The position numbers and the translations under genes are program-made. A stretch of DNA of 64,000 nucleotides from Alcaligenes aquatilis (GTDB lineage Bacteria > Pseudomonadota > Gammaproteobacteria > Burkholderiales > Burkholderiaceae_B), in NCBI RefSeq assembly GCF_003076515.1, contig NZ_CP022390.1, forward strand, positions 558,001 through 622,000, in the 5' to 3' direction. Shown here piece after piece: positions 1 to 64,000 of this stretch. Under the pieces are notes generated by a model. It saw only the letters and a list, made by a program, of their open reading frames with translations, made no database searches and was not told the origin of the DNA. The number at the start of each line of letters is the position of its first letter. Positions within the stretch are counted from its first letter, which is position 1.

Positions 1-1
1 A

Positions 2-451
2 GCAGGTCTGATTGCGTCCACGCTGGCTGACCAAGCGGGGGCGGCAACCGTACTCGATTGTGCTTTTGTGACTTATTCGCCGCAGGCCAAGTATCGATGC
101 CTGGGCGTCGATCAGCGGGTGCTGGCAGAAAACAATCTGTGCAGTGAAGCAGTGGCACGGGCTATGGCCAAAGGAGCGGCGGAATTGACTCCGGCCAATG
201 TGATCATTGCCAATACGGGGGTGGCGGACGATATTGCAGAGCCGCAGATTCCGGCCGGGACGCAATGTTTTGCCTGGCTGTTCAAGCCGCAGGATAAATA
301 TGATCCTTTGGTCGTCTATACCGAAACCATTGTGTTTGATGGGACGCGGGATGAAATCCGTCAGCAAAGTGCGCATCACGCCTTGCTGCGCATCGAGCAT
401 TGGTTGCGACTGGCCAAACAAGAACGCCAGGGTGTGACCCCTGGCGTTTGA
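2..451 (+). CDS. CinA C-terminal-family protein (nicotinamide-nucleotide amidohydrolase-like), 5' partial
   Basis: The reading frame is open from the first bases of the window, so the start lies upstream. The visible 149 residues follow the CinA C-terminal layout: an N-terminal GLIASTLAD stretch, VTYSPQAKYRCLGV and a late ANVIIANTGVADD segment. The family deamidates NMN in pyridine-nucleotide salvage. The Gly-Pro-Gly-Gly stretch that normally follows the TG(V/I)A motif is replaced by DDIAEPQIPAG, so this may be a divergent paralogue rather than a working PncC. It ends 38 bases before the convergent acnA stop. Confidence 0.7.
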   Translation, partial: AGLIASTLADQAGAATVLDCAFVTYSPQAKYRCLGVDQRVLAENNLCSEAVARAMAKGAAELTPANVIIANTGVADDIAEPQIPAGTQCFAWLFKPQDKYDPLVVYTETIVFDGTRDEIRQQSAHHALLRIEHWLRLAKQERQGVTPGV

Positions 452-489
452 TGTGGCGAACTAGCTGGATGAGCTAAGCCTGCACAGGC

Positions 490-3144
490 TTAGTTCTCCA
501 GGTACTTGCGCCAGACGCGTGGCAGGATACCGCCGTGGCGCCAGTACTCCATGTCCTCGACCGTATCCAGGCGCACGATCACCGGCACGGACTGGGTGCT
601 GCCATCCAGACGGTGGATGATCAGTTCGGCTTGGGAACGTACCCCCAGGTTTTCTTCCAGGCCTTTCACATCAAAGGTTTCGGTGCCATCCAGACCCAGG
701 GTGTCGGCATTGGTGCCGTCCTGGAACTGCAGAGGCAGCACACCCATACCGACCAGGTTGGTGCGGTGGATACGCTCAAAGCCTTCTGCGACCACGGCCT
801 TGACACCCAGCAAAGCGGGGCCCTTGGCGGCGGAGTCGCGCGAGGAGCCGCAACCGTAGTTCTTGCCGGCAATCACCAGCAGGGGAACCTGACGTTCTTG
901 ATAGGCCTGGGCCGCTTCAAAAATACGCATCACTTCGCCTTCAGGCATCACCTTGGTGACACCGCCTTCCACGCCGGGAACAATCTTGTTGCGCAAACGG
1001 ATGTTGGCGAAGGTCGCACGTTTGACCACTTCGTGGTTGGCACGACGCGTGGTGTAGTTGTTGAAGTCTTTTTGCTCCACCCCCTTGGACAGCAGGAAGT
1101 CAGCGGCAGGCGTACCCAGGCTGATCGAACCTGATGGCGAGATGTGGTCGGTGGTGATGGAGTCACCCAAAATCGCCAGCGGACGCATGCCGCGCAGGTT
1201 GGCCACGGGGGCGGGCTCGCGTTGCAGGCCGTCAAAGTAAGGCGGTTTGCGGATGTAGGTACTGTCGGCTTCCCATGGGTAGTGGCCGCCATTGCTTTCG
1301 CGGGCCAGGGCGTCCCAAGGTTCGCCGCCGTCGTACAGCTCGGCATAGCGTTCGATGAACAGGTCGCGGTCGTAAGCGCCGTGGATAGCTTCTTGTACTT
1401 CGGCCGATTTGGGCCAGATGTCGCTTAGGTAGACGTCTTTACCGTCCTGATCTTTGCCCAGCGGGTCGCGGGTCAGGTCTACATTCAGGTTGCCGGCCAG
1501 GGCGTAGGCTACGACCAGAGCGGGCGATGCCAGGTAAGCAGCACGCACGTTGGCGTGAATACGGCCTTCAAAGTTGCGGTTGCCCGACAGCACGGCGGTG
1601 GCGATCAGCTTTTCCGACTCAATTGCGTTGACGATATTGGCAGGCAGCGGGCCCGAACCACCGTTACACGTGGTGCAGCCAAAACCAGCAATGTTAAAGC
1701 CCAGCACATCCAGGTCATCTTGCAGTTGGGCGCGTTCCAGCACGTCGGCAGTGACCTGGCTACCGGGCACCAGCGAAGTCTTGACCCAAGGCTTGCTGCG
1801 CAGACCACGAGCCACGGCGTTACGGGCCAGCAAACCGGCGGCCATCATATTGGCGGGGTTGGCCGTATTGGTACAGGAGGTAATAGCGGCAATGACCACA
1901 TCGCCATCATTCAGAACAAAGTCCTCGCCTTCCACGGGCACCGCACGTTGCGGGTCGTAAGGACGGCCAGCAATTTTCTGGTGATGGGCGGGGAAGGACT
2001 GGGCCGCAGTATCCAGATCCAGGTGATCTTCGGGATTGCTGGGGCCAGCCAGACTGGGTTTGATGCTGCTCAGATCCAGTTTCAGCACGGTGTCGTAAAC
2101 AGGAGCGGGAGCGGCCGGATCGCGCCACAGCTTTTGAACCTTGCTGTATTGCTCGACCAGATCAATCTGCTCTTGCGGACGGCCTGTCATGTGCATGTAG
2201 TGCAGGGCGGCGTCGTCAATGGGGAAGAACACGGCGGTGGCACCGTATTCTGGGGCCATATTGGCGATCATGCCGCGGTCGCCCAGGGACAGCTCGTCCA
2301 CGCTGGGGCCAAAGAACTCCACAAACTTGCCAACCACGCCCAGTTCGCGCAGTTTCTGGGTAATGACCAGCACCAGGTCGGTAGGTAGCACGCCGTCATT
2401 CATCTTGCCGGTCAGCTCGATACCCACTACGGCAGGCAGGGCGATGGCAACGGGCAGACCCACCATCACGGCTTCGGCTTCAATACCCCCAACACCCCAG
2501 CCCAGAATGCCCAGGCCGTTCACCATAGGCGTGTGGCTGTCGGTGCCCACACAGCTATCTGGGTAGACCAGATCCACGTCCTTGCCTTCCTCGGTCCAGA
2601 CAACCTGACCAATATGCTCGATGTGCAATTGGTGCATGATGCCTTTGCCGGGCGGCACGACTTTGACGCCATCAAAGTTGCTGGAACACCAGCGCAGGAA
2701 GGCAAAGCGCTCGCCATTACGTTGGTATTCGCGCGCCAGGTTGATGTCGGCCGCCTTGGGGTTGGCCCAACTGTCCACTTGCAGGGAGTGGTCAATAATG
2801 ACGTCGATAGGCACCTGTGGCCGAACGCGGCTGGCGTCGCCACCGGCGGCCTCAACGCCTTCGCGTAAAGCTGCCATATCCAGCAACATCACCAAACCCA
2901 GAATGTCCTGACCAAATACGCGGGCAGGGTAGAAGGTGATGCCGTCGCCCACCTTGCGCTGGAGCAGGGAATCAATCTCCTGATCCACATCGGCGTGACG
3001 CACGGCCTTTTGACGACAGAGGTTTTCCAGTAGAACGCGCAGCGAATACGGCAGTTTTTCAATACCGGGTATGTCGGCGATAGGAACGTAACGTACGGAA
3101 CGTCCGTTCAGGGACAGCGTTTCTAGGGCAAGAGACTGAGACAT
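490..3144 (-). CDS. acnA: aconitate hydratase AcnA
   Basis: 884 residues, close to the usual length of about 890 for AcnA/IRP-type aconitases, which interconvert citrate and isocitrate through cis-aconitate in the cytosol. The cluster ligands are visible: SCTNTANPANM supplies the first cysteine and GFGCTTCNGGSG the other two. The small swivelling domain carries YGCGSSRDSAAKGP with the catalytic Ser/Arg. LPYSLRVLLENL near residue 30 is also typical. AcnD (2-methylcitrate dehydratase) is the main alternative, and the nearby PrpF-type gene keeps that open. It is transcribed divergently from the GntR gene. Confidence 0.93.
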   Translation of the reverse strand: MSQSLALETLSLNGRSVRYVPIADIPGIEKLPYSLRVLLENLCRQKAVRHADVDQEIDSLLQRKVGDGITFYPARVFGQDILGLVMLLDMAALREGVEAAGGDASRVRPQVPIDVIIDHSLQVDSWANPKAADINLAREYQRNGERFAFLRWCSSNFDGVKVVPPGKGIMHQLHIEHIGQVVWTEEGKDVDLVYPDSCVGTDSHTPMVNGLGILGWGVGGIEAEAVMVGLPVAIALPAVVGIELTGKMNDGVLPTDLVLVITQKLRELGVVGKFVEFFGPSVDELSLGDRGMIANMAPEYGATAVFFPIDDAALHYMHMTGRPQEQIDLVEQYSKVQKLWRDPAAPAPVYDTVLKLDLSSIKPSLAGPSNPEDHLDLDTAAQSFPAHHQKIAGRPYDPQRAVPVEGEDFVLNDGDVVIAAITSCTNTANPANMMAAGLLARNAVARGLRSKPWVKTSLVPGSQVTADVLERAQLQDDLDVLGFNIAGFGCTTCNGGSGPLPANIVNAIESEKLIATAVLSGNRNFEGRIHANVRAAYLASPALVVAYALAGNLNVDLTRDPLGKDQDGKDVYLSDIWPKSAEVQEAIHGAYDRDLFIERYAELYDGGEPWDALARESNGGHYPWEADSTYIRKPPYFDGLQREPAPVANLRGMRPLAILGDSITTDHISPSGSISLGTPAADFLLSKGVEQKDFNNYTTRRANHEVVKRATFANIRLRNKIVPGVEGGVTKVMPEGEVMRIFEAAQAYQERQVPLLVIAGKNYGCGSSRDSAAKGPALLGVKAVVAEGFERIHRTNLVGMGVLPLQFQDGTNADTLGLDGTETFDVKGLEENLGVRSQAELIIHRLDGSTQSVPVIVRLDTVEDMEYWRHGGILPRVWRKYLEN

Positions 3145-3310
3145 GGCAAACGATTCATCCGTAATGAGAAGGTTGGAGGGGGCCGACCTGAGGGCCCTCT
3201 GACTACGTCATCGCTGTGTGAATCCGTGTGGACTCGCGCGATGTCAGCGGGCTTTCGACAAGAATAATCCCAACAAAATTATGCGTCTGGAGCCTTTGTA
3301 AAACAATTAA

Positions 3311-3338
3311 ATTGTATTTTGTTTGTATATAATACAAT
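3311..3338. promoter_or_regulatory. candidate GntR operator (inverted repeat ATTGTATT / AATACAAT)
   Basis: In the 234-base divergent gap between acnA and the GntR gene, the arms ATTGTATT (3311-3318) and AATACAAT (3331-3338) form a perfect 8-base inverted repeat around a 12-base spacer. A TATAAT (3328-3333) overlaps the right arm. Such TTGTAT/ATACAA dyads fit FadR/VanR-type GntR sites. Autoregulation, with or without acnA control, is inference. Confidence 0.5.
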
Positions 3339-3378
3339 AAAACGATCCAGGATCGCTTCGATTTTTAGGAATGTCGGC

Positions 3379-4386
3379 ATGAAAAGCCAATCCAATTCTT
3401 TGCATGTCACTTTGGCGCATCGCCTGCTGGATTACGTGCGGGCCGGGCATTTGCAGGCCGGGCATCATTTGACGGAACAATCTCTGGCCGAGGCGCTGGG
3501 TGCTTCGCGCTCGCCCATACGTGGGGCGCTGGCCTATCTGGCGGAAAAAGGGATTGTGGGCGCACAGCCACCTCGGCGTGGCTTGTACCTGTTGAAAGGG
3601 GCGGACCAGCTCGGTGTGATCGAAGAAGAGCTGGGCACCAGCCAGGACGACCAGATCTACTTGCAACTGGCCCGCGACAAGCTCTCGGGTATCTGGGGTG
3701 ATACCTTGTCGGAAAATGACGCCATGCGCCGTTACGGCCTGACGCGCGAACGTGTGCGCCGTATTCTGGCTCGTGCCGCTAATGAGGGCTGGATAGAGCA
3801 ACGTGCCAGCAAAGGCTGGTCTTTCCTGCCCATGATTGACGGCCCCCAGGCCTGCGAAGAAAGCTATACCTTGCGTCAGATGCTGGAACCCGCCGCCATG
3901 TTGCTGCCCGGTTTTGCCATTGACTCCACCGTTTTGCGCCGTGTGCGGCTGCAACAGCAAGCCTTGGCCGACGGCGGCTGGCGTCACGCCGGGCATGCCG
4001 AGATGTATCAGGCCAATGCCACCTTCCATGAGGCTTTGGCCTCCTTGTCCGGCAATCGCTTTATCGCCCAGACGGTGACACGTCAGAATCAGTTGCGGCG
4101 CTTGCTGGAATATCAGGAAACGCTGGATCGGGAACGTATTCGTCGTCAATGCCTGGAGCATCTGGCGATTCTGGATTTGCTGGAAAAGGGCGAACGCGCT
4201 CAGGCCTCCGCCTTGCTGGCCCGCCATCTGGGCAATGCCAGCGAGGAAAAAGTGCAGCAACTGGAACGACAACAGCAGCGCACGACCCGATCAGACTCTT
4301 TTAGTGAACCGATTGTCTCTCACGCCGAACCCATGCAGGAGACGGCGCAATTTTCTTTAATGGCGCAAGCCAAGAACCAGGAATAA
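3379..4386 (+). CDS. GntR-family transcriptional regulator (tandem wHTH plus FCD-like domain)
   Basis: The start is set at the ATG preceded by AGGA eight bases upstream (MKSQSNS); an in-frame extension back to 3319 has no ribosome site. About 335 residues. Residues 10-70 are a GntR winged helix (LTEQSLAEALGASRSPIRGAL). A second helix-turn-helix-like segment follows (AMRRYGLTRERVRRILARAA, about 100-140), then an all-helical effector domain resembling FCD (FHEALASLSGNRFI). Two DNA-binding-like segments make it longer than most FCD regulators. It sits five bases before the prpF-like gene, which it probably controls, and is divergent from acnA. Confidence 0.8.
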   Translation: MKSQSNSLHVTLAHRLLDYVRAGHLQAGHHLTEQSLAEALGASRSPIRGALAYLAEKGIVGAQPPRRGLYLLKGADQLGVIEEELGTSQDDQIYLQLARDKLSGIWGDTLSENDAMRRYGLTRERVRRILARAANEGWIEQRASKGWSFLPMIDGPQACEESYTLRQMLEPAAMLLPGFAIDSTVLRRVRLQQQALADGGWRHAGHAEMYQANATFHEALASLSGNRFIAQTVTRQNQLRRLLEYQETLDRERIRRQCLEHLAILDLLEKGERAQASALLARHLGNASEEKVQQLERQQQRTTRSDSFSEPIVSHAEPMQETAQFSLMAQAKNQE

Positions 4387-4390
4387 CGTG

Positions 4391-5551
4391 ATGAAGCAAA
4401 AATCCCTTCCCGCCGTGTTCATGCGTGGTGGCACCAGCAAAGCCTTGATGCTCAATATTGCAGACCTGCCTGCCGAGCGCGACGACTGGACGCCTCTGTT
4501 TTCCGCCGCTATGGGTACGCCGGACCCTTACGGTCGCCAACTGGACGGTATGGGCGGCGGCGTCTCCTCTCTGTCCAAGGTGTGTATTATCGGCCCGTCC
4601 AGCCATCCGGACGCCGATGTGGACTACACCTTTGCGCAAGTGGCGATCAAGGAAGAGAAGGTGGATTACCGTGGCAACTGCGGCAATATGAGCTCGGCAG
4701 TTGGCCCCTACGCTGTTGAGCAAGGCATGGTCAAGGTTCAGGACGGTGAAGCGTGTGTGCGCATTCTCAATACCAATACCAACAAGATCATCCACGCCCA
4801 TTTCACGGTGGAAGAGGGTCAGCCCCGTTACGACGGCGATCTGTCCATTCCCGGCGTAGGCGGCACAGGTTCGCCTATCCGTCTGGACTTTGTAGAACCA
4901 GGCGGTGCTTCTACCGGTTCCTTGCTGCCTAGTGGTGAATTGACCGAATGGCTGGATGTCCCTGGCGTAGGCCGTATCGAGGTGTCGCTGGTGGACGCGG
5001 CCAATGCGGCGGTGTTTGTACGTGCTGCGGATGTGGGCCTGACCGGTCTTGAACTGCCTGATTGGCTGGAATCGCACCCTGAAGTGCTGGAGCGTTTGGA
5101 CGCGATTCGTGTACAGGCTTCGGTACGCATGGGTATTGCTCCGGATGTGGACGCTGCGCGTCAGATTCGCATCGTGCCCTTTGTCTGCATCGTGTCGCCC
5201 GCCCAGGACAACCCCACCTTGTCCGGCGACGTGGTTCCCGCCCAAGAGATTGATCTGGTTGCCCGCGTGATTTCCAACGGCCAGCCGCACCGCGCCTTAC
5301 CACTGACCATCTCCTTGTGTACCGCTGTGGCGGCTCGTTTGACGGGTAGTCTGCCCTCGCAATGCCTGTCCGACTCGGTTGCCCCGCAAGGCCCGCTGCG
5401 TCTGGGCATGCCCTCTGGCGTACTGACAGTTGGTGCGGAAGTGGAAAAGAAAGACGGCCAGTGGTATGCCAAGGCTGGTTCCTTCTACCGTACGGCGCGC
5501 CGTCTGTTTGATGGCCGTGTCTGGGTTCCCGGCAAGGCCCTGAAGGACTAA
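4391..5551 (+). CDS. PrpF-family isomerase/tautomerase
   Basis: 386 residues starting at the ATG that follows AGGA by eight bases; a GTG three bases earlier is in frame. N-terminal PAVFMRGGTSKA, DGMGGGVSSLSK, GNCGNMSSAVGP and a C-terminal GxxHRALPLT-like segment are PrpF hallmarks; the GNCGN cysteine is the usual catalytic position. The family includes 2-methylaconitate and aconitate isomerases and 4-oxalomesaconate tautomerase, so the substrate cannot be fixed from sequence. With aconitase across the divergent gap, an aconitate-type substrate is reasonable inference. The last four bases overlap the convergent AraC gene. Confidence 0.85.
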   Translation: MKQKSLPAVFMRGGTSKALMLNIADLPAERDDWTPLFSAAMGTPDPYGRQLDGMGGGVSSLSKVCIIGPSSHPDADVDYTFAQVAIKEEKVDYRGNCGNMSSAVGPYAVEQGMVKVQDGEACVRILNTNTNKIIHAHFTVEEGQPRYDGDLSIPGVGGTGSPIRLDFVEPGGASTGSLLPSGELTEWLDVPGVGRIEVSLVDAANAAVFVRAADVGLTGLELPDWLESHPEVLERLDAIRVQASVRMGIAPDVDAARQIRIVPFVCIVSPAQDNPTLSGDVVPAQEIDLVARVISNGQPHRALPLTISLCTAVAARLTGSLPSQCLSDSVAPQGPLRLGMPSGVLTVGAEVEKKDGQWYAKAGSFYRTARRLFDGRVWVPGKALKD

Positions 5552-6534
5552 TCCACGATACGCAAGTCCTGCGAGGGCGAACGCCCGAAGCGGGACTTGT
5601 AGTCGGCACAGAAGCGGCCAAAATGGTTAAACCCACAGCGCAAGGCAATCTCGCTGACCTGGGTGCCCGGCACCGCGTGGCGGATGGCCTGTTGGGCCGC
5701 TTCCAAACGAATCTGCTTTAAGAACTGCATGGGGCTTAGCCCCCGTTCCGTACGGAACGCCAAGGTCAGGCTGCGTACACTGGCACAGGCAGCGGTGGCG
5801 ATTTGCTCTAGCGTCAGGGCCTCGTCCAGGCTGGCCCGCATGAAATCTTCGGCTCTTTGTACCCGGCGCGAACTGGCCGGGCGCACGCTTTGCTGCAATT
5901 GCTGGCTGTAGTTACCCGGCTGGGTATGGAACAGATGCAGCAGAAGATTGTCCTCGGCCTGACGCGACCACTGATCCATTTCCGGCGGCAAATGCCCGCC
6001 ATAGGCCAGCAAGCTGCCAATCTGGTGCTGCCAGGCACAGCCGTGTGGCGAGTCCAGAGACATGCCCGCCGCAAACTCAATGGGCCGATCCAAGCTCAAG
6101 CCCAAGGTCTGCCGGGCCACTTCTTCCAGCCTGTGGCGTGGGATCTTCACTAAAAACTGCTCACAGCCCTGTTCCCAATCCAGTTCAACCTGGAGGGAAG
6201 GGGAGATCACGCTGGCAATGTTAGGGTTGGCCTGGACGTACTCCCGACCAACCCGAATACAGGATCGTCCCTGTATGGGGACTTGAAACAGCAAAAAGTC
6301 TTCCAGAATGCCGGGCGATACCTGCACCGCCGCGCCATATTTCAGCAAGACAAAGGAAAAACTGTGGCTGCTGGCGTAGCGCAGGGACGCGTCGACTGGG
6401 CCGTCATTCCAGGTCAGACGGTGTTCGGTTAGAAAACCGGCGGTCTCGCTGCGTGTCTGGTCCGGGCAGCGCGATTCAAAGCGCGGCGCACTGTGTTGCA
6501 AGGGGGCCAGCCCTGACATAAACCACGCTTGCAT
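5548..6534 (-). CDS. AraC/XylS-family transcriptional regulator
   Basis: About 328 residues from the ATG at 6534, which follows GGAG by nine bases; a TTG five codons earlier is less likely. Residues 40-210 resemble the AraC_binding_2 sensor. The last 100 hold the paired helix-turn-helix (EDFMRASLDEALTLEQIATAA, then SEIALRCGFNHFGRFCADYK). Regulators of this XylS-like type commonly activate aromatic oxygenase operons, and this gene is divergent from the binding-protein/Rieske operon starting at 6840, its probable target. The 305-base gap between them holds the likely control sites; I see no obvious -35/-10 pair there. Confidence 0.87.
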   Translation of the reverse strand: MQAWFMSGLAPLQHSAPRFESRCPDQTRSETAGFLTEHRLTWNDGPVDASLRYASSHSFSFVLLKYGAAVQVSPGILEDFLLFQVPIQGRSCIRVGREYVQANPNIASVISPSLQVELDWEQGCEQFLVKIPRHRLEEVARQTLGLSLDRPIEFAAGMSLDSPHGCAWQHQIGSLLAYGGHLPPEMDQWSRQAEDNLLLHLFHTQPGNYSQQLQQSVRPASSRRVQRAEDFMRASLDEALTLEQIATAACASVRSLTLAFRTERGLSPMQFLKQIRLEAAQQAIRHAVPGTQVSEIALRCGFNHFGRFCADYKSRFGRSPSQDLRIVD

Positions 6535-6839
6535 GATGTGTGTCTCCAAATTTTTGCCGGTTAGGGATAAGGCTTGCCGAATCTGGATAGCCGCCTGTTC
6601 TGAGCCGGTCTAATGTATTTCAAACCTAAAACAGTAATCCTGTCCCGGCACCTTAGCAGATTGGGATACGACTGGGAATTGCTGTATTCACGTAGTCCCT
6701 TGGGGCCGTTCTCTGCGGCCTGCAGGACAAGCGCCGCACAAACCACAGGCGTCAGTGATACACAGCTTCCGTCGTAGTGGGGGTGATCCCAGGCAGACCT
6801 GAAGTCCAGTTTTTTGACAGACAGAGGACGGAGACAAAC

Positions 6840-8021
6840 ATGAAAAAACAAGTAGCGTTTTGTATGAGCACGCTGGCCTTGGCCCTGGCCTGTAGCCCGG
6901 CGTCCAGTCAGGAAGTATTCAAGGTGGGGCTATTGACCACCTTGTCCGGCCCTGGTGCGGCTATTGGCCAGGAAATCCGTGATGGTTTCGAGCTGGGCCT
7001 GAACCACTCGGGCGGCAAGTTCGGTGGTGTGGATGTGACCTTGGCGGTGCTGGACGATCAGCAAAAACCGATGGAAGGCCGTCAAGCAGTGGACCGTCTG
7101 GTCAAGCGCGACAAGGTCGATGTCATTACCGGCATTGCTTTTTCCAACGTGCTGCTGCCCGTGATGCCCACGATTATGGGCAGCGACACCGTCTATATTT
7201 CCGCCAACACGGGCCCGGCTGAGTATGCGGGTGAGCATTGCAACCCCAATTTCTTCAGCGTGTCCTGGCAGAACGAGGATATCCCTGCCGCCATGGGCAA
7301 GTACGTGACCGATCAGGCGCACAAGAAAGTCTATTTGATCGCCCCCAATTATCCCGGTGGACGTGAGTCCATTGAAGGCTTCAAGCGTCTGTTCAAGGGA
7401 GAGATTGCCGACGAGGTTTATGTGAAGGTTGGCCAGATGGATTACGCCGCCGAATTGGCCCAGATGCGGGCTTCGGGTGCGGATGCGGTGTTTTTCTTCC
7501 TGCCCGGCGGTATGGGCGTGTCTTTTATCAAGCAGTTGATCAACTCGGGTCTGTCTACGCAGATGGCCGTATATACCCCTGGTTTCTCGGCTGACCAGGA
7601 CACGATTGGTGCTATTGGCGAGTCCATGAAGGGCATGGCCAACGCCGCCCAATGGTCGCCGGATTTGGATAACCCCGCCAACAAGCGTTTTGTGGCGGAG
7701 TTTGAAAAGACCTACGGTCGCCTGCCGTCCATGTATGCCTCCCAGGGCTATGACGCTGCTTTGTTGCTGGATGGCGCATTGAAGTCTGATCCCAAGGCCG
7801 CCACCGACCGCGAGGCCTTGCGCAAAGCCTTGCGCAGCGCACCGTTCGAGTCCGTGCGCGGGGCTTTTGCCTTTAACAACAACCAGTATCCGGTGCAGAC
7901 CTACTACATGCGCGAAGTGGCCCCGAATGACAAGGGTCAGATGAGCAACAAGATTGTGTCCACCGTATTCGAGCAGTTCCAGGATCATTTTGCACCGCAG
8001 TGCAAGATGGAAAAGTCATAA
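6840..8021 (+). CDS. periplasmic ABC-type substrate-binding protein (Peripla_BP_6, branched-chain amino acid type)
   Basis: 393 residues from the ATG after GGACGGAGAC. A signal peptide (MKKQVAFCMSTLALALACSPASSQ) is followed by EVFKVGLLTTLSGPGAAIGQ, the usual opening of LivJ-like ligand-binding proteins; PGGRESIEGFKRLFKG and YASQGYDAALLLDGAL follow the family pattern. Members bind amino acids, aromatic acids and related compounds in the periplasm. No permease or ATPase gene is adjacent, so it either works with a transporter encoded elsewhere or delivers ligand information. It is the first gene of the catabolic operon and probably binds the operon's substrate. Confidence 0.9.
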   Translation: MKKQVAFCMSTLALALACSPASSQEVFKVGLLTTLSGPGAAIGQEIRDGFELGLNHSGGKFGGVDVTLAVLDDQQKPMEGRQAVDRLVKRDKVDVITGIAFSNVLLPVMPTIMGSDTVYISANTGPAEYAGEHCNPNFFSVSWQNEDIPAAMGKYVTDQAHKKVYLIAPNYPGGRESIEGFKRLFKGEIADEVYVKVGQMDYAAELAQMRASGADAVFFFLPGGMGVSFIKQLINSGLSTQMAVYTPGFSADQDTIGAIGESMKGMANAAQWSPDLDNPANKRFVAEFEKTYGRLPSMYASQGYDAALLLDGALKSDPKAATDREALRKALRSAPFESVRGAFAFNNNQYPVQTYYMREVAPNDKGQMSNKIVSTVFEQFQDHFAPQCKMEKS

Positions 8022-8059
8022 AGAGGGTGCGTCAAGCATCCGGCAGCAAGGAGGTAATG

Positions 8060-9451
8060 ATGAGCTATAGCAACGAACAGTTGTCCGCATTGGTGCGGGG
8101 AGACAGCGTACATAAATCGGTCTATACCGACCCTGAAATCTTCCGTCTGGAGATGGAACGCATTTATGGCCGTGCCTGGATCTACATCGGCCACGACAGC
8201 CAGGTACCTAAGCCGGGCGACTACCACACTACCTTGTTGGGTGGTCAGGACGTCATCATGGTGCGCGGCAGCGACAAGAAGGTGTACGTGCTGTACAACC
8301 GTTGTCCACATAAGGGCGCGAAAGTGGTGGCCGATGGCTGTGGCAATGCCGGCAAGTTCTTCCGCTGCCCTTACCACGCCTGGACCTTCAAGCTGGACGG
8401 CCAGCATCTGGCCGCGCCCATGAAAAACGGCCTGGAAAACACCTGCTTTGATCCTAAGCACCCGGACTTCTCCATGCGCCGTGTGGCTCGTGTGGAAAGC
8501 TATCGTGGCTTTGTGTTCGCCTGTCAAAGCGCCCACGGCCCGGATCTGAAAGAGTTTTTAGGCCCCATCATCACCTCCATCGACAATCTGTGCGATCGCT
8601 CGCCTGTGGGTGAAGTGGAAGTGGCCGGTGGCAGCTTCAAGGTCTGGCAGCCTTCCAACTGGAAAGTGTTTTACGAAAACCTGCACGACACCATGCACGC
8701 GAATGTCACGCATGAGTCGTCCTACGTGGCTGCCCGCGAACAGGCCGAGGATTACGGTTCCATGCCGTTGGAACTGCATATCATGGACGGAAATGGTGAG
8801 CCTTACGGTTTCTGGGAAAAGCTGGATCTGTACGCGTTTGATAATGGCCACGGCTACATGGAAGGCATTTTCAATCCAGGGGCCATCGAAACCGACCCGG
8901 TCACCAAGGCGCACTACGAAACCCTGAAAGAAGCCTATGGTGAAGAAAAAGCCCTGAACATTCTGGGCGAGAACCGTCATAACAGCATTATTTACGGCAG
9001 TGGCTCGCCACACACTGTGTTCCAGCAGTTCCGTGTGATTCGTCCGGTAGCGGTGGACCGCACCCACGTGGAGATCCAGTTGTTCCGCCTGAAAGGCGCT
9101 CCGGACGATATCTATAAGCGTGGCCTGATGTACGCCAATCTGATCAACTCGCCCTCGTCCAATGTGATGCCGGACGATATCGAAGTCTATGGCCGTTGCC
9201 AGGAAGGCAATAAGACCCATGGCGGCGAATGGATCAGCATGCACCGCTACGACGGCACCGATAAGCCTATCGAAGGCGGCATGGTGGCCACCAACGGCAC
9301 CAGTGAATTGCCCATGCGCAACCAGTTCCGCGCCTGGAAACACTTCATGACCACCACTATTTATGATGCGCCTGCGCAGTCGCAAGACAGTGGTAAAGCC
9401 ACCGTGCGCTCGGCCTCTGGTGAGCCTATTGCCCCCGCAACACAGGCTTAA
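8060..9451 (+). CDS. aromatic-ring-hydroxylating dioxygenase, Rieske alpha subunit
   Basis: 463 residues from the second of two adjacent ATGs, correctly spaced from AAGGAGGT. The Rieske centre is CPHKGAKV near residue 80 (Cys-X-His) and CPYHAW (Cys-X2-His) about 20 residues later. The mononuclear iron ligands lie in ENLHDTMHANVTHESS near residue 215, with the Asp bridge in NLHD. Length and layout match BenA/AntA-like alpha subunits that insert both O2 atoms into an aromatic ring. The beta subunit follows at once, but no ferredoxin or reductase gene is in the cluster. The substrate is not identifiable from sequence. Confidence 0.92.
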   Translation: MSYSNEQLSALVRGDSVHKSVYTDPEIFRLEMERIYGRAWIYIGHDSQVPKPGDYHTTLLGGQDVIMVRGSDKKVYVLYNRCPHKGAKVVADGCGNAGKFFRCPYHAWTFKLDGQHLAAPMKNGLENTCFDPKHPDFSMRRVARVESYRGFVFACQSAHGPDLKEFLGPIITSIDNLCDRSPVGEVEVAGGSFKVWQPSNWKVFYENLHDTMHANVTHESSYVAAREQAEDYGSMPLELHIMDGNGEPYGFWEKLDLYAFDNGHGYMEGIFNPGAIETDPVTKAHYETLKEAYGEEKALNILGENRHNSIIYGSGSPHTVFQQFRVIRPVAVDRTHVEIQLFRLKGAPDDIYKRGLMYANLINSPSSNVMPDDIEVYGRCQEGNKTHGGEWISMHRYDGTDKPIEGGMVATNGTSELPMRNQFRAWKHFMTTTIYDAPAQSQDSGKATVRSASGEPIAPATQA

Positions 9452-9483
9452 GCGGGCTGCTGTCCGAGCCAAGGAGAATTCTT

Positions 9484-10020
9484 ATGTTGTTTGATATTGA
9501 TTTTGACGTCAGCGTGGATCAGGTCACGCCTGTGAATCTGAGTCTGGAAGCCATTCGCGAAGTAGAGCAGTTCATCTATCACGAAGCTCGTCTACTGGAC
9601 GAACGTCGCTGGCAAGCATGGCTGGATCTGTGGACCGAGGAAGGCATGTACTGGATTCCTCACAGCTACGATCAGGAAAGCCCGTACGAGCACATTTCCC
9701 TATGCTGGGAAAACAAGCTGCTGCGTGAACTGCGTATTCGTCGTCTGGAGAACCACCGCAATTGGTCCCAGCAGCCGATTACCCAGTCCTGCCGCGTGCT
9801 GGGCAATCTGATGATCGACGGCACCGATCCGGAAGGTTACCTGGTGGTGCGCTCCAGTTTTCACTCCATGGAGTGGCGCGGTAAAGATCCGGTCTACCGT
9901 GTGGGTAGTCTGATTCACAAGCTGCAAGCCCAGGAAGGCGGTGGCTGGAAACTGCGCATGAAGCAGGTGAATCTGGTGGATCGTGACGCGGTTCACGGCG
10001 CCATTCAGGTATACATCTAA
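9484..10020 (+). CDS. aromatic-ring-hydroxylating dioxygenase, beta subunit
   Basis: 178 residues, preceded by AAGGAG. The SnoaL/NTF2-like beta-subunit fold is supported by EVEQFIYHEARLLDERRWQAWLDLWTEEGMYWIP near the start and SFHSMEWRGKDPVYRVGSLIHKL later. Beta subunits are structural partners in the alpha3-beta3 oxygenase. It begins 33 bases after the alpha gene, and its stop overlaps the next ATG by one base (TAATG), so translation of the operon appears coupled. Confidence 0.92.
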   Translation: MLFDIDFDVSVDQVTPVNLSLEAIREVEQFIYHEARLLDERRWQAWLDLWTEEGMYWIPHSYDQESPYEHISLCWENKLLRELRIRRLENHRNWSQQPITQSCRVLGNLMIDGTDPEGYLVVRSSFHSMEWRGKDPVYRVGSLIHKLQAQEGGGWKLRMKQVNLVDRDAVHGAIQVYI

Positions 10021-10628
10021 TGTCGGCAGCCCATCACACCGCCTTGCTGGCCCTGCATTATCAGAACGACGTCCTGCACGCTGATGGTCTGATCCGTGTG
10101 GGGGTAGAGGCCAACAGCCCCCAGCGTCAGGCTCTGATCGAGGCCGCAGGCCGTTTGCTGGCGCAGGCCCGCGCACAGGGCGTGCCTATTGTGCATGTGC
10201 GGGTGGGCTATCGGCCTGACTATGCCGATCTGCTGTGCAATGCACCGATTCTGCACAATGTGAAACGCATCGGGGCCATGCAGACCGGCAGTTGGGGAGC
10301 CCAGTTCTTTGACGGGCTGGCTCCCTTGCCCAACGAGTTTGAAGTCCATCACACGCGCATCAACGCTTTCTTTGGCTCCGCGTTGGAGCCGGTGGTGCGT
10401 CGTCTGGGGGTGGAGCGTCTGGTGATTGCCGGTGTGGCCACCCATTCCGTGGTGGAAAGCACGGTGCGCCATGCAGTAGACATGGGCTATGAGGTGGCGG
10501 TGGTGGCCAGCGCCTGTGGCGCTCCACCAGCTACGCATGAAGCCTCGCTGGCCAGCATGAGTCTGATTGCTCAAATTGATCGGGATGAAGATTGGGCAGC
10601 CGTCTTTGGCGCGCCACAAGCACAGTAG
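10020..10628 (+). CDS. isochorismatase-fold (cysteine hydrolase-like) protein with altered catalytic residues
   Basis: 202 residues. The fold is recognisable from ALLALHYQNDVLH (first catalytic Asp region), VPIVHVRVGYRP and VIAGVATHSVVESTVRHA. In cysteine hydrolases the last motif reads GVATNxCVE; here the Cys position is Val. The usual Lys before the SAFxGT motif aligns with His in VHHTRINAFFGS. EntB/PhzD-type isochorismatases also lack the Cys, but they keep the Lys. The enzyme may hydrolyse a vinyl ether or amide in the pathway, or may be inactive. It is translationally coupled to the beta subunit. Confidence 0.82.
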   Translation: MSAAHHTALLALHYQNDVLHADGLIRVGVEANSPQRQALIEAAGRLLAQARAQGVPIVHVRVGYRPDYADLLCNAPILHNVKRIGAMQTGSWGAQFFDGLAPLPNEFEVHHTRINAFFGSALEPVVRRLGVERLVIAGVATHSVVESTVRHAVDMGYEVAVVASACGAPPATHEASLASMSLIAQIDRDEDWAAVFGAPQAQ

Positions 10629-10637
10629 GAGAAGCAC

Positions 10638-11465
10638 ATGCAGCAGGACATGAAGGTGAATTTACAGGGTAAGGTCGCCATCGTGACCGGGTCCACGCAA
10701 GGGCTGGGGGCGGATATCGCCCTGGCCCTGTGCGCCGCCGGTGCGTGGGTGCTGATTGTGGGGCGCAGTCAGGAGGAGGGTCAGCGTACCGAAGCGCGCT
10801 TGCAGGCCGTGGGTAAGGCCCAGTTCATGGCTGCCAATATTTGTGATGATGCGCAGCTGGATGCCTGCGTGCAGGCCGCATTGGCACAAACTGGACGCAT
10901 CGACATTGTGGTGAACAATGCCTGTTCCTATGGGGACGAGGGACTGGCTTCCAGCCGGGAGCTGTGGCATCAGACGCTGGATGTGAATCTGATCTCCAGC
11001 GCGATTCTGGCCCAGAAAGCCACGCCACATATGGGGCAGGGTGGTGTCATCATCAATATGGGTAGTACGGGTGGCAAATTCGGCGTGGCCGGACGTGCGC
11101 TGTATCCGGCTTCCAAAGCGGCCATCCTGCAGTTCACCAAAAGCTTGGCCGTGGAATTGGCTCCATCGGGGATTCGTGTGCTGACGGTATCGCCCGCCTG
11201 GACCTGGTCGCCGTCGGTCGAACGCATGAGTGGTGGTTCGCGTGAATTAGCCAATCAGGTGGGGGCGCAGGTTCATCCTCTGGGCCGAGTCGGTTCCGGC
11301 GAAGAAGTGGCCCAAGTGGTCTTGTTTGCCGTGTCGGGCGCCGCCTCCTGGATGACAGGGATTGATCTGCCCGTTGATGGTGGCTTTTCCGTGCTCGGGC
11401 CCGAGCAGGGCAAGTCGCCCCGTCACTGGTTTGAACGCTGGCAGGCGCAGTCGTCTGGCTCATAA
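10638..11465 (+). CDS. short-chain dehydrogenase/reductase (SDR)
   Basis: 275 residues starting nine bases after the previous stop, with GGAGAAG ahead. TGSTQGLGAD binds NAD(P), NNACSYGDEG stands for the usual NNAG motif, MGSTGG supplies the Ser, and YPASKAA gives the catalytic Tyr and Lys. Next to a Rieske dioxygenase, oxidation of a cis-dihydrodiol or a later hydroxyl intermediate is the most economical role, but classical SDRs cover many substrates. The C-terminal extension after the DGG motif is short. Confidence 0.9.
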   Translation: MQQDMKVNLQGKVAIVTGSTQGLGADIALALCAAGAWVLIVGRSQEEGQRTEARLQAVGKAQFMAANICDDAQLDACVQAALAQTGRIDIVVNNACSYGDEGLASSRELWHQTLDVNLISSAILAQKATPHMGQGGVIINMGSTGGKFGVAGRALYPASKAAILQFTKSLAVELAPSGIRVLTVSPAWTWSPSVERMSGGSRELANQVGAQVHPLGRVGSGEEVAQVVLFAVSGAASWMTGIDLPVDGGFSVLGPEQGKSPRHWFERWQAQSSGS

Positions 11466-11491
11466 ATAGAAAAGTGCGGTAAAAGAGGTCC

Positions 11492-11535
11492 AGGGCTTGT
11501 TGACACCTGTTTCTTGCTGCGTGTTCACAAGCCCT
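11492..11535. promoter_or_regulatory. long inverted repeat between SDR and FAD oxidoreductase genes
   Basis: AGGGCTTGTTGACAC (11492-11506) and GTGTTCACAAGCCCT (11521-11535) pair at 13 of 15 positions around a 14-base loop. There is no U-tract, so it is not a simple terminator. The left arm contains TTGACA, but no good -10 lies 17 bases on. It could be an attenuating or mRNA-processing hairpin that lowers expression of the next gene, or a dyad operator. Confidence 0.45.
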
Positions 11536-11569
11536 GACCCCGTTCAGGGCAATTTAAAAAAGGTGTGGG

Positions 11570-13162
11570 ATGACAGACTCAACAAATAAAAAATCGTATT
11601 CCGTCATTGTGGTGGGCAGTGGCATCAATTCCCTGGTTTGCGCGGCGTTGTTGGCGCAAAAGGGCAAGCAAGTCCTGGTATTGGAACGTAACGACCGTGC
11701 GGGTGGGTGTATCCGTACCGAGGAGTTGTTTCCCGGTTTTACCCATGAACTGCTGTCGTCGTGGTACCCCTTGTTCACCTCCGGTGCTGCCTATGCCCGC
11801 CTAAAGGATGATCTGGCCGCCCAGGGCGTGGAGTTTCTGGAAAACGGCTATACCACTGGCGTGGTGGGTAGCGATGGCAAGGGGATGGCCTTGCGCCATG
11901 ATGTGGGCGATTCGATTCAGCGTATCAATGCTTTGCAAGCAGGCGATGGCGATGCCTTCGGTGCCATGTGCAGTCAGTTGTTCGAGCGCGATGCCGGCCT
12001 GACCTTTGGCTTGCTGGGTACCGAGCCTTACAGCCGTGGTTTGTTGGGTCTGCTGTTCTCGCAATGGCGCAAGCGCCGCATGGACGGCATGGTTCAGTAC
12101 GGACGTGAGTCCCTGGAGTCTTTCCGCCGCTGGGCCGACCGTGAACTGAAAGATGACCGTGTGCGTGGCATGATGGCTCCCTGGGTCTTGCACTCGGGCC
12201 TGGGCCCTGACGATGCCTGCTCGGCCCTGATCGGCAAGCTGACTTTTGCCGCCGTGGTGGCCGGTGGTATGCCGGTGGTGAAAGGCGGTGGTCAGAATCT
12301 GGTGCGTGCGCTATGCGCCATTATTGAAAAGGCCGGTGGCCGTATTCAATTGAATACCGAAGTGGAAGAAATTGTGCTGGAAGGACAAAAAGCCCGTGGC
12401 GTACGTGCCGGTGGCCAGGTCTACGAAGCCAGCCATGTGGTGTGCAACGTCACTCCGCCACAGCTTTATGGTCGCCTGTTACCGGGCGCACCCACTCAAG
12501 TACGTGAGCAAGCCAATGCCTACCGTTTTGGCCGTGGCGACATGCAAATTCATCTGGCGCTGGACAGCATGCCGCACTGGAGCGATCCAGAGCTGCTGAA
12601 AGTGCCTTTGCTGCACCTGTCCGACAGCCTGGAGGACGTCAGCATGAGCGTGGCCCAGGCCAATAATGGCTTGATCCCCGCCAAGTTCACCGTGGCGATT
12701 GGCCAACCATGCTCTTTGGACCCCAGCCGTGCGCCGGAAGGCAAATGGATACTGTGGATGCAGATGCAGGATATGCCGTCCAAGCTGCGTGGCGATGCGG
12801 CTGGCAAAATCGATGTGCCTGCCGACGGCAAATGGACTGAAGACGTCAGCAAGGCCGTGGCCGAGCGTATCATCGACCAACTGGAAGGCGTCATGCCCGG
12901 TTTGCGTCAACAAATCGTGGGCCAGAAAGTGCTCTCGCCGGCTGATCTGGAATCCATCAACTGCAACCTGGTGGGCGGCGATCCTTATTCGGGCATCTGC
13001 TCGCCCGACCAGTTCTTCTGGATGCGCCCCTTTGCGGCCAGTAATGGTGCACGCTCCCACGCAACCCCGTATAAAAACGTCTACCACATCGGTGCGTCTA
13101 CTCACCCGGGCCCAGGCTTGGCAGGGGCGTCCGGATTCATGGTGGCGGAGCAGATTCGTTAG
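11570..13162 (+). CDS. FAD-dependent oxidoreductase of the phytoene desaturase (CrtI-like) family
   Basis: 530 residues, start preceded by AAGGTGTGGG. The N-terminal dinucleotide fold is VIVVGSGINSLVCAALLAQKG followed by the acidic LERNDRAGG. The C-terminal FAD contact region reads GASTHPGPGLAGASGFM, as in CrtI and RetSat-like enzymes. These catalyse desaturation, isomerisation or saturation of apolar or cyclic substrates. Nothing else here suggests carotenoid synthesis, so in this operon it probably acts on a ring intermediate or side chain; that is inference. A strong terminator follows, so it is the last gene of the operon. Confidence 0.85.
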   Translation: MTDSTNKKSYSVIVVGSGINSLVCAALLAQKGKQVLVLERNDRAGGCIRTEELFPGFTHELLSSWYPLFTSGAAYARLKDDLAAQGVEFLENGYTTGVVGSDGKGMALRHDVGDSIQRINALQAGDGDAFGAMCSQLFERDAGLTFGLLGTEPYSRGLLGLLFSQWRKRRMDGMVQYGRESLESFRRWADRELKDDRVRGMMAPWVLHSGLGPDDACSALIGKLTFAAVVAGGMPVVKGGGQNLVRALCAIIEKAGGRIQLNTEVEEIVLEGQKARGVRAGGQVYEASHVVCNVTPPQLYGRLLPGAPTQVREQANAYRFGRGDMQIHLALDSMPHWSDPELLKVPLLHLSDSLEDVSMSVAQANNGLIPAKFTVAIGQPCSLDPSRAPEGKWILWMQMQDMPSKLRGDAAGKIDVPADGKWTEDVSKAVAERIIDQLEGVMPGLRQQIVGQKVLSPADLESINCNLVGGDPYSGICSPDQFFWMRPFAASNGARSHATPYKNVYHIGASTHPGPGLAGASGFMVAEQIR

Positions 13163-13185
13163 GGAAGCGCGTTTCGGGAAACGTG

Positions 13186-13227
13186 ACAGGCCAGATAGAC
13201 CGCGTGAGGTCTGTCTGGCCTGTTTTC
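13186..13227 (+). terminator. rho-independent terminator of the catabolic operon
   Basis: A 16-base arm (13186-13201, ACAGGCCAGATAGACC) pairs with 13208-13223 almost perfectly around a six-base loop, followed by TTTT. It lies just after the FAD oxidoreductase stop and before the convergent aldehyde dehydrogenase gene. Confidence 0.85.
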
Positions 13228-13318
13228 ATGGGGCGGGCATGGCTGTCCAGGCCTCGTATCCTTCCCGAAAGGCTATCGCCGGATCAGCAAGGAAGCGGGC
13301 CTGCTGCAGCCCTGGGGC

Positions 13319-14653
13319 TTATTTTTTGAACGTCAGGCGCTTGATGTTGACCAGATGCCGCCAATGCACGGGCTCGGTAGAAATATTGCCTCCCCAGGAA
13401 CCCGACCCTTGCATGAATGAGAGCGGGATATCCGAACTGATGCCCAACATGCCTTGGGTAGCGGGCATATTGACCAGAATGCGTCCGGCGGGCAGGGTGC
13501 TGGCAAACTGATGAATCTCGTCCTGATCTTTGCTGTGGATGACGGCCGAGTGTCCGGCTCCTTCCTGCCACAGCAATTGTGCCGCCAGACTGATTCCCTG
13601 GCCGGCCTCAGATTTGTACAGCGTCACAATCGGAGCCATTTTTTCCCGGCTCAGGAAGCTGTGCTGCTCGGGATCGGCGGCAATCAGAATCAGCTTGATC
13701 GGTGTGGGGCTGTCTACATCCATTTGCTTGGCTAAGGTCATGGCGTCAACACCAATCAGTGTGCGGTGTAGTCGTCCTGTGCTGTCGTCAAAAAGGGCAT
13801 CAATATGCTGTTTTTCCGATATCAACAGCGCCCCTTTCTGTTTCAAAATCTCGACAAATTCCTCGTACACGCGCTCATCAATAATGATGTTGCTTTCAGA
13901 GCCGCACACAATGCCGTTGTCATAGGTTTTGCCTTGCAAAATATCGTCGGCTGCCTGTGACAGGTCTGCGCTGGCACTGACATAGACTGGGACATTGCCT
14001 GGGCCGACTCCGATGGCTGGAGTGCCGGAGCTATAGGCCGTTTTCACCAGGTCTCCGCCACCGGTTGCCAGAATCAAGGAGACCTGGTCCGACTGCATGA
14101 TGAGCTGGGTCGTCTCACGCGAAGGCGTCTGCACGGCTTGAATCAGCGTTTCAGGCAGGTGGTGCTTTTTTAGAATCGCTTGAACCGTGGCCACCACCTG
14201 CGCTCCCAGTTGATCCGATTTGCGGGGATAGCTCAGAATCAGGGCGTTTCGGGTCTTGAGGCTGAGCAGGGTTTTGAACAGCGAATTTGGTACCGGATTG
14301 GTCAGCGGAACAATGGCGAAAATGACGCCTACCGGACTGGCGTATTCAATAAAGGTTTTGCTGCCATGCAGGCGGCCATAGGTTTTTTCACCGTAGAGTT
14401 CCCGGTAAACCCGGTCGGTGACCAAGCCAAGCTTGTGTATCTTGTCAGGCAGGTTACCGATGCGCGTGGCGTCCAGTTCGGTTTGGGCCCAGTACTCCAG
14501 TTTTTGTTCAAATGCCTGGGCAATGTCGGTAATCAACGCATCAATTTGCTCGTCGCTGGCTTGTTCGAGTGCGGGTTGCGCCTGAACGGCGTTCTGGACG
14601 GTGACCAGGGCGCTGTCTGCAAGGCTGTGTTCTGGTGAGGCTAGGGTGTCCAT
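13319..14653 (-). CDS. CoA-acylating aldehyde dehydrogenase (EutE/AdhE-N type)
   Basis: 444 residues. The sequence lacks the glutamate-bearing motif of hydrolytic aldehyde dehydrogenases and matches acylating types: SPVGVIFAIVPLTNPVPNSL, LATGGGDLVKTAYSSGTPAIGVGPGNVP and YDNGIVCGSES with the catalytic Cys. These enzymes interconvert an aldehyde, CoA and NAD+ with acyl-CoA. It follows an SDR and an acyl-CoA ligase gene on the same strand, suggesting a route linking a carboxylic acid, its CoA ester and the aldehyde. Direction and chain type are unknown. Confidence 0.87.
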   Translation of the reverse strand: MDTLASPEHSLADSALVTVQNAVQAQPALEQASDEQIDALITDIAQAFEQKLEYWAQTELDATRIGNLPDKIHKLGLVTDRVYRELYGEKTYGRLHGSKTFIEYASPVGVIFAIVPLTNPVPNSLFKTLLSLKTRNALILSYPRKSDQLGAQVVATVQAILKKHHLPETLIQAVQTPSRETTQLIMQSDQVSLILATGGGDLVKTAYSSGTPAIGVGPGNVPVYVSASADLSQAADDILQGKTYDNGIVCGSESNIIIDERVYEEFVEILKQKGALLISEKQHIDALFDDSTGRLHRTLIGVDAMTLAKQMDVDSPTPIKLILIAADPEQHSFLSREKMAPIVTLYKSEAGQGISLAAQLLWQEGAGHSAVIHSKDQDEIHQFASTLPAGRILVNMPATQGMLGISSDIPLSFMQGSGSWGGNISTEPVHWRHLVNIKRLTFKK

Positions 14654-14685
14654 AGGGCTCTCCTTCGGTATCGTAATGAAAAACG

Positions 14686-15423
14686 CTACCAGTTGATGGT
14701 GGATTTTTTATAGAAAAACTGACCGTTGATGTCCGCTTTGTTGGCCTCTGAGGCAAGCCAGATCGGTGTTTGGGCACCATCGACGGCCGTGTTGGGCGCC
14801 TTGGAGGAGTCAATGTGGGGATCCAGACTGGTCTGGCACCAGCCAGGGCTGCAGGAGCAGATGCTGATGTCAGTGTCCCGAAAGTGTTTGGCATAAATCA
14901 GCGTGACCATATTCAATGCCGCTTTGGAAATACGGTAGCCAGGGGCTAGTACAGCGTCGAATCGGGATTGTGGGTCCGAGGCCTGGGTCATGGCTCCCAG
15001 GTCACTGGACATATTGATAACGCGTGCATCGGCCGATTTGGCCAGCAGCGGCATGAATTCCTGGATAAGAAAGTAGGGGCCGGTGGTATTGGTCGACAAG
15101 GTAGAGGAAAAGTCTTCAAACGAAACCTTGTCAGGGGTGAAAATGGAGTCGATCATAATGCCGGCGTTATTGATCAGCACGTCCAGCTTTTCCTCGTGTT
15201 GGGCCAATTGCGTGCGTGCACGGACAATGGACTGCGGATCTGTAATGTCCAGTTCAATGAAGCGGGCCTGTATGCCTTCCTGACTCAGTTTCTGGGCCGC
15301 TTCCTGTCCCTTTTGACTATTGCGGGCCGTGATGTAAACCTTATGGCCTTGATGGCCCAGGCCCTTGGCGGTTTCATAGCCAATCCCTCTGCTGGCTCCG
15401 GTGATCAGGCATGTTTTTTGCAT
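14686..15423 (-). CDS. short-chain dehydrogenase/reductase (SDR)
   Basis: 245 residues. TGASRGIGYE is the cofactor loop, NNAGIM the central motif, and YRISKAALN carries the catalytic Tyr and Lys; the Ser is in INMSSDLGAM. The segment after the SCSPGWCQTS motif resembles carbonyl-reductase-like SDRs. It lies between the ligase and the acylating aldehyde dehydrogenase, so an aldehyde/alcohol step is a plausible role. The gap to the ligase is only 12 bases. Confidence 0.88.
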   Translation of the reverse strand: MQKTCLITGASRGIGYETAKGLGHQGHKVYITARNSQKGQEAAQKLSQEGIQARFIELDITDPQSIVRARTQLAQHEEKLDVLINNAGIMIDSIFTPDKVSFEDFSSTLSTNTTGPYFLIQEFMPLLAKSADARVINMSSDLGAMTQASDPQSRFDAVLAPGYRISKAALNMVTLIYAKHFRDTDISICSCSPGWCQTSLDPHIDSSKAPNTAVDGAQTPIWLASEANKADINGQFFYKKSTINW

Positions 15424-15435
15424 GGTGTTTCCTTA

Positions 15436-17010
15436 TTAGTGTGCCAATTCACGTAGCTGTCTTTTCAGTTTCTTGCCCGTTACGCCGATGAATTCGTTGG
15501 CAGACTGCAGTTCAATCGTGGACAGGGCCGGCCAGTTTTTTTGACGCATGAGTTGATTGACTCGTTCGGTGATTTCATCCTTTGACGCTGCGCAGGAATC
15601 AAGCAGTTCGATATAGGCGACCAACTCATGGTTATCGGTCATGATGACCGTGGCCTCGAAGATTTCATTGATTTCCGCCATAATCGCTTCTTCGATCTGG
15701 CAACTATAAATTTCCACGTTATTAAACGAGAGTGAATCGTTGGTTCTATCTACGTGATAGAAATTCCGCTTTTCATCGAAATAGACCAGATCGCCCGTCA
15801 GCCAATAGCCGTCAATCTTGTTCATTTCAGTCAGGGAGTGATTGTTCCAATATCCCTGCGTGACCGATTTGGATTTCACCGCCAGTCGGCCTACGCTGTT
15901 TTCTTGCAGGTACTGTCCTTGCTCATTGAAAACAGCCACGTCAACCCAGGGAAACGGTTTTCCAATGCAACGCTTGTAATTGTCGGACTGGGGAGAGTGG
16001 ACGTTTCTGAAAATGGCAAAGGCAAATTCCGACGAACCCAGATTGTCGACAAAAAACGAGCCTGGAACCGTTTGCCCGTCCCGCTCGTGATGGCCCAGGG
16101 ATATCAGTTTTCTGATGTGTTTTTCATGGCTGGCATCGCCGGTTGCAATCCAGTAGCTGACGGATTGGAAGTCGGATTTGTCCAGTGTGTGGCGGCACAG
16201 GTCCACATAGACTTTCGGAAAAGCAATCACCACATTGGGACGGGTTTCCCGCACTGCCCGGATAATGGTCGCGGGATCTTTTTTGCTGAGGATAGTGACG
16301 TGTGCTCCACGGGTGAAAGAGAGCATCAACAGTGAAATCGAGGCCCCATGAGAGTGGGGCAAGATGGACAGGATATGGTCCCCTTTCTGTTTCTTGACCT
16401 GCGACCTGACGCCATGAAACATGGACTCATGCGTGAAAATGACCGCCTTGGGAATGCCGGTGGTCCCCGACGTGTGTCCAATCATGATCACGTCTTGTGG
16501 TTCATGCGAATAGAAAGGTCGTGACGGGGTTTGTTGTCGTGTTTTTAGCGCGTCAATCGTGTGTACGGGCAAGCTGTAGTTCGCTTGTGCAAACACCTTT
16601 GTGATCTCCGCTTCTTTTTCGGGTGTGATGACAAGGTGGTTGGGGCGCACGCTGTGCAGGAACTTGAGCAAAATATCAGTGTTCAGCTCGCCATTGATCA
16701 GTGCCGGAATGGCCCCAATGCTGTTCAAGGCCAAGAAATGCAAGAAGTAGTCGATGCTGTCCTGAAAATACAGGCTGACCACTTCCTTGGGTTTGACACC
16801 TGTTTGTTCGTAGGATGAAGCAATCCGTCTGGCCGTTTCAATGATTTCCTGAATAGAGAAATCCTGCTTTCTGCACGCTTCATTGTCGATCAGGGACAGA
16901 ATCTTTTTATCACTACCCTGATAGAACTTCTCATGGATTTTGTGGATGAAATTGCCTGCTCCAAGATGCTCGTCATTGAGCAGTTCATCCAGATGCAGCT
17001 CGTCGATCAT
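15436..17010 (-). CDS. AMP-dependent acyl-CoA synthetase (ANL superfamily)
   Basis: 524 residues. The adenylate loop IGHTSGTTGIPKAV is near residue 178, YWLTGDLVYFDE near 408 is the hinge Asp region, and GVTGKKLKRQL at the extreme C terminus provides the Lys needed for adenylation. The family activates a carboxylic acid with ATP and passes it to CoA or a carrier. The sequence is AT-richer and more Lys/Asn-rich than its neighbours, suggesting an independent origin for this cluster. It precedes the SDR and acylating dehydrogenase genes. Confidence 0.88.
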   Translation of the reverse strand: MIDELHLDELLNDEHLGAGNFIHKIHEKFYQGSDKKILSLIDNEACRKQDFSIQEIIETARRIASSYEQTGVKPKEVVSLYFQDSIDYFLHFLALNSIGAIPALINGELNTDILLKFLHSVRPNHLVITPEKEAEITKVFAQANYSLPVHTIDALKTRQQTPSRPFYSHEPQDVIMIGHTSGTTGIPKAVIFTHESMFHGVRSQVKKQKGDHILSILPHSHGASISLLMLSFTRGAHVTILSKKDPATIIRAVRETRPNVVIAFPKVYVDLCRHTLDKSDFQSVSYWIATGDASHEKHIRKLISLGHHERDGQTVPGSFFVDNLGSSEFAFAIFRNVHSPQSDNYKRCIGKPFPWVDVAVFNEQGQYLQENSVGRLAVKSKSVTQGYWNNHSLTEMNKIDGYWLTGDLVYFDEKRNFYHVDRTNDSLSFNNVEIYSCQIEEAIMAEINEIFEATVIMTDNHELVAYIELLDSCAASKDEITERVNQLMRQKNWPALSTIELQSANEFIGVTGKKLKRQLRELAH

Positions 17011-17044
17011 ACGTCACCCTCTTGTATGGAAAATGGTCTGTGTG

Positions 17045-17491
17045 TTAGCGGCTGATTTCGTAGTTCATGCTGATGGCCAACCGGTTCCAGACGTTGACCA
17101 AACCGATCAGATACGTCAGATCAACGATTTCCTTGTCATTGAAGTGAGCCTTGAGTTCATGCAGTTGCGTCTGCTTGTCTTCCAGATTCTGGATAAAGGT
17201 CACTTGCTCAGCCCAGCGCAGCGCGGCCTGCTCTTGCTCGGTGAACAGGGGGGCTTCTTTCCACGCATTTAAAAGCAGCAGTTTTCGTTCGGAAATGCCC
17301 AGGCTCAGCGCATGTTTGCTATGGACATCAATGCAAAATGCGCAGCCGTTCAGTTGCGAGATTCTGACCTTGACCAGCTCAATCAATTCTTTGTTCAGTG
17401 TGGTCTCGCTGTAGATCTGGGCGTCGTACTTGACGATGGTCTTGTAGATGTTGGGGGATAAATTAGATGGGTTAAGTCGAGTCTCAGACAC
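17045..17491 (-). CDS. carboxymuconolactone decarboxylase-like/AhpD-fold protein
   Basis: 148 residues. The AhpD core CAFCIDVHSKHALSLG gives the redox CXXC followed by the conserved His. VKVRISQLNGCAFC and the later LTYLIGLVNVWNRLAIS are typical of the AhpD/CMD family, whose members act as thiol peroxidase partners or as unrelated decarboxylases. It lies upstream of the ligase on the same strand, with a 34-base gap. With the DoxX-like gene behind it, an oxidative-stress or electrophile-handling role is more likely than decarboxylation. Confidence 0.85.
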   Translation of the reverse strand: MSETRLNPSNLSPNIYKTIVKYDAQIYSETTLNKELIELVKVRISQLNGCAFCIDVHSKHALSLGISERKLLLLNAWKEAPLFTEQEQAALRWAEQVTFIQNLEDKQTQLHELKAHFNDKEIVDLTYLIGLVNVWNRLAISMNYEISR

Positions 17492-17545
17492 GGGATCTCC
17501 TGTCAGTGGGAAAAGGGGTGGGGCGTTCTTGTGAGTACGCCGGTT

Positions 17546-18007
17546 TTAGCCTTGGGTTTTGCTATCGTTTTGGCCGGTTCGGCATTTTTCGAGTTGCCAT
17601 AACAGAAAGGCGCTGGCCGAGCAGACCAGGACGTTGAAATTGATCATGAGCTTTGTGCTTAGAAAAAAACTCATGCTCAGAGCAAAAATCAAAAACAGCA
17701 CACCGCTGATCAGTGCCGCCAGTGCGCTTTTGTAGTTAAGCAGTAAGGCAATGCCTAGCAGTAATTCCAAAAGAGTGACGAACCAGCTCAGTGCGGGAAT
17801 GGCGCTTGAAAAAAGCCACGGCGTCAGCACCGCTACATCTTGATGGAATCGGTTCATTCCACCCCATGTGATATCGAAATTATTCAGTGCCCCCCAAAGC
17901 CCAAAGCGGTCTGCCACCGCAGATAAAAGTGTGAGGGCAAGTGACAGCCTGAGAAAAATCACGATGAATGTCATGTTGGTTTCTTTGCTGTGTTCGGTAG
18001 AGGGCAC
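17546..18007 (-). CDS. DoxX-family membrane protein
   Basis: 153 residues from a GTG that follows AAAGGA by six bases; the ATG at 17974 (MTFIVIFLRL) is the alternative and would give 142 residues. Four hydrophobic segments and the opening FLRLSLALTLLSAVADRFGLWG, then WFVTLLELLLGIALLL, fit the DoxX/DoxD-like four-helix family. Function is not defined for most members. It leads the minus-strand cluster, and the AT-rich region beyond its start probably holds its promoter. Confidence 0.75.
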   Translation of the reverse strand: MPSTEHSKETNMTFIVIFLRLSLALTLLSAVADRFGLWGALNNFDITWGGMNRFHQDVAVLTPWLFSSAIPALSWFVTLLELLLGIALLLNYKSALAALISGVLFLIFALSMSFFLSTKLMINFNVLVCSASAFLLWQLEKCRTGQNDSKTQG

Positions 18008-18544
18008 AATTATTCCTTTCTTTGTGTTTCAAAAAAACGATTTCAAGTCACCTGATTATTTATCGGCTAATTATTTTCATTGTTATTTTTTTTTGTTAAT
18101 TATTCGTCACCTGATTGTTTGTTTTATTTGCTTTTTTGTTTTTTATAGCCGTCTTATAGTTAAAGCATGCTGCAAGAATAACTTAATTTTTAATCAAAAA
18201 AATGATTATGAATAATGCTTTTTGTTTTATGGGGTTTTTATTGTTTTTTAATTTCCTTTGATTATTCTTTTAGGTTTTTCTCTTTTTTGTGCCTGCTTGT
18301 AAGGGTTTTTTTTAAGCCTGGGTTCGTGTGTTGACTGGCTTGCTGCCTGGGCGACTCGAAATTGACCGTGGCTGACTGGGTAGGGCATGCAGCGCAAGGC
18401 GCTCTGAGCCGGTTGGGGGAGCGGGATTTTTCGCCTGTCCCTTTTGTTTTGTGCCAAGAGAGTGATTCTTTCGGTATTCTGTGCATGTTTCTGCTGCCCT
18501 GACATTGTCATGAGGGGCCTGATTGTTTAGCCGGAGTTTTCTTG
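18008..18544. other. AT-rich intergenic region, no credible gene
   Basis: 537 bases between divergent genes. The first 250 are strikingly T-rich on the plus strand (runs such as TTATTTTTTTTTGTTAATTATT) and contrast with the GC-rich surroundings. Short frames here have no ribosome sites or recognisable protein. It probably holds the divergent promoters of the DoxX-led cluster and the mscS-like genes, and may be a nucleoid-protein (H-NS-like) binding tract. Confidence 0.6.
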
Positions 18545-20986
18545 ATGCACGCCTTTCGCCGTTCGCGCCTGTGTGCTTTTTTGTCCTTGTGGCTGTTGGT
18601 GCTTGCGCTGAGCATGGTGACGGTTTCCACTGCGGCTGAGACGGTGGCCTGGACGCCTGCCCAAGCCAGTGAATCTTTGAATGAATTGCGGGACACGCTG
18701 CAAACGGTGCAGGAGCGTTTGCAGAAAAATGACGGTTTAGGTGATTCGGATCTGGTGGCCCTGCGCAATCAGTTGTTGCTGGCGCAAGAGCAGGCGCAGG
18801 ATATGAGCATGCGCCTGGAACCCGAGTTAGTGAGTGTCACGGCGCGTTTGAGTCAGTTGGGGCCGGTAGATGATCCGGCCGGTGAGTCCGAGGACATTGC
18901 CCGTCAGCGTGCACAGTTGCAGCAAGCGGTGACCGAGCTGGACGGCATGATCAAGCTGGCCCGTTTGATTGGAGTGGAAACCACGCAAGGTCTGGATCAG
19001 GTGTCCAAGCAGCGCCGGGTGATTTTTCAGGCGGAGCTGGGGCGACAGTCGCAATCGGTTTTGACGCCGCGCTTCTGGCGCAATGTCTCGCGTGATTTGC
19101 CCGGTGACCTGGCTCGGGTAGAGCGCATGCGCAAAGATCTGGCCCAACGGGTGACGGACTTGCCTGGTTATGTGCCGTGGTTGGCGGCAGCATTAGCCGC
19201 CGTACTGCTGGGCCTGTCGGTCTGGGCGGTGCGGGGATTAGAGCGCTTTACCATCAGCCACACCAAGCCTTCGCGTTTACGACGCTCTTTTTATGCCACC
19301 GCGTTGATCGTGCTCTATAGCCTGACCCCCGGTTTGCTGGCTTCGGTGGCGGCAGGGCTGTTTTATTGGAACGGCAATCTGACTGCGAATCTGGCCAGCT
19401 TTGTGTCCAAATCCGTGTTTGCCTTGTATCTGGGTGGTTTTGTGACGGGAATGGGGCGTGTGCTCTTGTCAGCACAACGTCCTAGTTGGCGTTTGCCTCC
19501 TATTCCCAGCAAGGTCGCCTTGAAGTTGGCCTGGCTGCCGCTGGCGCTGGGCATCATGGTGGCCTTGACCTGGATGTCGCAGCAATTGCTGGGACTGATC
19601 AACGCCACGCTAAGCACGACGTTATTGGTCAACAGCTTTAACACGTTGACCCTGAGCATTTTTATCGCTATCGCCGCCTGGAATTTAAGTCAGGGGCGGG
19701 ACAAGACGCCGGCGCCTGACGCGGGTGACGACCCGCAAAAAACGGCCCCCGTACAGCACGGGACGACCTGGTTGCGGGCTATTCCCATCACCCTGGGGGT
19801 GGTGATTGTGCTGGGCATGATCGCCTTTTTGCTCGGTTATATCGCGCTGAGCAGCTTGATTGTGCAGGAGATGTTGTGGCTAAGTCTGGTGATTTGCACC
19901 TGTTATGTGCTGGTCGCGCTGATTGCCGATATCGGCCAAAGCCTGTTGCTGCAGTTCAAGGAAAAGCGGGCTGCTAATGAATGGACCAGTTCACAATTGC
20001 GCGGCAGCAGCCAGATTGTGATTGTATTGTCCGGGGCTCTGCGTCTGTGCTTGATTATCACGGCCATTACGCTGGTCTTGCTGCCCTTTGGGGAAGACCC
20101 CACGCAGTGGTTGCAGCGTCGTCTTGGTTTTTTGGTCACGGGTTTTTCTCTAGGACAGGTGCAGCTCAAACCTAGCTCTGTGTTGCTGGCGGTGCTGATT
20201 CTGGTTCTGGGTATTGTGTTCGTGAAAACCTTGCAACGCTGGGTTGCCAACCAGCTTTTGCCCGCAACGCGTATTGATCCCGGTATGCGCGTGTCTACCG
20301 CCAATCTGTTTAGCTACGTGGGCTATTTCATTGTGGTGGCCACGGCAATTTCGTCTTTGGGAGTTGGCCTGGAGCGCATGGCCTGGGTGATTTCCGCCTT
20401 GTCCGTGGGTATCGGTTTTGGTTTGCAGGCGGTGGTGCAGAACTTCGTGTCGGGTTTGATCCTGCTGGCCGAGCGTCCCATCAAAATCGGCGATTGGGTC
20501 AGCCTGAACGGGGTGGAGGGCAATGTTCGCAAGATCAATGCTCGTGCCACAGAAATCGAGATGTTTGACCGCTCCACCCTGATTGTGCCGAACTCCGAAT
20601 TCATCACCAAAACCGTGCGCAATGTGACCTTGAGCAATCCTTTGGGGGTGGTGAAAGTCAAGATCAATATGCCTATCGACACGGACGCTAAACGGGTGCG
20701 TTCTATCATGCTGGATGTGATGCAGAACTATAGCGATGTATTGGCCGACCCCGCACCGGATGTGACACTCGATGGCTTTGATGCCAATGGTTTGCAGTTC
20801 ACCGCCACTTGCTATGTCTCGTCACCTCGTATTGGCAGCCGGGTACGTAGCGTCTTGATGTTCGATATTCTGGATGAGTTGCGAAAAGAAGGGTTGGCGT
20901 TGCACCATACGCAAACCATGACGGTCTTGCCAACGACGCCGGCGGCCAGCCAGACAGAAAACAATAATCCCTTGTTGAATGATTAA
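18545..20986 (+). CDS. mechanosensitive ion channel family protein with DUF3772 N-terminal domain
   Basis: 813 residues from the ATG after GGAG. A signal peptide (to about residue 33, VSTAAETVAW) leads into a periplasmic helical DUF3772 region (40-195), then about ten membrane segments. The MscS core is near residues 610-670: GVGLERMAWVISALSVGIGFGL is the pore helix, with QAVVQNFVSGLILLAERPIKIGDWV next. The beta domain (IEMFDRSTLIVPNSEFITKTVRN) and cytoplasmic vestibule follow. It should act in the inner membrane as a tension-gated release channel. A second, similar gene follows 43 bases on. Confidence 0.92.
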   Translation: MHAFRRSRLCAFLSLWLLVLALSMVTVSTAAETVAWTPAQASESLNELRDTLQTVQERLQKNDGLGDSDLVALRNQLLLAQEQAQDMSMRLEPELVSVTARLSQLGPVDDPAGESEDIARQRAQLQQAVTELDGMIKLARLIGVETTQGLDQVSKQRRVIFQAELGRQSQSVLTPRFWRNVSRDLPGDLARVERMRKDLAQRVTDLPGYVPWLAAALAAVLLGLSVWAVRGLERFTISHTKPSRLRRSFYATALIVLYSLTPGLLASVAAGLFYWNGNLTANLASFVSKSVFALYLGGFVTGMGRVLLSAQRPSWRLPPIPSKVALKLAWLPLALGIMVALTWMSQQLLGLINATLSTTLLVNSFNTLTLSIFIAIAAWNLSQGRDKTPAPDAGDDPQKTAPVQHGTTWLRAIPITLGVVIVLGMIAFLLGYIALSSLIVQEMLWLSLVICTCYVLVALIADIGQSLLLQFKEKRAANEWTSSQLRGSSQIVIVLSGALRLCLIITAITLVLLPFGEDPTQWLQRRLGFLVTGFSLGQVQLKPSSVLLAVLILVLGIVFVKTLQRWVANQLLPATRIDPGMRVSTANLFSYVGYFIVVATAISSLGVGLERMAWVISALSVGIGFGLQAVVQNFVSGLILLAERPIKIGDWVSLNGVEGNVRKINARATEIEMFDRSTLIVPNSEFITKTVRNVTLSNPLGVVKVKINMPIDTDAKRVRSIMLDVMQNYSDVLADPAPDVTLDGFDANGLQFTATCYVSSPRIGSRVRSVLMFDILDELRKEGLALHHTQTMTVLPTTPAASQTENNNPLLND

Positions 20987-21029
20987 ATCCAGATAACAAC
21001 AACAGGCAGGGTCCAGGGAGACGGAAACC

Positions 21030-23429
21030 ATGAAGCCGCTACGACTAGGTGTACAGGTCTTGCTCTTGTGCCTGAGCCTGATGGGGGCCTGGGCAAGCGC
21101 ACAGGCACAAGCCTTGTCCGAGGTCGAGCAAGAGCGTCAAATGATGCGCGATCTGCAGCGGACTCAGGACGAAATCCGCCTGATGCAGTACCGTCTGGAC
21201 GACAACAAGATCTCGATACAACCGGAGCGTGCTTACGAGCAAGATCAGAAACTGTTGCAAGCGCTGGAGCTGTCTGGCCGGACGGTGCAGTCCTTGGAGC
21301 GCCGCAGCCGCCTGTTGCGAGCCCGTTTGCAAGAGTTGGGCGAGGACGCGGGGGATGAGGCGGATCAAGTTACGCTTCATAACGAGCGAATGCAGTTACG
21401 ACGGGCTGATGCGGCCTTGCGTGCTGATTTGCGCGTAGCGCGCCTGGTACAGCTGGAAGCGCAGCAGACCCGCCAACTGTTGCGAGAGGCGACCGAGCGT
21501 TACGAGCACGCCAAGCGCTGGCAACGCGATTCCTCCCTGATGTTGCTGGAAAGCCTGCCCGAGTTGGGCCAGGCCTGGCCTGCAGACCGCCAGAAACTGT
21601 CCGACTTTGCTCAGCAATGGCGTGAAACGTGGAGCAACAGCAGTTGGCGGCAAAGCAGTGCTTCATTGTGGATGGCGGCCGCTGTTGTGTTGTTGATGCT
21701 GGTATTGTTTCGCGGCATGCCAGTTTGGGTAAGCCGTTATCTGCCAACTGGGCGTTTGCGTCGCTCCAGCCTGACCATCGCCAATTTTTTCTTATGGTTT
21801 ATCGCCATCTGGGTGGTGGCGGATCAGTTGATTGAACGGGTGTTTCAGCGGCCAGATCTTGTTCAAACCCAGTTGGAGCTCCTGGCTTACTTGAAAGTGG
21901 GTGCATGGGTGGCGGCCGTGGCGCTAGCCTGTATCAAGGGTATAGTGCTGCAGCCTCGGGCTTCCTGGCGTTTGATCCCTGTGTCCACGCAGACTCAACG
22001 TCGACTGCGTTACTTTGCGCCCGCTTTCTTTCTGGTCGTCTACGCGGACGTCATAAGTGGTTTTTTCCGAGGATCGATAGGTGTCTCGGATGCATTTCAG
22101 TCGCTGGCTGACGGTGTGAGCAGCCTGCTGTATCTGATCCTGTACGGCTATGGTTTGTGGGTTTTGCGTGACGAGCTGTTCAACCGTACGGACGCTTCGG
22201 GGCAGGGGGCAGGCAGAACAGGTCGCAGTTGGGCGCGTTTGGCCTTTAAAGGCGGCGTCCTCGTGTACACCCTGGTGTTGGGCTTGTTCATCGCAGGCTG
22301 GCAAGGCCTGTCGGATGACTTGATGTCGCATTTCATGACCATGCCCTTGCTTCTGGGCTTGCTGGCCTACGTGGGGATGGTGTGGTTGCAGGACATGGCG
22401 GACTCTTTGCTGGCGTATCTGCGTCATCGCAGCCACGATCCGGATGCAGCGCCGATTCGCGTGCAAAGTCAGTTCATTATTGTGTTTTTTGCTATCGCCC
22501 GTATGACTGTTTTGGGTCTGGCCATCTGGATGGTCAGCGGGGATTGGCTGACTGAACCCAAACAGATGCTGGAGTCGGGCCTGGATGTCTCGCGTGAGGC
22601 CTTGCGCTTGGGGGCCGTGCAGTGGCGTTTGGACTTGTGGCTGATTGCCTTGGGCGTGATGCTGGTGGGGGCGGTACTGATCCACTTTCTGCGTACCTGG
22701 TTACGTCAGAGCTACATGCCCAACACCACTCTGGAACCCGGCCTGCAAAATGCCATCGTCGGCATGGTGGGCTATGTCGCTTACTTCGTTTTGTTGGTGA
22801 TCTGCTTATCCATGCTGGGTGTGCCGATTGAGTCCGTTACCTGGATTTTTACGGCTTTGACGGTGGGGGTGGGTTTTGGCTTGCGGGGTATTGTGCAGAA
22901 CATTGCTTCCGGTTTGATGCTGATGGTGGAGCGCCCCGTCAAAGTGGGAGATTGGGTGGAGGTAGAGGGCAGTGAAGGCAATGTGCGCCAGATCCGTTTG
23001 CGAGCGACCTATGTGGAGCGGTTTGATCGCACCATGGTGATGGTCCCCAACGCCCAGATGATGGGCCGGCAGGTACGCAACCTGACTTACACGCCGACCT
23101 CTTTGGGGGCGATTGAGTCCCGCCTGTTATTCCCGCTGGATGTAGATGCCGATGTGGTCATGCAGATTTTGCGCGACGCGGTGCTGGCCGAGCCGGAAAT
23201 TCTGGATGAGCCTGCCCCTATCTTGACGTGTGACGGGATTTTTGGTGATGGGGTCGCGTTCAGTACGCGTTGTTTCATCAATAGCATGCGGGTGCATCGC
23301 CGGGTGCGCAGCAACCTGATGCTGGATATCTTGCGCCGTCTGCGGCAGCAGGGTATCAGCTTGCATCCGGCGCAACGCTGGGTGCAGGAAGCAATGGACA
23401 AGGACAAAGCCGAGGACGAAGACCTTTAG
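21030..23429 (+). CDS. mechanosensitive ion channel family protein with DUF3772-like N-terminal domain (tandem paralogue)
   Basis: 799 residues, preceded by AGGGAGACGG. The layout is the same as the preceding gene: signal peptide to about residue 26, periplasmic coiled region with many Arg/Glu (35-190), multiple membrane helices and an MscS core (ESVTWIFTALTVGVGFGLRG, QNIASGLMLMVERPVKVGDWV, VERFDRTMVMVPNAQMMGR). It differs from its neighbour throughout the N-terminal half, so the duplication is old. The two may form separate channels with different thresholds; mixed oligomers are possible but unproven. Confidence 0.92.
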   Translation: MKPLRLGVQVLLLCLSLMGAWASAQAQALSEVEQERQMMRDLQRTQDEIRLMQYRLDDNKISIQPERAYEQDQKLLQALELSGRTVQSLERRSRLLRARLQELGEDAGDEADQVTLHNERMQLRRADAALRADLRVARLVQLEAQQTRQLLREATERYEHAKRWQRDSSLMLLESLPELGQAWPADRQKLSDFAQQWRETWSNSSWRQSSASLWMAAAVVLLMLVLFRGMPVWVSRYLPTGRLRRSSLTIANFFLWFIAIWVVADQLIERVFQRPDLVQTQLELLAYLKVGAWVAAVALACIKGIVLQPRASWRLIPVSTQTQRRLRYFAPAFFLVVYADVISGFFRGSIGVSDAFQSLADGVSSLLYLILYGYGLWVLRDELFNRTDASGQGAGRTGRSWARLAFKGGVLVYTLVLGLFIAGWQGLSDDLMSHFMTMPLLLGLLAYVGMVWLQDMADSLLAYLRHRSHDPDAAPIRVQSQFIIVFFAIARMTVLGLAIWMVSGDWLTEPKQMLESGLDVSREALRLGAVQWRLDLWLIALGVMLVGAVLIHFLRTWLRQSYMPNTTLEPGLQNAIVGMVGYVAYFVLLVICLSMLGVPIESVTWIFTALTVGVGFGLRGIVQNIASGLMLMVERPVKVGDWVEVEGSEGNVRQIRLRATYVERFDRTMVMVPNAQMMGRQVRNLTYTPTSLGAIESRLLFPLDVDADVVMQILRDAVLAEPEILDEPAPILTCDGIFGDGVAFSTRCFINSMRVHRRVRSNLMLDILRRLRQQGISLHPAQRWVQEAMDKDKAEDEDL

Positions 23430-23443
23430 GGTTTTCCCAGTGA

Positions 23444-23492
23444 TTGAAAGCTGAAATATTCATCCGTATAATTTGTTTAGCCACACTAAACA
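23444..23492 (+). promoter_or_regulatory. sigma70 promoter with overlapping operator dyad ahead of the MFS gene
   Basis: TTGAAA (23444-23449) and TATAAT (23467-23472) are separated by exactly 17 bases. Directly downstream, TGTTTAG (23474-23480) and CTAAACA (23486-23492) form a perfect 7-base inverted repeat around CCACA, covering the expected transcription start. A repressor bound here would block initiation. The XRE-cupin protein encoded at 26396-26926 is the obvious candidate. Confidence 0.7.
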
Positions 23493-23527
23493 GAAAAGCG
23501 CGTGATGCGCAACAGGATGGATGAGAC

Positions 23528-24826
23528 ATGAGCAAGAAACAGTCCTCTCAGGGCGAGGCAGCCGTATCGCCCTGGCGTGCTGCCAGTGCTGCTGGTTTGG
23601 GCACAATGATCGAATACTACGATTTTCAGTTGTATGGCGTCTTGGCGGTAACGTTAAGCGTCCTGTTTTTCCACACTGGTAATGACAGCGCGGCCTTGCT
23701 GTCCACACTGGCCGTATTTGGCGGCGCCTTTCTGGCCCGCCCTTTGGGCGGGATTTTCTTTGGCTGGTTCGGTGACAAGCATGGCCGCACCGCTGCCTTG
23801 ATGTTCACCATTGTGGGGATCGGGGTGGCCAGTGCCTTAATGGGCATGTTGCCGACCTACGCGACCTTGGGGCTGGCTGCACCGGCCTTGTTGTTGCTGT
23901 GCCGTTTGTTGCAGGGTTTTTTTGCGGGTGGCGAAATTACCGGCGCGGCCACCTATGTGGCGGAATGCTCGCCCCCCGGCAAACGCGGTTTTTTTGGGGC
24001 ATTCAACCCGGCAGCGGCCACCTTGGGCTTGTCATTGGCAACGGGCGTTGCCGGTTTGGTGACGGCGCTGGTCGGCAAGCAGGCCATGCTGGATTGGGGC
24101 TGGCGCATTCCTTTTCTGCTGTCCATCCCCTTGATCATTCTGTGCGTCTGGGCTCGTTCGCGTATTGAGGATTCGCCACGCTTTAAGGAAATGCTCAAGA
24201 GCCATCATCCCGAGCACTCGCCTTTGTCCTTGATTGTGCGTGATTACCGTCGTCCCCTGTTGCAGGTTATTGCGATTGGTTTTGCCCAGAATGCGGCAGG
24301 CTATGTGGGCGTGGTCTATTTAAGCACTCACTTGATTCACACTCTGAAGTACGACGGCACGGCGGTGTTCTGGCTGATTTCGCTGGTCACCTTGTGCTCG
24401 GCGTTCATCATGCCTTTTGCTGGCGGCCTGTCTGACCGTTTCGGCCGCAAGCCCTTGCTGACGATTGGTTTGCTGGGCTATCTGATACTGGTGCCGCTGA
24501 CCATGTGGGTTGCTTCCTGGGGCAGCTTCCCGCTGGCCGTCATTGCGGTGGCCGTGTCCATTCTTCCGTTCATTGTGGTCCAGGCCGTGGGTTACCCCCT
24601 GTATGCCGAATTGTTTCCTACACGAGTGCGCTACAGCGGCGTGTCCTTGGGCTTTAACATCGCCACTATTCTGGGCGGGGCGACGGCCCCTTTTGTCGCA
24701 TCCTGGTTGACGGGTCTGACCGGTTCCAGCATGGCACCTGCCTTTTACGTGATGGTGGTGGCGCTGATCGGCATTGTGGCCTTGAGCACGGTGCAGGAAA
24801 CCTCTGGCCGTCAGCTGGCCGATTGA
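23528..24826 (+). CDS. MFS transporter, metabolite:H+ symporter (MHS/ProP-ShiA) type
   Basis: 432 residues, 12 predicted membrane segments. AAGLGTMIEYYDFQLYGVLAV is the typical MHS opening. GWFGDKHGRTAALM is the loop 2-3 motif, and CRLLQGFFAGGEITGAATYVAE the helix 4 motif. FADRFGRKP-like sequence recurs as LSDRFGRKPLL in the central loop. The subfamily imports dicarboxylates, betaine, shikimate and aromatic acids with protons. It heads an operon with a PLP enzyme and an SRPBCC protein, so it probably brings in their substrate. Confidence 0.9.
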   Translation: MSKKQSSQGEAAVSPWRAASAAGLGTMIEYYDFQLYGVLAVTLSVLFFHTGNDSAALLSTLAVFGGAFLARPLGGIFFGWFGDKHGRTAALMFTIVGIGVASALMGMLPTYATLGLAAPALLLLCRLLQGFFAGGEITGAATYVAECSPPGKRGFFGAFNPAAATLGLSLATGVAGLVTALVGKQAMLDWGWRIPFLLSIPLIILCVWARSRIEDSPRFKEMLKSHHPEHSPLSLIVRDYRRPLLQVIAIGFAQNAAGYVGVVYLSTHLIHTLKYDGTAVFWLISLVTLCSAFIMPFAGGLSDRFGRKPLLTIGLLGYLILVPLTMWVASWGSFPLAVIAVAVSILPFIVVQAVGYPLYAELFPTRVRYSGVSLGFNIATILGGATAPFVASWLTGLTGSSMAPAFYVMVVALIGIVALSTVQETSGRQLAD

Positions 24827-24841
24827 TTTTCAAGGAAGTGA

Positions 24842-25957
24842 ATGATGTCCGGATATTTTCTTTATCACTCCATAGGCATGTTCGAGGGCAAGGAAGCTGC
24901 CATGCGTGCCGAGCTGGATCAGTTCAGTCAGGTCTGGTCGGCACCGGATGATGCGCAGTGGGGCTACGCCTTGGGCCAAAAACAGGCTTTCATGGATGCC
25001 TGGGCCACGTTGATTGGCGCTGACTCCAAGGATGTTGCGCTTAGTGAAAACGTCACTGGTGGCCTGTACAGCATTCTGGGCTCCTTGCCCGCGCACGTGC
25101 TGAAAGGACGTACTGTGCTGGTGGCGGCCGATTGCTTTCCCAGCCTGCATTTCCTGCTGCAAAAGCTGGCTCTGCGTTTGGGGTTTACCTTGCGTACCGT
25201 GCCTTTGAGCGCCGGTCTGTCCTATGTGACGGACGATGATTTCATCAAGGCCTGGGACGACAGTGTGGGGGTGGCCTTGGTGACGTGGGTCAGCTCAACC
25301 TCCTCGCATCGGGTGGATGTGGATCGTATGGCGCAGTGCGCTACGGAACATGGCAGCCTGATGGCGCTGGACTTGACGCAAGCGGCCGGTCTGGTGCCGT
25401 TTACCGTGCATGAAGGTGTGGCTTTTACCTTGTCTGCTTCCTTGAAGTGGGCCTGCGGTGTGTCGGGGGCCAGTCTGTTGCATGTGCGTGCGGATTTGAT
25501 CGAGCAGTGCGAGCCTGAGTTTCGCGGCTGGTTCAGTCAGGAAAATCCCTTTAACTGGAATCTGGACCAATTCAGTTATGCCCAGGGCGCGCGTCGTTTT
25601 GACCATGGCACCCCGGCTGTTTTGGGCAGCATTGCATCCTTGCCCGGTATGCGCTTTGTGCTGGCAAGCGGCGTGGAAAACCTGCTGGAGCAAAACCGGG
25701 CATTGACGGCTGTCTTGCTGGATCGTGCTGCCAAGGCTAATTGGCCGGTGCTGACGCCATTAGCTGAGAATGAGCGCGGCGGCAGCATTATGTTGCGTGC
25801 CAGTAGTGCCCAGCGTGCCCAGGCCCTGGTTGATCTGTTGCGCGAGCAGGAGCTGTATTGTGACCAGCGCGACGGCGTTTTGCGTCTGTCGCCTGGCAAT
25901 GTCTGTACCGAGCAGGATGTGCTGCGCTTGTGCGACACCTTGCAGACGGCTTGGTAA
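24842..25957 (+). CDS. aminotransferase class V-fold PLP-dependent enzyme (kynureninase-like)
   Basis: 371 residues, beginning at one of two adjacent ATGs after AAGGAAG. LSENVTGGLYSILGSLP, VALVTWVSSTSSHRVDVDRM, MALDLTQAAGLVPF and LSASLKWACGVSGAS follow the class V pattern; the Lys in SLKWACG is the expected Schiff base. The DLTQAAG/SLKW spacing and the RRFDHGTPAVLGSIAS segment resemble kynureninases and cysteine-desulfurase-like lyases. No other kynurenine pathway gene is adjacent. It is 15 bases after the transporter, so its substrate is probably what that protein imports. Confidence 0.82.
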   Translation: MMSGYFLYHSIGMFEGKEAAMRAELDQFSQVWSAPDDAQWGYALGQKQAFMDAWATLIGADSKDVALSENVTGGLYSILGSLPAHVLKGRTVLVAADCFPSLHFLLQKLALRLGFTLRTVPLSAGLSYVTDDDFIKAWDDSVGVALVTWVSSTSSHRVDVDRMAQCATEHGSLMALDLTQAAGLVPFTVHEGVAFTLSASLKWACGVSGASLLHVRADLIEQCEPEFRGWFSQENPFNWNLDQFSYAQGARRFDHGTPAVLGSIASLPGMRFVLASGVENLLEQNRALTAVLLDRAAKANWPVLTPLAENERGGSIMLRASSAQRAQALVDLLREQELYCDQRDGVLRLSPGNVCTEQDVLRLCDTLQTAW

Positions 25958-25969
25958 GGGGGAAGGGGA

Positions 25970-26386
25970 ATGGATAGTTTAAGGTGGGCTCATCAGGCCA
26001 GTCGCCGCATTGAACGTCCGGCTTCGCAGGTCATGGACTTTATGGCAGATCTGAATGCCTTGGGGCGTTGGTCCCTGGGCTGCTTTGACACACGAACCGT
26101 GGAGCCGGGGCTGGTCGTGGGGACGTCCCTGTTTGACGGTGGCCAAACCCACGTCAGCGTCGAGATTCTGATCGAACAAGGGCTGATTCGCTATTGGGTA
26201 GGCAGCGCCACGCAACGCATGCCGCGTATCAGTGCCATGGTGCAACCACTGGATCAGGATTCTTGCATTTTGATCATGCTGGCCACGCGTAGTGCAGATA
26301 TGGATGAAAACCGTTGGCTACGCTTGCAGCGCTGTCATGAGACGGAGCTGGATCTGATTCAGGCCCAGTTGCACAGCGCCGTCTAA
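25970..26386 (+). CDS. SRPBCC-family protein
   Basis: 138 residues starting 12 bases after the PLP gene, with GGGGAAGGGG ahead. The opening ASRRIERPASQVMDFMADLNALGRW is the usual N-terminal strand and helix of START/polyketide-cyclase-like folds that bind hydrophobic ligands. No catalytic residues can be assigned. Its place at the end of the transporter/PLP operon suggests a role with the same compound. It converges with the XRE-cupin gene nine bases on. Confidence 0.7.
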   Translation: MDSLRWAHQASRRIERPASQVMDFMADLNALGRWSLGCFDTRTVEPGLVVGTSLFDGGQTHVSVEILIEQGLIRYWVGSATQRMPRISAMVQPLDQDSCILIMLATRSADMDENRWLRLQRCHETELDLIQAQLHSAV

Positions 26387-26395
26387 TTCTGGCAC

Positions 26396-26926
26396 TTAGT
26401 AGCTGGGTGGGGTGATCGCCACAATAAAACGCACATCCTTGTCGTAAGGGTTGCGGTAGGCATGAGGCAGGCTGGAGTTGAAATAACAGCTATCGCCCGT
26501 TTGCAAACAGTGCTGATCATCCCCGACATCGACCAGTAGCTGGCCTTCGGTGACCAGCACACACTCTTCGGCAGGGTGGCTCCAGCGCTGCCCGACCGAG
26601 CTTCCTCCCGGCGGCAAAAAGCCCGCCAGCATTTCGATGCTGCCAAAGCCTGGCGACACCCGTTGGTACTGCACGCCCGAGGCCGATTGAATGCTCATGC
26701 GCTGATTCTGGCGCACCACCGCCACTTGCTCCACATTGTCATCCAGCAAGGAAAACAAGGGGGTATCCAGTGCTCGCGCGATTTGGCGCAAGGTGTCCAG
26801 GCTGGGTTGAGTCAGCCCGCGTTCCACCTGGCTGATCAGGCCGGGGGAGACTTGGGCAAGCTCGGCCAGCTTGCGCAGAGACAGCTTTTTATGAAGTCGG
26901 ACTTGGCGAATACGCAAAGCGGCCAT
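26396..26926 (-). CDS. XRE-family regulator with C-terminal cupin domain
   Basis: 176 residues. The helix-turn-helix spans about residues 6-60 (LHKKLSLRKLAELAQVSPGL, then LDTLRQIARALDTPLFSLL). The cupin barrel (110-175) contains WSHPAEECVLVTEGQLLVDV and DSCYFNSSLPHAYRN. Such proteins (PuuR/SutR-like) sense small amines or amino-acid-derived ligands and usually control neighbouring catabolic or transport genes. The palindrome over the MFS promoter at 23474-23492 is a likely target; that link is inference. Confidence 0.88.
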   Translation of the reverse strand: MAALRIRQVRLHKKLSLRKLAELAQVSPGLISQVERGLTQPSLDTLRQIARALDTPLFSLLDDNVEQVAVVRQNQRMSIQSASGVQYQRVSPGFGSIEMLAGFLPPGGSSVGQRWSHPAEECVLVTEGQLLVDVGDDQHCLQTGDSCYFNSSLPHAYRNPYDKDVRFIVAITPPSY

Positions 26927-27044
26927 GTAGGATCGGGCAGTAGGTGGGAAAGCCCTTATTGTAAGACAAGGCTGCCGGGATGCGGGGGGCGGGCCAGTCT
27001 GACAGTCGGGCTGCAGAAGATGGGGGCGGGACTGTTTGGTGGGG

Positions 27045-28061
27045 CTAGGTCTTTGTCAGCGGGTGTGCGTCATCCGCCCATTTTTCTTTGATATGCAGCA
27101 TTTCGGGCAAGCATTTGTCCAGCAGGGCAACCAGTTGCGGATCAAAGTGCAGGCCTGATTGCTCACGTAAATAGTTAATACAGCTCTCCACACTCCAGGC
27201 CTTTTTGTAAGGCCGCTCACTGGCGAGCGCATCAAATACATCGGCCACCGCCACAATGCGGGCAGGCAGAGGGATATCTTCACCCTTTAAGCCGTAGGGG
27301 TAGCCGCTGCCATCCCATTTCTCGTGGTGATACAGCGCGATGGTGCGTGCCAGTTTTAGCAGGCCGTGGGAGTGTTGGCCAATAATGCGTGCACCAATCA
27401 AGGTGTGCGTACGCATGATTTCCCATTCTTCAGCGGACAGCTTGCCTGGCTTTTGCAAGATGTAGTCCGGGATACCGATTTTGCCAATATCGTGCATGGG
27501 GGCTGCATGCAGCAACTCGTCGGCCGCTTCGCTGGAGTAGCCCAGCCAGTGAGCCAGAATGCGAGTGTAGTGGCTCATGCGGATAACGTGACGGCCAACC
27601 TCGTTGTCTTTGTATTCGGCAGCGGTGCCCAGGCATCGGATAATCTGCAGGCGACTGTCGCGCAGTTCCTGTATTTGCACCAAGGACAGGTGGTTGCGTA
27701 TGCGCGCTTGCAGGATCGCCGGATTAAAGGGTTTGGAGATGTAGTCTACCGCCCCCATGCCCAGACCCATTTGCTCGTCGTTCGGTTGCGAGAGTGCTGT
27801 TACAAAAATGATAGGGATGTGGCGGGTGTTAAGGTCCGCTTTTAAGGCTCGACAGACTTCATAGCCCGAGAGCTGCGGCATCATGATGTCCAGCAGGATC
27901 AGGTCGGGCAGGTCCCGCTGGGCCAGCTCCAGCGCCTTGAAGCCATCTTTGGCAAAGAGCAGACGGAAATCCTGTTGTAGGGTATGGCGCAGAATCTGAA
28001 GGTTGGCCGGTTCGTCATCGACCAGCAAAAGGGTAGGGCGTGGCGCGGTGAATTCATTCAT
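27045..28061 (-). CDS. response regulator with HD-GYP domain (cyclic-di-GMP phosphodiesterase-like)
   Basis: About 338 residues from the ATG MNEFTAPRP, which lies inside the end of the kinase gene (stop at 28054), so the two are coupled. Residues 8-125 are a receiver domain with DLILLDIMMPQLSGYE. The rest is HD-GYP: HAAPMHDIGKIGIPD holds the HD pair and HHEKWDGSGYPYGLKGEDIP the GYP motif. The metal-binding set appears intact, supporting hydrolysis of cyclic-di-GMP when phosphorylated. The partner is the hybrid kinase upstream. Confidence 0.92.
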   Translation of the reverse strand: MNEFTAPRPTLLLVDDEPANLQILRHTLQQDFRLLFAKDGFKALELAQRDLPDLILLDIMMPQLSGYEVCRALKADLNTRHIPIIFVTALSQPNDEQMGLGMGAVDYISKPFNPAILQARIRNHLSLVQIQELRDSRLQIIRCLGTAAEYKDNEVGRHVIRMSHYTRILAHWLGYSSEAADELLHAAPMHDIGKIGIPDYILQKPGKLSAEEWEIMRTHTLIGARIIGQHSHGLLKLARTIALYHHEKWDGSGYPYGLKGEDIPLPARIVAVADVFDALASERPYKKAWSVESCINYLREQSGLHFDPQLVALLDKCLPEMLHIKEKWADDAHPLTKT

Positions 28062-31020
28062 GGCGTGGCGTATCTTCAGCCAAGCTGGCATCCAGGTCTT
28101 TGATTAACGCAGACAAGATGATGCTGGCCTGAACGAAGTCGAATACGTCGATAGTTTTATTGAGATTATTCAGGGTATCGGTTTGCCCTGTGCTTTCCAG
28201 ATACTGGCAAATCACCTGTAAAGAAGGCTCATCAAGCTCATTGAGCAAGACGCTGTTATGCAGGGTATGAAGATGGTTCAAGACGAGATCGGTGGGGGGA
28301 ACCACGACGTGCTGTGGCTCAGAAGAGGACGCTGGGGCGCCATCCTGGCTTAATTCGTGGGCGATGCGACTGAACATTTCCTGCAGTTGCGCAATGCGGC
28401 CACGCATCTGGCGCGTCTGGCCATGACGAACTTTTTCTTCCAGTTCGGCGCTAAGTGCACAAACCTGTGGCAGGCCCAGATTGCCCGAGGTGCCGCGAAT
28501 GCCGTGCAAGCTGCTCAGCACCACTTCCCAGTTCGGTGAGGCTTGCTTGATTTCATCAAGCGGGTAACGGGTCTGCAGGTCTGATAGGAAACTGAGCAGG
28601 GCGCGGCGCAGACGTACGGGCGAGCCCCACAGGCTCACGCCCGTTTCCCAATCGATCAGGCTGCTGTGTTGTGGTTCGGCGTGATGCTCTTTGGGGACGG
28701 CGGGGGTTAAACCCATGACCCGTGCAATTTCCTGCAACAAAGCGGGCAGGTTCAGCGGTTTGGTGGCAAAACCGTTCATCCCGGCTTCTTCGGTGGCGCG
28801 GCGATCGCACTCCATGACGCTGGCGGTCAGCGCAATCAAAGGTAAGGGCAGGCGTGCTTCGCGGCGTTCCTGTTCGCGCCAGCGGCGGGCGGTTTCCAGG
28901 CCGTCCAGCTCGGGCATATGCACATCGAGCAAAGCCACATCAAAGTCTTCCTTGGAGAGCAGCTCCAACACCTTGTGGCCATTATCGGCTGCCACAACAG
29001 AATGTCCGTGCTGCTCCAGGGCCAGAGTCAACAGTTCCTGATTCAGGCTGACGTCATCGGCCACGAGGATGCGCAGCGCAGGCAGTTTGGGCAGGTGATC
29101 ATCCTCCGGGCTCATGCTGGGCTCTTGACCGGGCTCCAGTGGAATGCGGACCTCGAATACACTGCCCACGCCCAAGGTACTTTGGACTTCCAGCGTGCCG
29201 CCCATCAGGTCGACCAACTGGCGGGCAATGGACACACCCAGGCCCGTACCACCAAAGCGGCGGCTGATGGACACATCGGCCTGCGTAAAGGGGGTAAAGA
29301 CATCACGCAACTGATCGGGGGTCATGCCGATACCCGTATCGGTGACGCGGATGCAGACGGCATTGCGCCCAGGTTCAGGGGTCACATCGACGTGTACTGC
29401 GCCGCTTTGCGTGAACTTGATGGCATTGCCGATCAGGTTGTTCAGCACCTGCTGAATACGCAAGGGGTCTCCTTTATAAAAGAGACGCAGCTCGGGCGCA
29501 TAATTCAGACGGAATTCCAGGTTCTTGGCATCCGCAGCCAAACGCAGCGAGGCCTCAATCTGCTTGCACAAGTCAAGCAGGGAAAAGTCGACCTGCTCCA
29601 GCTCTACCGAGCCACGCTCCAGCTTGGTCGTGTCCAAAATATCGTTGAGCAAGGCCAGCAAAGAGCGGGCGGACTGATTGATGATGCTCAGGTGCTTGTT
29701 CTGTTGTGCATTGAGCTGACCGTTCAGCATCAAGTCACTAAAACCAATAATCGCGTTCAATGGGGTGCGGATTTCATGGCTCATATTGGCTAGAAAGGCA
29801 CTCTTGGCCTGAGCGGCCTGCTCGGCTTTTTCGGCGCTTTGACGCAAGGATTCGGTCAGCGCGTTATAGCGGCTCATATCCGTGACAAAGCCGACAAACA
29901 GCGGCTCACCGGGCTGGCGAACCTTGCCGACGGCCAAGCGCATCGGCATCAAGCTGCCATCTTTACGCAGTCCGGTCACATCCCGACCGACGCCAATGAT
30001 TTTGGGGTCATTACTGCGCAAGTAATTGGACAGATAGCTGTCATGGCGCGAGCGGTCTGGCTCGGGCATCAGCATATTCACATTGCGACCGAGCACCTCC
30101 CCGGCTTTCCATCCAAACAGGCGTTCTGCCGAATGGTTGAAATCCAGAATGGTCCCGTTGCTGTTGATGGTAATAATGCCGTCAATCGCCGTATCCACAA
30201 TGGCCCGGTTGTGCGATTCACTTTCCTCCATCTTCAAAAACAGTTGGCGATAGCGCAGCAGACCATTGGCCGCGGTTACCAGCACGGTCACGGTAATAGT
30301 GAACGTGGAGAGCACCATGGACGCAAAGGTGCTGTTGAAGATGATCATGTCATCGGGGGGCGTGGTCTGGCCAATGAAACGGGCAGCGGCCATGCCGGTG
30401 TAGTGCATGCCGGAGATGGCCAAGCCCAGCACAATGCCGCTGATCACCACACGCTGCAGCAAGGTCAGACGGGTGCGATGCAGGCGAAAGCGTATCCACA
30501 AGGCCACGGTGGCCAGTACCACCGCCAGCACAACCGACAAGAAGAAGGTAACAGGTTCATAGCGCAACGCCGGCGCCATACGCATGGCAGCCATGCCGCT
30601 GTAGTGCATGGTGCCAATGCCCAGACCCACCAAGATGCCGCCCATGATCAGATGCGAACGCTGGACTCGGGCTTGCGAGAGGATTTGCAGCGCCACCCAG
30701 GATGCCCCTACGCTGGGCAGAACCGACAGCATGGTGATGGCCGGGTCGTAATGCACGCTGGTACAGAGTTCAAAGGCCAGCATGCCAATAAAGTGCATGG
30801 TCCAGATGCCGCCGCCCAAGGCAATGGCACCCGTGCAAATGGCGATCTGACGATGCAGCCTTAAATCCGCCATGCGGGCAATATGGGCCGTTTGCAAGGC
30901 CATGCCCGAAGAGAAGATGGCAACCAGCAGGGACAGGATGACCAGTCCACTGTTATAGCTGCCAACTAAAAAGGGAGCCATTTGGTCTGCACTGATGAAG
31001 AACTGGTCGAGTATCCGCAT
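28054..31020 (-). CDS. MHYT-PAS hybrid sensor histidine kinase with REC and HPt domains
   Basis: 988 residues. The N-terminal seven-helix MHYT sensor shows its three repeats (MHFIGMLAFE, MHYSGMAAMR, MHYTGMAAAR), proposed in the family to bind copper and sense O2, CO or NO. A PAS domain (about 265-385), HisKA (MSHEIRTPLNAIIGF), HATPase (NNLIGNAIKFT, DTGIGMT, GGTGLGVSIA), a receiver (VALLDVHMPELDG) and an HPt-like domain (SSLHGIRGTSGNLG) follow. All phosphorelay residues are visible. The HD-GYP protein is the likely output. Confidence 0.93.
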   Translation of the reverse strand: MRILDQFFISADQMAPFLVGSYNSGLVILSLLVAIFSSGMALQTAHIARMADLRLHRQIAICTGAIALGGGIWTMHFIGMLAFELCTSVHYDPAITMLSVLPSVGASWVALQILSQARVQRSHLIMGGILVGLGIGTMHYSGMAAMRMAPALRYEPVTFFLSVVLAVVLATVALWIRFRLHRTRLTLLQRVVISGIVLGLAISGMHYTGMAAARFIGQTTPPDDMIIFNSTFASMVLSTFTITVTVLVTAANGLLRYRQLFLKMEESESHNRAIVDTAIDGIITINSNGTILDFNHSAERLFGWKAGEVLGRNVNMLMPEPDRSRHDSYLSNYLRSNDPKIIGVGRDVTGLRKDGSLMPMRLAVGKVRQPGEPLFVGFVTDMSRYNALTESLRQSAEKAEQAAQAKSAFLANMSHEIRTPLNAIIGFSDLMLNGQLNAQQNKHLSIINQSARSLLALLNDILDTTKLERGSVELEQVDFSLLDLCKQIEASLRLAADAKNLEFRLNYAPELRLFYKGDPLRIQQVLNNLIGNAIKFTQSGAVHVDVTPEPGRNAVCIRVTDTGIGMTPDQLRDVFTPFTQADVSISRRFGGTGLGVSIARQLVDLMGGTLEVQSTLGVGSVFEVRIPLEPGQEPSMSPEDDHLPKLPALRILVADDVSLNQELLTLALEQHGHSVVAADNGHKVLELLSKEDFDVALLDVHMPELDGLETARRWREQERREARLPLPLIALTASVMECDRRATEEAGMNGFATKPLNLPALLQEIARVMGLTPAVPKEHHAEPQHSSLIDWETGVSLWGSPVRLRRALLSFLSDLQTRYPLDEIKQASPNWEVVLSSLHGIRGTSGNLGLPQVCALSAELEEKVRHGQTRQMRGRIAQLQEMFSRIAHELSQDGAPASSSEPQHVVVPPTDLVLNHLHTLHNSVLLNELDEPSLQVICQYLESTGQTDTLNNLNKTIDVFDFVQASIILSALIKDLDASLAEDTPRHE

Positions 31021-31180
31021 AGGTGCTCATGTTCGAAGTGGCCCATGGGGCCAAATTACGCAAAATAAGTTTGGCTCCCTCTGCAAATGAGAGGGAATGT
31101 AACGCTGAAACTCGGATAGGTTACCGAGTTTGTCTCTTACTGTGCAATTTTTTGTATGGATTGAACAAAAACATTCATAA

Positions 31181-32521
31181 CTAGAGCAATGTTCCGGTCA
31201 ATAGCAGTGCAGCGACGGAGAAATAAATGACCAAACCGAGCACGTCCACCAAAGTGGCCACCAACGGTGCCGAGGCACTGGCCGGGTCAAAACCGACGCG
31301 TTGCAAAATGAAGGGCAGCATAGAGCCGATGCAGGATCCGAAGGTGACAATCCCGACCAAGGCCATCCAGATCGTCAAACCGATCAGTAAGGAATGTTCG
31401 CCGTAGTCGTATAGCCCCAGGTGCTGCCAGACTTCAATACGAACAAAGCCAATCGCCCCCAGCATGGTGCCCAGTACCAGGCCCACCGGCAGTTCGCGTA
31501 GTAACACACGCCACCAGTCCTGTACCCGGACTTCGCCCAGGGCCAGACCGCGAATCAGCAGGGACGTGGCCTGCGAGCCGGAGTTACCGCCCGAGCTCAT
31601 GATCAAGGGAATGAACATGGCCAGGACCACAGCTTTTTCCAGTTGTATCTCGTAATACTGCATGGCACTGGCAGTCAGCATTTCACCCAAAAACAGAATG
31701 GCCAGCCATCCTCCACGCTTGCGGATCATGGTGCTAAAGCCGGCCTGCAAATAAGGTTTGCCAATATGTTCGGCCCCCCCGAAGCGGTTCATGTCCTCCG
31801 CGGCTTCGTCCATGAGGGCGTCAATGACGTCGTCCACCGTCACAATGCCGATGATGGCCTGGGTCTCGTCCACGACCGGGATGGCCAGAAAGTCGTGACG
31901 GCGTATCAGTTGGGCAACGGCTTCTTTATCGGTCAGCGCCTGCACGGCGATAGGACTGTCGCCACTCCACAGTTCAGTCAAGGCGGCTTGCGGGTCGGCG
32001 CACACCAGTTTGCGCAAGGGAACGACAAATTGCAGTTGCTGTTTGTCGTTAACGACATAGATGGCGTAGACCGTCTCGCGAGTGCTTTCTACTTCGCGGA
32101 TATGCTGCAGGGTCTGGGCGACGTTCCAGCTCATGGGCACTTGCAGAAACTCGGTGGTCATGATGCCGCCGGCGGTATCGGCCGGATAGTGCATCAGTCG
32201 CATGATGGAGGTGCGGGTAGCTTGGCTCAGGCGGCTCAGAATCTGCTCTTGGTCCTCGTGGTCCAGATCCTGTAGCAAGTCGGCCATACGGTCTTCGGCC
32301 AGTGTTTCCAGCACCGGCAGGCGCTCGGGGCTGCTTAGCTCCAACACAATGGCACTGGCCCAACGCAGCTCCGGTATCTCCAGCAAGGCTTGTAAGCGCT
32401 GGTTATCCAGCTCTTGGGCAGCTTGCAGGGCCGGGCGCCGTTCCAGCTCGTTCAGGGCCAGAGCAATGTCGGCAACAGGGGTCTGAGGGCCTAGTAAATC
32501 AGTTGAGGGGGGCAGGGACAT
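31181..32521 (-). CDS. mgtE: magnesium transporter MgtE
   Basis: 446 residues. The order is the MgtE one: N-terminal superhelical domain (LLQDLDHEDQEQILSRLSQA), a CBS pair (VVPLRKLVCADPQ and IPVVDETQAIIGIVTVDDVIDALMDEAAEDM), then five membrane helices with IPLIMSSGGNSGSQATSLLIRGLALGEV. The GGNxGSQ stretch lines the Mg2+ pore. It gates on intracellular Mg2+ through the CBS and N domains. No Mg-sensing riboswitch structure is evident in the leader between 32522 and about 32700. Confidence 0.94.
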   Translation of the reverse strand: MSLPPSTDLLGPQTPVADIALALNELERRPALQAAQELDNQRLQALLEIPELRWASAIVLELSSPERLPVLETLAEDRMADLLQDLDHEDQEQILSRLSQATRTSIMRLMHYPADTAGGIMTTEFLQVPMSWNVAQTLQHIREVESTRETVYAIYVVNDKQQLQFVVPLRKLVCADPQAALTELWSGDSPIAVQALTDKEAVAQLIRRHDFLAIPVVDETQAIIGIVTVDDVIDALMDEAAEDMNRFGGAEHIGKPYLQAGFSTMIRKRGGWLAILFLGEMLTASAMQYYEIQLEKAVVLAMFIPLIMSSGGNSGSQATSLLIRGLALGEVRVQDWWRVLLRELPVGLVLGTMLGAIGFVRIEVWQHLGLYDYGEHSLLIGLTIWMALVGIVTFGSCIGSMLPFILQRVGFDPASASAPLVATLVDVLGLVIYFSVAALLLTGTLL

Positions 32522-32803
32522 GCAGTACTCCAGTGGACGCGCAAGTACAGAAAATGGTCTGGCGTGGGAAACGTCAGGCGAGTATTTTTATGGGGGAAGG
32601 GCTGATAGAAGGGGTGAAGTATGTCTGTGAATCGATCCATGATTTACCCATAGAACCGCTCAGTGCTATCCCAAGCAGACAATCAGCGTGGTGAAGAATA
32701 TCGCCATCGTAGGGAGGTCTGCGCGGGAAGTCAAAATGATTGCGATGAGGTGCGGATAAATGATTTGTGCGGTTAAGGTGGCGTTTGCGCCCATGCATCG
32801 AAC

Positions 32804-32830
32804 TTGAGATGGCTCAGAGGGTGCTATAGT
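32804..32830 (+). promoter_or_regulatory. candidate promoter of the CnbZ-like gene
   Basis: TTGAGA (32804-32809) and TATAGT (32825-32830) lie 15 bases apart, about 70 bases before the start codon. The spacing is short, so strength is uncertain. The rest of the 379-base gap after mgtE (32522-32900) shows no gene that I can support. Confidence 0.45.
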
Positions 32831-32900
32831 GCCCGCTTTGCCGCATTGGCGGCGACTCGACCCAGGCGGGCCCAGGCCCACTACACGATCAGGAACAACC

Positions 32901-33662
32901 ATGAGCAATGCGATTAATTTTGACCAAGGCAACTACCGCTTCATTCCGACCGGCGTGACCCGCTTTTCGGGCGGGGTGGCCGCTCAGCCCGGTTACGAGA
33001 TCTGCCGGGTCGTGTTTTCGGCTCCCGTGCCACTGAAAGAAGGCTTTGACCTGATTCAAGCCGTGCTGGAAGCGGAAGAGCGTCCTTTGACGGCCTTGTG
33101 CGCTTGCGAGCTGCGCTCCCCCGAGCCAGTCAGCGACAGCGACTTCAACAAATTCAATGAGCTGTACCTGGAAACGCTGAAAGAGTGGGGCCTGATCAAA
33201 GGCAAACACAATCCGGTCGCGCGCAGCAATGTGTCGCCTTTGGTCGGTGCGCCTGCCGAGCCTAGCTTTTACGCTTTCAGCTATACGGTGGAAACCGATA
33301 TTGAAGAAGCCACCTTTGTGATTGCGGGCAGTTGCGAAGTGCCCGAAACCCCCGATGACGATATTGAAAGCATTGTGGCTTATCGGGATGTATCGCCTGA
33401 CGGCCTACTCAAGAAAGCCCAATGGGTCCTGGATGAAATGGAGCGTCGTCTGGAAGTGCTGGGCCATGAGTGGGCCGATACCACGGCCACTCATGCTTAC
33501 ACCGTGCATAATGTGCACCCCTTTATGGCCAGTGAGTTGGCCAGGCGCGGGGCGATTAGCCATGGTCTGGGCTGGCATCTGGCTCGTCCTCCCGTGAAGG
33601 ATCTGGAGTATGAAATGGATTGCCGTCGTATCTTGAACGAGCGTGTGCTGACCATTGATTAA
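32901..33662 (+). CDS. CnbZ-like protein (RidA-type fold, putative aminomuconate deaminase family)
   Basis: 253 residues from the ATG after AGGA. The central part (FNKFNELYLETLKEWGLIKG, NPVARSNVSPLVG, EPSFYAFSYTV) looks like a RidA/YjgF-type subunit, with a second half of similar strand-helix rhythm. I associate it with proteins annotated as 2-amino-5-chloromuconate deaminase CnbZ in Burkholderiales, but that is from memory and the activity of this member is unknown. It stands alone between mgtE and nhaA, with its own promoter and a shared terminator. Confidence 0.55.
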   Translation: MSNAINFDQGNYRFIPTGVTRFSGGVAAQPGYEICRVVFSAPVPLKEGFDLIQAVLEAEERPLTALCACELRSPEPVSDSDFNKFNELYLETLKEWGLIKGKHNPVARSNVSPLVGAPAEPSFYAFSYTVETDIEEATFVIAGSCEVPETPDDDIESIVAYRDVSPDGLLKKAQWVLDEMERRLEVLGHEWADTTATHAYTVHNVHPFMASELARRGAISHGLGWHLARPPVKDLEYEMDCRRILNERVLTID

Positions 33663-33675
33663 TTGATTCACCCTT

Positions 33676-33715
33676 AAAAAAACAGGCCCACGCTTGCGTG
33701 GGCCTGTTTTTTTTT
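33676..33715. terminator. bidirectional rho-independent terminator
   Basis: AACAGGCCCACGC (33681-33693) and its exact complement (33696-33708) form a 13-base stem with A-tract before and T-tract after. It serves the CnbZ-like gene on the plus strand and nhaA on the minus strand, and overlaps the nhaA stop codon. Confidence 0.9.
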
Positions 33716-35078
33716 ATGCTCGGCTATACGCCGCTTCAGACGCAGAGCGTTGATAACGACGGCGTACGATCAAGCCCCATACCAACCCCAGGATGGCCGA
33801 GGCCAGGGAGCCGCAGAGTACGCCCAACTTGGCTGCATCCAGCAAAACAGGCTCGGCAAAGGCCAGGTTTGCGACAAAGATGGACATGGTAAAGCCGATA
33901 CCAGCCAGCAAACCGATCAAGGCGACACCGGACCAATTCATGCCAGCCGGCAGGGTGCACAGGCCCAGGCGCACGGGTAGCCAGGTGCCTAGCAAGACCC
34001 CCAAGGGTTTACCCACTATCAAGGCAATAGCCACGCCAAACAGGGCACTTTGCGCGCCGGCGGCATTCAGGTCCAGACCATTGAGGCTGACCCCGGCATT
34101 GGCCAGGGCAAACACAGGCATGATGATAAATGCCACCCATGGGTGCAGCAACGCGGGAATGCGCTGGACCGGAGGCAGGATTTCACGCTGGGCTAACTGC
34201 ATTTTTTGCAGGGTATACATGATTTCATGGGTATCGTGCTGGCTTTCCAGCTTGGTTGCCAGCTCCAGATTCAGGTGTCGTGCCTTGCGTGGCAGGGGCA
34301 GGGCACGTACCGGGCTCATCATGCCCAGGACCACACCGGCCAAGGTCGGGTGAGCACCGGTTTTGAGCATGCCAAACCATAGAATGGCGCCGGGAACGAC
34401 GTAGGCCCAAGCCGAACCGATGCCCATTTTTTGCAGACCCAGAACAGCCACAATGCCAACACCGGCAATTAGAAAGGCGCTGTAGTCCAGTCCGCCAGAG
34501 TAAAAGAAGGCAATGATTAGGATGGCAATCAGGTCATCAATAATGGCCAGTGCCAGCAAAAATATCCGCAAGCTGGGGGGCAGGGAACGGCCCAGCAACG
34601 CCAATACGCCAACGGCAAACGCAATATCGGTAGCCGTAGGAATGGCCCAGCCCATCAACACTTTTGGATCGGGGTTCATGGCCGCATAGATCAGCGCGGG
34701 CAGGGTAATGGCAGCCAGGGCGGCACAGATAGGCAGCATGGCCGAGCGCCAATCAGACAGGGCCCCGTCATGGATCTCGCGACGAATCTCCATCCCGACA
34801 ACCAGGAAAAACAGGGTCATCAAAATGTCGTTGACCCAAAAATGCAGATCTTGCGAGAAACGCCATGGGCCCAGCTCCAAAGTCACTTGTGTGTGCCAGA
34901 GGGCTGAATAGCTATCGGAAAATGAGGAGTTGGCCCAGATCAAAGCCACGGTAGCGGCCAGCAATAAGACAACCCCGCCCAGGGCTTCGATATGCAAAAG
35001 CCGCTGTAATTGCGCTTGAAGCTGGCGGGTTACGACATGGGCACGCGGTAAGGGCGTACCGGAGGAGGGGTGGGACAT
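33714..35078 (-). CDS. nhaA: Na+/H+ antiporter NhaA
   Basis: 454 residues from the ATG MSHPSSG, which has GGAG upstream; the frame is open 29 codons further but without a ribosome site. NhaA signatures are present: FFLVVGMEIRREIHDGAL, PTATDIAFAVGVLALLG and LALAIIDDLIAILIIAFFYSGG with the paired Asp of the ion site, and VGKPLGVLLGTWL with the conserved Lys. The product is an inner-membrane electrogenic exchanger for Na+ and pH homeostasis. It is longer than E. coli NhaA (388) at both ends. Confidence 0.93.
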   Translation of the reverse strand: MSHPSSGTPLPRAHVVTRQLQAQLQRLLHIEALGGVVLLLAATVALIWANSSFSDSYSALWHTQVTLELGPWRFSQDLHFWVNDILMTLFFLVVGMEIRREIHDGALSDWRSAMLPICAALAAITLPALIYAAMNPDPKVLMGWAIPTATDIAFAVGVLALLGRSLPPSLRIFLLALAIIDDLIAILIIAFFYSGGLDYSAFLIAGVGIVAVLGLQKMGIGSAWAYVVPGAILWFGMLKTGAHPTLAGVVLGMMSPVRALPLPRKARHLNLELATKLESQHDTHEIMYTLQKMQLAQREILPPVQRIPALLHPWVAFIIMPVFALANAGVSLNGLDLNAAGAQSALFGVAIALIVGKPLGVLLGTWLPVRLGLCTLPAGMNWSGVALIGLLAGIGFTMSIFVANLAFAEPVLLDAAKLGVLCGSLASAILGLVWGLIVRRRYQRSASEAAYSRA

Positions 35079-35196
35079 GGTCGGCAAATCTCCACAAGGC
35101 GGCCCGACCTTGCGTATATGTTTAACCTGCCCTGCTGCACCATGCCAGCAAAACACCCTGCGCAATTATAGGGAGGGAGTTTCTTTAAGGCAAACG

Positions 35197-35655
35197 TCAG
35201 CTTGAGGCAGTGTCAGGAGCGATATGCAGGGGAATAGTGACTGGGCCATCGTTGGTCAGACTCAATTGCATATCGGCACCAAACACGCCGCACTGTGTAT
35301 CAGGAAGGCGGGTGCGGGCCATGGACACCAGTTCATCAAACAGGGGTTGGCTAAGGGCAGGGGGCGCCGCACGGCTGAAACCGGGGCGATTACCCTTGCG
35401 CGTGTCTGCAGCCAAGGTAAATTGGCTGACCAGCAAAAGCTGGCCACCCGCTTGCAACAGGTTCAGATTCATCTTGCCCTGTTGATCGGAAAAAATGCGC
35501 AGGGCTAATAGCTTGTCCAGCAAACGTCTGGCTTGCTCGCTGGTATCACCGTGTTCAGCACAGACCAGCACGGCCATGCCAGCCCCAATCTTTGCAACGG
35601 TTTGGTTTTCAATATCGACTTGGGCCTGACGTACCCGTTGAATCAAGGCAATCAT
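35197..35655 (-). CDS. dtd: D-aminoacyl-tRNA deacylase
   Basis: 152 residues. The family motif SQFTLAADTRKGNRPGFS with the catalytic Thr region, and the closing NDGPVTIPLHI (usually NGPVTF), are visible; the N terminus MIALIQRVRQAQVDI is canonical. DTD frees tRNA from mischarged D-amino acids or glycine. It precedes the SMR and DedA genes' reading order on the minus strand, with a 16-base gap to the SMR gene. Confidence 0.94.
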   Translation of the reverse strand: MIALIQRVRQAQVDIENQTVAKIGAGMAVLVCAEHGDTSEQARRLLDKLLALRIFSDQQGKMNLNLLQAGGQLLLVSQFTLAADTRKGNRPGFSRAAPPALSQPLFDELVSMARTRLPDTQCGVFGADMQLSLTNDGPVTIPLHIAPDTASS

Positions 35656-35671
35656 AGATAGTTCACGAAGA

Positions 35672-36016
35672 TCAGTGGCCGACAGCTTTGGAGAACAGAT
35701 TCACAATCAGTACGCCCACCACAATAAAGGCGATACCGATCATAGCGGCCAAATCCAGTTTCTGCTTGAAAAGCACCCAGCCGATCAGCGAAATCAGCAC
35801 AATGCCTACACCACTCCAGATGGCATACGCCACGCCAACAGGCATGACGCGCAGGCTAAGCGACAAAAAATAAAACGCGCCTGCATAAAACAGCACAGTC
35901 AATACGCTGGGTACGACAAGGGTGAACTGCTCAGAGCGTTGCAACAAGCTGGTGGCAATGATCTCGAAGATAATCGCGACGAATAAATGCAGGTAGGCCA
36001 GGCTTACAGGAGTCAT
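35672..36016 (-). CDS. small multidrug resistance (SMR) family transporter
   Basis: 114 residues and four membrane helices. The essential Glu is in HLFVAIIFEIIATSLLQRSE, and PVGVAYAIWSGVGIV gives the conserved helix 3 with its Trp and Gly residues. SMR proteins form antiparallel dimers in the inner membrane, exporting cationic drugs or guanidinium compounds by proton exchange. Its sequence is closer to drug-exporting EmrE types than to the Gdx guanidinium motif, but specificity is uncertain. It starts six bases after the DedA gene's stop. Confidence 0.9.
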   Translation of the reverse strand: MTPVSLAYLHLFVAIIFEIIATSLLQRSEQFTLVVPSVLTVLFYAGAFYFLSLSLRVMPVGVAYAIWSGVGIVLISLIGWVLFKQKLDLAAMIGIAFIVVGVLIVNLFSKAVGH

Positions 36017-36022
36017 GGGAAA

Positions 36023-36541
36023 TCAAGGTTGAAAACTGAACCAGCCAGGCAGCAGCAGGACGCTGGCCCATAAAGCGGCTGAAGCCCAGGAGGAGATATG
36101 AAAGCTGACGGGTGACATGGCGCAGGTGCCCGCAATTAATGGAACCGTCGAGCGCAAAGGGCCCACAAAACGACAGGCTACGATACTGAACCACCCCCAG
36201 CGAGCAAAAAACGCCTGTGCTTTTGCATACAGGTGCAAACGTTTGCGCGCCCATTCGAAATGGAACAGATTACCGCCGTAGCGCTGGCCCAGATAAAAGG
36301 AGATGGCATTGCCGATGCCTGCGCCCAGCGTGACGGCCAGCCAGACGGGCAGCAAATCCATTTCGCCAGCGCCAACCAGCGCACCGACAGATAAAAGGAT
36401 AGCGGTACCTGGAATGATGAGCGCCAAAAAGGGCAGAGACTCAACCAGGCACAGCGCAAATACGGCAGGCGCAACCCATTGAGGGTGCGCGCTGATCAGC
36501 GCTGTGGCTTGTTCGGCAAAATTGCTTAAAGTACTTAGCAT
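36023..36541 (-). CDS. DedA-family membrane protein
   Basis: 172 residues. The DedA core is clear: VESLPFLALIIPGTAIL, GAGIGNAISFYLGQRYGG and ACRFVGPLRSTVPLIAGTCAMS with the conserved Arg and Pro. Members are inner-membrane proteins; some flip undecaprenyl phosphate or phospholipids and use the membrane potential. This one is shorter than E. coli YqjA/DedA (about 220), lacking part of the C-terminal end. Confidence 0.88.
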   Translation of the reverse strand: MLSTLSNFAEQATALISAHPQWVAPAVFALCLVESLPFLALIIPGTAILLSVGALVGAGEMDLLPVWLAVTLGAGIGNAISFYLGQRYGGNLFHFEWARKRLHLYAKAQAFFARWGWFSIVACRFVGPLRSTVPLIAGTCAMSPVSFHISSWASAALWASVLLLPGWFSFQP

Positions 36542-36577
36542 ATCAACCAGAAGGAAGGGACAGTCATGGCTTGTCCT

Positions 36578-37048
36578 TTAGTTCAGGGGGAAACTCAGAA
36601 TCAGGCGGTCTTTGTGCTGCAAACCGTCCTCAAACAGCGCTTCGTCGTAATGGTGCAGGAAGTAATCGGGTTCAATCGCCACAATCCGAAAACCGGCGCG
36701 TTGATAGAAAAACAGCGGGTAGCCTATTGTGCCGGTGCCGACAAACAAGGTCTGTCCACCTTGTTGGCGCACATAATCAATCACGGCTGACAGCAGCGTG
36801 TGACCCAGTCCCTGACCTTGATGCGAGGGCAAAACAGCCATGTTCATCAGTTCCCAGTCCTGGGCATTGTTGCGCTGCAAAATCGCTGCGGCCACAATGT
36901 GTTGCTGATCCCGGATGCACCAGGCGTGCGGCGTGTCCCTGTAGCGTTCAATCAGGCTTGTGCTGGGGTCAGCCTCCAGGAGTAAAGCCATGGGTAGGCT
37001 GGAACCATGAATCTGTTGCACTTGTTCCGGCTTACTGGGCTGGCTCAT
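36578..37048 (-). CDS. GNAT-family N-acetyltransferase
   Basis: 156 residues starting at MSQPSKPEQV; the ATG overlaps the stop of the YchJ-like gene, so the two are coupled. The acetyl-CoA site is LPSHQGQGLGHTLLSAVIDYV, and the closing GTGTIGYPLFFYQRAGFRIV follows the GNAT pattern. The substrate (small molecule, peptide or protein) cannot be read from sequence. Confidence 0.88.
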   Translation of the reverse strand: MSQPSKPEQVQQIHGSSLPMALLLEADPSTSLIERYRDTPHAWCIRDQQHIVAAAILQRNNAQDWELMNMAVLPSHQGQGLGHTLLSAVIDYVRQQGGQTLFVGTGTIGYPLFFYQRAGFRIVAIEPDYFLHHYDEALFEDGLQHKDRLILSFPLN

Positions 37049-37479
37049 GAAAAATCCCCGTCCACGTAAAACCACTGGCCTTGCTCAAGGACAAAACGGC
37101 TGATTTCATGCAGACGATTGGCCCGGCCATGCAAACGGTTGCGTGCCACAAACTCTACAATCGCCTCTGTGTCGGAAACACGCTCATGGCGTCGCACGTC
37201 CAGGCCCAGCCATTGCAAACCCTGTGGATTGGGTTCCAGTGAATGAGGGCGGGTGGAGCAATGCCAAGTGGCCAGAAGGTAGTCCAGATCGTCGCGTACA
37301 AACGCGCAGTAGCGTGAACGCATCAACGTGACGGCATCGGGAGCTTGCAAGTATTGGGGGCCTTGATGCCACGGGCCGCAACAGGCTTCGTAGGGGTTGG
37401 AATTGCCACAGGGGCAGGAAGGTTTTGAAGAGGAATACTTTTTCAAGAGCGTAACTGCCAAGACCAAAGAATGGCACAA
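37045..37479 (-). CDS. YchJ-family protein with SEC-C zinc motif
   Basis: About 130-144 residues; the start is uncertain because only TTG codons (37479 and near 37448) are available. CPCGNSNPYEACCGPWH is the SEC-C zinc-binding motif, and the rest matches the NTF2-like YchJ body (DAVTLMRSRYCAFVRDDLDYLLATWH). Function is not established. It is followed by and coupled to the GNAT gene. The 272-base gap upstream (37480-37751) carries nothing recognisable apart from a terminator. Confidence 0.85.
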   Translation of the reverse strand: MCHSLVLAVTLLKKYSSSKPSCPCGNSNPYEACCGPWHQGPQYLQAPDAVTLMRSRYCAFVRDDLDYLLATWHCSTRPHSLEPNPQGLQWLGLDVRRHERVSDTEAIVEFVARNRLHGRANRLHEISRFVLEQGQWFYVDGDFS

Positions 37480-37690
37480 GCATACCTGAAAGCCGGTATT
37501 GGCTTATGGCCCCCCGCGACGAAAAGTAACTTTTTCAAGGCGGTGACTTCTCATGCCTGGGGTGTTCGAGCTAGTACGAGTACTGAAGCTGTGTAATTGG
37601 TATTTCTGACTGCCGAAAAGTTCCTGCTTGCCTTTGTGGTGGCGACGTTGCGATTGTCCAAGTCTTGCTGCTCGCCCAGGTGTGCACCAT

Positions 37691-37719
37691 AAAAAACCCG
37701 CCCGCAAAAGCGGACGGGT
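37691..37719 (-). terminator. rho-independent terminator of the M48 gene
   Basis: On the minus strand, ACCCGTCCGC pairs with GCGGGCGGGT around TTTT with one mismatch, followed by a T-tract (plus-strand A run 37691-37696). It lies about 30 bases after the stop of the M48 gene. Confidence 0.8.
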
Positions 37720-37751
37720 CACAGGCATGCTCTTGGCTACGTCGAACTGGC

Positions 37752-38510
37752 TTATTTAGCCGCGTCGATACGCTGTTGCATGCGCTGGGCGCGCTCTTTG
37801 GAGCCGGGGTGCGAGCTCATCACGCTGCTCTCGCCGCCGTCCAAGGCTGCCAATTTTTCAAAGGCAGAGACCAGGCCTTGCGTCTTGAGCTTGCGCTCGG
37901 TCAGCAGGTCAAAGGAGTAGTCATCAGCAGCGGACTCTTGCGATTGCGAGAACTGAGCATTCAGAAATGCTTCGGACAGCTCGCCCAATTGGCTGGAGTT
38001 CAACTGAGTCACCACACTGTTACCAGTCGCGGCGGCCGCATCACGAGCGGCGGACAGACCGTAGGCGGTTTGCATGGCTTTCTTGCTGTGGCCCAGCTCA
38101 ACATGACCCATTTCGTGACCGATCACGCCGCGCAACTCGTCGTCGTTCATCTTGTCCATCAGGCCGGCGTAAACACGGATACAACCGTTAGCCATGGCCC
38201 AGGCGTTGACTTCCTGAGTCTGGTAAACCTTGAAGTTTGGTGTTTGGCCGTTCAACTGTTTCGTCAATGGTTTCACGACACGTTGCAGGCGTTTGTTGTA
38301 TTTGCTGTTGGCGCTGGCCACTTTGTTTTCAGCGTCCATCTGCTTGCAGGATTGATCAGACAAAGCGACCACTTCCTGATCAGACAAGCTGAAAGCCTGA
38401 ACAGCCTTGCTGCCAGCACCCACCAAGCCACCCACATCCATAGTCTGACAGCCTGCGGTCAGGCCAGCGACGGCCAACATGGCAGCCAACGCACCCATAC
38501 GAAAAGTCAT
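37752..38510 (-). CDS. M48-family metalloprotease, lipoprotein
   Basis: 252 residues. The N terminus carries a lipobox (AVAGLTAGCQ), so the mature protein should be membrane anchored in the periplasm. GVIGHEMGHVELGHSKKA holds the HEXXH zinc site, and SAADDYSFDLL the third ligand Glu. HPGSKERAQRMQQRIDA near the end is typical of YcaL/LoiP/BepA-like proteases in outer-membrane quality control. The 290 bases upstream (38511-38800) are AT-rich and hold its promoter and that of the next gene. Confidence 0.92.
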   Translation of the reverse strand: MTFRMGALAAMLAVAGLTAGCQTMDVGGLVGAGSKAVQAFSLSDQEVVALSDQSCKQMDAENKVASANSKYNKRLQRVVKPLTKQLNGQTPNFKVYQTQEVNAWAMANGCIRVYAGLMDKMNDDELRGVIGHEMGHVELGHSKKAMQTAYGLSAARDAAAATGNSVVTQLNSSQLGELSEAFLNAQFSQSQESAADDYSFDLLTERKLKTQGLVSAFEKLAALDGGESSVMSSHPGSKERAQRMQQRIDAAK

Positions 38511-38800
38511 GGATTTCCCCTTCTACTTATAAAAAAAGAAGCGATTTTAATGATTCGACAGTGAAGGGTCTGTATATAAAACAATATTTAACAATTATTG
38601 CTGCCGCCCTTGCGCGCAGATAAGAGCTGTAGGCGAGCACGATAAGCGAGGTTAAAGCGTTTTAATCCAAGATGATATTTATGCTGGAATGCTTGCCGTG
38701 GGCCGCCCAGAAGATAAGTCCCATTCGGAGGTAAACGATAATGTAATGATTAGGTACCAGTGTTACTATTTACTTCACAAAACGAGAGGGAGACAAGGAA

Positions 38801-39286
38801 ATGAGTAAGAAAATCATGGTGTTGCTGGGAACACTGGTACTGGCTGGGTGTGCGGCTCACACCCAGGGCGAACGTGGTCCGGGCGCCCAAATGACACAGA
38901 ACTGTGCACCGATAGATGAGTCAGGCGTTGCCGCTTTGTTTGAACGTTGGAACCAGTCTCTACAAACTGGCAAGCCTGACGTTGTTGCTAAGAACTATGC
39001 AGAGCGTTCGATTCTGTTGCCCACACTGTCTGGAGTAAACCGCGTTAGCACGGCAGAAAAAGTAGACTACTTTGAACATTTTCTGGCCGCCAAACCGCAA
39101 GGCAAGGTAACGGACAGACAAATCACCCTGGGCTGCAATATGGCCGTGGACTCGGGCCTGTACACGTTTCATATGGGCAGCAGCGGTAAAGACGTAGGCG
39201 CGCGTTATACCTATACGTATCAGTGGAACGGCCAGGACTGGCTCATCGTCAGCCACCACTCCTCACTTTCGCCTGTTGATAAATAA
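38801..39286 (+). CDS. SgcJ/EcaC-type NTF2-like lipoprotein (DUF4440/CaMKII-association-like)
   Basis: 161 residues, start after AGGGAGACAAGG. A signal sequence with lipobox (VLAGCAAH) precedes a cone-shaped NTF2-like domain (VAALFERWNQSLQTGKPDVVAKNYAE near the start, RYTYTYQWNGQDWLIVSHHSS at the end). Such proteins often bind small ligands or self-assemble through this fold; no enzyme activity is certain. A strong hairpin terminator follows, so it is a single-gene unit. Confidence 0.82.
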   Translation: MSKKIMVLLGTLVLAGCAAHTQGERGPGAQMTQNCAPIDESGVAALFERWNQSLQTGKPDVVAKNYAERSILLPTLSGVNRVSTAEKVDYFEHFLAAKPQGKVTDRQITLGCNMAVDSGLYTFHMGSSGKDVGARYTYTYQWNGQDWLIVSHHSSLSPVDK

Positions 39287-39298
39287 GCGCTTTTCAAG

Positions 39299-39337
39299 CC
39301 TGGGTGACGTGCTCAAATAGCACCAAACCCAGGTTTT
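39299..39337 (+). terminator. rho-independent terminator
   Basis: Nested stem: CCTGGGT (39299-39305) with ACCCAGG (39327-39333), and GTGCT (39309-39313) with AGCAC (39319-39323), followed by TTTT. It lies 12 bases after the SgcJ-like stop. Confidence 0.8.
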
Positions 39338-39430
39338 AAGCTTGCTGCTGGCTGGACGCCAAACGGCAGAGAACAAGCAAGTTCGGCATTATCATTATTT
39401 GTGTAGGCCGACGCTGGCAAGGGGATGGGA

Positions 39431-39509
<79 letters not shown>

Positions 39510-39674
39510 AACAAGTCCGCAATTATTACATAAAGTCCGTGTTTATGCCTAGCGAAGCTGCGCGCAACGCAAGAGATGGGGGCGTCTGGGAAGCCAACCG
39601 TATTTGCTCGCGATTGGTAGCACCTTGTTGTTTATCCTTGGAGGACAATGGGTGCGTCTGAAATCCAGAGAATA

Positions 39675-39833
39675 ATGATGAAAACACTGTTTTTAGCCCT
39701 GACCCTGACATCCATTCTTTCTGCCTGTGCTGTTCATACCCCCAGAGGTTCTGTCATTGTGGATCCAGATGGGCACGGCGGATATGGACAGCGCCACTGT
39801 CCACCCGGCCAGGCGAAAAAAGGCAATTGCTAA
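39675..39833 (+). CDS. small lipoprotein, unknown function
   Basis: 52 residues from MMKTLFLALTLTSILSACAV. The lipobox SAC gives a mature peptide of about 36 residues rich in Gly, His and Pro (DPDGHGGYGQRHCPPGQAKKGN). Similar short lipoproteins ending in CPPGQAKKGxC are common in proteobacteria; role unknown. An AGAG lies about eight bases before the start. Confidence 0.65.
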   Translation: MMKTLFLALTLTSILSACAVHTPRGSVIVDPDGHGGYGQRHCPPGQAKKGNC

Positions 39834-39855
39834 GCAAGCACTTCAGCCGGCATTT

Positions 39856-40176
39856 TTATTTGCGTTGATAGCGCTTGCTACCTGTGCTGGTTTCGCAATA
39901 GCGGCCCCCACGCGGGCCCGTGCAATAGGTGCCACTGACACATGTGCAAGCGCTGTTTGACTGCAGCGTTTGTGGAGCCGATGGCGAACTTCGTCCTGTT
40001 GTACCGGTGTACGTGGGGCAAGATCGTTTACTGCCGCTGGCAGAACCATCACGGCATACAAAAACCTCCCCCTCGCAATGGGAGATACCGCCTTTTTTGC
40101 CTGAACAGGGGGTATTTCGTGCCTGTGTATCGAGAGGTAGCAGTGCCATGATCAGGCACAGGAACAAGCATTTCAT
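39856..40176 (-). CDS. secreted cysteine-rich small protein
   Basis: 106 residues with a cleavable signal (MKCLFLCLIMALLPLDTQA). The mature chain holds CSGKKGGISHCEGEVFVCRDGS and CTCVSGTYCTGPRGGRYC; eight cysteines follow the signal and probably form disulfides in the periplasm. I know this as a conserved hypothetical pattern but not its function. It converges with the 39675 lipoprotein gene and is 119 bases from the next lipoprotein start. Confidence 0.65.
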   Translation of the reverse strand: MKCLFLCLIMALLPLDTQARNTPCSGKKGGISHCEGEVFVCRDGSASGSKRSCPTYTGTTGRSSPSAPQTLQSNSACTCVSGTYCTGPRGGRYCETSTGSKRYQRK

Positions 40177-40295
40177 TTTTGTCTCACGCGCCAGGGACGA
40201 GCTTGAACCCCCGATGGTTTTGCCATAAAAAGAGCGTTGAAAATACGTTTCTTTTTGTGCTCTGCTGTAATAGCTATTTTATTTTGGATGATGTC

Positions 40296-40562
40296 ATGCG
40301 AATCGTAATGCTTTTCCCCGCTTTATTACTAGCCGCTTGTCAAACGATGGCGCCCACCGAGGCAGTTGGCAGCCAAGCATGGTTGGAACAGGTGGATCGC
40401 CAATTGGCTGTGTCAGATGGCCAAGGCCATGGTCCCGATTATGGCTCGCAGGAGTGGTGCAACGTGGTCCATTTTCGTTTGTACGGGAAAGCTTCTGTAG
40501 AGCCCGTACCTTGCGACCAGGCCTGGATGGAGAAGGTCGATCAGGAAATGAAAAAGCGTTAG
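40296..40562 (+). CDS. small lipoprotein, unknown function
   Basis: 88 residues from MRIVMLFPALLLAACQ, with the lipobox LAAC. The mature part has an internal echo: QAWLEQVDRQL near the start and QAWMEKVDQEM at the end, suggesting two related short helices. It includes CNVVHFRLYGKASVEPVPC, a likely disulfide. The ribosome site is weak. It is the last chromosomal gene before the phage-derived island. Confidence 0.6.
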   Translation: MRIVMLFPALLLAACQTMAPTEAVGSQAWLEQVDRQLAVSDGQGHGPDYGSQEWCNVVHFRLYGKASVEPVPCDQAWMEKVDQEMKKR

Positions 40563-40598
40563 GCCGCGCCACGCCGGGTAAGCCGCGCAGTCAGTGGC

Positions 40599-41297
40599 TT
40601 ATGACCGGCGATAGTATTTCCGGTGTTCCACCATGGTGCCGATAATTTCAATGGCATGCTGGTCGCTGCGAATGGACGGGTAGTCTTCGTTCAGCGGCAC
40701 CAGCTCAAAGATTTCTTGCCCGCCTTCATCAATGCACAGGAGGCGGTATTTCTTGAAAGTGGCTTCTTCTTCACTATTTTTGGCGACGACATAATCACCG
40801 GGGCGGGGCGTGAGCTCGCAATCAACAATAATTCGGTCGCCTTCCTTGAAGTCCGGCAACATGGAGTCGCCCTTGATCTGCAGAGCAAAAGAGCGCTCGG
40901 ACAGGCACAGATCTGTCAGCAGATACTCTACCTCTTCAAACGTGAAGTTCTGGCCCGGGTCTCGAAAGACACCTGCCTGCACATAGTTGAGCAGGGGAAT
41001 GCGCCGCTCGCCCATCATGGCGTTTTGCACGTTGGAGTCAAAATCACGCTTGGCACCATAGCCATAGCCTTGTTGATCCAGGCTATGTGCTTCCAGACCC
41101 ACTTCTTTTTCTATGGCGCGCGCCACTCGTTCGCCAATGCTGCGCCCGCCGTTGTAGGTGGATGACAGGTACTGGGCCAACTGCGCCCGTGTGCGCCCAA
41201 TAGAGCGCGCAAAGTCAGCCGCGTTGCCGTGAGCGCGGTCTTCAATTAGGCGTTGCAGGTTTCTGCGGCGAATCGAGTAAATATCCATATTCAACAT
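40599..41297 (-). CDS. S24-family (LexA/CI-like) transcriptional repressor of the tailocin island
   Basis: 232 residues. The N-terminal part (NAADFARSIGRTRAQLAQYL) is a helix-turn-helix. The C-terminal part is an S24 autoprotease: Ala-Gly in NYVQAGVFRD is the expected cleavage bond, QIKGDSMLPDFKEGD holds the nucleophilic Ser, and DYVVAKNSEEEATFKKY the Lys. This layout predicts RecA-stimulated self-cleavage, tying the island to the SOS response. It is divergent from the Cro-like gene across a 73-base operator region. Confidence 0.9.
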   Translation of the reverse strand: MLNMDIYSIRRRNLQRLIEDRAHGNAADFARSIGRTRAQLAQYLSSTYNGGRSIGERVARAIEKEVGLEAHSLDQQGYGYGAKRDFDSNVQNAMMGERRIPLLNYVQAGVFRDPGQNFTFEEVEYLLTDLCLSERSFALQIKGDSMLPDFKEGDRIIVDCELTPRPGDYVVAKNSEEEATFKKYRLLCIDEGGQEIFELVPLNEDYPSIRSDQHAIEIIGTMVEHRKYYRRS

Positions 41298-41312
41298 TAA
41301 AACAAGAAAAAA

Positions 41313-41383
41313 CTAAACATTGGTTTAGATATTTCTTTTCTTTGCGTTTAGAACTATCTATACTCAACACATGAACGCTAAAC
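41313..41383. promoter_or_regulatory. repressor/Cro operator region with GTTTAG/CTAAAC half-sites
   Basis: CTAAAC-ATTG-GTTTAG (41313-41328) is a perfect dyad. Single half-sites recur as GTTTAG (41346-41351) and CTAAAC (41378-41383), the last inside the Cro-like gene. TATACT (41359-41364) is a likely -10 for the rightward promoter; a consensus -35 is not evident. The layout fits a CI/Cro-type switch with several operators. Confidence 0.65.
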
Positions 41384-41562
41384 ACATCATCGAAGAAATG
41401 GGCGGTCGCCGAGCCGTACTGCGTATCACAGGCTTGAGCAAAGGCCGCATATCTCAATGGGAGAAGGCCGGTGTCATTCCACGCGTTTGGCAACTGGTGT
41501 TCCATCACATGAACCCGGTGGTGCCTGCCCCAGCACCCAAAGAAAGTTCTAGAAACATCTAA
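41371..41562 (+). CDS. Cro/YdaS-like DNA-binding protein
   Basis: 63 residues. HIIEEMGGRRAVLRITGLSKGRISQWEKAGVIPRVWQLVF is a compact helix-turn-helix of the Cro/YdaS type. It faces the S24 repressor across the operator and should oppose it. There is no ribosome site upstream, and the -10 hexamer ends seven bases before the ATG, so the mRNA may be leaderless. The 190 bases after it hold no clear gene. Confidence 0.78.
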   Translation: MNAKHIIEEMGGRRAVLRITGLSKGRISQWEKAGVIPRVWQLVFHHMNPVVPAPAPKESSRNI

Positions 41563-41753
41563 GCATTCAAGATGGGGTTGGCTTGTAAGCCGAACCTGAC
41601 AGATCGGCTGTGTCATGGGGTGACACAGTTCTTGTGCCCTTGGGGCATTGCCTATTAATCGGATGTTCTTGGCCTGTTGGGGTCAGGGGTCCTGCTGCGC
41701 GCCACATGTTTGCAAACAGATCTCAGGCGTGTGGCATTTCATTTCGGGATGCC

Positions 41754-41999
41754 ATGAAAAAACATATTGAAAGCCACTGGCCGCAGGCGATGGGGTCGCC
41801 GCCCAAGCAGCTTGTGTCAGAACCAATCGCTGTACAGCCTTTGCCGTTGCTCAGGCAGGTCGTGCCGAAGGGCCAAGCCCTTGTCCGACTGGTTTATCGC
41901 CCGGGTATGCCGTTTTGTCACCCAGCCCGACAGAAACTGGGAGTGCAGCCTGTGTGGGCTTGGGCACAGCAGAACGTAAAACAGGATGGAGCGTGCTGA
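41754..41999 (+). CDS. small phage-type protein, unknown
   Basis: 81 residues from MKKHIESHWPQAMG; the frame extends back to 41610 but without a ribosome site. The stop overlaps the ATG of the next gene (TGATG), which supports it as real. Basic, with KGQALVRLVYRPGMPF in the middle; no family recognised. Position suggests an early gene of the island. Confidence 0.45.
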   Translation: MKKHIESHWPQAMGSPPKQLVSEPIAVQPLPLLRQVVPKGQALVRLVYRPGMPFCHPARQKLGVQPVWAWAQQNVKQDGAC

Positions 42000-42796
42000 T
42001 GAGCAATATGCCGTGGTTTCGTGCCTACACCGAGATGGTGGATGACGAGAAGTTGCGTCTACTGGCTTTTGAGGACAGATGGCACTACGTCGCCTTGCTG
42101 TGTCTGAAGGGGCAGGGCGTGCTCGACAGTGGGGACACCCTGATGCTGCGCAAGGTGGCCGTCAAGCTGGGTCTGGACCTGCGCACCTTGGATGATGTCG
42201 TGCGTCGTTTAAGCGAAGTGGGCTTGATCGACCCAGAGACTTTGCAGCCCTTGGCGTGGGACAAGCGTCAGATGAAATCTGACAGCAGCGCAGAGCGCGT
42301 GGCGCGCTTTCGGGCCAGAAAAAAGCAGGAACAGGACGGTAAGGAGGGCAGTAGCGCGCCCGTAACGTTACCGAAACGGCCAAGTAACGCGCTAGATAAA
42401 GAGACAGATAAAGAAGGAGAGACAGAGACAGAAAAAGATAAAGAAAAAACAAATGTGCGGCGCAAGGCTCCGGCGCTGGAGTTCTCTGCCTGGCCTGCTG
42501 AACCCAGTGCAGAAGTGGTCGCGGATTATCTGCGTCATCGTCGCGAGATCAAAGCTCCCTTGACGCAAACTGCCTTGAATCGCCTGGGCGCCGAGGCCCA
42601 CCGGGCGTTGGAGATGGGTTACAGCGTCGATGATTTTCTGGCCGAGTGCATGTTGCGTGGCTGGCGCGGGGGCAAGGCCAGCTGGCTGGAAGGGCGTAAT
42701 GAGTTCCGTGCAGGGCAAGCATCGGGTTTTGACCCCTTGGCCTATGTGAACCGTCATCGGCAACGCGAGGAGATAGACGATGTCATCGATGTCTGA
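41999..42796 (+). CDS. phage replication protein O-like / DnaT-like protein
   Basis: 265 residues starting at MSNMPWFRAYTEMVDDEKLRLL, an opening typical of phage replication initiator-like proteins with a winged helix (LRKVAVKLGLDLRTLDDVVRRLSEVGLI). A very charged linker (DKETDKEGETETEKDKEK) follows, then a C-terminal helical domain (DFLAECMLRGWRGGKASWL). It is translationally coupled on both sides. In a lambdoid phage such a gene would work with a P-like helicase loader; the next gene fits that. Confidence 0.7.
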   Translation: MSNMPWFRAYTEMVDDEKLRLLAFEDRWHYVALLCLKGQGVLDSGDTLMLRKVAVKLGLDLRTLDDVVRRLSEVGLIDPETLQPLAWDKRQMKSDSSAERVARFRARKKQEQDGKEGSSAPVTLPKRPSNALDKETDKEGETETEKDKEKTNVRRKAPALEFSAWPAEPSAEVVADYLRHRREIKAPLTQTALNRLGAEAHRALEMGYSVDDFLAECMLRGWRGGKASWLEGRNEFRAGQASGFDPLAYVNRHRQREEIDDVIDV

Positions 42797-43487
42797 TTTT
42801 TCTAACCCCTGGCTGCTGCGTCACACCAAGCTGGAAGGCATCAGCCTGATGGACCATTTGTACAACCGGCTCAATGGCATTTATCCCAACAAATTCCGTT
42901 CCAACTTCCGCGACAAGCAAGCCATCGAAGACTGGAAGCAAGCCTGGGCCGAGGCCTTTGATGAAGAGGGCGTCTCGCCCACGGATGTGGCACTGGGCAT
43001 CAAGAATTGTCGCCGCATGTTCGATTGGCCACCCAGCTTGCCGGAGTTCTTGCGGGCCTGCCGTCCTCAACTGGAACCAGAGACTGCCTTTTTTCAGGCC
43101 GTGCGTGGCATGCAGGCACGGGTGCGAGGAGAAATGGGCGAGTGGTCGCACCCGGCGATCTATTACGCGGCAATCAGTATCGGGCAGTTTGATTTGCTGA
43201 ATCAGGCTTACACGCAGCTGGAGCAGCGTTGGCACAAAGTTCTGGGCGATCAACTGGCCAAAGGGCAATGGCCAGAAATCCCGTCGCCCCGATTGGCTTT
43301 GTCTTCACCACAAGACAGAGAGCAAGGCCGTCGGGAAGGACAGCGACGCGTACGCGATCTGGCCCAGGTCATTTCAGGCGACAACAACAAGGACCCGCGA
43401 GTTTGGGCGAACCGGATCTTGGCGCACCCCCAAGAGCGTTCTCTGGCGGTCCTGAAAATGGCTAAAGCCGCCTTGGGAAAGGAGTGA
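42780..43487 (+). CDS. phage replication protein P-like (helicase loader) protein
   Basis: 235 residues. The opening LMDHLYNRLNGIYPNKFRSNFRDKQAIEDWKQAWAEAF and CRRMFDWPPSLPEFLRACRP resemble lambda P-like replication proteins that recruit the host DnaB helicase. It overlaps the O-like gene by 17 bases. Retention of replication genes in an island without packaging or capsid genes is unusual for a tailocin. Confidence 0.7.
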   Translation: MSSMSDFSNPWLLRHTKLEGISLMDHLYNRLNGIYPNKFRSNFRDKQAIEDWKQAWAEAFDEEGVSPTDVALGIKNCRRMFDWPPSLPEFLRACRPQLEPETAFFQAVRGMQARVRGEMGEWSHPAIYYAAISIGQFDLLNQAYTQLEQRWHKVLGDQLAKGQWPEIPSPRLALSSPQDREQGRREGQRRVRDLAQVISGDNNKDPRVWANRILAHPQERSLAVLKMAKAALGKE

Positions 43488-43490
43488 GTT

Positions 43491-43814
43491 ATGGATCTGA
43501 CAACACCGCTTCATCAAAAAGTGCGTAGGCCTATCACCGGAACACCGGCCCATCGCTACAAGGAGCTACGGGTTTTGCAGCAGCGCGGCCAGATCAGGCA
43601 ATTGGTACAGCAACCATCCTGGAGTCTGGCGCCACGGTTTTTCCGCCACCTGATGCCTGCCAGTAGGATTTGCTACATCGCGGACTTTGCCTACACGGAT
43701 AACAGGAGCGGCCGTCGCATTGTGGAGGTAGGCCGCCATACACACAGTCTGTTTCAAGGTATCAAACGTGTCTTGCTGACCTGGATGCACGGCATCACCG
43801 TCCAGCGTGTCTGA
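43491..43814 (+). CDS. DUF1064-like protein with degenerate nuclease motif
   Basis: 107 residues. ICYIADFAYTDNRSGRRIVE followed by LFQGIKRVLLTWMHGI matches the DUF1064 phage family, which has a PD-(D/E)XK-like core that usually reads ADFxY...VVEDVKG. Here the DVKG part is VGRHTHS, so the catalytic Lys seems lost. It may be an inactive remnant or a structural relative. It starts three bases after the P-like gene. Confidence 0.55.
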   Translation: MDLTTPLHQKVRRPITGTPAHRYKELRVLQQRGQIRQLVQQPSWSLAPRFFRHLMPASRICYIADFAYTDNRSGRRIVEVGRHTHSLFQGIKRVLLTWMHGITVQRV

Positions 43815-43827
43815 AGGAGGAGTACAC

Positions 43828-44208
43828 ATGACAATCAAAGCAGAAAACAAACAGGGCCTAAGCGGCGATGATCTGCTCTGGAACTGGGCCCGCTGGTGCT
43901 GGTCTGGGCAGACCGTGGGCAATATGGAGCGCTACGTTCCCTGGCAAGAGGACTTTCGGCCCATACACCAGGACCATGCTCTGGCGGTGGATGCCTTGTA
44001 CCAGCGCCTGCCGCACTATCAAGCCATGGTCATACAGGCCGAGTACCCACGCAAGAATGCCCAGTACGGCCATCTGACCGCCAGCGAACGTCAGGCCACA
44101 GCCCGTTTGTGGATCAAAAGGGTGACTGGTGCGGTCCTTCGGGATGAAGACTACCGCCGCCATTTGATGGATTTCAGAATCACAGTTGAGAAGGAGATTT
44201 TGCGGTGA
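43828..44208 (+). CDS. antiterminator Q-like late regulator
   Basis: 126 residues from the ATG after GGAGGAG. The opening LLWNWARWCWSGQTVG and the later YQAMVIQAEYPRKNAQYGHL, then ASERQATARLWIKRVTGAVLRDEDYRRHL, resemble small phage antitermination Q-type proteins. Such a protein would allow RNA polymerase to read through the several hairpins between the tail genes (44512, 45168, 46601, 49635). It would thus be the switch from early to tail genes. This is family-level inference. Confidence 0.6.
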   Translation: MTIKAENKQGLSGDDLLWNWARWCWSGQTVGNMERYVPWQEDFRPIHQDHALAVDALYQRLPHYQAMVIQAEYPRKNAQYGHLTASERQATARLWIKRVTGAVLRDEDYRRHLMDFRITVEKEILR

Positions 44209-44453
44209 AGTATGCAGCCGAAGTCATAGACCTGTTAGCGGCCTATCCGGGACGAGAGTTCCGCATGATTCAGATTGTGCGGCATGTCAGCAAAGGCATG
44301 GATCTGTCCACTGCACAACGCAACGCCATGCGCGAAGGCGTCAAGCGCGTGCTGGTGCAACTGCAGGATTCAGGCCAGGTGGACAAGATCAAAGAGGGTG
44401 AAACCTCTGCCTTTTACGCGTGGCGTTGCAGTCTGCAACATGGCCCGCTATGA
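44205..44453 (+). CDS. small phage-type protein, unknown
   Basis: 82 residues, overlapping the Q-like stop by four bases. VIDLLAAYPGREFRMIQIVRHV then NAMREGVKRVLVQLQDSGQVDKI looks like a winged-helix fold with a terminal strand (SAFYAW), so DNA binding is possible. It is the last gene before the first terminator of the island. Confidence 0.55.
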   Translation: MKYAAEVIDLLAAYPGREFRMIQIVRHVSKGMDLSTAQRNAMREGVKRVLVQLQDSGQVDKIKEGETSAFYAWRCSLQHGPL

Positions 44454-44511
44454 ATCTGCAAGCACAATTGCAATAATGGGCGTGCAAAGTTGCGTCCAAT
44501 GCAAACGAAAC

Positions 44512-44546
44512 AACCCCGAGCAAGTAATTGCGGCGGGGTTTTTTTT
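44512..44546 (+). terminator. rho-independent terminator between early and tail genes
   Basis: AACCCCG (44512-44518) pairs with CGGGGTT (44534-44540), followed by six further T residues. It separates the early genes from the tail genes, the classical position for Q-dependent readthrough. Confidence 0.8.
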
Positions 44547-44635
44547 ATGTTCCGCACAAGGAGCCACTTTGTTTTTTGATGAACTTACTTGATCTCTGTA
44601 TCGGCCTGCTTGTCCAGACCAGGAAACGTACCGCC

Positions 44636-45109
44636 ATGAGCTATGCCCAAGACGATTTTTATACGCTGATTACCAAAGCGGCCGAGCCGCATACGGTGCT
44701 TCGTGAGCCTGTAGAGGAGGGGCAGTTACCTGCGATGCCTTATCTCCTTTTCTCCATGACCCAGGGTCATCCTGGCCCTAGCCATCACGGACGGGTTAAC
44801 GAGGCTGGTATCCGCCAAGTCAGCGCGCATTATCAGGCACAGCTTCAGTTGCGCTGCTTTGCGACGGATAGCTGGAACATTCTGGAACGTGTTCATCTGG
44901 CATTGGAGTCCGAGTCTTTGCAGGCTCTCAGTGAGGAGCTGAACATTGCTGTAGTTCGCGCTGTGCTCTCGGAGGTGGAACCTGACCAGGCTGAACAGGG
45001 GCAAGCCCATACACGGCTGGATCTGGATGTCCTGTATACGGCCAGCATGGATGATGAAGTGCATGTGATTGAGTTTGTGGAAGTGAAAGGGGGGCAGCCC
45101 CCTGCTTGA
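44636..45109 (+). CDS. phage neck/tail terminator protein (gp12-like, LIC_12616 type)
   Basis: 157 residues from MSYAQDDFYTLITKAAEP; AGGA is nine bases upstream. It fits the tail-terminator family by size and by the pattern PMPYLLFSMTQGHPGPSHHG and YQAQLQLRCFATDSWNILERVHLAL. In a phage this ring caps the tail and joins it to the head; in a tailocin it would close the head-distal end. It is the first structural gene. Confidence 0.65.
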   Translation: MSYAQDDFYTLITKAAEPHTVLREPVEEGQLPAMPYLLFSMTQGHPGPSHHGRVNEAGIRQVSAHYQAQLQLRCFATDSWNILERVHLALESESLQALSEELNIAVVRAVLSEVEPDQAEQGQAHTRLDLDVLYTASMDDEVHVIEFVEVKGGQPPA

Positions 45110-45167
45110 GTGACCAGGCAGGCCTGCCCGGGCCTGTTTTCTTGAACGTGTTTTTTTAGCGCTTTAG

Positions 45168-45190
45168 CCACCGATCCAGGTGGTTTTTTC
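45168..45190 (+). terminator. hairpin with U-tract before the sheath gene
   Basis: CCACC (45168-45172) and GGTGG (45179-45183) close a six-base loop, followed by TTTTTTCTTTTT. The same CCACCGATC-like sequence precedes the sheath start codon. Confidence 0.6.
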
Positions 45191-45205
45191 TTTTTGGAGC
45201 CACCG

Positions 45206-46564
45206 ATGGCAAAACTATCTCGGATCGCCAACGTAGATATTGCGTTGCGTACGACCGCAATCAATGAACAATCTTTTTCCGACATGCTGATTCTGGGCAG
45301 TCATGTGCTCTCGACAGCACGCGCCATGACCATTACCGGTGCGGATGAACTGCTGGACATGGGACTGCAAGATACGGATCCCTTGTACTGGGCTGCGCGC
45401 GATGCTTTCGCACAGATTCCTGCCGTTCGTCAGGTCTTTATTGGCCGTCGTCAGGTTGACGAGCTCAAAGTTTCGGTAAGTCGTGCTGTGCCTGATGCCA
45501 ACTACCGTGTCCAGTTGCGCTGGCGTGACGAACAGGGTCAACAGCTGGATGCGCAGGTGTCGTACAAGGCGCTGGAAACAGACACGGTGGCAGAAATTGC
45601 CTCGGGTTTGGCTAGCGCGATTGCACAAACGGCTGCTCCTGTGACGGCGACTGCAGCCGAAGCTGTGGTGACTGTGAGCAATAAAACGGTGGGTGCGGCC
45701 CTGGCGGTTCAACTGCAAGGCAATCTGGCCATGCAGGTGGTGCCCGGTACTGAGACTGTGACCCAAGCTCTGTCCTCGATCGCCAATAGCCCCTTTAATT
45801 GGTATGGCCTGGTTATTACCAGCCGTGCCAAAGAAGATGTGCTGTCGGCTGCCGCCTGGACTGAAGCCAACGAGAAACTGTTTGGTACGGCTTCGGCTGA
45901 TGCGGGCATTATTGATCCCGATTCGAGCGAGGATTTGGCTAGCCAGTTGCAGGCAAAACAGTACTTCCGCAGCTTTGGCATTTACAGCGCAGCAGCCGCA
46001 ACGCAGTACCCTGAAGCCGCGTTGATGTCCTCCATGTTTACTTACTACCCCGGTCAGGAAACCTGGGCACTGAAGAAGCTGGCAGGTATTGCCTACGACG
46101 AACTGAGTGAAGGCCAGGCTTTGGTGGCACATGGCAAGAACTTCTCCACCTTTGAGCCATTCCGCAACTTTGCAGTTACCCAAGGTGGTTTGACGGCCGC
46201 GGGAGAATGGATTGACGTTATCCGCTTGCGTGATGCCTTGGTCGAACAGATCAAAGTGTCGGTGGTCTCGGCCATGATCAATGCAGATGGCAAAGTCGCC
46301 TTCACTGACGATGGTATCCAGATGATCGGCAATGCCATCCGTGCTCCTTTGGATCTGAACGTGCGTCGTGGTGGTATTGCGACTGAAGAGCTGGACGAGA
46401 ACGATCGTATTGTTCCCAGCTACACCCTGAGCCTGCCACGCAGCAGCCAGGTTCCTTTCAACGACAAGGCGAATCGTGTCTTGCGCGACGTGTACTTCAC
46501 TGCTCGCCTGGCTGGCGCCATTCACGTGTCCGAAATCAAGGGCAGCTTGAGCTACGCCCTGTAA
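45206..46564 (+). CDS. contractile tail sheath protein (DUF3383)
   Basis: 452 residues from the ATG six bases after GGAG. The sequence follows DUF3383, the sheath family of several myoviruses and tailocins: N-terminal MAKLSRIANVDIALRTTAINEQ and SDMLILGS, the LFGTASADAGIIDPDSSEDLASQLQ region, TYYPGQETWALKKLAGI and the conserved C-terminal VFFTARLAGAIH-like end (VYFTARLAGAIHVSEIKGSLSY). Contraction drives the tube through the target envelope. It is the largest structural gene after the fibre and tape measure. Confidence 0.85.
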   Translation: MAKLSRIANVDIALRTTAINEQSFSDMLILGSHVLSTARAMTITGADELLDMGLQDTDPLYWAARDAFAQIPAVRQVFIGRRQVDELKVSVSRAVPDANYRVQLRWRDEQGQQLDAQVSYKALETDTVAEIASGLASAIAQTAAPVTATAAEAVVTVSNKTVGAALAVQLQGNLAMQVVPGTETVTQALSSIANSPFNWYGLVITSRAKEDVLSAAAWTEANEKLFGTASADAGIIDPDSSEDLASQLQAKQYFRSFGIYSAAAATQYPEAALMSSMFTYYPGQETWALKKLAGIAYDELSEGQALVAHGKNFSTFEPFRNFAVTQGGLTAAGEWIDVIRLRDALVEQIKVSVVSAMINADGKVAFTDDGIQMIGNAIRAPLDLNVRRGGIATEELDENDRIVPSYTLSLPRSSQVPFNDKANRVLRDVYFTARLAGAIHVSEIKGSLSYAL

Positions 46565-46600
46565 TCCAGGCGCATAAGCGTCCCTTTTTGTCATAAATCC

Positions 46601-46627
46601 AGCCTGGTTTAGTGCCAGGCTTTTTTC
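46601..46627 (+). terminator. rho-independent terminator after the sheath gene
   Basis: AGCCTGG (46601-46607) pairs with CCAGGCT (46615-46621), followed by TTTTTC. It may reduce downstream transcription relative to the sheath, which is needed in high copy. Confidence 0.8.
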
Positions 46628-46641
46628 TTTGGGAGCCTGAA

Positions 46642-47070
46642 ATGGCCTATGAATTGAAAAGCTACGATTCCAAGCAAGTTAAATGTGTTCTGGGCGCGCA
46701 TACCGTCACGGGCCCAGCTGATGACACTTTTATCAGTATTGAACCTCAAGGTGACGGTGTCAGCAGCTCGGTGGGGGTCTATGGCGATGTATCTCGCTCG
46801 ATCAGTCATGATCCCCGTCACACCATCAAGATCACCCTGCAACAGACCAGCCGCTCCAACGACGTGCTCTCGTCCTTGTGCGATGTGGATCGTCTCTCAG
46901 GCGGTGCAGGTGCATTTCCTATCCTGATTACGGACCTGCGTGGCAGCACGCTGTTTACGGGTATGGCCTGGGTGCAAAAGAAGGCTAATGCCACTTTTGC
47001 CAAGGGCATCGGTAGCCGTGAGTGGACTCTGGAAGCGGTGGGCGGCTTCACTAACGGGGGTAACGACTGA
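46642..47070 (+). CDS. tail tube protein (DUF3277)
   Basis: 142 residues from MAYELKSYDSKQVKCVLGAH, after GGGAG. The mix of beta strands and the FDDTFISI-like, GVYGDVSRSISHDPRHTIKITL, SGGAGAFPILITDLRG and C-terminal REWTLEAVGGF segments match the DUF3277 tube family. It would form the rigid inner tube inside the sheath. Its stop overlaps the next ATG (TGATG). Confidence 0.82.
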   Translation: MAYELKSYDSKQVKCVLGAHTVTGPADDTFISIEPQGDGVSSSVGVYGDVSRSISHDPRHTIKITLQQTSRSNDVLSSLCDVDRLSGGAGAFPILITDLRGSTLFTGMAWVQKKANATFAKGIGSREWTLEAVGGFTNGGND

Positions 47071-47549
47071 TGGCACGCCCTGTGGAGGTGACAGTCAACG
47101 ACACCATGTTCTTGATCACGCCGATGGATGCGTTTGAAGCGCTGGAGGTTTTTGGTGATTTGCAAAAAGACCTCTTGCCAGCAGTGGGGGAGTTGCTGTC
47201 TTTGAGTTTGGGAGCGCAAGCGGAGCAGGCTGAAGTGTTGATGTCGGGTGCCATTGAAAAGCTGTCCGAAAAACTGAGTGGGCGTCAGCTCAAGCAGTGG
47301 ACAGATCGCTTGATCAATGCTGACTCTGTCGCTGTTTCGATGAATGGTCGAGACGTGCGTCTGGATGCGGCGGCGCGTGCGATGGTTTTTAAGGAGTTCA
47401 CCGATATTCTGGAGCTGTTGTTCCATGTTTTGAAGGTGAACTTCGCCTCCCCTTTAGGGCGTTGGCTCAGCCGTTCTGGTCTGGACCTGAGCCAACTGTC
47501 AGCAAACCCGTTGGGAGCTATCAGCCAGAACTCGAAAGAGAGTTCCTGA
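47070..47549 (+). CDS. tail assembly chaperone, unshifted form (G-like)
   Basis: 159 residues. The acidic helical composition (VNDTMFLITPMDAFEALEVFGDLQKDLLP, TDRLINADSV) is typical of the short chaperone that coats the tape measure protein before tube assembly. The last 14 codons overlap a -1 frame open reading frame that continues for 60 more residues. See the frameshift feature for the longer product. Confidence 0.78.
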   Translation: MARPVEVTVNDTMFLITPMDAFEALEVFGDLQKDLLPAVGELLSLSLGAQAEQAEVLMSGAIEKLSEKLSGRQLKQWTDRLINADSVAVSMNGRDVRLDAAARAMVFKEFTDILELLFHVLKVNFASPLGRWLSRSGLDLSQLSANPLGAISQNSKESS

Positions 47550-47692
47550 TCTGGCGACCCGTGATGGCCAGCAAAGTAACCGTCGGCGAGATTCGTCGAC
47601 GGGAAGTACTTTTGCTGGATTTGATCAAGTTAAACCACCTTATGGACGCTGAGGCTGCTGCTATGGAAGCAGCACGCACAGTGAACAAGTAA
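47070..47692 (+). CDS. tail assembly chaperone, -1 frameshifted form (GT-like)
   Basis: The heptamer A AAC CCG at 47504-47510 is in the zero frame of the G-like gene and fits X XXY YYZ. A -1 slip gives AAA CCC GTT, then an open frame through GSYQPELEREFLIW and REVLLLDLIKLNHLMDAEAA to the stop at 47692. The fused protein has about 207 residues. A perfect hairpin (GAACTC/GAGTTC, 47528-47545) lies 17 bases downstream. This matches the conserved G/GT frameshift of tailed phages. The second frame's own ATG at 47564 is a less likely start. Confidence 0.75.
47504..47510 (+). promoter_or_regulatory. programmed -1 ribosomal slippery heptamer AAACCCG
   Basis: The zero-frame codons are GCA AAC CCG, so the preceding A plus AAC CCG makes a perfect X XXY YYZ site. 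After slipping, both tRNAs keep codon-anticodon contacts at the first two positions. The site lies in the overlap between the two chaperone frames, exactly where tail chaperone frameshifts occur in other phages. Confidence 0.7.
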
Positions 47693-49593
47693 TGACAAAT
47701 GTCCGTGAAATTGTCGCGAAGGTGCGCAGCCAGGTGGACCTGTCCGACTTGAAGGCGTATGCGCAGTGGTACCAGCGCCTTCAACAGGATGCGGTGGGTT
47801 TTGCGAAGTTGGCAAAGCAGTCCATCGAGCAAAGCCGCGCCTTGAATGCGCTGGAGCGAGGCGCAAAAAATGCCCAGTTGGCCATGGGAAACCTGGTACG
47901 TGGCATTCGTGGGCCTGGGGTGGGTGTGCGCTCTTCGGATCCATCACGTGCTGGCAAGAGCACAGCACCGGGTGCAGCCGGGGGAGCGGCGATTGGTTCC
48001 GTGTCCGGGGCTATCAAGCAAACCATCGCCAGGAATATTGGTCTTGATACGGTCAAGGATGTGCTGTTGGCCGGCGACCAGTTCAACCAGGTCCAGGCAC
48101 AACTGGCAATGAGCTCCCAGGGTGAACAAGAACACCAGTTTATTGATCAGCGTTTGAGCGCGGATTCCAAGCAAGCACGTCAGCCGTTTTCGCAGAGCGC
48201 TGATTTATTTCTGCGCATTCATCCGCTTATGCAAAGTCAAGGAAAAGGGGCACGAGACAGTCTGGACGTGGTGGCGGCGACGGGCTTGTCCTTGACGGCA
48301 AGTGGCTCGGACCCGCAGCAAGTCAGTGCTTTTATAGCGCAGTTTTCTAAAGATCTGGTCCAGGGAAAGCTGAGCGGTGAAGGTTTTCAGACCATGCTGA
48401 TCAATAATCGGCGCATGTTGACGTATTTGCTTGATGGGCTAAATAACACCAATCCTGCTTTGGGTGCTACTCGTCAGAATTTGTTTGAGCTGGCCCAGCA
48501 AGGCCTGATTACGTCTGACATGATGGTGTCCGCCTTCGGCAATCAGTTAAGCACCATGCGTGGGGATGTGGAAAAGCTACCAGCTTCCCTGGCTAGTTCT
48601 TTGACTGAGTTCTCGGACAAGTTGGCGCGGGTCAGCGGGGTGTTGCAGCAACAGACCGGCGTGATCGAGCTGTTGAGTTTCGCCTTGAAGGTGCTGGGTG
48701 ATCATCTTGAGCAGATCACACACTTGCTGTTTCTGATTGGAGCGGCTCAGGGGCTGCGCAAACTGGAAGCTGGTATGGGAGCATTGCTTGGGCGTGGGCA
48801 GTCCGTAACGCAAATGCTGCGTGGCCTGGCCGGTGTGACCGGTGTGCTGGTCAAGGAGCTGTGGGTCGCTGTTCGCCCCTTCCTGCGCTGGATGATTATT
48901 GTGGAAGCCATCAGTTTGGTCGTTCAGGATGTGATTTCCTGGTTCCAGGGAGGAGATTCTGTACTGGGCTCGATTATTGGCCGATCCGAGCAATGGCAAG
49001 GGGAGATTGAAGCCGTTCGAGGTGCTTTGGTGTGGGTCAAGGATTTGCTGGGGGGCGGCGCCGAGACAGTAGATTCCTGGATCGAGAAATGGGGGGCGGT
49101 TATTACGGTAGTGACCGGCCTGGTGTTATTGATTGGAGGCATTCCGGCCTTGATCGTGACGCTGGTTGTACTGATCCTGAGCTACCGCGACGTGATTGTG
49201 AGCTTTGCCAAAGACTTTTGGGACACATTCGTGCTGGCTGCCGAGCAGACCTGGGTCGAGATCAAAGCCACATTCACGCGTATGTTCAGCTGGTTTGAAG
49301 AGCAGTTCGCCCAAGTGGGGGCTTTCTTTTCCTCCATGGTGCCGGGGCTGCCAAGCTGGGCGACATTGGATGGCGTCAAGAGTGCGCTGGGCTTTGAAAC
49401 GGCGACGCCCGTCTCCAGTATCTTCACAAGAGGCCAGTACACCGATAATCGCACCATGATGGTGAATGTGCAGACCAAGGACCAGGCCGACAAGATTGTA
49501 GATACCGTAGGGCTAGCAGTGCAGCAATACGGGTTTGCCAACTCGAATCAGGATCTGAGTTTGCGTGCCCCTTATACCGAAACTCCACCTTGA
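47692..49593 (+). CDS. tape measure protein
   Basis: 633 residues; ATG overlaps the chaperone stop. Residues 100-330 follow the tape-measure N-terminal pattern (NRRMLTYLLDGLNNTNPALGATRQNLFELAQQGLITSDMM, ALASSLTEFSDKLARVSG). Hydrophobic segments occur around 360-400 and 470-500 (VVTGLVLLIGGIPALIVTLVVLILSY), and the C terminus has aromatic-rich helices. At about 0.15 nm per residue the tail would be near 95 nm, a typical length for contractile tailocins. Confidence 0.85.
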   Translation: MTNVREIVAKVRSQVDLSDLKAYAQWYQRLQQDAVGFAKLAKQSIEQSRALNALERGAKNAQLAMGNLVRGIRGPGVGVRSSDPSRAGKSTAPGAAGGAAIGSVSGAIKQTIARNIGLDTVKDVLLAGDQFNQVQAQLAMSSQGEQEHQFIDQRLSADSKQARQPFSQSADLFLRIHPLMQSQGKGARDSLDVVAATGLSLTASGSDPQQVSAFIAQFSKDLVQGKLSGEGFQTMLINNRRMLTYLLDGLNNTNPALGATRQNLFELAQQGLITSDMMVSAFGNQLSTMRGDVEKLPASLASSLTEFSDKLARVSGVLQQQTGVIELLSFALKVLGDHLEQITHLLFLIGAAQGLRKLEAGMGALLGRGQSVTQMLRGLAGVTGVLVKELWVAVRPFLRWMIIVEAISLVVQDVISWFQGGDSVLGSIIGRSEQWQGEIEAVRGALVWVKDLLGGGAETVDSWIEKWGAVITVVTGLVLLIGGIPALIVTLVVLILSYRDVIVSFAKDFWDTFVLAAEQTWVEIKATFTRMFSWFEEQFAQVGAFFSSMVPGLPSWATLDGVKSALGFETATPVSSIFTRGQYTDNRTMMVNVQTKDQADKIVDTVGLAVQQYGFANSNQDLSLRAPYTETPP

Positions 49594-49634
49594 ACCTGTT
49601 TCTTTTTGCGCCCTGGATGCGCTGAATGCAAACC

Positions 49635-49659
49635 CGCCGCCACAGAGCGGCGTTTTTTT
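49635..49659 (+). terminator. rho-independent terminator after the tape measure gene
   Basis: CGCCGC (49635-49640) pairs with GCGGCG (49647-49652) around CACAGA, followed by seven T. It divides the tube genes from the baseplate genes. Confidence 0.8.
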
Positions 49660-49672
49660 ATGGGGGCTCATT

Positions 49673-50239
49673 ATGGCATTTGTAACCTTGTTATTTGATC
49701 TGGCTGGCAAGCAAAGCATGCTGGGCAGTATTCCTTTGGATGCTTTGTTGACCGAGGAAACCGAGTTGACCGCCAGCGTCAGCAAGTATGCGGTGGAAGA
49801 TGGCTCGGTCATCTCTGACCACATAGCTCGTGAGCCAGAAACCTTGAGCCTGTCGGGTGTCATTACCGCTGCCAGCATTTACACGTTTCTCAGTGGTGGT
49901 CGATCCAAGTTGATTGCGGCCAAGGATGCGCTTCGCCAGATTCATGAGCGTCGTCAGCCCATCACTATCGTGACCGGGGCGGATATTTATCAGAACTACG
50001 CCATGACCAAGGCAGCGATCACTCGCAAGAACGAAGGTGAAAAACTGGATGTGGTCTGCAACTTTCAGAAGATTGTTGTAGCCAAGTTGCGCCAGGCTGA
50101 TATCCCTGCTGACAAGGTAGCGCCTTCCGTTCAAGGCAAGGCGGGCCAGACGGGGGCGGCAACTGGCAAAGTCAGTGATACCCGGTCCCAAACTGTGCCT
50201 TCCAGCAATCTGAAAGTGCAAACAGGGAGTGGAACATGA
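49673..50239 (+). CDS. baseplate protein (Dit-like N-terminal domain)
   Basis: 188 residues from MAFVTLLFDLAGKQSML. The segment VSKYAVEDGSVISDHIAREPETLSLSGVI is the pattern of phage baseplate proteins with a Dit-like N-terminal fold. The C-terminal 45 residues are low-complexity, rich in Gly, Thr and Ser. It probably joins tube and baseplate hub. It overlaps the next gene by four bases. Confidence 0.7.
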   Translation: MAFVTLLFDLAGKQSMLGSIPLDALLTEETELTASVSKYAVEDGSVISDHIAREPETLSLSGVITAASIYTFLSGGRSKLIAAKDALRQIHERRQPITIVTGADIYQNYAMTKAAITRKNEGEKLDVVCNFQKIVVAKLRQADIPADKVAPSVQGKAGQTGAATGKVSDTRSQTVPSSNLKVQTGSGT

Positions 50240-50565
50240 TTGAAATTCCCTTGGTGGACCAGAACAGCTTCGTGATTGAAGTCAGCCTGGAGGGAGCCAG
50301 CTATTTTCTGAGTTTCAACTGGAACAGCGAGGCTCAAATTTGGGTTCTGGGGCTGCAGGATGCCCATACAAAAAGTATTTTGAGTGGCCTGGTGCTGGTA
50401 CCAAACACACCTTTGCTGGATCAGTTCCGGCACTTGAATGTGCCGCCTGGAGAGTTTGTCGTAGATGTGCAGGATGAAAAACTGCAGTTGACGCGAAGCT
50501 CTTTTCTGAGCGGTCAGGCCACTTTCTTTTACTTGAGCAGGCAAGAGTATGGCGCGCTTCGATAG
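50236..50565 (+). CDS. baseplate plug protein (Pam3 gp18-like)
   Basis: 109 residues. The short beta protein IPLVDQNSFVIEVSLEGASYFLSFNWNSEAQIWVLGL matches small baseplate plug proteins, where an immunoglobulin-like sandwich closes the hub. It overlaps both neighbours (four bases before, 17 bases after), as expected in a tight structural operon. Confidence 0.72.
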   Translation: MIEIPLVDQNSFVIEVSLEGASYFLSFNWNSEAQIWVLGLQDAHTKSILSGLVLVPNTPLLDQFRHLNVPPGEFVVDVQDEKLQLTRSSFLSGQATFFYLSRQEYGALR

Positions 50566-51454
50566 AACGTACAGATTGCTGGTGGGGCGACCTGGAGAAC
50601 CGGGCTTGGAGATCGCTCCGCCATTGCGTATGAAATTTGAAGTGAGCAAGGATACCAACGAGTCCCCGAACCAGATCAAGATCAGTATCTGGAACCTGAG
50701 CCCGCACACCCGCGAGGCTGTTGTGGAGCCCGATAATGTGGTCGCTCTTTATGCAGGTTACGAGCAGGAAGAGGGGGCTTTGCTCCTGGCTTATGGAACC
50801 GTGGTGCAAGGGGCAAGCAGCTTTCAGAACGCGGAGATTGTGACGGAGCTGGAAGTGCGGGACGGCTTTGCTCAAATTCGAGACACCGTTGTCAGTTTGG
50901 GCTGTGGTGCCGGCGTTCGGGCCAGGCTGATCATTGAAGACATTGCATTTCAAATGGGCTTGTCATTGGTGATGTCTGAGGATGCTCCGGATCGGGTCTG
51001 GCAAAACGGCTTCAGTTTTTATGGGGCTGCCCGAGTGGCCTTGCATAAAGTCGTGCAGGGAAGCGGGCTGGAGTACTCCATACAGAACGGTGAACTGCAG
51101 GTTATTGAGCGTTGCGGGGTAACGCCTCGCAAGGGTTTTGTGCTGTCGCCGGAAAGTGGCTTGCTGGGTAATCCCGAGCGGATACGGCAGAGCGCCAAAG
51201 AAAAGGCGGACAGTAAAGGGAGCGAAAAGATCAAGTCCGAGCGTCAGCAGGCCGATGGTTGGCGTGTCACATCGTTGCTGCTGCCCAGTTTGAACCCTGG
51301 TGATCTGGTCAAACTGGAAAGCCGTCAGGCGGTGGATTGGTTCCGGGTGGAAAGTCTGAAGCACTCGGGTGATTGGGATGGTTCCGGTGACTGGAAAACC
51401 ACGATGGAGCTGCTGGATCGCCATGCTGCGCCTAAAGAGAAGGACGGCTCATGA
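50549..51454 (+). CDS. baseplate hub protein (gp27/gpD-like)
   Basis: 301 residues. MRMKFEVSKDTNE-like opening (LRMKFEVSKDTNESPNQIKISIWNLS) and LSPHTREAVVEPDNVVALYAGY follow the first tube-like domain of hub proteins, and a second domain ends with PSLNPGDLVKLESRQAVDWFRVESLKHSGD. It would form the trimeric hub that carries the spike. It overlaps the spike gene by four bases. Confidence 0.75.
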   Translation: MARFDRTYRLLVGRPGEPGLEIAPPLRMKFEVSKDTNESPNQIKISIWNLSPHTREAVVEPDNVVALYAGYEQEEGALLLAYGTVVQGASSFQNAEIVTELEVRDGFAQIRDTVVSLGCGAGVRARLIIEDIAFQMGLSLVMSEDAPDRVWQNGFSFYGAARVALHKVVQGSGLEYSIQNGELQVIERCGVTPRKGFVLSPESGLLGNPERIRQSAKEKADSKGSEKIKSERQQADGWRVTSLLLPSLNPGDLVKLESRQAVDWFRVESLKHSGDWDGSGDWKTTMELLDRHAAPKEKDGS

Positions 51455-52122
51455 ATCAGCTCATTACGTCTATTTTGTCTGATATTAATGTTTGTCTGCC
51501 TGGCGTAGTGCAGGCTTACGACGGCAGGACCGTGACTGCAAAACCCGCTTTGCCCAAGCAATTGGCCAATGGTCAAACCTTGGCTGCACCGTTGATCGTT
51601 GCAGTACCCGTGTGCTGGCCGATTGCGGATGGGGGGCAGGCCATGATTACGGTCCCCTTGAAACCTGGCGACCCTGTTGTTCTGCACTTTTCCCAACGTA
51701 GCTTGGAAAACTGGCTATCGGGCTCAGACCAGGCTCCCGATGATCCCCGTCAATTTGATTTGAGTGATGCCTTCGCTACGCCAGTGATGCGTCCTGGCCC
51801 GGTAGCAGATACGGAAAACCTGACAGTGCAGTATGGGCCCGGCTCTTTGAAGCTGGCACCCGACGGCAGTTTGACTGTGCGAGTGCCTCGTCAGCATGTC
51901 ATTGCCCAGGAAACCATTTTTGATAGCCCGGTCACGGTTAATGGTTTGTTGACTTACACGGCAGGTATGGCCGGCTCGGGGGGCTCAGGCAGTTCAATCA
52001 GCATCAGTGGTGGTGCCAGTTTTGAGGGGGGAAAGATTATGCATAACGGCAAGAACATCGGTTCGGACCATCGTCATAGCGGGGTGCAAACCGGTGGTGG
52101 CACGACGGGAGGGCCAGTGTAA
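51451..52122 (+). CDS. membrane-puncturing spike protein (Gp138-type)
   Basis: 223 residues. An N-terminal OB-like domain (LPGVVQAYDGRTVTAKPAL, ADGGQAMITVPLKPGDPVVLHFS) leads to a repetitive beta-helix stretch and the end NGKNIGSDHRHSGVQTGGGTTGGPV. The HRH motif is the place where spike tips of this class hold an iron ion between three chains. It is the tip that pierces the outer membrane. Its stop overlaps the next ATG by one base. Confidence 0.82.
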   Translation: MNQLITSILSDINVCLPGVVQAYDGRTVTAKPALPKQLANGQTLAAPLIVAVPVCWPIADGGQAMITVPLKPGDPVVLHFSQRSLENWLSGSDQAPDDPRQFDLSDAFATPVMRPGPVADTENLTVQYGPGSLKLAPDGSLTVRVPRQHVIAQETIFDSPVTVNGLLTYTAGMAGSGGSGSSISISGGASFEGGKIMHNGKNIGSDHRHSGVQTGGGTTGGPV

Positions 52123-52484
52123 TGACATGGGATTTGCAACTGAATGGCCGTCATGATTTGGCGCTGTCTTCAGCGCAGGATCTGGTTCTGATTGATGGTG
52201 CTGCGCGAATTCGTCAGCAAATTACCGTCACCTTGCTGACTTTTCTGGGTGAGTGGTTTCTGGACCAGAGCTGGGGCGTTCCCTATCTGGAAAAAATCAT
52301 GGTCAAGGCTCCTAATCGGGCCGAGATCGAAAATATTGTGCGCGCCAAAGTGCGTGCCGTCCCCGGTGTGATTGCTGTGCCCATGGTGCAGATTGAGCTC
52401 AATGCCATTGCGCGCCGAGCCCGGATCACATTGCCTGAAATTCAAACAGACGCGGGCCCGCTTACGGTCACCGTCACCCAATAG
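52122..52484 (+). CDS. baseplate wedge protein (gp25/DUF2634-like)
   Basis: 120 residues. LSSAQDLVLIDGAARIRQQITVTLLTFLGEWFLDQSWGVPYLEKI is the gp25-like pattern with the conserved EWFLD segment, and the C-terminal half is beta-rich. It would anchor the first sheath ring on the baseplate. It follows the spike gene directly, as in many myoviruses. Confidence 0.82.
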   Translation: MTWDLQLNGRHDLALSSAQDLVLIDGAARIRQQITVTLLTFLGEWFLDQSWGVPYLEKIMVKAPNRAEIENIVRAKVRAVPGVIAVPMVQIELNAIARRARITLPEIQTDAGPLTVTVTQ

Positions 52485-52495
52485 GATTTTTAAAA

Positions 52496-53947
52496 ATGGC
52501 TGATTACGGTGTGACTCCGGAGGGATTTGTGCGTCCGCGCCTGCCTGAGATCCGGATGGAAATCATAGAAGAGCTGCGCCGCAATTTACGTGTTCGCGGC
52601 TTGCCTGATGATATGGAAACTAGGCCGGACTCGGTAACGGGGATAGTGATCGACACGTTTGCCGAGCGTGAAGCGGCTCTATGGGAAATGGGAGAGGGGG
52701 TGTATTACGCCATGTACCCGGGTTCGGCCAGTGGCGCCTCCCTGGATCGGGCCGTCTCCTTTTCGGGAGTCAAGCGCCTGAAGGCAGAGCGCAGTCGAGT
52801 GTATGTCGTGGCTTACGGCTTGCAGGGCACTCAAATTCCGGCCAGCGCACAGATTCGGCACCGCAGTACGCAAACGATCTGGCGCACAACACAGAACCTG
52901 ACTATCGGAGCAGAGGCCGCCGCAGATGTGCGCATTACTCCGCTTGTGCAGTCTTCGGCCAGCTATTCGGTGACGGTGGATGGCACGCCTTATGTCTATA
53001 CCAGTGGCGCTGGGGCCACCATGGCTTCTGTCCTGGCGGGGTTGATGGCGGCTTTGGCACCCAGCGGTTTGCAGATCGCCAGTGACGGCGCAACCATCCG
53101 TTTGGTTGCTGTGGCCACCTTGGCAGTCAGTGTCCAGCTTAGCAGCAACCTGTCTTTCGCAGAGATTGGTTCGCCTGTGCTGGCCGAAACCGTGGATGCG
53201 ATTGCCGAGAAGGCCGAACCAGGTGATCTGGATTCGATAGTGACGCTGGTTGCTGGCTGGGCGCGGGTGGTGAATTTGCAGCCAGGTGCAGTGGGACATC
53301 AGCGAGAAACAGACGCTCAGTTGCGTGCGCGCTATCGCCTGGGTGTATTCCGGTTTGGTGCCGCCACGCTGCCAAGTATCGGCCCCAACATTCTTAATGA
53401 GGTCCCCGGTATTCGTGATATCCGGGTCTTCAACAATCAAACCGATGAAATTGATGCCGCTGGGCGCAAGCCGCACAGCGTGCATGTGATTGCTGATGGT
53501 GGGCTTGATGATGATATTGCTCACGCGATTTATCGCTTCAAGAGCGGTGGCATTGATACCAACGGGGCAGTCACCAAAGTACTGGACACATCGGAAGGGA
53601 CCCAACTGATTCAGTTTGATCGGCCCCAGGCTGTGTATGTGTGGGTGCGAGCAGTGGTGAGCCTGCTACCGGTGGACGAGCAGGCCTTTCCGCCAGATGG
53701 TTTCGGGCAGATTGAGAAAGCCATTTTGGCGACCGGACAAGAGCACACAATCGGTCTGGATGTGCGCCACCAGCGATTCTTTTGCCTGATTTATGGCACC
53801 AGGGGAATTGCACAGGTGGATTTGAAACTTGCCCACTCCACTGATCCTGATTTTGTGCCTCGTCCAACTGATTACAAAGCAGCCAATATCGAGATCGGGG
53901 ATGCCCAGAAGGCGCTGTTTGATGCCAGCCGGATTGAGGTGACGTGA
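52496..53947 (+). CDS. baseplate wedge protein J (gp47-type)
   Basis: 483 residues. MADYGVTPEGFVRPRLPEIRMEII and ALWEMGEGVYYAMYPGSASGASLDRAVSFSGVKR are typical of Baseplate_J-like proteins, with ETDAQLRARYRLGVFRFGAATLPSI in the middle. It joins gp25-like and DUF2612-like parts into wedges around the hub. Its stop overlaps the next start. Confidence 0.87.
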   Translation: MADYGVTPEGFVRPRLPEIRMEIIEELRRNLRVRGLPDDMETRPDSVTGIVIDTFAEREAALWEMGEGVYYAMYPGSASGASLDRAVSFSGVKRLKAERSRVYVVAYGLQGTQIPASAQIRHRSTQTIWRTTQNLTIGAEAAADVRITPLVQSSASYSVTVDGTPYVYTSGAGATMASVLAGLMAALAPSGLQIASDGATIRLVAVATLAVSVQLSSNLSFAEIGSPVLAETVDAIAEKAEPGDLDSIVTLVAGWARVVNLQPGAVGHQRETDAQLRARYRLGVFRFGAATLPSIGPNILNEVPGIRDIRVFNNQTDEIDAAGRKPHSVHVIADGGLDDDIAHAIYRFKSGGIDTNGAVTKVLDTSEGTQLIQFDRPQAVYVWVRAVVSLLPVDEQAFPPDGFGQIEKAILATGQEHTIGLDVRHQRFFCLIYGTRGIAQVDLKLAHSTDPDFVPRPTDYKAANIEIGDAQKALFDASRIEVT

Positions 53948-54603
53948 TGAATCTGGAACAAGGTCATGCCGATGTTGCCTGGAAACACTTTCTGGACCAA
54001 TACGGTGGCTCCTCAAGACTGGAGTCCTTGGTGCGAGCCTTATATGCACCGCTTGAACATCATCAGCTCAAGGCTTTGCACGACGAGCGCTGGCTGGATG
54101 TCGCGGTGGGCCGACAACTGGATGGCATTGGCCAGATCGTTGGGCAATCTCGCGAAATTGAAAACTCGGTTTATGTGCAGTTCTTCGGCTTTGTTGGCCA
54201 GCCTGCGACCGTTGGCTTCGACTTGGCGCGTATCCGTCGTGAGCATGAAAGCGAAACATCCGGATCCAGCAAGCTTCTGGATCCGGAGTACCGGCGCATC
54301 CTGTACTGGAAGATCGCCGTCAACAATGGGCATGGCACGAGCCCGGAAATGGCTGCGGCCTTGAAGACGATTTTTGACGTGTCCCAAGTGCGCATCAAAG
54401 ACGTGGGTAACGCCAAGCTGAATATCTGGATCAGCGCTTTACCCGGCCCTAATAATCCCTTGATGGCCGACCCGTATCAATGGGTGCCTGCGGCGGCTGG
54501 AGTGGGGGTCCACATATTGACAGGGTCTAACGACAAACCGTTTGGCTTTACCAGTCAGGGCTTTTATGGCTTTGGCATCGGAATGCTTGCACGAGTGATT
54601 TGA
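53947..54603 (+). CDS. DUF2612-family baseplate/tail protein
   Basis: 218 residues from the ATG that overlaps the gpJ stop. LLDPEYRRILYWKIAVNNGHGTSPEMAAALKTIFDVSQVRIKD is the DUF2612 signature; it fills the position of the P2 gpI/T4 gp53-type wedge protein that connects fibres. The C-terminal part (FTSQGFYGFGIGMLARVI) is Gly and aromatic rich. It is the last gene before the fibre. Confidence 0.82.
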   Translation: MNLEQGHADVAWKHFLDQYGGSSRLESLVRALYAPLEHHQLKALHDERWLDVAVGRQLDGIGQIVGQSREIENSVYVQFFGFVGQPATVGFDLARIRREHESETSGSSKLLDPEYRRILYWKIAVNNGHGTSPEMAAALKTIFDVSQVRIKDVGNAKLNIWISALPGPNNPLMADPYQWVPAAAGVGVHILTGSNDKPFGFTSQGFYGFGIGMLARVI

Positions 54604-54641
54604 CAACCAATATTGCCAACCACGCACGCGTGTTGGTAGCC

Positions 54642-54664
54642 ACCGCCTTCGGACGGTCTTTTTA
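54642..54664 (+). terminator. weak hairpin before the fibre gene
   Basis: ACCGCC (54642-54647) and GACGGT (54652-54657) pair at five of six positions around TTCG, then CTTTTTAT. Weak as a terminator; it may limit fibre mRNA relative to wedge genes. Confidence 0.4.
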
Positions 54665-54676
54665 TGAGGTGTGAAC

Positions 54677-56275
54677 ATGGCAGTAGTGAATTTTTATTCT
54701 GGCTTCGAATACAAATGGGGCCAAACTGGCGGTGTGATTGATCTGCAAGATGATCAGTACAAACTGGGCTGGGCCTTTATCGGTTCGACCCCGCCTTCTG
54801 TGGAGCAGTTCAACAAACTGCAGCAACTGAATGATGAAAAGTTTGCCTGGTTGTGGGGGCAGTTCAAGTCGGCTGCCAGTGCGCGCAAGGTCACGCTTGG
54901 TGCCAATGACCTGCTGGGGCTGAACAAGTTGTTGACGGCAGCGACGCCCGATGCGAGTGCGACGGTCAAGGGCATGACGGCCTACGCCAGTGATGCGGAA
55001 GCCGCTGCCCGGACGGTCAAGACCAAGGCCCTGACTCCTTATGGTCTGGGTCTGAACCTGCAGTCCTCGGCCCGGGATACCACCGCCGGCAAAATCCTGA
55101 CAGTGGGTGCATTTGGCTTGGGAAGGGCCGGTGCAGATACGACGATTGATGCCTGGCCAGCGGAAAACCTGAGCACGCTGGACGTGGGGGCTGGCATGTA
55201 TTACGTGCCAAATGCACAAGGAGCCGCCAGCAATTTACCCGCCGGTGTGACTAATCAAGGGGTGGTATTCCACCGTCAGTCAGGTTCCGGTGGCGGTCAG
55301 CTCTATGCCTCTTTTGATGGTGAGCTTGCTTGGCGTGGCCGTCGATCCGGTGAGTACACCGCGTGGAACCGGGCGTTGGCTGTGGGTGACTATGGCTTGG
55401 GTGCGGGTACCGTTAATCCGGCTAATGGCCGGGATAGTGTCAATCCATTTGGCTGGTACTACCAGAACCGTACTACGACCTGGGGTGGAGGCTCGTTCTT
55501 TTTGGATATGCCGTATGGCACGGCACTGAATGCTGGTTTGCGCCTTTCTACCGATCCTTACACTGATAATTTTTATTTGAACGGTGGTGTGTCGGGCAAG
55601 AAGGAGTATCGGGCCGCCTGCAAAATCTGGCACAACAAGAACTTTGATCCCGATACGAAGGCCGACAAATCGACCTCGATCCCCACATTTGCCACTGCAC
55701 CAAAGACCAACCAAGGTCCGGTGATTTACGTGATCGATCGCCAACAGCTCTTGCAATGGCAGACTATCGGTTCGTTTACAGGCTATGCCAGCCTGAACGT
55801 CGGTCGTTTTGTCTGGGGGACGTCGAAGAATGCCCGCGTGGATGAAGTTGATGCAATTGGGCAGGTCGTTGCTCCAACCAATACACGCTTTGTTGCCCTG
55901 GTGGCCTGGGCGGAGGCAAACGGCCACGTCGTCGCTCCAGGGGACTGGAAGAAGGGGGCATTTGTGTTTTCGAAAGTCTCTGCAGGCAGTTTCCGCCTGC
56001 CTGATTTGCGTGATCAATTCATCCGCGCAACCGGAACTGACGCTGACACTGCAAATGCGAGGTTGATAGGTACCAAGCAAGTTGAAGGCTTTAAAACACA
56101 CACACACCTGGCACCGACCCCTGAGGGAAATACCGGTGCCCGATATTTCATTTATGGTTCGGCCGTGGACTCTTATGACTATGAGGAGCCTGGTGGCACA
56201 CTACCTACCACTTCTACGGGAGGAGCAGAAACACGACCTATTAATCTCGCCCTGCACCCACGTATTCAAATTTGA
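54677..56275 (+). CDS. tail fibre protein with switchable C-terminal tip
   Basis: 532 residues, ATG after GAGGTG. The N-terminal part (FEYKWGQTGGVIDLQDDQYKLGWAFIG) would attach to the wedge. A long Gly-rich beta region follows. Near the end is the phage-collar-like sequence FRLPDLRDQFIRATGTDADTANARLIGT, followed by the tip (KQVEGFKTHTHLAPT ... ETRPINLALHPRIQI). The crossover sequence at 56048-56070 encodes TANARLIG, just before the tip. The last 75 residues are therefore a replaceable cassette. The 26-base palindrome at 56258-56283 contains its stop codon. Confidence 0.85.
   Translation: MAVVNFYSGFEYKWGQTGGVIDLQDDQYKLGWAFIGSTPPSVEQFNKLQQLNDEKFAWLWGQFKSAASARKVTLGANDLLGLNKLLTAATPDASATVKGMTAYASDAEAAARTVKTKALTPYGLGLNLQSSARDTTAGKILTVGAFGLGRAGADTTIDAWPAENLSTLDVGAGMYYVPNAQGAASNLPAGVTNQGVVFHRQSGSGGGQLYASFDGELAWRGRRSGEYTAWNRALAVGDYGLGAGTVNPANGRDSVNPFGWYYQNRTTTWGGGSFFLDMPYGTALNAGLRLSTDPYTDNFYLNGGVSGKKEYRAACKIWHNKNFDPDTKADKSTSIPTFATAPKTNQGPVIYVIDRQQLLQWQTIGSFTGYASLNVGRFVWGTSKNARVDEVDAIGQVVAPTNTRFVALVAWAEANGHVVAPGDWKKGAFVFSKVSAGSFRLPDLRDQFIRATGTDADTANARLIGTKQVEGFKTHTHLAPTPEGNTGARYFIYGSAVDSYDYEEPGGTLPTTSTGGAETRPINLALHPRIQI
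56048..56070 (+). repeat. crossover site 1 (in fibre gene), shufflon-like
   Basis: Begins ACTGCAAATGCGAGGTT and continues GATAGG. Codons read Thr-Ala-Asn-Ala-Arg-Leu-Ile-Gly. The first 17 bases recur exactly, inverted, at 57312-57328; over 23 bases the two copies differ at one position. All other copies keep the codon phase, so exchange preserves the frame. Confidence 0.8.
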
Positions 56276-56283
56276 ATACGTGG
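56258..56283. repeat. perfect 26-base palindrome at convergent fibre ends
   Basis: The arm CCACGTATTCAAA is followed at once by its exact complement. Read on the plus strand it encodes PRIQI-stop of the expressed fibre; read on the minus strand it encodes PRIQI-stop of the facing cassette. It can fold as a hairpin and could end both transcripts. Confidence 0.85.
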
Positions 56284-56520
56284 ATATAGCGCCGTATTAA
56301 TTGAGCGGGTTTCAGATCCATTACCTGTGTGAACAACACCGTAAATAATCCCAGGATCTGCTGAGTCGGCTAAACCAATCGACGCGCTAATCCCAGTCGC
56401 GCCAAGCTTTGCTCGGTCTAACGTATGGATATTCCCTCCCGACTTCAAACCATAGACATCATGTTTCTCCCAGCGAACAGCCTCTATTTGAAGAGTCCCT
56501 AATGGCCTCGCATTTGCAGC
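56266..56520 (-). pseudogene. silent alternative fibre-tip cassette C2
   Basis: On the minus strand, site 2 (GCTGCAAATGCGAGG) is followed by an open frame of 84 codons: ANARPLGTLQIEAVRWEKHD near the start and GNGSETRSINTALYPRIQI at the end. It has no promoter or ribosome site of its own and begins exactly at the crossover sequence, so it is a storage cassette that would become expressed after inversion, not a separate gene. Confidence 0.75.
56498..56520 (-). repeat. crossover site 2
   Basis: Reads GCTGCAAATGCGAGGCCAT then TAGG on the minus strand, inverted relative to site 1. It shares the 14-base core CTGCAAATGCGAGG. It lies back to back with site 3, 14 bases away. Confidence 0.75.
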
Positions 56521-56534
56521 GAAGTGGCCACCCA

Positions 56535-56557
56535 ACTGCAAATGTGAGAGGTTTGGG
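56535..56557 (+). repeat. crossover site 3 (diverged)
   Basis: ACTGCAAATG is identical to site 1, then TGAGAGGTTTGGG. The codon phase is conserved (TANVRGLG). More diverged than sites 2 and 5, so recombination here may be weaker. Confidence 0.6.
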
Positions 56558-56759
56558 TAATGCGCAACCTGCAGCCACAAAAATGCTCCCGATTCAGACT
56601 TGGGCATCAAGTAGCTTTGACGTGACAGGCGCATCTATTTCTTTAGTGGGGGCTGATACAGGCGGCTCTCTGGGGCCTTTATCCGCAGCAATGGTCCCAA
56701 ATCAGGGCTCCGAAACGCGACCGCAAAATACGGCTCTCCACCCGCGCATTCAAATCTGA
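56535..56759 (+). pseudogene. silent alternative fibre-tip cassette C3
   Basis: Site 3 (ACTGCAAATGTGAGAGG) opens an uninterrupted frame of 74 codons: TANVRGLGNAQPAATK near the start, SFDVTGASISLVGADTGG, and the end GSETRPQNTALHPRIQI. No start signals. It is in the same orientation as the expressed fibre, so it can be joined only after a prior inversion of a segment containing it. Confidence 0.72.
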
Positions 56760-56765
56760 ATTCGT
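56742..56765. repeat. imperfect palindrome at the end of cassette C3
   Basis: CCGCGCATTCA and TGAATTCGTGG around AATC pair with one mismatch and one G-T. The minus strand still encodes PRIQI-stop here, showing that a facing cassette once met C3 and has been lost. Confidence 0.6.
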
Positions 56766-56767
56766 GG

Positions 56768-57077
56768 TAGCAAAGTTAAAGCCATTAGGCACTGAAAACT
56801 CGACGGTGCTTTACTTATTCGATGAGGGCTGAGAGGGTTAGCTTCTGTGCAAATAGACACAGCTCAACCCTGAGTCGGTGTTGTCGGATCTTTAGTTGCC
56901 GACTCATCAGATGGACTGTTCAGAGTCTCTAGTCATGCGACACATTATGCGCAGGAGGCAATTCCTGGTGCTGGGTATTTTTTAAGTCGTGTAGATTTTG
57001 ATAGTTCTCGTGTAGTGCGTACGTCGGGTGTGAGTCGTCCGATCAGCACCGCACTTTATCCGCGCCTTCAGATCTGA
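56768..57077 (+). pseudogene. decayed fibre-tip cassette C4
   Basis: A degenerate site 4 (56768-56789, sharing GCAAA and GCCATTAGG with site 2) leads into PLGTENSTVLYLFDEG and then a stop. A second open stretch from 56874 in the terminal frame reads VGVVGSLVADSSDGLF ... VDFDSSRVVRTSGVSRPI and ends STALYPRLQI. Stops separate the two parts, so this cassette can no longer give a full tip. Its end resembles cassette C5. Confidence 0.65.
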
Positions 57078-57087
57078 AGGCGCGGAT
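57058..57087. repeat. perfect 30-base palindrome at convergent cassette ends
   Basis: The 15-base arm ATCCGCGCCTTCAGA is followed by its exact complement. Both strands encode PRLQI-stop, for cassettes C4 (plus) and C5 (minus). It is the same arrangement as at 56258 with a different sequence. Confidence 0.85.
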
Positions 57088-57328
57088 GCAATGAGGTATT
57101 TAAAGGACGGGTTTCTAAGCTCGACCGAACCACCCGTTTGGAGTCAAAAGAAACTGTGGATGAGAACCCTGCACCAGTCATACGGTAGGAGTTTTCTACA
57201 GGGTCTCGCTTCTCTAGAAAGACCCCCGTAGAGGGGACGCCCCCGATCATCTCAGCGAATCTCATTGAGCCTACTATTCGTTCTACTGCGTCATTCTGGC
57301 CGCTGCCTAGCAACCTCGCATTTGCAGT
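57068..57328 (-). pseudogene. silent alternative fibre-tip cassette C5
   Basis: On the minus strand, site 5 is followed by 86 open codons: TANARLLGSGQNDAVERIVG, a middle GGVPSTGVFLEKRDPVENSY and the end ETRPLNTSLHPRLQI. A stop lies just upstream of the site, so it has no independent start. It faces the expressed fibre and has the best-matching crossover site, so a single inversion of 1.25 kb would install it in frame. Confidence 0.78.
57306..57328 (-). repeat. crossover site 5
   Basis: On the minus strand it reads ACTGCAAATGCGAGGTT then GCTAGG, differing from site 1 at one of 23 bases and in opposite orientation. It marks the outer end of the invertible region. Confidence 0.8.
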
Positions 57329-57382
57329 CCCATAGTCACTTTTTTAATTTTTCAAGCCACCACGATGTGGTCAGGAGTTTTT

Positions 57383-58078
57383 ATGACTTATTTTCAAACT
57401 GATGCTCATGGCCTGTTTTGCGGCCAGACCCCTTATCAAGAGAAAGGATTTGGTGATGTCGTCGTTGCGCCGCCCAGCACTATTCCTGCCGGTAAGGTAG
57501 CACGTTGGGTGTCTCGCCTGGAAACGCTGGATATTCAGTACGGGGATGCAAATACTGGAGAGTGGCAACTGGTGGAGGACAATCGCCAAGCTACGCTTTA
57601 TACCCCGGATGGTCCTTATACTCTCGGCGAATCCTACCTTGGCCAGACTTATGATGGCCTGGGAGTCTTGCCCCCTTGGCTGAGTGTCGAGTCTGGTCCT
57701 GAGGTGGAGCCAAGCCTGGAGCAGTTGCGTGAACAGCAGTTGGCCCTTGTGAACGCGGGTTTTGAGAGTGCCGTGTCTGAGTTGACTGCCGGTTATCCTG
57801 CAACTGAGCGCTTGACCTGGCCTGTACAGCAGGCAGAGGCCCTGGCATGGTCCAAAGACTCATCGATAGCAACGCCGTATCTGGATGGCATTGCGACTGC
57901 CCGTGGCATTTCGTTGGACGAAATGCGTGAAAAGACCTTGACACAAGTGCGGTCGTTTCTGGAGTTGACCCAGCATCTCATTGGTGTGCGTCAGGGCTTG
58001 CGTGATCAGATTGATGCTGCTGTTTCCGAGGAGGCTGTCAAAGCCATTGTTTGGCCGGTATCAGGCGCTCAGGCGTAA
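57383..58078 (+). CDS. tail fibre assembly/chaperone-like protein (DUF4376-like C terminus)
   Basis: 231 residues from MTYFQTDAHGLFCGQTPYQ; AGGA is seven bases upstream. The last 110 residues (LTWPVQQAEALAWSKDSSIATPYLDGIATARGISLDEMREKTL) follow the DUF4376 pattern common in phage genes behind fibre genes. It probably helps fold or trimerise the fibre. Because it lies outside the cassettes, one chaperone would serve every tip version. It overlaps the recombinase 3' end by 18 bases, convergently. Confidence 0.75.
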   Translation: MTYFQTDAHGLFCGQTPYQEKGFGDVVVAPPSTIPAGKVARWVSRLETLDIQYGDANTGEWQLVEDNRQATLYTPDGPYTLGESYLGQTYDGLGVLPPWLSVESGPEVEPSLEQLREQQLALVNAGFESAVSELTAGYPATERLTWPVQQAEALAWSKDSSIATPYLDGIATARGISLDEMREKTLTQVRSFLELTQHLIGVRQGLRDQIDAAVSEEAVKAIVWPVSGAQA

Positions 58079-59071
58079 GTGGTCAGCCTGGGCGCGGCCC
58101 AGTTTGCTGCGCATCAGTTTTTGAGCCAAGTCCCGCCCGCGAGGATGAAAGTAGCGTTGCAACATCCGGGTATCTCTATGCCCGGTCACTTTGGCAAGCT
58201 CGTGGGCGGGGAAGACATCAGCTAACCGAGAAGTAGCTTCATGGCGTAAGTCGTGAAACCGCAAATCCAGAAAGTAGGCTCGTACAGGACGCCGGTTGTA
58301 GCCACGGCACAAGGCTTCGTAGGCTTTACGTGCGCGCAGGCGGGCGCGCGCGAAAGCTCGGCTGATAGATCCGGGAGTGACATCAAAAATGCGGCCACGC
58401 AGTGATTTGCCCACTAGCCATTTGCGCAGTGCGTCGCGGGCGAACGGTGTTAAAGGCACATAACGGGTGTCCCCATTCTTGGTGTCTTGCAAGGTAATGA
58501 CCCCATGGGTCAGATCAATTTGCTCGCGCGTCAGATTCACGATTTCCGAGCGACGCATGCCTGTTTCCACCGCCAAGCTGACCACAGTGGGCAGACAACT
58601 GGAGCGGGTGTGTTTCAGGATCCACTCGAACTCGGAGCGTGGGCATTCCTCAGCGCTGACGCCATACAGACGAATCTGATTAAAAAGTCGACGGTCGCGT
58701 GCATCGTTGACAGCGGGGCGTCGAATTAGCTGAACCGGGTTAGCCAACCAGCTATAGCCCCAATCTTTACGGGCGACGGTATATAGATGGGATAGCAGGG
58801 CCATCCGTCGATTGACGGTAGCGGGAGCGCGATCTTGCATCCATTCGTCGCGTACGCGTTGCAAGTCTTGCGGGGTAATCCGCGCTAGGTTCCGGTTTGC
58901 CAACAGGGTGCTATTCCAGGCCCGGGTTAGTGAACGCTCCTGGTAGGCCGATTTTTTTAGTGTAGACACCTCACTCAGGTATCGCTCCAAGGCCTCTGCC
59001 AATGAAGGGCAGGTTCGGGAAAGGCGGCGCTGACGGGTGGCATTCATAAGTAAATCTGTCTTGTAGGCCAT
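58061..59071 (-). CDS. Rci-like shufflon tyrosine recombinase
   Basis: About 336 residues from MAYKTDLL; starts at 59164 (GTG) and 59047 are also possible and none has a clear ribosome site. The core NPVQLIRRPAVNDARDRRL and the helical N-terminal domain resemble R64 Rci (NPVELVRKPKVSSGRDRRL, from memory). Catalytic residues are present: Arg in ETGMRRSEI, Lys in DTKNGDTRY, His-X2-Arg in FHDLRHEA, His in TGHRDT and Tyr in LQRYFHP. Its position beside the tip cassettes, not at an island edge, supports inversion rather than integration. Confidence 0.83.
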   Translation of the reverse strand: MAYKTDLLMNATRQRRLSRTCPSLAEALERYLSEVSTLKKSAYQERSLTRAWNSTLLANRNLARITPQDLQRVRDEWMQDRAPATVNRRMALLSHLYTVARKDWGYSWLANPVQLIRRPAVNDARDRRLFNQIRLYGVSAEECPRSEFEWILKHTRSSCLPTVVSLAVETGMRRSEIVNLTREQIDLTHGVITLQDTKNGDTRYVPLTPFARDALRKWLVGKSLRGRIFDVTPGSISRAFARARLRARKAYEALCRGYNRRPVRAYFLDLRFHDLRHEATSRLADVFPAHELAKVTGHRDTRMLQRYFHPRGRDLAQKLMRSKLGRAQADHLRLSA

Positions 59072-59183
59072 ATAGCAGGTCGCTTCAACTGTGATTTTTA
59101 ACAGCCCATGTTTCTGTGGAGCGTTTATTCGGCGTTTTTGCGGGTTCCCTAGTTTGGTGATCACGCTTATTTAAGGAAAAAAA

Positions 59184-59411
59184 ATGATGTTCGATAACGA
59201 CGCCGCTCACCTACCCATAAGCACGGGTTCGGCCCTGCTTATTTATGGTTGGACCATGCAGGATTTTGTGCTGACTTTATGGGCGGCTTATGTGGTGATT
59301 TTGATCGTGACCAAGCTGCCCGAGTTCATTCGGGCGGCTGCGCGGATTGTGGGTGGGGTGCGGCAGGCCTGGCGCCAGCTCAAGGAGTGGAAGCATGGAT
59401 CTGAAGACTAA
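59184..59411 (+). CDS. putative holin / small membrane lysis protein
   Basis: 75 residues from the ATG after AAGGAAAA. One strong membrane segment (QDFVLTLWAAYVVILIVTKLP) and a basic C-terminal tail (RQAWRQLKEWKHG) fit small holin-type proteins. It overlaps the endolysin by 17 bases. It is divergent from the recombinase gene. Confidence 0.7.
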   Translation: MMFDNDAAHLPISTGSALLIYGWTMQDFVLTLWAAYVVILIVTKLPEFIRAAARIVGGVRQAWRQLKEWKHGSED

Positions 59412-59853
59412 GTGGGGGGCGGGGGTGATCTCGGCGGCGATTGCTTTGGTTGCTGCTTGGGAAGGGCGCTCTTTGATCGCCTATGTGGACCCGGTGGGCA
59501 TTCCGACCATTTGCGACGGCTACACGCAAGGCGTCAAGCTGGGGGATGTGGCCAGCCCGGCACATTGTGACGCTTTGACCGAGCAGGAGGTGCGTCGTGC
59601 TTTGGCTGTGGTGGATCGCTCTGTGAGCTATCCCTTGCCGGATGAAGTGCGTGTGGCGCTGAGCAGCTTTGTCTACAACGTGGGGGCCGGGGCGTTTTCC
59701 AATTCCACTTTGCTGTGCAAGCTACGGGTTCAGGATATAGCCGGAGCATGTCGGGAGCTAGACCGTTGGGTTTATGCCGGTGGCCGCAAACTGCGGGGGC
59801 TGGAGCGGCGGCGTCAGGCAGAGAGGCAGCTATGTCTATCAAGTCTGCTTTAG
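59395..59853 (+). CDS. SAR endolysin, GH24 (T4-type) lysozyme
   Basis: 152 residues. The N-terminal GVISAAIALVAAW is a weakly hydrophobic signal-arrest-release anchor. The catalytic triad E-X8-D-X5-T is present (WEGRSLIAYVDPVGIPT), followed by the SFVYNVGAGAFSNSTLL motif. It cleaves murein after release from the membrane. In a tailocin its job is to free particles from the producer cell. Confidence 0.9.
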   Translation: MDLKTKWGAGVISAAIALVAAWEGRSLIAYVDPVGIPTICDGYTQGVKLGDVASPAHCDALTEQEVRRALAVVDRSVSYPLPDEVRVALSSFVYNVGAGAFSNSTLLCKLRVQDIAGACRELDRWVYAGGRKLRGLERRRQAERQLCLSSLL

Positions 59854-60305
59854 CAGGGGCTGCTGTTCTGGCAGCCCTTTTTTTATGGGGGGCGCTGTAT
59901 GGCCAGGGGCAGTATCGCAAGGGCTATGAGCTGGCTCGCACAGAGACCAGGGCGGCGCAGTTGCAGGCCGAAGTCCGTGCGCGCCTGATGGAACAACGAT
60001 TACAAAAGGAGGTGGAGGATGTTCGAGTTATGTATCAAACGCAGTTGGATGCGGCCCAGCGTGCTGCTGTGGCTGTTCGCGCCGATCTTGACGGCTTGCG
60101 CGGCAAGCTCGCCGCCGCCAATGATCGTGTCGCCGCTCAGGCTGCCCGAGCCGGACAAACGCTGGATGCAAACGCCCGAATTGCCAGCGAGCTGCGCCAC
60201 GTGGTCGGCCTGTGCGCAGAACGATATACAGAAATGGCAAGCGTTGCTGACGGATACAGGAGCGCTTTAGGTGGTTTGCAGGGGTATGTATTTAATGTGC
60301 GGTAA
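59832..60305 (+). CDS. Rz-like spanin, inner-membrane subunit
   Basis: 157 residues starting inside the endolysin's last codons. An N-terminal anchor (LAGAAVLAALFLWGALYG) leads to a long charged coiled coil (ARTETRAAQLQAEVRARLMEQRLQKEVEDV). This is the Rz design: it spans the periplasm to the outer-membrane partner, which is encoded inside it in another frame. Confidence 0.8.
   Translation: MSIKSALAGAAVLAALFLWGALYGQGQYRKGYELARTETRAAQLQAEVRARLMEQRLQKEVEDVRVMYQTQLDAAQRAAVAVRADLDGLRGKLAAANDRVAAQAARAGQTLDANARIASELRHVVGLCAERYTEMASVADGYRSALGGLQGYVFNVR
60049..60270 (+). CDS. Rz1-like spanin, outer-membrane lipoprotein nested in Rz
   Basis: 73 residues in the +1 frame inside the Rz-like gene, from MRPSVLLWLFAPILTACA; a start at 60019 is also open. 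The lipobox LTACA is followed by a short Pro-rich mature chain (SSPPPMIVSPLRLPEPDKRW). Nested Rz1 lipoproteins with Pro-rich stretches are a hallmark of two-component spanins. The pair would disrupt the outer membrane at lysis. Confidence 0.78.
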   Translation: MRPSVLLWLFAPILTACAASSPPPMIVSPLRLPEPDKRWMQTPELPASCATWSACAQNDIQKWQALLTDTGAL

Positions 60306-60324
60306 TGCTGGCTGTGTTTGATAG

Positions 60325-60648
60325 TTATCGGTTTGAGCGAAAGTATTGCCAAGCGATTGCTCCAGCACCTATTCCGATTAGGGATCCGATAAACGCTGCC
60401 TTAAGTCGACTTAACAATGCGTCTTCGTTAAGCATGTCGAGTGTGGGCACTCTTTGCATAGGGTCATATCTAAACCAAGGCCACCAGTAGTAAATCAATA
60501 TAGCTAAAAAAATGAGGGCAATGACGCCAAAAACGCGTCCGTCCCAGAGGAGCGTATCTCTCAGTCCATTGACGATCAGTGTGGTAAAGAAGAGCCAGAG
60601 AAAGGCATAAAAGCCTACATTTAGCATGAGTGCCCAAGAGCTAAGCAT
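60325..60648 (-). CDS. small membrane protein, unknown
   Basis: 107 residues with three hydrophobic segments (LNVGFYAFLWLFFTTLIVNGL, VFGVIALIFLAILIYYWWPWF, AAFIGSLIGIGAGAIAWQYF). No family recognised. It is the first gene outside the tailocin island on this side and is more AT-rich than its neighbours. Confidence 0.6.
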   Translation of the reverse strand: MLSSWALMLNVGFYAFLWLFFTTLIVNGLRDTLLWDGRVFGVIALIFLAILIYYWWPWFRYDPMQRVPTLDMLNEDALLSRLKAAFIGSLIGIGAGAIAWQYFRSNR

Positions 60649-60749
60649 TATATTTTGTCCTATGTCAAAATAAATGAATATAGCGCTTTTCGTTCAAAGG
60701 TGCAGCCGTTTGCGGGAGGGGGCTTAAAGAGTGTTCGATTGCGTTTGGC

Positions 60750-61280
60750 TTAAGCTTTCAACTGTTCACGTTTGTAGAAAAGGTTAAGTTCTCGCGTTGA
60801 CTGCAGCCTAATTTTAGGCAAGGTGCTCGCTTCAAAAATGCTCAAATACTTGTGGCGATTAGGCGGTGTGACGATGGCGATGTGGCGGATCATTTGCCAT
60901 TTCACGCTGTCTTTACTGCCCTCCAGAGCACCACGACGATCTCGCTCAAACAGGGTGCGCCGAAAGTAGCGCAGCAGGCTGGTCGCAGTGGAAACCTCTA
61001 GCACGATAAAGCCTGTCGCGCGCTCCAGGCGTGGGGCCAGGTGACGAGTGTAGTTACCTTCCATCACCCATTGTTCTTGCGCAATAGCCGCCTGATGCAG
61101 CGCAACAAAATCCGCTTCGGGGCGGGGAATCCAATTGGTATGGGGTAGGTGGTAGAGCTGATCCAGGTGCACGGCCGGGATGGCCAGTTTGCGTTCGATA
61201 GCGTCAGCCAAGGTGGATTTGCCACTATTGGACGGACCAAGAATGCAGATACGGGGGCCGAGGCTTTCAAGAGGGGGCAT
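60750..61280 (-). CDS. P-loop ATPase/kinase (FlaR-like topology modulation protein family)
   Basis: 176 residues. ILGPSNSGKSTLADAI is a Walker A loop. HLDQLYHLPHTNWIPRP and EQWVMEGNY resemble the family sometimes labelled FlaR or adenylate-kinase-like, whose function is not established. The C-terminal half is basic. Confidence 0.8.
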   Translation of the reverse strand: MPPLESLGPRICILGPSNSGKSTLADAIERKLAIPAVHLDQLYHLPHTNWIPRPEADFVALHQAAIAQEQWVMEGNYTRHLAPRLERATGFIVLEVSTATSLLRYFRRTLFERDRRGALEGSKDSVKWQMIRHIAIVTPPNRHKYLSIFEASTLPKIRLQSTRELNLFYKREQLKA

Positions 61281-61483
61281 GGTGCAGTGCAGGTGTGAGG
61301 CAGGTCAGTGGCGGTGAGCTAAGTTAAGGTGAAGTGAGTCTATCATCACAGCCCTATCTCGTCGCGCTTGGTAAGCAGGCAAGCCCAACACCGCTATTGT
61401 GATCAGGACGCTGATGATAGCTGCTGTTATGGTTGGGTTTCAAACGGTGAACAATACGAGTTATTGGGCCCACTTAGGTCAAA

Positions 61484-61726
61484 ATGTGCTTGGCCGTTGC
61501 ACTGACTTTGTTCTCAAGCGTGCTGTCGTTTCCTTCCCATGCTCAGTACACGGGTCCGTCGGAGAGTAGTCAGACGACGCAAGCGGAAGCCTTGAAACAT
61601 CCTGTGGATGATCAGGACGTGCGGGAGCAAGGCCATCTGCTACCTCAAACGGCCCACCACAAGTTTCTGTTGTCTGGTGGTCGCGGGCAGATCGTGGCGG
61701 GTTTTCTGAAAACCGTGGACGGATAA
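61484..61726 (+). pseudogene. truncated YgiW/YdeI-type (BOF) protein
   Basis: 80 residues. A signal peptide ending SHA precedes AQYTGPSESSQTTQAEALKHP, VDDQDVREQGHLL and HHKFLLSGGRGQIV, the opening strands of the periplasmic BOF (OB-fold) family linked to stress tolerance. Normal members run to about 130 residues and end with two more strands; here the frame stops after KTVDG. The usual D in the SDG motif and the closing strands are missing, so this is probably a broken gene. Confidence 0.6.
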
Positions 61727-61841
61727 CCGTTGCTTGATACCCCGTTTTTTTGCTGCCTGATTATCCTCATAGGCGCTAATCCAATGTGACGCTACACTGG
61801 CCGGGTCGCGGCGCAGGTCGCTTTTTTTCTTCGTGTCCAGA

Positions 61842-62186
61842 ATGGCTAAGATCCTCCCTATCTTGATGTTGGTCGTCTCCAATGTGTTCATGACCATTGC
61901 CTGGTATGGGCACCTGAAGTATCCCAATAGCCCATTGCTGAAAGTTGTACTGATCAGTTGGGGTATTGCCTTGGTGGAATATTGCCTGGCAGTGCCGGCT
62001 AATCGTTTGGGGCATACCGTTTACAGTGCGGCCCAGTTAAAGACCATGCAGGAAGTGATTACCTTGCTGGTGTTTGTGGTGTTCTCGGTGCTATATCTAA
62101 AAGAGAGTTTTACGCTTAATCACCTGGTCGGTTTCACGCTGATTGGTGCCGGGGCATTTTTTATATTTTATGGGCCACTGAAATAA
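61842..62186 (+). CDS. DUF486-family DMT-like membrane protein
   Basis: 114 residues from MAKILPILMLVVSNVFMTIAWYGHLK; a GTG three codons earlier is in frame. Four hydrophobic segments and ISWGIALVEYCLAVPANRLG, AAQLKTMQEVITLLVFVVFSVLYLKE match DUF486 of the drug/metabolite transporter superfamily. Function unknown. The gene stands alone between the truncated BOF gene and a repeat-bearing gap. Confidence 0.85.
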   Translation: MAKILPILMLVVSNVFMTIAWYGHLKYPNSPLLKVVLISWGIALVEYCLAVPANRLGHTVYSAAQLKTMQEVITLLVFVVFSVLYLKESFTLNHLVGFTLIGAGAFFIFYGPLK

Positions 62187-62202
62187 GGAATACCTTATTG
62201 CC

Positions 62203-62281
62203 GGTACAAAAAGGGCCCCCTCGCTACGCCTTTGGCTTGCTGCCCCCCGGGGGGGGGGTTGTCTTGGGGCGGCCCGGCGAC
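62203..62281. repeat. dispersed intergenic repeat candidate (C/G-run palindrome)
   Basis: The segment GGGCCCCCTCGCTACGCC, then GGCTTGCTGCCCCCCGGGGG and GGCGGCCCGGC looks like the intergenic repeats common in Burkholderiales, which pair a Cys/Gly-codon-free GC block with runs of C and G. It has several self-complementary parts. Only one copy is in this window. Confidence 0.45.
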
Positions 62282-62310
62282 AAAAAAAAGCCTCGCATAT
62301 TGCAAGGCTT
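62282..62310 (-). terminator. minus-strand hairpin with T-tract
   Basis: On the minus strand AAGCCT pairs with AGGCTT around a short loop, followed by eight T (plus-strand A run 62282-62289). No minus-strand gene that I can support ends immediately before it; the rest of the 405-base gap (62187-62591) holds no clear gene. Confidence 0.55.
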
Positions 62311-62507
62311 GAAGCCGGATAAATAGGGAGGTGGAAAATGTTATCCGGTATTCCCATATTACGTATGAGTAAGCTTGTTGACTAGGTTCAATGCATAGCA
62401 GTGCGTAACTGTTTGTGGCTCCCTGGCTGCGATTTCTTATCCTGTTGTGGCAATTTGAAATAGGGTTTTTTTCTAAGCCTAATAAAAAAACAGCCTGAAA
62501 TAAATGA

Positions 62508-62538
62508 CCCCCAAGATGGCTTAAACCAGCCTTGGGGG
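62508..62538 (-). terminator. probable terminator hairpin of the META-domain gene
   Basis: CCCCCAAG (62508-62515) pairs with CTTGGGGG (62531-62538), with an inner GGCT/AGCC stem. It lies 53 bases after the lipoprotein stop on the minus strand. The T-tract is about 18 bases further, so the fit is partial. Confidence 0.45.
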
Positions 62539-62591
62539 TATTGGATTCGGCCATTCGTGAAGACAGCACTCAGATAGGGTAGCTGCCTGAC

Positions 62592-63410
62592 TTATTTGCC
62601 GATTTGTTCAGACTCCACCACCATGTCCAGCACGTCGGCCTTGGAAGAGGCATCAGCAGGGACGTTTTTCAGTTCGTAGCGGTTGATACGCAGCACGTTA
62701 CGAACACCTGGTGTGTGGGTGTAGCCCTCGATGTCACCGTAGTAGTACATCCATTCGCCCAGGTGGGTTTTGACACCAGAGTCGTTGTACTGGATTTCAC
62801 GTACTTTCAGGCACTGGTAGTTGGGCATGAGAGGATGCGAGCAGGCTTCGCGCTGCGCCGCTACTTCCAGAAACACCCGGGTAGGCTCACTGCCATAACG
62901 GGTCGTGGCAGTAGGCTCCCCTTTCAGGCGCCATTGGGTGCCGTCCTTGAAGCTCAGAGTCAGGACGGGGGCCGGGTTGTTCGGCGCAGAGTCGGCCTTG
63001 CTCATGCTCCATGTCGTTGCCGTAGGCAGCAGCTTGCCCACGGCTTGCTCATTGCGCATCAGTTCGGGGTCCGCGCACATTTTCATGGTGCTGACCGGCG
63101 AAGTAAAGCTAATGCTGGAGCCCTTCAAGGTGTAGCCGCTGCCCAGAACATTACACAGATTGTCGACCGACATCATCTTGTCGGTGAAATTCAGGGTGAC
63201 TTGTTCACCGCCTGCGCCAGCAATAGCGGGGGCTGGCTGGCCGTCTTTGCCTGCAGTGGCAAATAGACGCCAGTGATAAGCCTGCAAAGCGGTTTCTTTG
63301 TCCATATGGTGCTCGGAGTTAGCGGGGCTGGATGAGTTGTTTGGAGCCGCACAGGCGGCCAGACCCATTAGTGCGATTGACGCAATCGTTAACTTGAAGG
63401 TGCTTTTCAT
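62592..63410 (-). CDS. META-domain plus DUF4377 lipoprotein
   Basis: 272 residues. A lipobox (LMGLAACAAP) gives an outer- or inner-membrane lipoprotein. Residues 45-150 (AYHWRLFATAGKDGQPAPAI, NFTDKMMSVDNLCNVLGSGYTL) form a META/HslJ-like domain, and residues 185-265 (FLEVAAQREACSHPLMPNYQCLKVREI) a DUF4377 domain. HslJ-type proteins are linked to novobiocin tolerance and heat shock in E. coli; the role here is unknown. Confidence 0.85.
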   Translation of the reverse strand: MKSTFKLTIASIALMGLAACAAPNNSSSPANSEHHMDKETALQAYHWRLFATAGKDGQPAPAIAGAGGEQVTLNFTDKMMSVDNLCNVLGSGYTLKGSSISFTSPVSTMKMCADPELMRNEQAVGKLLPTATTWSMSKADSAPNNPAPVLTLSFKDGTQWRLKGEPTATTRYGSEPTRVFLEVAAQREACSHPLMPNYQCLKVREIQYNDSGVKTHLGEWMYYYGDIEGYTHTPGVRNVLRINRYELKNVPADASSKADVLDMVVESEQIGK

Positions 63411-63513
63411 GGGTGGTTTCCTTGTTGAGTCCTTGGCTTGCCTTGTGTGGCGCCCTTGAGGAAAACAAACGCGCTCCGGTGACGTCGTTGCACGGAACAG
63501 TTGCCAGTTGGAG

Positions 63514-64000
63514 TTAGTTTGTTGTTAAAGCCTGTACTTGATTATCCAGGCTTTTGCGCAAAGAGTCTGGCAAGGATAGTAAACGTGCCAGCTCATCAAG
63601 ATAGGCTCGTTCCATATAACTTTGCTCGTCAATGGCAAGTACGCTGGTCAAATAAATCTCGGCCGCCATCTCGGGTGTTTGAGCCAGTTGGGCAACGGCT
63701 TGCGGGTCAACAGGCTTGAGCAGCTCCTGGGACAACCAGTGGCGTGCCTGTTCGGGGGCGGCCATTTTATCGATTTCTGCATCGATCAGTTCGCGCTCGG
63801 CATCGCCAATGTGACCGTCTGCCTTGGAAGCAGAGACCAAAGCGGCCAGGATGACCATGGCGTGTGTATCGGCTTGACTGCTGGCGGCCAAAGGCAGTGG
63901 GGCGGGAGGAACGGCTTGCACTGGAGAAGGGGCAGCTTGTTGGCCCGCATTTTGTTCTTGCCAGTTCTGGTACACCTTGACGGCCAGGGCGCCCAGGGCA
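63514..64000 (-). CDS. TerB-like/DUF533 (YebE-type) membrane-associated protein, 5' partial
   Basis: The frame stays open to the window edge (upstream residues include ALAVKVYQNWQEQ), so the N terminus is missing. The C-terminal TerB-like helical part (VILAALVSASKADGHIGDAERELIDAEIDKM and SVLAIDEQSYMERAYLDELARLL) is clear, preceded by a Pro/Ala linker. DUF533 proteins carry a single N-terminal membrane helix; function unknown. Confidence 0.85.
   Translation of the reverse strand, partial: ALGALAVKVYQNWQEQNAGQQAAPSPVQAVPPAPLPLAASSQADTHAMVILAALVSASKADGHIGDAERELIDAEIDKMAAPEQARHWLSQELLKPVDPQAVAQLAQTPEMAAEIYLTSVLAIDEQSYMERAYLDELARLLSLPDSLRKSLDNQVQALTTN

Follow-up and report, generated by a model that had tools for sequence, protein, structure and literature searches.

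A tyrosine recombinase shufflon in Alcaligenes aquatilis that probably switches receptor-binding tips on an R-type tailocin

Why does a tail-fibre gene of Alcaligenes aquatilis adjoin a recombinase gene and a row of alternative fibre C-termini? The gene belongs to an island (positions 40562 to 60791 of the window, the whole 64,000-nucleotide stretch that was analyzed) that is missing from the related genome G003. The island, at about 40.6-60.8 kb, combines a contractile tail with regulation and lysis, and a PHROGs scan recognized sheath (45194-46564, forward strand; phrog_205, E 5e-101), chaperone, tape measure, hub, wedge and endolysin genes. Terminase, portal and major capsid proteins were found neither among 20 scanned proteins (19 from the island and one from just left of it, small ORFs and an Rz-like gene being excluded) nor in the scan of the fibre, companion and recombinase proteins. 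PHROGs places phrog_280, phrog_349 and phrog_587 in its 'head and packaging' category as structural proteins, yet they occur here at tail-gene positions. Judged by its gene content, with a contractile tail and lysis genes and no head or packaging genes found, the island is an R-type tailocin. We propose that a site-specific multiple-inversion system, or shufflon, very probably switches the receptor-binding tip of this tailocin, as the initial annotation had largely correctly read the locus; switching would take place in the strain itself and affect killing.

The fibre gene in its present state is an ORF (54677-56275, forward strand) that consists of a constant part up to recombination site 1 and a 75-residue tip, tip 1. 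Its product matches the tail fiber family phrog_1858 (E 6e-12). A structural model covers the 200 C-terminal residues: block pLDDT is 85-96 for its residues 1-110, the site starts at residue 126 and the middle of the tip is of low confidence (block pLDDT 39-60). A sequence search of the PDB with the fibre gave no match, and an alignment of the tips gave one match to PDB sequences, a short tail fibre chain (E 7e-5). Foldseek returned no PDB entry below E 0.001, with a T4 short-fibre domain at only E 2.3, and returned tail fibres from a viral library (best E 6e-10). Downstream of tip 1 lie stored tip 2 (56266-56520, reverse strand; 84 residues, with no need of its own start codon), stored tip 3 (56535-56759, forward; 74 residues), a dead fifth cassette whose frame is interrupted and that has no intact site (56832-57077, forward) and stored tip 5 (57068-57328, reverse; 86 residues). 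Tips 2 and 3 end in PRIQI and tip 5 in PRLQI. All four intact cassettes have an open frame in the codon phase that fits the fibre gene and end in PRIQI or PRLQI, as originally described. Tip 3 has 74% identity with an internal cassette in the array of the orthologous tailocin G009, and the dead cassette shares 52% identity over 81 residues with cassettes of L017 and L020. The companion gene, a constant member of the module, lies between the array and the recombinase gene (57365-58078, forward); its product is weakly tail-fibre-like, with matches to phrog_2618 (unknown, E 2e-26), phrog_1807 (tail fiber, E 0.002) and phrog_105 (tail fiber assembly, E 0.04).

Each intact cassette is headed by a short site. 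The sequence ACTGCAAATGCGAGGTT is found at 56048-56064 on the forward strand, recurs inverted at 57312-57328 and has a further inverted copy with three mismatches at 56504-56520; the fourth site of the array, CTGCAAATGTGAGA, starts at 56536 on the forward strand. The repeats of ACTGCAAATGCGAGGTT have a chance expectation of 0.17, and three matches were reached in 0 of 100 shuffles, which bears out the earlier claim that the site in the fibre gene recurs at the other cassettes. The pattern CTGCAAATGYGAGR, derived from the window's own sites, occurs four times in the whole 3.84-Mb genome, always at the array, and its reversed control does not occur in the same genome-wide scan. The four intact 14-bp sites alternate in orientation: site 1 within the fibre gene (56049-56062, forward), site 2 (56506-56519, reverse), site 3, the variant CTGCAAATGTGAGA (56536-56549, forward), and site 5 at the distal array end (57314-57327, reverse). 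Sites 2 and 3 stand head to head across a 16-nt linker (56520-56535). The array has the sites and cassettes of a shufflon, namely several inverted short sites, each with an in-frame alternative fibre C-terminus. On the right side of the sites, positions 10, 12-14, 19, 21 and 22 are conserved, and the left flank is mostly variable apart from the strongly conserved position -9. The conservation of positions 1-9 was not counted because these positions were selected by exact match, nor was the TANAR-like peptide at each site counted separately because it is dictated by the DNA site.

The recombinase ORF beside the array (58061-59047, reverse strand) encodes a tyrosine recombinase of 328 residues (PF00589, E 1.3e-22), in agreement with the first reading. 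Its start at 59047 is indicated by the close homologues L016, L018 and L021, and its length leaves little room ahead of the core domain for an arm-binding domain, which Rin-type recombinases lack. As a member of the Phage_integrase family, the protein is not a serine invertase of the Gin, Cin, Min or Ein type. The gene is intact, and comparison with its G009 orthologue (dN 0.082, dS 1.58, dN/dS about 0.05) indicates purifying selection. This selection, together with four intact sites and four intact tips, argues against a former shufflon that is locked in this strain and switches only in relatives. The locked state is improbable, though one of the five cassettes is dead and lacks an intact site, and L015, the only second record of the strain's region, is identical throughout and has the same arrangement; L015 is probably the same genome.

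Does the array shuffle among relatives? Across 12 arrays with 78 sites, at least 55 open codons follow the site in the exchange frame in 74 cases; for the other frames, the counts are 23 and 5. Head-to-head linkers are exactly 16 nt long in 22 of 22. Six close arrays (36 sites) contain seven cassette pairs that match by at least 85% over the 60 nt after the site. In six of these seven pairs, at least three of the 7 nt preceding the site differ, and such changes of the left flank allow the crossover position in the site to be inferred. The G009 array holds 12 cassettes, with linkers in both orientations (three and two). The orthologue of the window's attached tip is stored there as cassette 9 (72% identity), and a different tip is attached. 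The relatives thus differ in the order of their cassettes, contrary to the identical order that the initial annotation had named as a refutation. The module is also present in phages, and the recombinase gene recurs together with the companion gene and the fibre part where few or no other island genes match. The pattern scan of genome contigs additionally found a Paracandidimonas array; nine of its other 10 matches were scanned and contained no array, and L049 was left out. The protein scan of genome contigs yielded 29 stretches and no confirmed relative, and the region's DNA matched no phage record. Of the 11 viral pattern matches, L027, L028, L033 and L034 are records of L018, L015, L017 and L016 again, and L030 has just one isolated pair.

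Draft genomes of the family provide a further view of the arrays. At 9 of 24 loci, a contig ends within 2 kb of the recombinase gene in the direction of the array, and at 1 of 24 it does so in the opposite direction. From rounded contig counts, 0.97 array-side ends are expected, and nine were reached in 0 of 100,000 simulations, in a count where loci sharing one genome are not independent. For seven of the nine cut genomes, a fibre-side site was located on a different contig, which in all seven ends no more than about 110 bp from a site; G018, G028 and G183, which are cut, carry two homologues each, and therefore contig pairing there is inferred. The breaks are indirect evidence and could partly reflect repeats. 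Among loci of at least 55% identity, 13 of 32 lack an inverted CTGCAAATG pair, nine of them being cut by a contig end. Such a pair is missing from 4 of 23 uncut loci, three of which have near-variants (up to two mismatches, no chance baseline) in both orientations and one of which, L158, has a single near-match.

Could the cassettes instead have been reshuffled between relatives through homologous recombination or horizontal transfer? Tail-fibre loci of the Pectobacterium carotovoricin are described as exchanged genus-wide by homologous recombination (PMC13195805), and the module is found with different tails. However, the left flanks switch at the same 9-bp core in six of the seven shared-cassette pairs, the G009 linkers take both orientations inside one array and single-genome assemblies break at the sites, which makes such an exchange very unlikely as a substitute for site-specific inversion. 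Least credible is a decayed prophage that left the recombinase as its integrase, with repeats that are mere coincidence. The best PHROGs match of the recombinase is 'integrase', and it is as similar to the D3-like PAJU2 integrase (38% identity) as to Rci (34-38%). This reading was dropped on the att test and tree, both named beforehand by the initial annotation as possible refutations of the shufflon, and on gene context. The longest direct repeats shared by the edges of the island measure 11 and 9 bp and are at chance level, the 11 array-linked recombinases including this one form one clade (100/100), the tRNA end of the G009 tailocin carries a separate, distant recombinase gene, the fibre part, companion and recombinase recur without most other island genes, and the flanks change at the sites.

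The preferred shufflon model would operate as follows. The recombinase would pair two inverted sites and exchange strands within CTGCAAATG, and the intervening DNA would thereby invert. Inversion between sites 1 and 2 would attach tip 2, inversion between sites 1 and 5 would attach tip 5, and inversion between sites 3 and 5 followed by inversion between sites 1 and 5 would attach tip 3. The particles of each cell would bear one tip, and the population would be a mixture with different targets. Four shufflon segments are reported to allow 384 arrangements (PMC9045228). Our own formula, n! x 2^n, fits this published value and gives 8 arrangements for the window's two segments and 46,080 for the six of G009.

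Systems of this kind are already known from pilV shufflons, the Rin phage shufflon and carotovoricin fibre inversion. The pilV shufflons of R64, R721 and TP114 are described as having convergent C-terminal ORF pairs per segment, the Rci recombinase beside the array and asymmetric sfx sites with a conserved right arm and a variable left arm (PMC9045228). Likewise, the window's array adjoins a tyrosine recombinase and has convergent cassettes, asymmetric sites and head-to-head pairs. Unlike in pilV shufflons, switching concerns a phage-type tail fibre rather than a pilus tip adhesin, and the linker between CTGCAAATG copies is 16 nt, compared with 10 nt between head-to-head copies of the R64-type site TGCCAATCCGG read from R721 and an IncI1 plasmid. 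The expected resemblance of the cores holds in that TGCCAATCCGG and the window core TGCAAATGCGA are identical at 8 of 11 positions (P about 0.001, for a single offset and without correction), which is suggestive only. 'Rci-like' is a fair label for the recombinase, but descent from Rci is unproven: the Rci clade is well supported (100/99), and the backbone that joins it to the array clade has support of 47/66 with long branches flagged. Genes of P. aeruginosa phages are also labelled 'shufflon-specific DNA recombinase'; in one such record, none of the neighbouring genes is annotated as tail fibre. Plasmid homologues exist in P. terrae and P. luteola as well.

In dnaJ2 prophages of Bifidobacterium, of which some form complete particles on induction, the tyrosine invertase of the Rin shufflon is reported to switch the C-termini of receptor-binding proteins through short asymmetric sites (11 bp, TTCCCTAACCC), with the variable genes in tandem (PMC6109161). 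The present locus resembles Rin in having a tyrosine recombinase, short asymmetric sites and the C-termini of a receptor-binding protein as target, and it differs in its contractile tailocin and convergent pairs, a distinction drawn from the description of Rin rather than from its protein sequence. Carotovoricin Ein is a serine invertase with one invertible region. Ein inverts the fibre region of carotovoricin Er and changes its killing range (Nguyen 2001, via PMC13195805 and PMC12090994). Fibre inversion in a tailocin is common to both systems, whereas a tyrosine recombinase and several cassettes are found here. Gin, Cin and Min of Mu, P1 and p15B alter tail fibres by inversion, with multiple inversions by Min (PMC6109161), but they are serine recombinases in phages or a phage plasmid. 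The literature searched contained no tyrosine recombinase shufflon in a tailocin, and the locus unites plasmid-type shuffling with tailocin fibre inversion; to that extent it is a little-described system, as had been suggested, with Rin and carotovoricin as close precedents.

What would such a locus mean for the tailocin and its relatives? If switching is true, one strain would make killing particles of several specificities, and the reading of tailocin spectra from genomes would change, with the assembled tip being one of four (or twelve). We consider it somewhat probable that the array belongs to a widespread, undescribed tyrosine recombinase shufflon family that forms a portable 'tip library' in the bacterial family of the host and is active in ordinary cultures. 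The fibre C-terminal part with its array, companion gene and recombinase gene would have been grafted onto the tails of both head-bearing phages and resident tailocins, and both would therefore draw on one common, reshuffled tip pool; the 12 tips of G009 may exceed those of published shufflons. The locus is a naturally occurring library of tips whose exchange points are defined, and it allows the binding of each tip to be tested, and the presence of the module in both phages and tailocins lets the question of a shared specificity pool be asked.

The tail-fibre gene of the predicted Alcaligenes aquatilis tailocin (54677-56275) carries the site CTGCAAATGCGAGG near its 3' end. Three further intact sites, at 56519 (minus strand), 56536 (plus strand) and 57327 (minus strand), all lie within 1.3 kb after site 1. 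Behind every intact site runs an open frame that keeps the reading phase of the fibre gene, encoding tips of 75, 84, 74 and 86 aa that terminate in PRIQI or PRLQI. The array runs from the fibre through site 1 into the attached tip 1, followed by the inverted tip 2 with its site 2, a 16-nt linker, site 3 with the forward tip 3, a dead cassette and the inverted tip 5 with its site 5; a constant gene and the minus-strand recombinase gene come next. The dead cassette, the fifth, ends at 57077, lacks an intact site and has an interrupted frame. The pattern CTGCAAATGYGAGR, derived from the four window sites themselves, occurs exactly four times in the complete, single-contig 3.84-Mb genome, always in this array, and its reversed control occurs nowhere in the genome. 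The inverted recurrences of the fibre-gene site and the exchange-phase cassettes ending in PR(I/L)QI, both described in the initial annotation, are thus confirmed. Its interpretation, a shufflon acting on the tailocin fibre, is supported by frame, geometry, flank exchange and assembly breaks. These support the reading of the locus as a shufflon on an R-type tailocin that resembles those of Rci, the plasmid pilV recombinase, and Rin, the Bifidobacterium prophage invertase.

Across 12 arrays, at least 55 open codons follow the site in the exchange frame at 74 of 78 sites, the counts for the other two frames being 23 and 5. A wider set holds 143 sites, with 10 dropped for a short frame or a changed residue, and 129 different cassettes. 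All 22 head-to-head linkers measure 16 nt. Cassette order is not fixed across relatives: seven cassette pairs (36 sites, six arrays) are at least 85% identical in the 60 nt that follow the site, and the left flanks differ in six of them; for example, the fibre-attached cassette of locus L017 is the distal cassette of L020 (85%). In G009, a genome with an orthologous tailocin, the two halves of the linker, CTTCG and CTGT, are found in either order within a single array (three and two linkers), the pattern expected from inversion between linkers. The attached tip of the window shares 72% identity with G009 cassette 9, which is internal and stored; G009 attaches a different tip. Tips 3, 2 and 5 correspond to G009 cassettes 3 (74%), 7 (51%) and 8 (41%).

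The site is conserved on its right side at positions 10, 12-14, 19, 21 and 22, and its left flank is mostly variable, with position -9 strongly conserved; coding constraint and relatedness may account for part of this conservation. The available text of PMC9045228 describes the same layout for sfx, the Rci site, with a 7-bp core containing the crossover, a conserved 12-bp right arm and a non-conserved left arm. R721 and IncI1 sites read TGCCAATCCGG, are in some cases head-to-head and are identical to TGCAAATGCGA at 8 of 11 positions. A model of the C-terminal 200 residues of the fibre has high confidence over residues 1-110 (block pLDDT 85-96). The site starts at its residue 126, and confidence is low for most of the tip (blocks at 39-60, the last at 74). 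A profile built from the tips and constant parts picks up one solved short tail fibre (E 7e-5), and five tail-fibre proteins of a viral structure library resemble the model at E 0.001 or better. Given these matches, the swapped part would most likely be the receptor-binding end.

The ORF at 58061-59164 encodes a tyrosine recombinase (PF00589, E 1.3e-22). Its close homologues at loci L016, L018 and L021 begin at the position that corresponds to 59047, giving 328 aa. What we take to be the catalytic residues (R, K, HxxR, H and Y) fall within conserved blocks of the homologue alignment. Divergence from the G009 orthologue (dN 0.082, dS 1.58; 328 codons) indicates strong purifying selection. Of 24 recombinases placed in a tree, the 11 linked to arrays form a single clade (100/100), joined by a Paraburkholderia terrae plasmid protein (96/99). 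Within that tree, the nearest recombinase outside the array clade is that of plasmid pPT65 of this species (L086, 6959-8080; 40% identical). Plasmid Rci proteins form a separate clade (100/99), are 34.5-38.1% identical to the window enzyme and have no supported relation to the array clade, with long branches flagged; the D3-like PAJU2 integrase, at 38%, equals Rci. The initial label "Rci-like" is fair for this tyrosine recombinase beside the array: the enzyme probably works like Rci, of whose family it may be a member.

Homologues at E 1e-60 or better occur in 32 of 268 genomes and 11 of 43 genera of the family, which includes Paracandidimonas (Alcaligenaceae in NCBI). We took all 36 homologue places other than those of G000 and G009. 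An inverted CTGCAAATG pair is present at 19 of the 32 loci with at least 55% identity. In nine of these 32, all without the pair, a contig break within 2 kb truncates the array side; the pair is present in 19 of the 23 uncut loci. The four uncut loci without it are L123, L146 and L151, which all have site near-variants in both orientations, and L158, with one near-match only. The exact pair is found at none of the four loci below 55% identity, among which L154 has ATGCAAATG variants. At L123, L124, L133, L146, L151 and L154, related recombinases lie beside the altered cores CTGCGAATGC, TTGCAAATGC, CTGCTAATGC and ATGCAAATGC, suggesting co-evolution of the enzyme with its site.

Among 24 draft-assembly loci, the array side is cut in nine and the other side in one (expected, 0.97). 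In seven of the nine, one or more sites remain on the cut contig, which ends 9-108 bp past the outermost. The fibre-side site pattern is present in 13 of 16 genomes searched, with no match in G113 or G182. For seven of the nine cut loci, the fibre-side site lies on a different contig, and every one of these seven contigs has a site no more than about 110 bp from its end; in G027, the final base of the pattern is also the last base of contig 13. G018, G028 and G183 have two homologues each, so that contig pairing there is inferred. Mixed orientations in the sequenced cultures would be a simple account of these contig breaks at sites, which are indirect evidence.

PHROGs matches in the island comprise a repressor, O-, P- and RusA-like proteins, tail terminator, chaperone, tape measure, sheath (E 5e-101), hub, wedge proteins, fibre and endolysin. 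The 20 proteins scanned (19 inside the island and one just left of it, leaving aside small ORFs and an Rz-like gene) include no terminase, portal or major capsid; three match phrog_280, 349 and 587, structural-protein families filed under "head and packaging", at tail-gene positions. Genome G003 lacks 40562-60791 and has 165 bp instead. A small phage-type gene (phrog_6000; 39856-40176) lies between tRNA-Met and the island and is present even in G003. An att core at the island edges, raised initially as a sign of an integrase, was sought, and no flanking repeats exceed chance level. G004 (L078, L079) and G007 (L075, L076) retain at this locus the repressor (98 and 96%), the P-like gene (95% in each) and the lysis genes (59-92%), but the tail genes in between differ. 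In G007, lambda-like (F-type) tail genes lie between the repressor/P-like and lysis genes, with no head-family protein among nine scanned in that stretch. Because the flanking genes are kept and the tail genes differ, the locus behaves as a resident tailocin site that seems to swap whole tail types.

The contractile tailocin of G009 matches 16 of 24 window genes (sheath 81%) and lies near a tRNA-Met region that matches the left side of the window; the right flank of the window was not found there. A separate integrase-like gene (L074, 10432-11586) stands at its tRNA end, with no counterpart visible at the equivalent position of the window. The G009 array (L021, G009:C1:2304000-2318500, 7128-10447) consists of six convergent pairs of in-frame cassettes, 12 in all. 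This exceeds the eight variants of TP114, which the available text of PMC9045228 presents as, to the knowledge of its authors, the first shufflon characterised that surpasses seven. Ten further loci (L016, L017, L018, L019, L020, L024, L025, L026, L029 and L031) share the fibre part, companion gene and recombinase; L024 and L031 have identical site lists and are not independent. Other window genes give one short match in these stretches, in L026. Two of the ten records, those of L016 and L031, contain weak sheath matches (E 6e-5 and 1e-5), and the baseplate wedges of L019 and L031 belong to the window's own PHROG (phrog_6), so that the tails of the ten are not all unrelated to that of the window. 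L018 and L016 are head-bearing phages, since their records contain portal and major-head genes and terminase and portal genes, respectively. One shufflon-bearing phage also has a 709-aa ORF without a PHROGs match (L080, 2569-4695), on the strand opposite to neighbouring head and tail genes.

Fibre inversion with altered killing is described for carotovoricin in the available portions of PMC13195805 and PMC12090994. The portion of PMC13280938 at hand reports inversions at Xenorhabdus tailocin loci, with no invertase gene inside them, and cites a case postulated for Pantoea stewartii. An Rci-like integrase is noted in Pf-5 prophage 03, with no array described in the accessible text of PMC2647930, and PMC13423793, as far as its text is accessible, concerns a pilV shufflon. 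A literature search, whose reach left out most subscription papers, found among the papers listed no report of a tyrosine-recombinase shufflon in a tailocin or of a shufflon in Burkholderiales phages. The window shufflon belongs to a module found in both phages and tailocins across the family, and we infer that the strain would switch its fibre tips, with an effect on killing.
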